Of a stretch of 21,055 bases of DNA, positions 1 to 21,055 are shown one piece after another. The notes below the pieces were generated by a model that was not told the origin of the DNA, ran no database searches, and worked only from the letters and a program-made list of their open reading frames with translations. Origin of the DNA: Leuconostoc kimchii IMSNU 11154 (GTDB lineage: Bacteria; Bacillota; Bacilli; Lactobacillales; Lactobacillaceae); the NCBI RefSeq assembly GCF_000092505.1, contig NC_014131.1:1-21055 (forward strand). Direction: 5' to 3'. Made by a program: the position numbers and the translations under genes. Numbering within the stretch: position 1 is the first letter of the stretch; each line of letters starts with the position of its first letter.

Positions 1-831
1 ATTGGTAGTGGTTACGTTGGTATGGAAATTGCAACTATATTATCCGCTGCTGGTTCTAATGTAACAATGTTACAACGGTCAGATCGTCCTTTGCGCGATT
101 TCGATAGCCGACATGTTGATATGCTTATTAAAAACATGAAGGAAAATCTTGGTATTGACTTCCGTTTCAATACTCAGGTTACTAAAGCTGAAAAGACATC
201 AAATGGAATTCTAGTTACTACTGATAATGGTCAAAATTTAGAATTTTCAACTGTTATTAACGCTACTGGTAGAATTCCAAATATTAATGCTCTTAACTTA
301 GAAAATACAAAAGTTGATTTTGATAAAGATGGTGTGATTGTTGATAAGTATTTAAGAACAACTGCTTCTAATATCTATGCCATTGGAGATGTTATTAAAA
401 AGGATATTCCTAGATTAACTCTAACTGCTCAGTTTGAAGGTGCTTATTTAAGTGCTTACTTACTCGGGAAGAAGAAAAGTGAAATTCATTATCCTGTTAT
501 TGGCAAAGTTACCTTTACTTTTCCTCAACTTGCTTCTACTGGAGTTGATATTGACCAAGCTCGCCTTGATCCAAATCTCACAGTTAAGGATATTGATATT
601 TCAAAGGGTGATTTTCTCTACGCTGGCACTAATGACTATAATGCTCATTTATCACTTGTTTACGATCAGAATCAAAGAATTATAGCAGCATCAGAAATTA
701 GCCAAACTGCCAGTGATGATATCAATATTTTTATACCAATTATAGCGTTAGATATCGACCAAAATCTCTGGAATGAAAAAATGGTAATGTCTTTCCCATC
801 ATTAGCGTTTAAGTTACGAAATATATTATAG
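1..831 (+). CDS. FAD/NAD(P)-dependent disulfide reductase, C-terminal part (continues from 20549-21055)
   Basis: This is the 3' 276 codons of a gene whose 5' part lies at the end of the window; the reading frame is open from base 1 and stops with TAG at 829-831. It begins inside the NAD(P)-binding Rossmann motif IGSGYVGME, then carries the second FAD motif (YAIGDV, near base 375) and a C-terminal interface domain (VTFTFPQLASTGVD). The fold is that of class I pyridine nucleotide-disulfide oxidoreductases such as glutathione reductase, mercuric reductase and lipoamide dehydrogenase. The C-terminal signature HPTxxE that holds the catalytic His-Glu pair in glutathione reductase is replaced by MSFPSLAF, so the substrate is probably not glutathione handled in the usual way. 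Joined length is 445 residues, normal for the family. The substrate is unknown; the neighbours suggest a thiol or persulfide role. Confidence 0.9.
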   Translation: MGSGYVGMEIATILSAAGSNVTMLQRSDRPLRDFDSRHVDMLIKNMKENLGIDFRFNTQVTKAEKTSNGILVTTDNGQNLEFSTVINATGRIPNINALNLENTKVDFDKDGVIVDKYLRTTASNIYAIGDVIKKDIPRLTLTAQFEGAYLSAYLLGKKKSEIHYPVIGKVTFTFPQLASTGVDIDQARLDPNLTVKDIDISKGDFLYAGTNDYNAHLSLVYDQNQRIIAASEISQTASDDINIFIPIIALDIDQNLWNEKMVMSFPSLAFKLRNIL

Positions 832-919
832 TAATCAATGATTTCAGTTACTTTTACTTTAATATTGATTAGATCTATTTATAGTTGTGATAATACTAGA
901 ATATATCAATCATACCTTT

Positions 920-949
920 TTGTATTTCTTAATTTTATGTGATTATAAC
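920..949 (+). promoter_or_regulatory. Putative promoter for the ArsR-rhodanese gene
   Basis: A TTGTAT box (920-925) and a TATAAC box (944-949) are separated by 18 bases and lie 28 bases before the gene start. The preceding reductase gene has no convincing terminator, only a weak 6-bp pair at 835-840/864-869, so readthrough from the large redox operon is also possible. Confidence 0.4.
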
Positions 950-977
950 AATTAGAGAAGATGGAGTAGTAATGTAA

Positions 978-1634
978 ATGGTTTTAGATATTATTCAATA
1001 CAAGAATAGTTTATATGACGAATTAGCTCATTTTAGTAAAGGATTGGCTAGCAATAAAAGATTAGAAATACTGGACTTATTATTACAAGCATCAAAATCT
1101 GTAGATAGTATTTCTAGAGATACTGGTAATAGTGTTGCGAACACTTCACGTCATTTACAAGTGTTAAAAGAAAGTCACTTAGTTGCTTCTTCTAGGAACG
1201 GTAATCAAATTATATATAGTTTAGCTTCAGACAATGTCGTTAGTCTAGTACGTACTTTAATGAAAGTTGGTGAACGTGAATCATCTGAGATGAAATATAT
1301 TCAAAAAGAAGCTGACAATGATCAGTATGTGAAAACAATAAGTCTTGAAAAAGTGCGTCAAGAAATTGATAATATTTTTTTGCTAGATGTACGTCCAAAA
1401 GATGAGTATATTGCAAATCATATTTTAGGCGCAATAAACATCCCACTTAATGAATTAATAGATAATATAAATATTATACCTAAAAATAAAAAAATTATTG
1501 TTTATTGTCGTGGGAGATTGTGCGCTAATTCTAATTTTGCAGTTAAAAAATTGAACCAATATGGATTAAATGCATATAGTCTTAATAGTAGTGTTCATGA
1601 TTGGCAAGAAATTGCTCACAATAGTGACAGTTAA
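978..1634 (+). CDS. ArsR-family transcriptional regulator fused to a rhodanese domain
   Basis: The protein has 218 residues. Residues about 12-110 form an ArsR/SmtB winged helix (SISRDTGNSVANTSRHLQVL recognition region). Residues about 120-215 form a rhodanese domain (FLLDVRPKDEY, then the active-site loop YCRGRLC with C177 and C182). The only cysteines in the whole protein are these two, so the DNA-binding domain has no metal-type thiol sensor and sensing must sit in the rhodanese loop. ArsR-rhodanese fusions commonly carry a CRGxxC loop, and related ArsR regulators (BigR/SqrR) respond to persulfides. I infer a repressor of the surrounding redox genes that is released by sulfane sulfur or disulfide stress. 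Its likely operator is the palindrome at 18038-18075. The ribosome site GGAG (963-966) is somewhat far from the start. Confidence 0.88.
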   Translation: MVLDIIQYKNSLYDELAHFSKGLASNKRLEILDLLLQASKSVDSISRDTGNSVANTSRHLQVLKESHLVASSRNGNQIIYSLASDNVVSLVRTLMKVGERESSEMKYIQKEADNDQYVKTISLEKVRQEIDNIFLLDVRPKDEYIANHILGAINIPLNELIDNINIIPKNKKIIVYCRGRLCANSNFAVKKLNQYGLNAYSLNSSVHDWQEIAHNSDS

Positions 1635-1673
1635 TTTTATATCTGTCTATTAAAATAAAAGGAGTAATTTTAT

Positions 1674-1994
1674 ATGGTAAAAGAAATCGAATTAACAAGT
1701 GAAAACTATGAAGAATCTGTGTCCAAAGGGGTTATATTAGTTGATTTTCGTGCAGATTGGTGTGCGCCTTGTAGAATGATGGATTCTGTCTTAGATAAAA
1801 TAGCAGAAGACCCAATATATGAATCGATTAAATTTGGGAAGGTTAATGTTGATAATAACATGGAATTAAATATTCGTCATTCTATTTCAGGTATTCCAAC
1901 CTTTTTACTTTATAAAGATGGAAAACTCATTACTCGAGAAGTAGGCTTACAAACTAAAAATACTGTAAAAAGCATGTTAAATAATTTGTTATAG
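1674..1994 (+). CDS. trxA: Thioredoxin
   Basis: A 106-residue protein of standard thioredoxin length. The redox motif is WCAPC (C30, C33) and the cis-proline loop is SGIPTFLLYKDG. The usual motif is WCGPC; the Gly-to-Ala change is shared with the thioredoxin at 18104. It follows the ArsR-rhodanese gene by 39 bases with a good ribosome site (AAAGGAG at 1659-1665), so the two are probably co-transcribed. It should pass electrons from the plasmid's thioredoxin reductase to cytoplasmic disulfides, possibly including the cysteine pair of the regulator. The fold assignment is certain; the partner is inferred. Confidence 0.93.
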   Translation: MVKEIELTSENYEESVSKGVILVDFRADWCAPCRMMDSVLDKIAEDPIYESIKFGKVNVDNNMELNIRHSISGIPTFLLYKDGKLITREVGLQTKNTVKSMLNNLL

Positions 1995-2020
1995 TACTAT
2001 ATATATATACTAATTAAAAT

Positions 2021-2054
2021 GCGTCATAACTCAACAGTTGTGTCGCCTTTTTTT
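2021..2054 (+). terminator. Dyad followed by T-run: terminator of the trx transcript, overlapping a promoter
   Basis: GCGTCATAACT (2021-2031) and AGTTGTGTCGC (2036-2046) form an imperfect stem with a 4-base loop, followed by seven Ts. It can end transcription from trxA. The same dyad overlaps the -35 box of the next promoter, and its left arm recurs at 2079-2092, so it may also be a protein-binding site. Confidence 0.6.
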
Positions 2055-2066
2055 GTGTCTTATAAT
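2038..2066 (+). promoter_or_regulatory. Promoter for the SnoaL-like/resolvase unit
   Basis: TTGTGT (2038-2043) and TATAAT (2061-2066) are spaced 17 bases apart, upstream of the gene at 2119. The -35 box lies inside the dyad at 2021-2046, and a copy of one dyad arm follows at 2079-2092, so repression or autoregulation is plausible. Confidence 0.6.
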
Positions 2067-2118
2067 TAAAGGGGTTAGAATGCGTCATAACTTATAGACA
2101 TAAAGGAGAAACAAATTA

Positions 2119-2499
2119 ATGAAAAACGAACATCAGATAAAATTGATTGAGACATATTTTAAAATGTGGATTGAACGAGATTTTTCTAGGATTAATGATA
2201 TTTTTGCTGATGATATTTTCTACCGTGAATGCTATGGCGCCTGTTATCGTAATTTAAAAGAAATCCACTTATGGATTACTCAGCAATTGAAAAAGCAAGT
2301 AGTCTTAAACTGGTCAATTAATACTGTAAACGTAGATAATAATTCTTTTTTCGTGACTTGGATTTTTCATGCAAAAGAAGAAAATGAATATATTTTTGAC
2401 GGTATTTCACGAATTGAATTTAATGGCGATTCTAAAATATCTAAAATAATCGAGTACGAAACAAAACATGAAATTTTCTACCCGTTTGGAAAGGAATAA
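2119..2499 (+). CDS. SnoaL/NTF2-like family protein
   Basis: The protein has 126 residues with the layout of the nuclear transport factor 2/SnoaL-like cone fold. An N-terminal helix (IKLIETYFKMWIERDFSRIN) leads into FADDIFYRECYG, and a curved sheet ends in SRIEFNGDSKISKIIEYE. Such proteins bind small ligands or act as isomerases and polyketide-type enzymes; many plasmid copies have no known role. The start has a clear AAGGAG (2103-2108). It ends 4 bases before the resolvase start and the two share a transcript. Function cannot be assigned; it may be a passenger picked up with the resolvase. Confidence 0.75.
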   Translation: MKNEHQIKLIETYFKMWIERDFSRINDIFADDIFYRECYGACYRNLKEIHLWITQQLKKQVVLNWSINTVNVDNNSFFVTWIFHAKEENEYIFDGISRIEFNGDSKISKIIEYETKHEIFYPFGKE

Positions 2500-2503
2500 A
2501 CAT

Positions 2504-3058
2504 ATGAAATATGGCTATGCACGCGTAAGCACCATCGATCAAAAACTAGAAAATCAAATTGAGAGCTTAAAAAATTCAGGCGCTGAAATAATCTATAAAG
2601 AAAAATTTACTGGTACAACGACTGAACGTCCTGAATTTAACAAAGTGCTGAATGAACTAAAAACAGATGACACATTGATTGTTACGAAATTAGACCGCTT
2701 CGCACGTAATACTAAAGAAGCCCTTGATATAATTCAAGACCTTTTTAAACGTAACATCAAAGTTAATATTCTCAACATGGGAATAATTGATAACACCCCC
2801 ACAGGACAACTGATTTTTACGATTTTTAGTGCCTTTGCGCAATTTGAAAGAGATATGATTGTTACAAGGACACATGAGGGAAAAGAATATGCTAAGCGGA
2901 ATGACCCCTATTTTAGTGAGGGACGCCCACAAACCTATACTGATGAACAAATACGTTTAGCTTATGATTTGCGCCAGCAAGGCATGACTTACAAGATGAT
3001 TGCTAGAAAAACAGGCATAAGTGAACGTACACAACAAAGACGGTTTAAAGATATTTAA
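2504..3058 (+). CDS. Serine recombinase (resolvase/invertase family)
   Basis: I place the start at 2504 (184 residues) because YGYARVS, with catalytic Ser9, follows directly and AAAGGA sits just upstream; an ATG 36 bases earlier would only add residues overlapping the previous gene. The catalytic domain (about 1-135) contains LIVTKLDRFARN and GQLIFTIFSAFAQFERDMI. Residues about 140-184 form the helix-turn-helix (YKMIARKTGISERTQQRRF). It is full length for a small resolvase. On a plasmid it should resolve multimers or cointegrates at a res site; the dyad and repeat at 2018-2092 are the only candidate nearby. A strong terminator follows. Confidence 0.92.
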   Translation: MKYGYARVSTIDQKLENQIESLKNSGAEIIYKEKFTGTTTERPEFNKVLNELKTDDTLIVTKLDRFARNTKEALDIIQDLFKRNIKVNILNMGIIDNTPTGQLIFTIFSAFAQFERDMIVTRTHEGKEYAKRNDPYFSEGRPQTYTDEQIRLAYDLRQQGMTYKMIARKTGISERTQQRRFKDI

Positions 3059-3075
3059 TGTTTGTTAACCAAAGT

Positions 3076-3110
3076 AAAAGGACCGCTCTGGGAGGGAGAC
3101 GGTCCTTTTT
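3076..3110 (+). terminator. Rho-independent terminator after the resolvase
   Basis: AAAAGGACCG (3076-3085) pairs perfectly with CGGTCCTTTT (3100-3109) around a 14-base loop and runs into a T-tract. It lies 17 bases after the resolvase stop and, with A- and T-runs on both sides, could work in both directions. Confidence 0.9.
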
Positions 3111-3218
3111 GAGAGAGAATAATTTGATGAATAAAATTTATGGGAGAGAAGAGAATAGCCATGTAAATTGACTATGTTGCTCAGAAGTCAATAAATTGGA
3201 CTATTTTTATTCAGTTAA

Positions 3219-4064
3219 TTAGGCGACATTTGAGATACGATTGCGATTATAAAAAAAATTGATATACCAACCAATGGCTGCTTGGACTTCAGTTAATGTT
3301 TGGTATGCCTTCAAATACACCTCTTCACGCTTCAATATTGAATGGAACGCTTCCATACGGCCATTATCGTACGGATGGCCTTTGAGTGAATAAGAATGTT
3401 TCAAGCCATAATTTTGGCATTTAATATTAAACTCAGCACTCGTGTATTGTGACCCCATATCTGAATGAATAATGAGTGGCTTTCGATGCTTATCTAACGC
3501 CATCTGTAAGGCACTTGTGGCTAGCTCGGCTGTCATTGTATCGCCAATTTTATAGCCCAATACTTTTCTCTTCTCAGGATCCAAAACGGTCGCTAAATAG
3601 ACCCATCTGTGATTAGTCAACTGAATATAAGTGATATCTGTTTGCCAAACACCGCTTAAATCATGCAAGTGTCTAATCAGATTGGGTTTTTGATCAACCG
3701 TCACAACAGTTTTGGGTTTGCGATAACATTTTTGCATGCGCGATCTAATCCCTAATTCACGCATTAATTGGAGTGTCATATACTCAGATACTTTCGCCCC
3801 GTCGGTTTGTTGACTATAAGCAGCAATACGGCGATAACCATAAAATTTAAAGGTTTTCCAAACGTCTAAAATATAAGGTTTTAGGGATTCTCTACGCTTT
3901 TCTTGTCGACTGGGCTGCCAATGGCGCCAATTGTAATAGGTACTAGATCTGATTTTAAGTGCATTTAAAATACGCACAAGCGCGTAGCCTTGTGCTAAAA
4001 ATTGATTAACTAGCGGCAATCCCACATTACGGACTATTTTTTGGCTAGTAAGATGGCCGCTCAA
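3219..4064 (-). CDS. IS3-family transposase OrfB (DDE integrase domain)
   Basis: This 281-residue product read from a TTG carries the IS150-type N-terminal HTH_21 region and the rve integrase core. The catalytic triad is visible: Asp in WQTDITYI, Asp in IIHSDMGSQYTS and Glu in NGRMEAFHSILKREE. The C-terminus (YINFFYNRNRISNVA) ends 22 bases inside the left IS end, so it appears complete. In most IS3 elements OrfB is made by a -1 frameshift from OrfA. Here both are in the same frame: after the orfA TGA (4071-4073) come two codons and then this TTG. OrfB would need stop readthrough or its own weak start, so the element may be inactive. Confidence 0.9.
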   Translation of the reverse strand: MSGHLTSQKIVRNVGLPLVNQFLAQGYALVRILNALKIRSSTYYNWRHWQPSRQEKRRESLKPYILDVWKTFKFYGYRRIAAYSQQTDGAKVSEYMTLQLMRELGIRSRMQKCYRKPKTVVTVDQKPNLIRHLHDLSGVWQTDITYIQLTNHRWVYLATVLDPEKRKVLGYKIGDTMTAELATSALQMALDKHRKPLIIHSDMGSQYTSAEFNIKCQNYGLKHSYSLKGHPYDNGRMEAFHSILKREEVYLKAYQTLTEVQAAIGWYINFFYNRNRISNVA

Positions 4065-4070
4065 TGCATG

Positions 4071-4313
4071 TCAGGCTATGCGTGATAAAATTTCGTTTTC
4101 TTCCTCCAAAATAGCGAGACGCTTTTCTAATTGCTTAACGTCTTTTAAAGTCTTTGACTGACCCTGAATCATGACTGGGGTAGCTTGCTTGACCCAAATA
4201 GCAATAGAATCTTTTGAAGGTCCAAATTCGTCTGCTAATGACTTAAGTGAACGGCCTTCTTGGTGAAGTTTAACCAGTGAATCTTTAAAATCTTGTGAAT
4301 AACGAATTGACAT
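4071..4313 (-). CDS. IS3-family transposase OrfA (helix-turn-helix)
   Basis: An 80-residue protein with a transposase_8-type helix-turn-helix (YSQDFKDSLVKLHQEGRSLKSLADEFG) and a leucine-zipper-like tail (VKQLEKRLAILEEENEILSRIA). The start has AGGAG upstream on the minus strand. OrfA binds the IS ends, and the zipper normally mediates assembly with OrfAB. The TGA that ends it is in frame with orfB, so a single base change could have created this stop in what was one continuous transposase. I cannot tell a recent mutation from a sequencing error. Confidence 0.88.
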   Translation of the reverse strand: MSIRYSQDFKDSLVKLHQEGRSLKSLADEFGPSKDSIAIWVKQATPVMIQGQSKTLKDVKQLEKRLAILEEENEILSRIA

Positions 4314-4444
4314 AAAAATACTCCTATACTTTCATTTTACGGACTGAATAAAAATAGTCCATTTTTTTAGTATAAGAGCATGTATTGAGTATAAAACAGC
4401 TAGATTAAATCGGCTACTAGTGAAAACATAAACCGCCTTTCTTT

Positions 4445-4630
4445 TCAAATCACAAATTCTTTGTTTTTAAGTAATTCTTTTTGTTTCTTACCGATGGCAT
4501 AAGTATAAATGGCCATTAAGAGTTCTTTCTTGTCGGGATCTTTTTCGTTTAAAGCAATATCCATTAATACTTGTAAGTTTGTTTTTTCAGCTTCCAAAAA
4601 CAACTTTTCAAAAATATTTTTATCAGCCAT
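4445..4630 (-). CDS. Small hypothetical plasmid protein, 61 residues
   Basis: I choose the ATG at 4630 because AAGGAG precedes it at the right distance on the minus strand; the longer frame back to 4702 has no such site. The product starts MADKNIFEKLFLEAEKT, is charged and predicted helical, and has no recognisable motif, cysteine or membrane segment. It is divergent from the relaxase gene across the oriT region, a position often held by small mobilisation-accessory or copy-control proteins, but nothing in the sequence proves this. Two possible minus-strand -10 boxes (TATAAT) lie at 4671-4676 and 4707-4712. Function unknown. Confidence 0.65.
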   Translation of the reverse strand: MADKNIFEKLFLEAEKTNLQVLMDIALNEKDPDKKELLMAIYTYAIGKKQKELLKNKEFVI

Positions 4631-4740
4631 AATTAAGCTCCTTATTGCATTTAAATTGATATCTAATTGAATTATACTAACAAGCAAAATAATCCGCCAC
4701 AATTTTATTATACACTTACGTTTACAGATTATTTTAATGT

Positions 4741-5010
4741 GGTTAAGCTGACACCAGCTTGCCCCACGCGGGTAGCGTTCTGCATGACATGCTCTCGCTG
4801 ACGGCGATCATGCAATGATAAAGTGCCCCGTCACGGCGTGACCCGCCGGAGGTTTTTCTAGCCGGATAATAGGCGCCGGAAAATAGCAGTTCCCCCAGAA
4901 GGAGGGGGCAACGCTACTGTCATCGCTTGTCGATGACGCGCCTCGCAGAGCCTGTCCAAAATATCATTTTGGTATAACAGGCTATACCAGATTTTTAACG
5001 GTGTTATACT
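4741..5010. other. GC-rich leader and origin of transfer (oriT) region
   Basis: This gene-free stretch is much richer in G+C than its surroundings and full of hairpins. They include GTCAC/GTGAC (4830-4842), CCCCC/GGGGG near 4892-4908, CATCG/CGATG (4921-4935), and a distant pair GTAGCGTT/AACGCTAC (4772-4779, 4910-4917). At the relaxase end, GTGTTATACT (5001-5010) resembles the pMV158 nick region GTGTG/TTATAC, so the predicted nick is between 5003 and 5004. It forms an 8-bp inverted repeat with GTATAACA at 4972-4979. In pMV158 the mob promoter overlaps oriT; TGTTATACT here has the same form of an extended -10. Confidence 0.75.
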
Positions 5011-5045
5011 GGTCTTGGAAAACCTTTTTCGAGGAGGCATTTTTG

Positions 5046-6281
5046 ATGGCGCATTTAAAGAAAAATACCCGTGGCGCAGTACCCGGTTTAGCGGTTCACT
5101 TTGAACGTAAAACCGACCATCACACGAACAAAGAAATTGATGTGTCGAAATCCTATCTGAATCAAGATCTCATGGCGGATGGTTCTGATATGGTCTCCCG
5201 ATTCAATGCGCGTTTAAATGACGTTTATTGCATGAAAAGAGACGATGTGAAGGCGTTAGCGACGTGGATAGTCACTTTACCTGAAGAACTCACAGAAGCC
5301 CCCTACGAGCAACAGAGCGCCTTTTTTGAAGCAACCACTAATTTTCTGAATGACCGTTATGGCCAAAAAAATGCTGTGGCCGCTGTGGTGCATTATGACG
5401 AGACAACCCCTCACTTACACTATGCCTTTGTCCCCGTCGTTTTTGATGATAAAAAGTCACGTTATAAAGTCTCCGCTAAAGAAGTACTCACGCGCCATGA
5501 TTTACAAACCTTTCATGAGGATCTAGATCAAGACTTAAAAAAGGTGCTGCCTTTTTATGAACAAGGGATTTTAAATAACAAAACCTTACCGTTTGAGAAT
5601 GTCGCTGAAATCAAAAAATACAATGATCAGTTTAATGCCTTAAAAAACGAACTAGCTGACGTTGAAGACAATATTAGGGCTAAACAGGCCGTACTTAAAA
5701 TCACGGATCAAGCCTTAACAGAAGTAGACTTAGCAGAAAAACAAATTGATGCCTTTAAACAAGACTTATCTAAAAATATATTTGGTAAGACGGTGCTTAA
5801 ACCAGATGACTTAGATCGCTTCAAAAACGTGTTAGCCACGATGAAGAAAGCCACCTTACAAAGCCAGCATGAGACAGAAGAGCTCAAGCAAACGTTAGGC
5901 CAAGTCCAAGCGCAATTAGGAGACGTCCAAGCAGACTATCAAAACCTGAAAGAAACGCATCAAGCGCTACAGAAGCGGCAACGAGAACAGCAACAGCTGG
6001 ATTATGCTATGCGTGACATGCTTAAAAATGATTATGGTGTCGACAAGCTATCGCATACTGATATGGAAGCTCGGTCTGTTCTTTATAAGCTGGATCATGA
6101 AGAACTCACTCAAAATAAAAAAGTAGCCCAGTCCTGGTTAAAAACACTGACGACAGCTAGAGCAGATCCAGATACGAAAATAGCGCCAACTAGATTAGAT
6201 CGCGGTATTGAACAAGTTAAAGCATTAATCAATCGAATCATTGAATTAACGCGTGATATTTTTAAGGGGCCAAGTCTTTAA
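5046..6281 (+). CDS. mob: MobV-family relaxase (Mob/Pre plasmid mobilisation protein)
   Basis: I set the start at 5046, giving 411 residues, because GAGGAGG (5031-5037) lies at the right distance and the conserved N-terminus MAHLKKNTRGAVPGLAVHFE follows. The signature HYDETTPHLH (H116 to H125) is the metal-binding motif of the MobV/Pre family that nicks oriT and pilots the strand during mobilisation. Residues about 195-350 form long coiled-coil helices (QTLGQVQAQLGDVQADYQNL), which is usual for the C-terminal half. The predicted nick site lies about 42 bases upstream of the start, so the protein should act in cis and could autoregulate. No conjugation apparatus is present: the plasmid would be mobilisable, not self-transmissible. 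Confidence 0.93.
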   Translation: MAHLKKNTRGAVPGLAVHFERKTDHHTNKEIDVSKSYLNQDLMADGSDMVSRFNARLNDVYCMKRDDVKALATWIVTLPEELTEAPYEQQSAFFEATTNFLNDRYGQKNAVAAVVHYDETTPHLHYAFVPVVFDDKKSRYKVSAKEVLTRHDLQTFHEDLDQDLKKVLPFYEQGILNNKTLPFENVAEIKKYNDQFNALKNELADVEDNIRAKQAVLKITDQALTEVDLAEKQIDAFKQDLSKNIFGKTVLKPDDLDRFKNVLATMKKATLQSQHETEELKQTLGQVQAQLGDVQADYQNLKETHQALQKRQREQQQLDYAMRDMLKNDYGVDKLSHTDMEARSVLYKLDHEELTQNKKVAQSWLKTLTTARADPDTKIAPTRLDRGIEQVKALINRIIELTRDIFKGPSL

Positions 6282-6287
6282 CGTTAT

Positions 6288-6317
6288 AACGGCTTATTTG
6301 CCCGTATAAGCGTTTTT
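6288..6317 (+). terminator. Terminator after mob
   Basis: AACGGCTTAT (6288-6297) pairs with ATAAGCGTT (6306-6314) with one bulged G around an 8-base loop, followed by a short T-run. It begins 7 bases after the relaxase stop codon. Confidence 0.6.
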
Positions 6318-6427
6318 AGCTACGAAACGTAGAAATAGTCATCAAATAGATTAAAACGTCTCTATCAGCTTAATAAATGGCAATTATGTTAGATAACTAG
6401 GTAGTCGGCATTTGAAATGATTCAACA

Positions 6428-6480
6428 CAAAAAGAGCACCACGTACAAAATTTATGTGCACCAGTGTTCTTTTTGTTTTG
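6428..6480. terminator. Strong hairpin between mob and the origin, probably bidirectional
   Basis: CAAAAAGAGCAC (6428-6439) pairs with GTGTTCTTTTTG (6464-6475) with one G-T wobble, and an inner GCACC/ACGT-rich stem extends it. T-runs follow on one strand and A-runs precede on the other. The rest of 6318-6594 is AT-rich with no gene that I can support, and probably contains the melting region of the origin. Confidence 0.7.
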
Positions 6481-6594
6481 TTTTTTATTGATTGAATAAA
6501 AAGGCGAAGCCTATTATAAGTTTATCTTTTATATTTTAATCTTTTGTTCTTTTGCGCAGTTATAAAGTCAGTATTATCAAGGTTTAACAGGATC

Positions 6595-6672
6595 ATACCC
6601 CACAAAAAAACTGTGTATACCCCACAAAAAAACTGTGTATACCCCACAAAAAAACTGTGTATACCCCACAAA
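6595..6672 (+). repeat. Origin iterons: three exact 22-bp direct repeats plus a partial fourth
   Basis: The unit begins ATACCCCACAAAAAAACTGT and is followed by GT, 22 bases in all. Exact copies are at 6595-6616, 6617-6638 and 6639-6660; a 12-base partial copy follows at 6661-6672. Tandem 22-bp iterons directly upstream of a Rep_3-type initiator gene are the hallmark of theta-replicating lactic acid bacterial plasmids (pUCL287-type). RepB should bind here for initiation and copy control. Confidence 0.95.
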
Positions 6673-6697
6673 GATAAAAATAAATTGTGGTACATGG

Positions 6698-6748
6698 TGA
6701 TACAATAAAAGCATAAAGAAATTCCCGTCTAAAAGTTTTTCTTTATGC
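6698..6748 (+). promoter_or_regulatory. repB promoter and operator-like inverted repeat
   Basis: An extended -10 (TGATACAAT, 6698-6706) lies just after the iterons with no good -35. The transcript would start at or just before a perfect 11-bp inverted repeat, GCATAAAGAAA (6711-6721) and TTTCTTTATGC (6738-6748). In Rep_3 plasmids such repeats usually bind Rep dimers and repress the rep gene; a leader hairpin is the alternative. Confidence 0.6.
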
Positions 6749-6782
6749 TTATCCAACAACACGCCCAAAGGAGCGTATTTAT

Positions 6783-7937
6783 ATGTCAATTATACCAGAA
6801 TCAAAGACAAGGCAGGTACACACCTTGAATGAGTTATCAAAACGAAAAGTCGTCGAACATAATAGTTTAATCACATCCATTGCCAAGATGGATAAAACAC
6901 CCCTCAAGATGTTTGAACTAGCGGTGTCTTTAATTGATACCGACAATCCACCTCAAGATCAAACAGTGTATTTATCAAAGCAAGAAATGTTTGCTTTTTT
7001 TAAAGTCAATGATAATGATAAGAACAGTCGCTTTAAACAAGCGATTGAAAAAATGCAGAAACAAGCTTTTTTTCAGATTAAAAAAGAACAAGATAAAGGG
7101 TTTAAGTTTGTTAGTATTGTGCCAATCCCTTATGTGGAATGGACGGATTATAGTGACGAAGTAAAAATTGAATTTCATCGTGAAATCATGCCTTACTTAA
7201 TCAATCTCAAAACCAATTTCACCCAACATGCCTTGTCAGATATTGCAGAATTGAATAGTAAGTATGCAATAATTTTGTATCGCTGGTTATCAATGAATTA
7301 CAACCAATATGATCACTACAGCGTTAAAGGTGGACGACGAGAAGAACAAGTAGAAAGCTATCGTAATCCCAAAATCGGTATTCGAGAGTTGCGAGAAATG
7401 ACTGATACTGTTAATGAGTATCAGAGGTTTGATAGGTTTGAGAGCTATATCTTGAAAAACTCTTTAAAAGAAATTAATGCTCATACAACTTTTAACGTGA
7501 CGCACGAGAAAGTTAAAAAAGGACGCAGCATTGATAGTATCGTCTTCCATATCACTAAAAAGCAGGTGGCAGATGATATTAGTTACAAGTTAGATGATCC
7601 AACTTATATTGACGGTAAGATAAGGCAAGAAGAAAGTGAAAAAGACCTCGTATATGAAGCTATGAAAAGTCCATATACAAAATTGCTGATGGAACATTTC
7701 TTGTTGACATATATTGATTTAACGGATACGACTATTTTGTCCGGGTTACAGAAAAATGTTTATCCACTTTATGACGAATTAAAAGAGTTACGTGGTTTAA
7801 AGGGCGTGAAAGAGCACTTAGCATATATCCGAGATAAACAAGATGACTATTCGAAAAAGAATATTGCTAAGTATCTTAAAAAATCGATTGAACAGTATCT
7901 ACCAATCGTTAAAAGGCAGGATATAGATCATGAGTGA
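6783..7937 (+). CDS. repB: Replication initiator RepB (Rep_3 family)
   Basis: The protein has 384 residues. The N-terminal half (about 25-250) matches the initiator replication protein family: HNSLITSIAKMDKTPLKMFELAVSLI, then EFHREIMPYLINLKTNFTQ and SKYAIILYRWLS, which form the tandem winged helices that bind iterons. The remainder is a variable C-terminal domain. AAAGGAG (6768-6774) supports the start. Iterons lie about 110 bases upstream. It should open the origin and recruit the host helicase, with dimers acting as repressors at the inverted repeat before the gene. It overlaps the next gene by 8 bases, which suggests translational coupling. Confidence 0.95.
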   Translation: MSIIPESKTRQVHTLNELSKRKVVEHNSLITSIAKMDKTPLKMFELAVSLIDTDNPPQDQTVYLSKQEMFAFFKVNDNDKNSRFKQAIEKMQKQAFFQIKKEQDKGFKFVSIVPIPYVEWTDYSDEVKIEFHREIMPYLINLKTNFTQHALSDIAELNSKYAIILYRWLSMNYNQYDHYSVKGGRREEQVESYRNPKIGIRELREMTDTVNEYQRFDRFESYILKNSLKEINAHTTFNVTHEKVKKGRSIDSIVFHITKKQVADDISYKLDDPTYIDGKIRQEESEKDLVYEAMKSPYTKLLMEHFLLTYIDLTDTTILSGLQKNVYPLYDELKELRGLKGVKEHLAYIRDKQDDYSKKNIAKYLKKSIEQYLPIVKRQDIDHE

Positions 7938-8493
7938 AAATTTAAAAACAATTCGAGAACTTGCTGATGAGTTGGGAGTATCCAAAAAGAAAATACATTA
8001 CCAAGTGTCTAAATTAGATAGCAATTTGATACAAAGATTGGACGGAACTATATACCTTGGTAAAACTGCAATATCAAAGATAAAATCAAGTATTGGATAC
8101 TCTAAAGTGTCTGAATTAGATACTTTAAATATCCAAAATAGACATGAATTAGATAGTAGATTAGACACTGAAAAAAACGAGCTGATTAATGAAAAGTCTG
8201 AACAAATTAGTTATTTGAAGGAACAACTGAATAAAAAAGATGGCCAGTTAGCTATCAAAGATGAACAGATAAAAAGTCTAGTCGAAATTCAGAATCAGAC
8301 ACAAAACTTACTAGATCAACAACAACGATTAGCATTACAGGATAAAAAACTGCTAGAAGAATACAAGTCAGAAATACAAAGCCTCAAAGCATTAACAACA
8401 GAAGATAATAAAGCTCATGCAGAAGAACATTCTGAAGATGCTAATATCGGTGTAAAAGATAAATCAAAGCGCTGGTGGCACTTTGGAAAGTAG
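7930..8493 (+). CDS. Replication-associated HTH/coiled-coil plasmid protein (RepC/DUF536-like)
   Basis: The protein has 187 residues. An N-terminal helix-turn-helix (TIRELADELGVSKKKIHYQV) is followed by a long coiled coil (about 70-150, with SYLKEQLNKKDGQLAIKDEQ) and a basic, Trp-containing tail (KSKRWWHFGK). This build is typical of the second gene of repB operons in lactobacilli, often called RepC or orf2. It is thought to affect copy number or segregation and is not essential for replication in related plasmids. It starts inside the end of repB. I infer a maintenance role; there is no direct evidence in the sequence. Confidence 0.82.
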   Translation: MSENLKTIRELADELGVSKKKIHYQVSKLDSNLIQRLDGTIYLGKTAISKIKSSIGYSKVSELDTLNIQNRHELDSRLDTEKNELINEKSEQISYLKEQLNKKDGQLAIKDEQIKSLVEIQNQTQNLLDQQQRLALQDKKLLEEYKSEIQSLKALTTEDNKAHAEEHSEDANIGVKDKSKRWWHFGK

Positions 8494-8526
8494 AAAACAT
8501 TTTTAAAGAAAGACTGCTGGGATAAT

Positions 8527-11500
8527 ATGAAGAATTTTGATAATGTGAATGAACGAGTAATAGACGATTTGAGGCAAGAAATTAAGTCTCATAGCAAAAT
8601 AAAAATAGCAGCTGCATCTTTTTCAATCTATGCGTATGAGGCACTTAAAACCGAATTAGAAAAAACAGATGCTGTTCAATTTTTGTTTACGAGTAATTTA
8701 TTTACGAAAGAGAAAGTGCCTAATGAAAAAAGAGAGTTCTTTATTCCACGGTTAAATCGTGAGAGTCAGTTATACCGCGATGGCTTTGAACTAAAAATAC
8801 GAAATGAGCTATCTCAAAAAGCCATTGCTAAAGAAGTTGCAGAATGGATTGAGCACAGAGTTACCTTTAAATCAAATATATCTGGTAAACAATCAGATAA
8901 TTTTATGATCATTAATAGCAAAAATGATACCAATGTATACTTACCGATTGATGAATTTACAACATCTGAATTGGGTGTATCTCAAGGGGAAAAACTTTTT
9001 TATAATATTTCAAAGTTTGAAAACGAAAATACACAGCGATTTCTGAATGCATTTGATCAAGTGTGGAATAATCCCGATTACGTTGATGAGGTTACTAATA
9101 CTGTTTTAGATAATATAACAGCTGCCTATCAAGAAAATGCGCCAGAATTTATCTATTACCTTGCGTTATACAATATATTTAGTGAGTTTTTGTCAGATTT
9201 GGACGCAGAATATTTGCCAGATGAACGTACCGGATTTAAAGAGTCAAAAATTTGGTCACTTTTGTATGATTTTCAAAAAGATGCGGTTGTGGGTGCGATT
9301 AGCAAATTAGAGAAACATAATGGGGTGATTTTGGCGGATTCTGTTGGGTTAGGGAAAACATTTTCTGCCATAGGCGTGATTAAATACTATGAATCCCGTA
9401 ATAAAAATGTTCTTGTCTTATCTCCTAAGAGATTGAAAGATAACTGGAATAATTACAAGAATAATTATAAAAACAATCCCCTAGCTGAAGATCGATTACG
9501 GTATGATGTCTTATTTCATACTGATATGGACAGAGAACAAGGCGAAAGTAACGGAATTGATCTTGGGAAAATAAATTGGGGAAACTACGATTTAGTTGTG
9601 ATTGATGAAAGTCATAATTTCAGAAATGGTGATGGCACAACTCATAAGAAGAATGATGGATCTGAAAATCGTTATCAAAAATTAATGCGTAAAATTATTA
9701 AGACAGGTGTTAAAACCAAGGTGCTGATGCTTTCTGCAACACCAGTTAATACTGATTTTTCAGATTTACGCAACCAATTGATGCTATCTGCAGAAGGTGA
9801 CAGTGATACTCTAACTCAGAGTTTAAACACCAAAAATTCTGTTACAGAAATTTTTGCACAAGCACAAAGGGCATTTAAAGAGTGGTCGCAATTGGATGTT
9901 TCCAATCGTACAACAGAACAGCTGCTTGATATGTTGGATTTTGATTTTTTTGAATTACTAGATAGTGTCACAATTGCCCGTAGTCGTAAGCATATTCAAA
10001 AGTATTACGATAAGGAAGCCATTGGCAACTTTCCGAAAAGGTTGACTCCCATCAACAAGAGCCCTAAATTAACAGATTTAGATATATCATATAATCAAAT
10101 TTTCTTGTTTATTGATCGTCTTAACCTAGAAGTGTACAATCCTCTACAATACGTCTATCCATCTAAAATTAGTAAATATATTGATGAAAGCCGTCCAAAC
10201 GCAGCTAGCTGGGGAAATCGTGAAAAAGGTCGTAACCAATTGATGGTTACTAACTTATTGAAACGAGCGGAAAGCTCAATTTATAGTTTTCGATTAACTA
10301 GCGAACGGATTTTAAGCAACATTGATCATAAATTACAAACCATCGCCAATTATGAGAAATATAAGCAAGGCATCATTGAAAATATTGAAGATGATTTTGA
10401 AGAGGATACGTTTACAGTCGGTAAGGATCTAAAAATTGACTTAGCTGATATGGACTATCGATCATGGCGTGAAAAACTATTAGTTGATCAAAATGTTTTC
10501 ATGGAATTATTAAATTTAATTCAGGTAATTACACCAGATCATGATGCTAAGTTATCAGAATTAACAGCATTAATTCGCAATAAAATTGAACATCCTATTA
10601 ACGCTAATAATCATAAAATTATTATTTTTACAGCCTTTTCAGATACGGCAGACTATTTGTATAACTATCTATCAGATAGACTCAATCAAGTTGGTAACCT
10701 ACATACGGCTTTGATTTCCGGAAGTAGAACGGCTACTACCGTTTCAGATGTAGGAAATGACTTTAATACGTTACTCACATTATTTAGCCCCAAATCTAAA
10801 AATCGTGACGCCTTAGGTTTGCATGGTGAAATTGATGTCATCATTGCAACTGACGTCATTAGTGAAGGTCAAAATCTACAGGATGCAGACTATTTAATTA
10901 ATTATGACATTCATTGGAATCCAGTCCGTATTATTCAAAGATTTGGCCGAATTGACCGTATTGGTTCAACGAATGATGTTATTCAAATGGTGAACTTCTG
11001 GCCAGATATTAGTCTCGATGAGTATATTAACTTAAAAGCGCGCGTTGAAAATCGTGCCAAACTAGTGGCTGTATCGTCAACAGGTGAAGATACCATTGAT
11101 AATACAGATCCAGATATGGCCTATCGTAAAAAGCAACTTGAAACGTTGCAAAATGAAGTAGTTGATTTAGAGGATATGTCTAGCGGTGTCAATATTATGG
11201 ACTTAGGTCTTAATGAGTTTCAACTTGACCTGCAAAAACTGCGCGAGAAATATGGTGATTATGAGGCAAAACCATATGGAATTCATGCGATAACCCAATC
11301 TGATAATAACCATCCAGCGGGTGTTATTTTTGTTTTAAAAAATCACAATAATGCCATGAATATTGATAAACAAAATCGATTGCATCCATTTTATTTAGTC
11401 TATATCGATGAAAATGGTGAAGTAGTCTCAAGTCACTTTAACCCCAAAAAAGTTCTGGATGACATGAGATATCTTTCTAAAGATAGATCACTACCTATTG

Positions 11501-11721
11501 AGAATCTCACGCAATCATTCAATATAGAGACCCGTGAAGGAAAAGAGATGAGTAAGTATTCTAATTTATTGAATCAAGCAATTGATTCAATGATCAATGG
11601 TAAAAAAGAAAAAGATATTGATAGTCTCTTTACGACGGGAGGCACCACAGCTTTAGAAAATGATATCAGTGGGTTAAATGATTTTGAATTAATTGATTTT
11701 CTGGTCGTTAGAGGTGAATAA
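8527..11721 (+). CDS. SNF2-family helicase/translocase with PLD-like N-terminal region
   Basis: The protein has 1064 residues. Residues about 15-165 resemble the phospholipase-D-like domain seen in front of many bacterial SNF2 proteins (IKIAAASFSIYAYEALKTEL), but no HxKxxxx(D/N) motif is visible, so that part is probably non-catalytic. Superfamily 2 motifs follow: Walker A DSVGLGKT (about 273-280), DESH (360-363), SATPVNT, and IATDVISEGQNLQDADYLIN with QRFGRIDRIG (about 805-814). It heads a tightly packed operon: the next gene starts directly after its stop. I infer an ATP-driven DNA translocase supporting the Mod-Res pair downstream. The ribosome site is weak and the 33-base gap from the rep operon has no clear promoter. 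Confidence 0.9.
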   Translation: MKNFDNVNERVIDDLRQEIKSHSKIKIAAASFSIYAYEALKTELEKTDAVQFLFTSNLFTKEKVPNEKREFFIPRLNRESQLYRDGFELKIRNELSQKAIAKEVAEWIEHRVTFKSNISGKQSDNFMIINSKNDTNVYLPIDEFTTSELGVSQGEKLFYNISKFENENTQRFLNAFDQVWNNPDYVDEVTNTVLDNITAAYQENAPEFIYYLALYNIFSEFLSDLDAEYLPDERTGFKESKIWSLLYDFQKDAVVGAISKLEKHNGVILADSVGLGKTFSAIGVIKYYESRNKNVLVLSPKRLKDNWNNYKNNYKNNPLAEDRLRYDVLFHTDMDREQGESNGIDLGKINWGNYDLVVIDESHNFRNGDGTTHKKNDGSENRYQKLMRKIIKTGVKTKVLMLSATPVNTDFSDLRNQLMLSAEGDSDTLTQSLNTKNSVTEIFAQAQRAFKEWSQLDVSNRTTEQLLDMLDFDFFELLDSVTIARSRKHIQKYYDKEAIGNFPKRLTPINKSPKLTDLDISYNQIFLFIDRLNLEVYNPLQYVYPSKISKYIDESRPNAASWGNREKGRNQLMVTNLLKRAESSIYSFRLTSERILSNIDHKLQTIANYEKYKQGIIENIEDDFEEDTFTVGKDLKIDLADMDYRSWREKLLVDQNVFMELLNLIQVITPDHDAKLSELTALIRNKIEHPINANNHKIIIFTAFSDTADYLYNYLSDRLNQVGNLHTALISGSRTATTVSDVGNDFNTLLTLFSPKSKNRDALGLHGEIDVIIATDVISEGQNLQDADYLINYDIHWNPVRIIQRFGRIDRIGSTNDVIQMVNFWPDISLDEYINLKARVENRAKLVAVSSTGEDTIDNTDPDMAYRKKQLETLQNEVVDLEDMSSGVNIMDLGLNEFQLDLQKLREKYGDYEAKPYGIHAITQSDNNHPAGVIFVLKNHNNAMNIDKQNRLHPFYLVYIDENGEVVSSHFNPKKVLDDMRYLSKDRSLPIENLTQSFNIETREGKEMSKYSNLLNQAIDSMINGKKEKDIDSLFTTGGTTALENDISGLNDFELIDFLVVRGE

Positions 11722-12279
11722 ATGATAGTAGATATTCCAAAACAGGCCGTTGTAAATCGCATTATTCCAAAAGATAGGTTTAACTTTGAAGATGCTAAAA
11801 AAATTGAACGTATCCGTTGGGTGGGTAAACTTGCGCCTAATACGATTAATCTGCCTGCTAAAAAAATACAGGAAATTGAGGTTTTTAGTGTTGAAATGCC
11901 CGACTTTGATTTAAATGTTATTAAAGAGATTGTCACTAAAATACCGCAAGAAATTTTATTCATCGTCAATGGTGAACTGGGCATCATGTATTATCTAGAT
12001 CAGTTTATTTCTAAAAAAGTGGCTGATAAACTTCAACTGAACGGTTTATCGATTGATGATGTTCGCGATAACTTTATTCGCCAATTGTTAGATATTACAG
12101 ACATCTCAAAATCTTTGAAACAACAAGTTGAAAAAATACAGCTAATGCATGAATTAGAATCTGAAATAGATCGGATCAACAATAAGATTAAAAGAACGGT
12201 CCAAATTAATAAAAAACAACTTTTGGCTAGAGAAAGATATGCACTAGAGCAGCGTTTGGCCAAAGTTAAAGGAGAATAA
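11722..12279 (+). CDS. DUF4391-family protein
   Basis: The protein has 185 residues and matches DUF4391. The family-like stretch FNFEDAKKIERIRWVGKLAP is followed by NTINLPAKKIQEIEVFSVEM and IPQEILFIVNGELGIMYYLD. The C-terminal third is charged and helical (ELESEIDRINNKIKRTVQIN), a likely interaction surface. DUF4391 proteins recur next to SNF2 helicases and type III methyltransferases, but their biochemical role is not known to me. No nuclease or nucleotide-binding motif stands out. The start codon abuts the stop of the helicase gene, with GAGGTGA just before, and mod begins three bases after the stop, so all are co-translated. It may be a bridge or specificity factor between the translocase and the modification-restriction complex. 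Confidence 0.85.
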   Translation: MIVDIPKQAVVNRIIPKDRFNFEDAKKIERIRWVGKLAPNTINLPAKKIQEIEVFSVEMPDFDLNVIKEIVTKIPQEILFIVNGELGIMYYLDQFISKKVADKLQLNGLSIDDVRDNFIRQLLDITDISKSLKQQVEKIQLMHELESEIDRINNKIKRTVQINKKQLLARERYALEQRLAKVKGE

Positions 12280-12282
12280 GAA

Positions 12283-14142
12283 ATGCCCGATATACCAGAA
12301 AAAATTAATTTATCTAACGTTAATTCACGTCAAGTCAATCCTGAATTATTGAATGAATTACGTGATTTATTTTTCAAAGCAGAAGAACAAAAAGAACGTT
12401 ACGATTTTACGTGGAACGGAAAAGCAAAATCCTATTTTGAAGCTGCAGCGCCAACGACCAAAACATTACGTGCACAGCCAGAAGAAAGTGTGAATTTTGA
12501 AAAATCGGAGAATCTATTTATTACGGGGGATAATCTTGAAGCATTGAAATTATTGCAAGAATCGTATCTTGGAAAAATAGATATGATTTATATTGATCCA
12601 CCCTATAACACAGGCAAGGACTTTGTTTATCAAGATAACTTCAAAAAAACGCAAAAAGAAAATGACTTATCAGAAGGAATTATAGATGAAGAGGGGAATC
12701 GATTAGTAAAGAATGAAAAATCCAATGGGCGCTACCATTCTGATTGGTTAACTATGATGTATCCTAGATTGAAGTTGGCGCGTAATTTGTTATCGGATAC
12801 AGGTGTTATTTTTGTCTCTATAGATGATAACGAACAAGCAAATTTAAAATTATTAATGGATGAAATATTTGGTGAGGATAATTTTGTTAATAGATTTACT
12901 TGGGTCAATAAAAAAGAAGGTAGGTCATTAAAAAGTAAGGGTGCCAAATCTACATCTGAGCTCATCTATGCATACGCTAAAAATATTCAGTTAATTAATG
13001 AATTTAGTGCTAATACTCAGGATTTGAATAAATTAATGCCTACAATTTATTCTGATACAAACAATAAAATTTCTTTTGATGACAAGGGACCATACTTAGC
13101 TACTCATGAGTTATATAATGGGAATTCTGCATTTAACGAAGAGACTCGTCCTAATTTAGTATTTAATATTTGGTATAGGGAAGAGGACAAATCTGTTGTA
13201 TTTGAAAATCCGTATTCTCAATCATACGTATTAATAACTCCTCATAAAAATTCAGATGGCAGACACAAGTATCATGCCTATCGATGGTCACAGGAAAAAA
13301 TTAAAAATGAGATAGATGATTTATTATTTGTTAAATACAATGACACCTATAAAATTTTTACAAAAAGAAGAGAATTTGCCAATACTGTAATAAAAGATCT
13401 AATCACTGACATTCCCACAAACCAAGGGACTAGGGATTTACGTAAACTTGGAATTAACGAGTTTGATTTTCCAAAACCGGTAAGTCTTATTAAATTTTTG
13501 ATTCAAATATCTAGTCAATATAATTCAACTATTTTGGATTTTTTTGCTGGTTCAGGAACAACAGCAGAATCGGTGATGGCAATTAATCAACAGGATCAAG
13601 GTTCTCGAAACTACATTCTGATCACATTAGATGAATTACTTGATCAAGAGAACAAATACACCACTATTGATCAGATTTCTCGAGAACGCATTCGTCGTGC
13701 TGCTAAAAAAATTAGTGATACAAGTGGGTTCCGTGCCTTAAAGGTGGATTCAACAGGTTTAAAAGAAGATGTCTTTAAAACAGCTGGTGAACTCGATCAA
13801 GTAGATTTGCTACAAGATATTGATAATCACTCTGATAACCGTTCAGATTATGACTTACTCTATGACGTATTAGTAGATGGTGCGTTAGAATATAATCGAC
13901 CAATTACGATTGACACGATGAATGATGAACAGATTATCAAATATGATTATTTAGGCGAATTATCGGGGGTAGTGTGCTACTTCGGTGAAAACCTAACAGA
14001 TGAGTTAACCCGCCAAATTGCCACACTCAAACCTTTGATTGCAGTTTTCAAAGAATCAACGTTTGATAAATCAGCTCAAAAGGTAAATGTGATGGAGCAG
14101 TTCCGGATTATCAGTCCTGATACGAAAGTTAAGGTAATTTGA
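12283..14142 (+). CDS. mod: Type III restriction-modification DNA methyltransferase (Mod subunit)
   Basis: The protein has 619 residues, close to M.EcoP15I-type enzymes. The catalytic motif DPPY (105-108, in YIDPPYNTGKDF) comes before the AdoMet-binding motif FAGSGTT (421-427), the order of beta-class amino-methyltransferases, which predicts N6-adenine methylation of one strand of an asymmetric site. The region between (about 200-410) is the target-recognition domain and is least like family members I can recall; specificity cannot be predicted. GGAG precedes the start. Mod also guides Res, so the last residues (KVNVMEQFRIISPDTKVKVI) should contact it. The reading frame is intact with no repeat tract that would suggest phase variation. 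Confidence 0.95.
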   Translation: MPDIPEKINLSNVNSRQVNPELLNELRDLFFKAEEQKERYDFTWNGKAKSYFEAAAPTTKTLRAQPEESVNFEKSENLFITGDNLEALKLLQESYLGKIDMIYIDPPYNTGKDFVYQDNFKKTQKENDLSEGIIDEEGNRLVKNEKSNGRYHSDWLTMMYPRLKLARNLLSDTGVIFVSIDDNEQANLKLLMDEIFGEDNFVNRFTWVNKKEGRSLKSKGAKSTSELIYAYAKNIQLINEFSANTQDLNKLMPTIYSDTNNKISFDDKGPYLATHELYNGNSAFNEETRPNLVFNIWYREEDKSVVFENPYSQSYVLITPHKNSDGRHKYHAYRWSQEKIKNEIDDLLFVKYNDTYKIFTKRREFANTVIKDLITDIPTNQGTRDLRKLGINEFDFPKPVSLIKFLIQISSQYNSTILDFFAGSGTTAESVMAINQQDQGSRNYILITLDELLDQENKYTTIDQISRERIRRAAKKISDTSGFRALKVDSTGLKEDVFKTAGELDQVDLLQDIDNHSDNRSDYDLLYDVLVDGALEYNRPITIDTMNDEQIIKYDYLGELSGVVCYFGENLTDELTRQIATLKPLIAVFKESTFDKSAQKVNVMEQFRIISPDTKVKVI

Positions 14143-14176
14143 TGAAAAAGTATCAAGATAGTCTGGAGGAACAGCA

Positions 14177-17100
14177 ATGAAACTGCAGTATAAAAATCAA
14201 CCCTTTCAGCTAGAGGCCGTAGAGTCTGTCATAGCTACTTTTGAGGGACAACCTAGAAAAAATAACATGTCTTATATGATGGATATGGGACATGAAAAAA
14301 ACGTATCTTTAGACATTGTCAATGGATTTAAAAACGCAGATATCACATTATCTGAGAGTGATCTTTTAAAAAACATTCAAGTAACTCAAAAAAACAATGG
14401 ACTAGTAACTGATACTCAGCTAGTTAAAATGGCCATTGGTGGTAGAGATAAAAGTACAAAAATTGATAATTCTCGCGATATTCTAACTTTATCAGTAGAA
14501 ATGGAGACTGGTACAGGTAAGACATATACGTATATCAAGACAATGCTTGAATTAAACAAACAATATGGCTGGTCAAAATTTATCATTGTCGTTCCAAGCG
14601 TCGCCATTCGTGAAGGTATAGCCAAAACATTTGAGTCTACCGCCGAACACTTTAAACAAGCATACGGTGTTGGTGTTCGTTACTTTATTTATCATTCTAG
14701 TCACCTTGATCAAATTGAAGCATTTGCGAGCGATGCAGGTATCAATGTAATGATCGTCAATACACAGGCCTTTAACGCACGTGGAGCTGATGCAAGGCGA
14801 ATCGACATGGTATTAGATCAATTCCGTGGTAGACGCCCTATTGATGTCATTTCAGCAACCCATCCAATAATGATCATTGATGAACCGCAATCGGTTTTAG
14901 GAAATGGGTCAAAAGCTGACCTGAATGCAACACGCGTTGGGTTAGCAAAATTTAATCCTCTATTTTTCATTAATTACTCAGCGACACATCGTGATAACTA
15001 TAATATGATTTATCGATTAGATGCTGTAGATGCCTATCAAAAGAATCTAGTAAAAAAAATCGCGGTTAAAGGGATTGAAATATCGGGTTCCAATGCATCT
15101 AGTGGCTATCTATATATTGAAGCCATTAAAGAGCAACCAACATTAAAGGTACGGATTCAATTTGATAAATTATCCGCTACAGGGAGTGTGGTTAAAACTT
15201 CCAAGTTATTAGATAAAGGCGACAATATTTACCCTATTTCGGGGGAAATAGAATCTTATAAAAGTGGATTTATCATATCAGAAATTAATGCTGTGGAGCA
15301 GTTTGTTGAATTTACTAACGGTATGCGGTTATCTGTTGGTGAAGTCGTTGGAAATACTAACGAGGAAGATTTGAGACGGATACAAATCCGTGAGACCATC
15401 CAATCGCATTTTGCTAAAGAGGAGATTCTATTTAAGCGCGGTATTAAAACGTTGTCCTTATTTTTCATTGATGAAGTATCTAAATATAAAAATTATGATG
15501 CTATCGATGACAAAGGAATTTACGCTACGATTTTTGAGGAAGAATATCTCAATATTGCACGAGATCGATTAGCGGATTCTTTATTAGACGCAAATTATCG
15601 CTCTTATCTTGAACGCGAATTGAAATCTCCTGAAAAGGTTCATGCTGGATACTTCTCAATCGATAAAAAAGGGAAGGCTGTTGATAGTAAAATCAAACGT
15701 GGTAGTGAGTCTAGTGATGATATTTCAGCCTATGACTTGATTATGAAAAATAAAGAGCGGCTTTTATCATTTGAAGAACCTGTTCGTTTTATTTTCTCTC
15801 ACTCAGCGCTAAAAGAAGGATGGGATAATCCCAATGTCTTTCAAATTGCAACGTTGCGTCAATCTTCATCTGATATTAAGAAAAGACAAGAAATCGGTCG
15901 TGGATTACGTTTGGCAGTTAATCAAAATGGCGACCGCCAAGATGCGCAATATTTAGGTGAAAATGAGGTGAAACAAGTAAATGTGTTGACCGTTATCGCC
16001 AATGAGAGTTACGAAACATTTGCTCGAGGTCTTCAATCTGAAATATCTGACGCCATCAAAAATAGACCTAAATTCATCGAACCCAAGCTATTTGAAGGGC
16101 GAGAACTAGTTGTAGAAGATAGCACTGGACAAGTAACTGACAGGATACTGGTTGATAATACTCAGGCAGCTGAAATATGGTCTAGTTTAAAATCAGGCAT
16201 GCTCATCGACAAAAATAAGCAATCGTCTGATACTTATAAAAACCTATCCGCTCCAGAACAATTAGCAGCAATTCAGGATGCCTTAGATGATGATCTTAAA
16301 ATATTCGCACTACCTATTCAAAATTTAATCAATAGTGTATATAGCCCAAAAGATTTGCCGATTGACAATGAGAATAAACGCACTACTTTGAAATTAAATC
16401 GTGAAAAATATGCTAGTACAGAATTTAAAAGCTTATGGTCAAAAATAAACCGAAAGTCTTACTATACCGTCGATTTTGACGATCAAGAAATTATTGAAAA
16501 GTCAATTCAACTTATCAATAAAAATTTAACGGTGAAAACGCTAAAAGCTCGTATTACTGAAGGTAATATGTCCGCGAATGATACGGGAACAAGTTTTACA
16601 GTTAATGATAAGCGAACAACTGATATCGATAGGCCTGTAAACCATGTGAAATATGATTTAATCGGAGAAGTTTCTCAAAATGTAGGGTTACTACGGAAAA
16701 CAGTTGGTTATATTCTAACTGGTATCCACTCAGGACAATTCGCAAAATATCAATCTAATCCTGAAAACTTCATTGTGCAAATTAGCAATATCATTAATGC
16801 TGTCAAAGCACAAAATATTATTTCACATATTGTTTATAACAAGTTAGATGAGGTTTGGGATGAAGATGCAATATTTGCCAATAATGATATCCAAGGTATT
16901 ATGGGGCAAAATGTATTCGATGCAAAAAAACATCTTTATGATAAAGTTCGTGTTGATTCTGAAGTTGAGAAACGCTTTGCTAGCGAACTAGATGTTGAAC
17001 AGAATGTTGAAATGTATGTTAAATTACCTGGTGGGTTCTATATTAATACGCCAGTAGGTAAATACAATCCTGATTGGGCGATTGTCTTAAACGAACCCGA

Positions 17101-17293
17101 TCAGAAGCACGTCTATTTTATTGCCGAAACCAAAGGCGTTTCAGAAAATATTGAACTAAGTTTAAAAGGTGTTGAAAATGCTAAAATCGAATCAGCACGT
17201 CAGCATTTTAAAATCATTTCAAATAGCGAAGTGACCTATGATGTAGTCGATAGCTATGAAAAAATGATGGATAAATTATCTTCAAACATCTAA
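14177..17293 (+). CDS. res: Type III restriction endonuclease subunit (Res)
   Basis: The protein has 1038 residues. Superfamily 2 ATPase motifs include TGTGKT (111-116), DEPQ (235-238), NYSATHRD and QEIGRGLRLAVNQ. A C-terminal PD-(D/E)xK nuclease is visible as NPDWAIV (D966) and FIAETKG (E984, K986). All key residues are present, so it should be active. With Mod it forms the translocating complex that cuts near two inversely oriented unmethylated sites. GGAGG precedes the start, 34 bases after mod. It is somewhat longer than EcoP15I Res. It ends the operon; a strong terminator follows within 50 bases. Confidence 0.95.
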   Translation: MKLQYKNQPFQLEAVESVIATFEGQPRKNNMSYMMDMGHEKNVSLDIVNGFKNADITLSESDLLKNIQVTQKNNGLVTDTQLVKMAIGGRDKSTKIDNSRDILTLSVEMETGTGKTYTYIKTMLELNKQYGWSKFIIVVPSVAIREGIAKTFESTAEHFKQAYGVGVRYFIYHSSHLDQIEAFASDAGINVMIVNTQAFNARGADARRIDMVLDQFRGRRPIDVISATHPIMIIDEPQSVLGNGSKADLNATRVGLAKFNPLFFINYSATHRDNYNMIYRLDAVDAYQKNLVKKIAVKGIEISGSNASSGYLYIEAIKEQPTLKVRIQFDKLSATGSVVKTSKLLDKGDNIYPISGEIESYKSGFIISEINAVEQFVEFTNGMRLSVGEVVGNTNEEDLRRIQIRETIQSHFAKEEILFKRGIKTLSLFFIDEVSKYKNYDAIDDKGIYATIFEEEYLNIARDRLADSLLDANYRSYLERELKSPEKVHAGYFSIDKKGKAVDSKIKRGSESSDDISAYDLIMKNKERLLSFEEPVRFIFSHSALKEGWDNPNVFQIATLRQSSSDIKKRQEIGRGLRLAVNQNGDRQDAQYLGENEVKQVNVLTVIANESYETFARGLQSEISDAIKNRPKFIEPKLFEGRELVVEDSTGQVTDRILVDNTQAAEIWSSLKSGMLIDKNKQSSDTYKNLSAPEQLAAIQDALDDDLKIFALPIQNLINSVYSPKDLPIDNENKRTTLKLNREKYASTEFKSLWSKINRKSYYTVDFDDQEIIEKSIQLINKNLTVKTLKARITEGNMSANDTGTSFTVNDKRTTDIDRPVNHVKYDLIGEVSQNVGLLRKTVGYILTGIHSGQFAKYQSNPENFIVQISNIINAVKAQNIISHIVYNKLDEVWDEDAIFANNDIQGIMGQNVFDAKKHLYDKVRVDSEVEKRFASELDVEQNVEMYVKLPGGFYINTPVGKYNPDWAIVLNEPDQKHVYFIAETKGVSENIELSLKGVENAKIESARQHFKIISNSEVTYDVVDSYEKMMDKLSSNI

Positions 17294-17335
17294 TAAGGGA
17301 CTATAATTATAAGATAACCCCTGTAAAACCTTAAT

Positions 17336-17384
17336 AAAACAGCCCCTAACGAATCGATTCGGTTGGTTAGGGGCTGTTTTTTTC
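17336..17384 (+). terminator. Strong terminator of the restriction operon
   Basis: AAAACAGCCCCTAAC (17336-17350) pairs perfectly with GTTAGGGGCTGTTTT (17366-17380) and is followed by a further run of Ts. The loop holds a small palindrome, GAATCGATTC (17351-17360). The flanking A- and T-runs would let it work from both sides. Confidence 0.93.
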
Positions 17385-17394
17385 TTATAATTAA

Positions 17395-17586
17395 AATAAC
17401 GCCTGTACTGGATTTATTCCAACGCTTAAAAAAGAGCCTGATAACAGTAGTCAGCAAACAGAAAAGCAACTCAAACAGGTACGCCAAAATATCAGTGAGC
17501 AAACACAATCTGAACTACAAGCATTTGCAAAAAACACCCCTACCCTTAAACAACCCAAAGTTGAACGTGACGAACAAACAATATAG
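17395..17586 (+). pseudogene. 3' remnant of an unidentified gene (about 63 codons, no start)
   Basis: The frame is open from 17395 to a TAG at 17584-17586 but has no start codon or ribosome site. It encodes a hydrophilic, Gln- and Glu-rich tail with segments such as PTLKKEPDNSSQQTEKQL and SEQTQSELQAFAKNTPTLKQ. Its composition looks like a real protein C-terminus, unlike the overlapping frame. It may be the end of a relaxase or other plasmid gene cut off when the restriction operon was acquired; the boundary lies at or just after the terminator. The identity of the parent gene is a guess. Confidence 0.5.
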
Positions 17587-17606
17587 CAGAAAAGATTAAA
17601 TAATGA

Positions 17607-17738
17607 TATAATGAATACAGAAAAAAGGAAGCCTTGCGCTAACAAGACTTCCTATGTAGAGCCGTTTAAGACGGTGACAATACTATGATTATTAAATAAC
17701 CGCTAGCTTTGCAGAGCTAAGGCGGTTATTTTTTTTGC
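17607..17738 (+). ncRNA. Putative antisense antitoxin RNA converging on the toxin gene
   Basis: TATAAT at 17607-17612 predicts a start near 17618. The RNA would fold a GGAAG/CTTCC hairpin (from about 17627) and CCGT/ACGG (near 17663-17674), then end at the shared hairpin 17695-17730 with a T-run. Its 3' end overlaps the minus-strand toxin mRNA, as in Fst/par-type type I systems. The -35 is not convincing and the RNA is inferred. Confidence 0.55.
17695..17738. terminator. Bidirectional terminator shared by toxin mRNA and antisense RNA
   Basis: AATAACCGC (17695-17703) pairs with GCGGTTATT (17722-17730) and an inner TAGCT/AGCTA stem extends it. T-runs follow on the plus strand. On the minus strand the stem starts within the toxin stop codon region and ends in TTATT. 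Confidence 0.8.
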
Positions 17739-17830
17739 TGATTTTTAATCAACTCAACAACTAATGTCAGTAAGGCAACTATAAAAGTGCCAAACATCAA
17801 CATAAGCTGTAAAGCGTCCGATACGGACAC
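17726..17830 (-). CDS. Holin-like type I toxin (Hol-Tox/Fst-like), 34 residues
   Basis: This short gene starts with GTG at 17830 (ribosome site AAGGGAG 8 bases upstream on the minus strand) and stops at 17726. It begins VSVSDALQLMLMFGTFIVAL and ends with a charged tail, ELIKNQQKK. A short N-terminal stretch, one membrane-spanning helix and a Lys-rich end are the pattern of putative holin-like toxins and Fst peptides in Gram-positive plasmids, which damage the membrane when overproduced. Convergent antisense RNA and a shared terminator support a type I toxin-antitoxin that stabilises the plasmid. The family match is from memory of its sequence pattern. Confidence 0.82.
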   Translation of the reverse strand: MSVSDALQLMLMFGTFIVALLTLVVELIKNQQKK

Positions 17831-17933
17831 TTGGGCTACTCCCTTCCTAGAATGTGAGTTTATAGTTGTTACACCATAAGCACCACCCCCTTTTTAAGGA
17901 AATAGCCACCGCCTTAACTTCTCTACTCAAACC

Positions 17934-17939
17934 ATTATA
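17934..17939 (-). promoter_or_regulatory. Putative -10 box of the toxin mRNA
   Basis: TATAAT on the minus strand, about 104 bases before the toxin start, gives a leader near 95 bases long. The -35 is weak. The leader contains TAAGGCGGT (minus strand of 17908-17916), which is complementary to the 3' end of the same mRNA. Confidence 0.5.
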
Positions 17940-18031
17940 CAGGATAAAGCGTGATTTACCTATTGATGATTAATACTCTAATATCCTGAATGGTTATTTT
18001 CTATCAAAATAATATGATTGATAATAAAATG

Positions 18032-18075
18032 TGTTATAATTAAACTATTCAATTATTATATTGAATAGTTTAATT
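18032..18075 (+). promoter_or_regulatory. Promoter and 38-bp palindromic operator of the redox operon
   Basis: An extended -10 (TGT plus TATAAT, 18032-18040) is overlapped by a perfect inverted repeat. AATTAAACTATTCAAT (18038-18053) and ATTGAATAGTTTAATT (18060-18075) are separated by 6 bases, and the expected transcription start lies inside it. Such a site would block RNA polymerase when bound. The ArsR-rhodanese protein encoded at 978-1634 is the obvious candidate. T-rich sequence follows, so a weak attenuator is an alternative reading. Confidence 0.8.
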
Positions 18076-18103
18076 GTTTTTTTATTTAGAAAGGAATTTA
18101 TCC

Positions 18104-18415
18104 ATGGTTGAAAATTTGACTTATGAAAATTTTGACATCAGCACTTCTGAAGGAGTTGTATTAACCGATTTTTGGGCAGAATGGTGTGCGCCTTGCCGAA
18201 TGCAAAGCCCTATTATAGATCAACTAGATGATGAAATTGGGAATCAAGTTAAGTTTACTAAAGTTGATGTTGATAATAATCAACAAGTTGCAACTAGTTT
18301 AGGTATTAGATCCATTCCAACATTAGTAGTTAAAAAAAATGGAGAAATTGTTGAAAAGTTAGTTGGTTTTCACACAAAAGATCAATTAAAAAAAGTACTG
18401 GCGTATTATGCGTAA
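18104..18415 (+). CDS. trxA: Thioredoxin
   Basis: I choose the ATG at 18104 (103 residues), preceded by AGAAAGGA; an upstream TTG frame would begin inside the operator. The active site is WCAPC (C28, C31) and the cis-proline loop is RSIPTLVVKKNG. It is full length and close to the thioredoxin at 1674 in motif and pattern (both have CAPC in place of CGPC). It is the first gene of the redox operon and lies just behind the palindromic operator. It should be the main substrate of the thioredoxin reductase encoded two genes downstream. Confidence 0.95.
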   Translation: MVENLTYENFDISTSEGVVLTDFWAEWCAPCRMQSPIIDQLDDEIGNQVKFTKVDVDNNQQVATSLGIRSIPTLVVKKNGEIVEKLVGFHTKDQLKKVLAYYA

Positions 18416-18439
18416 TTTAATAAATAGGACGTTATATAG

Positions 18440-18766
18440 ATGGAAAAAGTTTTTTATAATTCTTTCAATGAATTAAAACATAAGATAAAAAATGGTAAAT
18501 ATGTTTTAGTATTCACTGCTGATTGGTGTGGAGATTGCAAATTTATTGAACCTGTATTACCAGAGATTGAGAATACATTTCGTGAATATCAATTTATTAA
18601 TATTGATACCGACAAAAATATGCATATAGCACGATCACTTAATATTTTTGGTATTCCGAGTTTTGTAGTTTATGATTCCGGTAAAGAAATAGATAGATTA
18701 GTAAATAAAGATCGTAAAACAAAAAATGAAATTATAAGTTTTATTGATCAAGCAATAGAAAGATGA
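18440..18766 (+). CDS. Thioredoxin-like protein with WCGDC motif
   Basis: The protein has 108 residues with a thioredoxin fold: VLVFTADWCGDCKFIEPVLP (C30, C33) and the cis-proline loop FGIPSFVVYDSG. The CGDC motif separates it from classical thioredoxins and resembles YtpP-type proteins of Firmicutes. The Asp between the cysteines should change the redox potential or partner choice. It lies 24 bases after trxA and its TGA stop is 7 bases before trxB, so the genes are co-translated. The specific target is unknown. Confidence 0.9.
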   Translation: MEKVFYNSFNELKHKIKNGKYVLVFTADWCGDCKFIEPVLPEIENTFREYQFINIDTDKNMHIARSLNIFGIPSFVVYDSGKEIDRLVNKDRKTKNEIISFIDQAIER

Positions 18767-18773
18767 TGGTAGT

Positions 18774-19703
18774 ATGCTTGAATATGATGTAATTGTAATT
18801 GGTGCAGGACCAGGTGGCATGACAGCTTCCCTTTATGCTGCACGAGCTAATTTAAAAGTGGCGATGATTGATCGTGGTGTTTATGGCGGTCAAATGAATA
18901 ATACTGATGATATAGAAAATTATCCTGGATTTCCTACAATTAAAGGGCCTGATTTAGGTGAAAAAATGTATCAGAATACAGTTAACGCAGGAGTTGAATT
19001 TATTTTTGGTGACGTTCAAGAAGTAACTGTTGATGATAATCAGTATAAACATGTAAAAACAGATAGTGAGGATTTAGTATCTAAGGTAGTTATTATTGCT
19101 ACTGGATCTAATAATCGTAAGTTGGGTATTCCAGGAGAAAAAGAATTTAGTGGAAAAGGTGTCTCATATTGCGCTGTTTGTGATGGTGCATTCTTTAAAA
19201 ATGAGAATGTTACTGTTGTCGGGGGTGGAGATTCAGCAATTTCTGAAGGGACCTATTTAGCTAATATTACAGATCACGTTGGCATTGTTCATCATCGTGA
19301 CAAGTTGCGTGCCCAAAAAGTTCTTCAAGATCGTGCGTTTTCAAATAATAAAATCGACTTTACGTGGAATAGTAATGTGGTAGAAATAGTTGGAGATGAT
19401 AACCGCGTAACTGGTATTAAAATGGTTGATAATCAATCGGGAAAACTTACTACTGTCGATACTACAGGTGTTTTTATTTATATTGGAAACATACCCAATA
19501 CCCAAATGTTTAGTAATTTAAACATTACTGATGAGTCAGGATGGATTATTACTAATAGCGAAATGGAAACAAATATACCTGGTATTTTTGCAATTGGAGA
19601 TGTAAGGTTAAAAAAACTCCGTCAAATAACCACTGCAGTAGGTGATGGTGGTATTGCAGGTCAAAACTCATTTGAGTATATTGAACAGTTTAACGAAAAA
19701 TAG
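18774..19703 (+). CDS. trxB: Thioredoxin-disulfide reductase
   Basis: The protein has 309 residues, normal for low-molecular-weight bacterial TrxB. It contains the FAD site GAGPGGMTA (10-18), the redox motif CAVCDG (C133, C136), the NADPH motif GGGDSA (150-155) and the C-terminal FAD signature FAIGDV with RQITTAVGDGGIAGQ. It reduces thioredoxin with NADPH in the cytoplasm. No clear ribosome site lies in the 7 bases after the previous gene, so it probably depends on translational coupling. With two adjacent thioredoxin genes it makes the plasmid self-sufficient for this pathway, in addition to any chromosomal copy. Confidence 0.95.
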   Translation: MLEYDVIVIGAGPGGMTASLYAARANLKVAMIDRGVYGGQMNNTDDIENYPGFPTIKGPDLGEKMYQNTVNAGVEFIFGDVQEVTVDDNQYKHVKTDSEDLVSKVVIIATGSNNRKLGIPGEKEFSGKGVSYCAVCDGAFFKNENVTVVGGGDSAISEGTYLANITDHVGIVHHRDKLRAQKVLQDRAFSNNKIDFTWNSNVVEIVGDDNRVTGIKMVDNQSGKLTTVDTTGVFIYIGNIPNTQMFSNLNITDESGWIITNSEMETNIPGIFAIGDVRLKKLRQITTAVGDGGIAGQNSFEYIEQFNEK

Positions 19704-19712
19704 GAGAAGAAA

Positions 19713-20372
19713 ATGGAAATAAAATATTGGTCAGATATAGCTTGTCCTTTTTGTTATATTGGCTCTAATCGTATGAAAAGAGCCATGAAGGAATTAGGTA
19801 TCTATAATACAACTGAGTTAGAGTTTAAGTCTTTTGAGCTCGATCCAACAACATCAAAGGAAACTACTGAAGGATACATTAATCATTTTACCCAAGGTAA
19901 TAAGTCAATGGAGGATCAAGCCAAACAACAAATGGCTTATATCGAAAAAATGGCTCATGATGATGGCTTATCAATGGATATCAATAGTGTTATTCCAACC
20001 AATACTGTTGATGCTCACCGGCTAATTAAACTCGCTAATAGTAAACATGATCCGGTCCTAACTGAAAACTTGATTCGCCGTTTTTACCAAGTATACTTTA
20101 ATGATGGCCGTTCAATCGCTGATCATAATGTATTAGTTAATGCAGCAACCGAAGTTGGCTTATATAAAGATGAAGTTGAAGTAATCCTTAATTCCGATAA
20201 GTACTTTCAAGAAGTAAAAGCCGATGAGATTGAAGCAATGCAATCTGGCATTCATGCGGCCCCTTTTTTTGTTATTAACAATAAATATGGTATTAATGGT
20301 GCTCAACCTTATGAAGTCTTTATAAATGCATTAAAACAAGTTCAAGATGAAGAAGATAAAGCTAAAGGATAG
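19713..20372 (+). CDS. DsbA-family oxidoreductase (FrnE-like)
   Basis: The protein has 219 residues. The thioredoxin-fold motif CPFC (C11, C14, in YWSDIACPFCYIGSNRMKRA) is at the N-terminus, followed by a helical insertion (about 60-170) and a C-terminal cis-proline loop (GIHAAPFFVINNKYGINGAQ). This is the layout of the 2-hydroxychromene-2-carboxylate isomerase/DsbA group to which FrnE belongs. There is no signal peptide, so it acts in the cytoplasm as a dithiol-disulfide isomerase or reductase under oxidative stress. It starts 9 bases after trxB with AGGAGA. Related genes sit beside trxB in other lactic acid bacteria as far as I recall. Confidence 0.9.
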   Translation: MEIKYWSDIACPFCYIGSNRMKRAMKELGIYNTTELEFKSFELDPTTSKETTEGYINHFTQGNKSMEDQAKQQMAYIEKMAHDDGLSMDINSVIPTNTVDAHRLIKLANSKHDPVLTENLIRRFYQVYFNDGRSIADHNVLVNAATEVGLYKDEVEVILNSDKYFQEVKADEIEAMQSGIHAAPFFVINNKYGINGAQPYEVFINALKQVQDEEDKAKG

Positions 20373-20388
20373 TAAGGAGAAATATTTT

Positions 20389-20520
20389 ATGAATAAAGAA
20401 CAAAAGATGACTTTCCAAACTTTTGGTGTAACTAATGACGTTGATGTTTGCGGACCAGACGGTTGTATTATCGCTGATCACCATAAACAAGTAACAGAAG
20501 AAGAAAATAAAGATAAGTAA
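20389..20520 (+). CDS. 43-residue protein with a CxxxxC motif, unknown function
   Basis: A short gene in the redox operon with a good ribosome site (AAGGAGA just before 20382) and a start at 20389. The product begins MNKEQKMTFQTFGVTNDVDV, then has CGPDGC (C21 to C26), IIADHHKQ, and an acidic-basic tail. It has no membrane segment or signal peptide. The two cysteines around a Gly-Pro turn and the following His-His pair could bind a metal or form a redox disulfide. It lies 16 bases after the DsbA-like gene and 28 bases before the flavin disulfide reductase, so it may be a substrate or carrier for one of these. I do not recognise the family. Confidence 0.75.
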   Translation: MNKEQKMTFQTFGVTNDVDVCGPDGCIIADHHKQVTEEENKDK

Positions 20521-20548
20521 TGACTAGCTATATAAAGGAGGATGTAAC

Positions 20549-21055
20549 ATGAAAACGTATGATTATACAATTATTGGTAGTGGTCCTTCTGTTTATCGTT
20601 TCCTAGTTGGTATGCAAGGAAGTAAAAAACGGATTTTAGTCGTTGAATCAGATAATTTTGGGGGTATTTGTCCGAATGCTGGTTGTGAACCCAAAATTTT
20701 TTTAGAGGGTGCTATTAAAACCGCTCTTACTTCGAGAGATTTATTAAATAAAGGGATTGAATCTCCAGCTAAGTTAAATTGGAATGATCTAATACTAGAA
20801 AAAAAACGGGTATTTTCTCCTGTTTCAACAAATAATCAACATGCTTATGAAGAATTAGGAGCCGATACTGTTAGAGGCACAGCTAGTTTTGTCGATGAAC
20901 ATACTATTAAAGTTGATGAAACATTAATTACTAGTGATAACTTCATTATCGCTACTGGCTTGAAACCGCGACCAATGAATATTCCTGGTAGCCATCTCTT
21001 CCTAACAAGTGATGATTTCTTTAATATGGAAGACTTACCTGCGACGGTTGCTATT
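20549..21055 (+). CDS. FAD/NAD(P)-dependent disulfide reductase, N-terminal part (continues at 1-831)
   Basis: These are the first 169 codons of the reductase. AAAGGAGG (20534-20541) supports the start. The FAD-binding motif is YTIIGSGPSVYRFL, in which the third glycine of GxGxxG is Val15. The redox-active disulfide is in GGICPNAGCEPK (C41 and C46, four residues apart, as in glutathione and mercuric reductases). IIATGLKPRPMNIPG is the conserved ATG segment. The frame runs off the window end in ATVAI and resumes in the same frame at base 1 with IGSGYVGME. It belongs to the redox operon behind the CxxxxC mini-protein. Substrate unknown. Confidence 0.9.
   Translation, partial: MKTYDYTIIGSGPSVYRFLVGMQGSKKRILVVESDNFGGICPNAGCEPKIFLEGAIKTALTSRDLLNKGIESPAKLNWNDLILEKKRVFSPVSTNNQHAYEELGADTVRGTASFVDEHTIKVDETLITSDNFIIATGLKPRPMNIPGSHLFLTSDDFFNMEDLPATVAI

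Follow-up and report, generated by a model that had tools for sequence, protein, structure and literature searches.

A candidate widespread form of type III restriction-modification with two additional genes, encoding an SNF2-family ATPase and a DUF4391 protein

Layout of the locus

The window, i.e., the whole stretch of DNA that was analysed, is an entire contig of 21055 bp, which encodes a Rep3 initiator and a MobV relaxase and is therefore taken to be a plasmid. It carries four genes on the + strand, separated by gaps of 0, 3 and 34 nt and followed by one strong terminator, an arrangement described in the initial annotation and reproduced here in full from the ORF coordinates and the hairpin energy. 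The features are as follows.

8527..11721, + strand: SNF2-family ATPase, RapA-like, 1064 aa, ATG start, SF2 motifs present (ORF list, Pfam, PADLOC)
8527..9240, + strand: N-terminal region of the SNF2 protein, PLD-like by sister-group alignment, without HxK (alignment)
11722..12279, + strand: DUF4391 protein, 185 aa, ATG start, with an N-terminal alpha/beta domain and a C-terminal helical hairpin (Pfam)
12283..14142, + strand: type III Mod, 619 aa, ATG start, adenine-type methyltransferase with DPPY and then FxGxG (Pfam, PADLOC)
12595..12606, + strand: DPPY codons (Mod residues 105-108), the Mod breakpoint in four related viral-collection contigs
12883..13722, + strand: central variable region of Mod, about residues 201-480, beginning near residue 81 when L. 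inhae is the partner (close-relative comparison)
14177..17293, + strand: type III Res, EcoP15I-like, 1038 aa, ATG start (Pfam, PADLOC)
16925..17251, + strand: RE_endonuc (PF19778) nuclease domain of Res, NPDWA...ETK (Pfam)
17336..17380, + strand: intrinsic terminator hairpin followed by a T run (-31.1 kcal/mol, z -8.1)

The hairpin is absent from a simple terminator scan, probably owing to the stem and loop limits of that scan, and promoter-like motifs are not in excess in the scan of the window (39 vs 40.7 expected).

Type III restriction is the textbook two-subunit system, whose enzymes methylate one strand at an asymmetric site and require two inverted sites and ATP for cutting. Mod is a methylase of the beta type, its DPPY motif lying ahead of FxGxG, and has a variable target domain; Res combines an SF2 ATPase with a C-terminal PD-(D/E)XK nuclease, i.e., both proteins have the features that define type III subunits. 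By sequence, both are relatives of EcoP15I (PDB 4zcf; 7e-69 for Res, 4e-54 for Mod). Pfam matches are SNF2-rel_dom and Helicase_C in the SNF2 protein, DUF4391 (47 bits, 4e-12; cut-off 29.9), N6_N4_Mtase (4e-37) in Mod, and ResIII and RE_endonuc (2e-33) in Res; PADLOC assigns the SNF2 protein to PDLC01075, "C3a139, HKD+Snf2" (1e-114), Mod to MTase_III (5e-169) and Res to REase_III (2e-272). The middle of Mod is swapped between close relatives, and the DUF4391 protein of the window matches that of L. inhae at 95%, which makes the plasmid Leuconostoc-like.

Recurrence of the four-gene order

A single-sequence DUF4391 scan of genome contigs returned one locus, and a whole-genome family search was therefore used for the Bacillota survey, which found DUF4391 in 34 of 398 genomes. 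An SNF2 sequence lies 5′ of DUF4391 in 34 of the 35 retrieved loci, two of these being remnants, with Mod (33/35) and Res (30/35) downstream; the loci missing a partner are at contig ends, and every locus with upstream DNA has an SNF2 sequence before DUF4391. The SNF2-DUF4391-Mod order is also present in 11 of the 12 plasmid regions opened for SNF2 matches (Res annotated in 10), from Pseudomonadota, Actinomycetota, Thermodesulfobacteriota, Bacillota and one archaeon, a set which was chosen via SNF2 and is thus uninformative on the frequency of Mod-Res without SNF2. Both Mod and Res occur in 38 of the 43 viral-collection DUF4391 loci that have 8 kb downstream. Since the same order recurs in distant taxa, the operon is no local accident. 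The initial annotation had proposed that SNF2 and DUF4391 belong with Mod-Res and had named confinement of the order to this locus as fatal to the idea; its recurrence across distant bacteria and an archaeon bears out the proposal and clearly removes that objection. The accompanying view that a normal type III system has only mod and res does not hold within this Res clade, where most loci have the four-gene form: by hand count, among the Res-search loci with readable context, DUF4391 is present in 30, of which three are decayed, and absent from 8. Taken together, the sequences suggest a widespread form of type III restriction-modification with two extra genes.

The junctions of the operon differ in how often they are opened. 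Gaps of at least 200 nt were counted at 4 of 105 SNF2-DUF4391 junctions, one of which (L041) is a score-filter artefact, vs 34 of 96 DUF4391-Mod and 21 of 88 Mod-Res junctions. SNF2-DUF4391 is thus a tightly paired unit that is hardly ever split, one of two rigid modules that make up the operon. The genes also diverge together: across 74 loci, pairwise distances correlate at r = 0.925 for SNF2-Res, 0.79 for Mod-Res and 0.77 for SNF2-Mod, the last value being depressed by the variable middle of Mod. The persistence of Mod-Res alone and the occurrence of other genes in the operon are what might be expected if SNF2 and DUF4391 were hitchhiking neighbours sharing only a promoter. However, the order is constant and the junction tight across five phyla, each of the four genes has a dN/dS below 0.5 in every pair compared, and SNF2 sequence stands ahead of DUF4391 wherever Bacillota loci have upstream DNA. 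These observations make the explanation very improbable.

Widening is frequent at the DUF4391-Mod and Mod-Res junctions, where defence-family genes account for it in many loci, and since known defence-family genes sit inside these operons, defence layering appears to be common in them. The title of one paper reportedly speaks of defence genes "genetically embedded" in other systems. The two cargo slots offer a simple place in which to seek new defence genes.

The SNF2 motor and the DUF4391 protein

The SNF2 motifs I, II, III, V and VI are kept in 111 to 113 of 113 aligned rows, and 261 of 1062 columns are conserved at 90%. In structural comparison, the SNF2 model matches RapA best, with Mot1 also in the list. 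A sister group of loci (L156, L157, L172 and, in part, L159) encodes an HKD-motif SNF2 protein, an Eco57I-type methylase and a RecF-like ATPase; Mod-Res was not found in the sister loci. The PLDc_2 cut-off is passed by both sister SNF2 N-termini tested, and the histidine of the PLD column is present in 4/4 sister rows vs 0/43 others in one alignment (A3), and in 2 of 107 other rows of a wider alignment, these rows including loci that end before DUF4391 would be visible. The window SNF2 protein has no Pfam PLD match and lacks HxK at the PLD column, and it is only the alignment to sister proteins that marks its N-terminus as PLD-like. The plain pattern HxKx4D matches 5 of 110 SNF2 N-termini, including the sister L156; the other four matches sit elsewhere in the protein, as judged by position alone. 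The SNF2 protein is thus most likely an ATPase motor with a predicted dead PLD (HKD) nuclease.

The DUF4391 protein is weakly conserved, with 2 of 211 columns at 90%. A broad DUF4391 profile matches the N-terminus of the large sister proteins (hhalign 94.4%, E 9e-8, 140 columns; control 0.2%), and sub-threshold PF14335 matches are present in 3/3 sister methylases. With a narrow profile (A1), the sister domain was not matched (hhalign 0.1%), and PF14335 does not match a fourth methylase of the Eco57I type, which in Halalkalicoccus (L104) lies next to a related SNF2 protein. The best Foldseek match of DUF4391 is the type IIL enzyme DrdV (7lo5; E 0.014 and 0.028, prob 0.93 and 0.69), and the appearance of such an enzyme on top agrees with the likeness of DUF4391 to the sister methylase N-terminus. 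No fold is claimed for DUF4391, given a TM of 0.30, an rmsd of 13-14 and alternative (VIA-align) alignments that lie mostly on the helical hairpin, residues 127-185. Since the sister group keeps the PLD motif beside Eco57I methylases with a DUF4391-like N-terminus, the most likely role of DUF4391, judged from sequence, is to couple the nuclease-dead SNF2 motor to the modification module. The initial annotation had suggested that the added proteins may remodel Mod-bound DNA, sense phage replication structures or add a defence step independent of cutting; the present data favour a nuclease-dead motor linked to Mod.

Loss of the pair and erosion of Res

SNF2-DUF4391 has been lost naturally more than once. 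The loss in Lactococcus pUCCL638C is flanked by ISS1, the pair is truncated in E. faecalis pE076, Mod-Res being kept in both, and a 90-aa SNF2 remnant is left in L074; the motifs of Res are intact after these losses. Since Mod-Res survives such losses, the pair looks accessory. These loci also bear on the proposal that SNF2-DUF4391 is a control or safety module, which would take Mod or Res off host DNA or limit Res in a Mot1-like manner, as the RapA and Mot1 fold matches might suggest. However, several lineages (L069, L072, L074) lost the pair and kept the Res motifs intact, and this persistence disfavours an essential safety role, leaving the proposal quite improbable.

The Res nuclease is gone in 3 of 8 two-gene rows vs 0 or 1 of 40 four-gene rows (Fisher p 0.003 or 0.012), in post hoc tests that ignore kinship and exclude the outgroups L085 and L086, 8 unknown rows and 3 remnant rows. 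That loss of the pair may weaken restriction is only hinted at by this erosion in old losses. A Res block at about residues 640-740 is missing from 4 of the 8 two-gene Res proteins within the clade and from L089, and is present in 40/40 four-gene ones. The block was considered as a docking site for SNF2-DUF4391 and rejected, since the two-gene outgroups L085 and L086 largely retain it and its loss mostly accompanies nuclease loss. On the Res tree, 15 label changes were counted, with "four-gene" standing for any DUF4391 match (the decayed L061, L066 and L067 included) and 8 contig-end loci labelled "unknown", which inflates the changes; shuffled labels were equally low in 58 of 500 trials, showing that the four-gene form is hardly clustered.

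In other loci, Mod is kept and Res is broken (Desulforapulum L099, together with L043 and L059, where the Res frame is broken). Such loci would fit a second defence layer, in which SNF2-DUF4391 takes Mod methylation only as a sign of self and excludes unmarked DNA without cutting it, e.g., by replication or transcription exclusion, independently of Res. RapA- or Mot1-like motors displace proteins, and the RapA-like fold match, the missing PLD nuclease motif and the layering of defence-family genes within the operon are all consistent with such a role. However, SNF2 distances follow Res (0.925) better than Mod (0.77), and the few loci that lack a whole Res have a decayed appearance, which renders a Res-independent layer unlikely.

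A proposed mechanism

The reading that we favour, tentatively, is a four-subunit type III restriction-modification complex, in which Mod-Res is joined by an SNF2-DUF4391 motor module docked on Mod that widens restriction. Mod would mark host sites and recognise unmarked ones, and Res, with its switch ATPase and PD-(D/E)XK nuclease, would cut as in EcoP15I. SNF2 would be a double-stranded-DNA motor derived from a PLD-nuclease/helicase fusion whose nuclease is dead, and DUF4391 a non-catalytic coupler docking it onto either Mod itself or the complex of Mod with Res. Once brought to unmethylated sites, the motor would move DNA or strip bound proteins, so that Mod-Res could reach a second site and cut, widening the restrictable range. 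From the gene order, the co-divergence, the motifs kept and lost and the likeness of DUF4391 to the sister methylase N-terminus, we infer the complex, its docking partner, the movement of DNA or removal of proteins, and the wider restriction. A more specific version, somewhat doubtful in our estimate, is a type III/type I-like hybrid, in which Mod recruits via DUF4391 a dead-nuclease SNF2 motor from an Eco57I-methylase/PLD-helicase system and thereby restricts single, "wrong"-orientation or protein-covered sites, with the operon also serving as a docking frame for defence genes.

A description of SNF2-DUF4391-Mod-Res was not found in the literature searched, which takes in only a minority of subscription papers and preprints and does not extend to REBASE; DUF4391 occurs in one paper of it, as a table row (PMC7784981). 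If a widespread form of type III restriction has a dedicated ATP-driven motor, the two-inverted-site limit of these enzymes becomes testable, as does the sharing of parts among type I, type III and SNF2-based systems, and the Pfam family DUF4391 gains a first proposed role.

Comparison with known systems

The initial annotation had set the locus apart from DISARM and BREX, and both separations stand: the DrmD model scores 147.5 bits against a cut-off of 610, and Pfam found no DUF1998 (DrmB), PglZ, BrxC or DUF499 ATPase among the 17 window ORFs searched, out of 23. What is shared with DISARM (DrmD) and BREX type 3 (BrxHII) is an SNF2 helicase accompanied by a methylase. BREX-related type 2/DUF499 systems, as described in PMC12839542 and PMC7641849, have an N6 methylase and an SNF2 helicase with an N-terminal HKD domain. 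The present locus likewise has an N6 methylase plus an SNF2 helicase, whereas its HKD residues are lost, Mod-Res is present and the DUF3780 of those systems was not found here.

The sister loci share the SNF2 family over its full length (39-42% identity) with a DUF4391-like domain alongside, and differ in that the PLD motif is kept and this domain is fused to the methylase. Assignment of the sister loci to CxC-ABC/PbeABCD was considered and dropped, CxC or CxxC being missing in 3/3 sister ATPases. PADLOC C3a139 (PDLC01075) covers SNF2 residues 8-1061, i.e., a defence library already includes this family; the label of the model says HKD, whereas HxK is absent from this SNF2 protein and its close kin. 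EcoP15I has the same motif sets and the same placement of mod before res, and the present locus differs from it in the conserved SNF2 and DUF4391 genes that precede mod in one operon.

The operon and its plasmid

The initial annotation described four tightly packed genes (gaps of 0, 3 and 34 nt) ending in a single strong terminator, and both points hold: the ORF listing returned identical coordinates, and a hairpin with a U-tract (z −8.1) lies 3′ of the operon. The genes, as named by Pfam and PADLOC, are the following.

8527–11721, +, SNF2 (PADLOC label C3a139, HKD+Snf2)
11722–12279, +, DUF4391 (named by Pfam only, no PADLOC name)
12283–14142, +, Mod, type III methylase
14177–17293, +, Res, type III Res

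The window is a plasmid, since this complete 21,055-bp contig encodes a Rep3 initiator and a MobV relaxase; its best DUF4391 match places it near Leuconostoc. A pyridine-nucleotide oxidoreductase is split over the window ends (1–831, profile 155–291; 20549–21055, profile 1–147), and such complementary halves at open ends are as expected if a circular plasmid was cut inside the gene; thioredoxin, DsbA and ArsR-rhodanese are encoded nearby. Directly 5′ of SNF2 in several plasmid loci (L095, L096, L097, L099, L101) stands a small HTH (or WYL) gene, perhaps the operon regulator. The window has no such gene, and its SNF2 is preceded by an HTH protein gene overlapping rep.

Conservation of the four-gene order

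An order found only here would, by the initial annotation, have told against a composite system; SNF2-DUF4391-Mod-Res recurs in Bacillota and on other bacterial and archaeal plasmids. Megablast matched 43 plasmid records (Listeria, Enterococcus, Lactococcus, Brochothrix and others); in 20 of them a single place covers 80% or more of the 8.8 kb. DUF4391 is present in 34 of 398 Bacillota genomes, and among the 35 loci fetched, all outside the window's own genome, SNF2 sequence lies upstream in 34, Mod downstream in 33 and Res in 30, every miss being a contig end; SNF2 is fragmented in L061 and a remnant in L066 and L067. A tblastn search with SNF2 found 108 plasmid records, including E. coli, Acinetobacter, Vibrio and archaea. 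SNF2-DUF4391-Mod stand in order in 11 of the 12 plasmid regions opened, ten of them with an annotated Res as well (E. coli, A. baumannii, Raoultella, Methylotuvimicrobium, Mycolicibacterium, Methanomethylovorans, Vibrio, Lactococcus, L. plantarum, Paraburkholderia); the Desulforapulum region lacks an intact Res, and the Halalkalicoccus region has a remote SNF2 and no DUF4391. Complete E. coli genomes seldom carry the E. coli version (matches in 10 of 5426). One copy (L093, pLAO18) sits on an IncFIB plasmid, adjoining exonuclease and homing-endonuclease genes, neighbours reminiscent of a phage-plasmid.

Viral-collection contigs could be plasmids or the edges of proviruses, so the 76 such loci retained were taken to sample the diversity of these genes rather than phage gene content. 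Forty are SNF2-DUF4391-Mod-Res with none of the four repeated, and 38 of the 43 with DUF4391 and 8 kb downstream contain both Mod and Res; of the remaining five, three have a shortened Mod (L111, L114, L138) and two are irregular (L174, L177). L174 has a Res fragment upstream and, after SNF2-DUF4391, no Mod but a 684-aa Piwi-domain protein (4442–6496; 2e-16). In L111 (~14538), L114 (7531), L138 (5896) and L142 (14253), Mod ends right before the PPY codons of DPPY, the matches stopping at window-Mod residue 105 (three of four) or 119 (one). Serine-recombinase-like ORFs, judged by eye, follow the break in the first three, and the L142 contig stops there. The break looks like a prophage attachment site inside the mod catalytic motif, in which case lysogeny would silence the restriction system.

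Two units and their cargo

Of 105 SNF2-DUF4391 junctions, 4 have gaps of at least 200 nt (L041 among them, a score-filter artefact), against 34 of 96 for DUF4391-Mod (Fisher p 4e-9) and 21 of 88 for Mod-Res. Thus, SNF2 and DUF4391 behave as one unit and Mod and Res as another. Within Bacillota loci and annotated plasmids, the DUF4391-Mod slot holds SIR2+HerA (L042, L062), TIR (L043), DUF4145+AAA_13 (L046), trypsin-like (L049), Schlafen-type (L050), KilA-N+GajA+GajB (L057) or Tmn/YobI-type (L066) cargo, and the Mod-Res slot RhuM (L043, L045, L046) or Bro-N/Fic (L049). Known or likely defence families in this cargo are SIR2+HerA, TIR, GajA+GajB, Tmn, PDC-S06, Schlafen-type, RhuM and Fic. The inserts of L052 and L036 and a 147-aa ORF of L045 gave no family match, and PADLOC matched nothing at 1e-10 in the cargo of L050 (357 aa), L052 (324 aa) and L095 (900 aa). 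In L061, where SNF2 is in pieces, a single frame (10214–10930) encodes both a SieB-type superinfection-exclusion domain and the C-terminal portion of DUF4391.

SNF2, DUF4391 and a sister system

Of the 113 SNF2 rows, 111 to 113 retain motifs I, II, III, V and VI. The AlphaFold model (mean pLDDT 78, pTM 0.62) best matches E. coli RapA, with alignments over the whole length, and then other SNF2 motors including Mot1, at TM-scores of about 0.3 that speak for architecture, not detail. Despite the PADLOC label, the PLD-domain HxK is absent from the window SNF2, whereas a sister group (L156, L157, L159, L172) has the HKD motif: the PLD column holds H in these four rows and in 0 of 43 others of one alignment (A3), and in 2 of 107 non-sister rows of a wider one. 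The N-termini of L156, L157 and L104 exceed the PLDc_2 cut-off and L034 matches weakly; those of the window and five others tested gave no PLDc_2 match. Sister SNF2 loci have no DUF4391 gene and no Mod-Res; a 1200–1560-aa protein lies 3′, followed in L156, L157 and L172 by a RecF-like ATPase, and a profile search of these three identified their large proteins as Eco57I-type methylases. This combination matched no named system.

The DUF4391 model (mean pLDDT 91.8) is an alpha/beta domain with a helical hairpin. Across 107 sequences, 90% conservation is reached by only 2 of 211 columns (P6, K17), against 261 of 1062 in SNF2, so no catalytic residue set is visible. A sub-threshold PF14335 match falls within residues 105–228 in each of the three sister methylases (E 1e-4 to 1e-3); the Halalkalicoccus methylase has none. 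By hhalign, 16 diverse DUF4391 sequences align with five sister N-termini over 140 columns (94.4%, E 9e-8), against 0.2% for the DUF4391 profile and SNF2 as a control; a narrow profile of window relatives gave 0.1%. The best Foldseek match, to the type IIL enzyme DrdV, is weak. Given this likeness to the sister methylase N-terminus, we read DUF4391 as the free-standing form of a domain that the sister system carries within its methylase, and one that would couple SNF2 to the modification module.

Exchange of Mod and loss of the pair

Across 74 loci with four genes, pairwise distances correlate (r SNF2-Res 0.925, Mod-Res 0.79, SNF2-DUF4391 0.79, SNF2-Mod 0.77; equalled in 0 of 500 permutations), which reflects shared descent and does not prove contact. 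In the comparison with Listeria pLIS29, dN/dS is 0.06 for SNF2 (dS saturated), 0.22 for DUF4391, 0.31 for Mod and 0.08 for Res. SNF2 and Res of the window share 98% identity with their L. inhae counterparts, whereas 40-residue blocks in mid-Mod are only 10–67% identical. A divergent Mod middle beside an almost unchanged SNF2-DUF4391 indicates that specificity is swapped beneath the pair, which would not be tied to one target sequence.

In the Res tree, two-gene loci (Mod-Res) are scattered among four-gene loci, with 6 label changes for 'two' and 15 for 'four', the latter inflated by rows of unknown status; this scattering makes repeated loss of the pair probable. Had the pair been an essential safety device, its loss should not leave Mod and Res intact, yet both are intact in Lactococcus pUCCL638C (pair lost beside ISS1), E. 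faecalis pE076 (55-aa DUF4391 remnant) and L. cremoris pJM1D (IS712 in SNF2), and the Res motifs persist in recent losses, which argues against that role. L074, likewise a recent loss with Mod and Res intact, retains 90 aa of SNF2 and a Res near-identical to that of the four-gene L038. The nuclease is missing in 3 of 8 in-clade two-gene Res, against 0 (or 1, counting the frame-broken L059) of 40 four-gene Res (p 0.003 or 0.012; post hoc, kinship ignored), and the Res of old losses look worse eroded than those of recent ones. In L087, L089 (near a contig end), L090 and L091, Res lacks the PF19778 nuclease and no SNF2-DUF4391 was seen; these are possible nuclease-free Mod-helicase pairs.

Proposed mechanism and comparison with known systems

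The favoured reading is that SNF2 would be a motor with a dead nuclease, docked onto Mod by DUF4391, and would widen Mod-Res restriction via translocation or protein stripping. The main rival is a separate non-cutting layer relying on Mod's mark.

In the literature searched, with most subscription papers and REBASE outside its scope, no description of the four-gene operon was found. Judged on those features accessible from sequence, Mod and Res belong to type III; the window operon differs in its additional SNF2-DUF4391 pair, which is not included in type III in the consulted passages of a review (PMC12707154). The initial annotation's exclusion of DISARM and BREX agrees with the PADLOC search and with the Pfam search, which covered 17 of the 23 window ORFs; on these the pair belongs to neither, nor is it part of BREX-related systems. 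The SNF2 family itself is already known to the defence library PADLOC.
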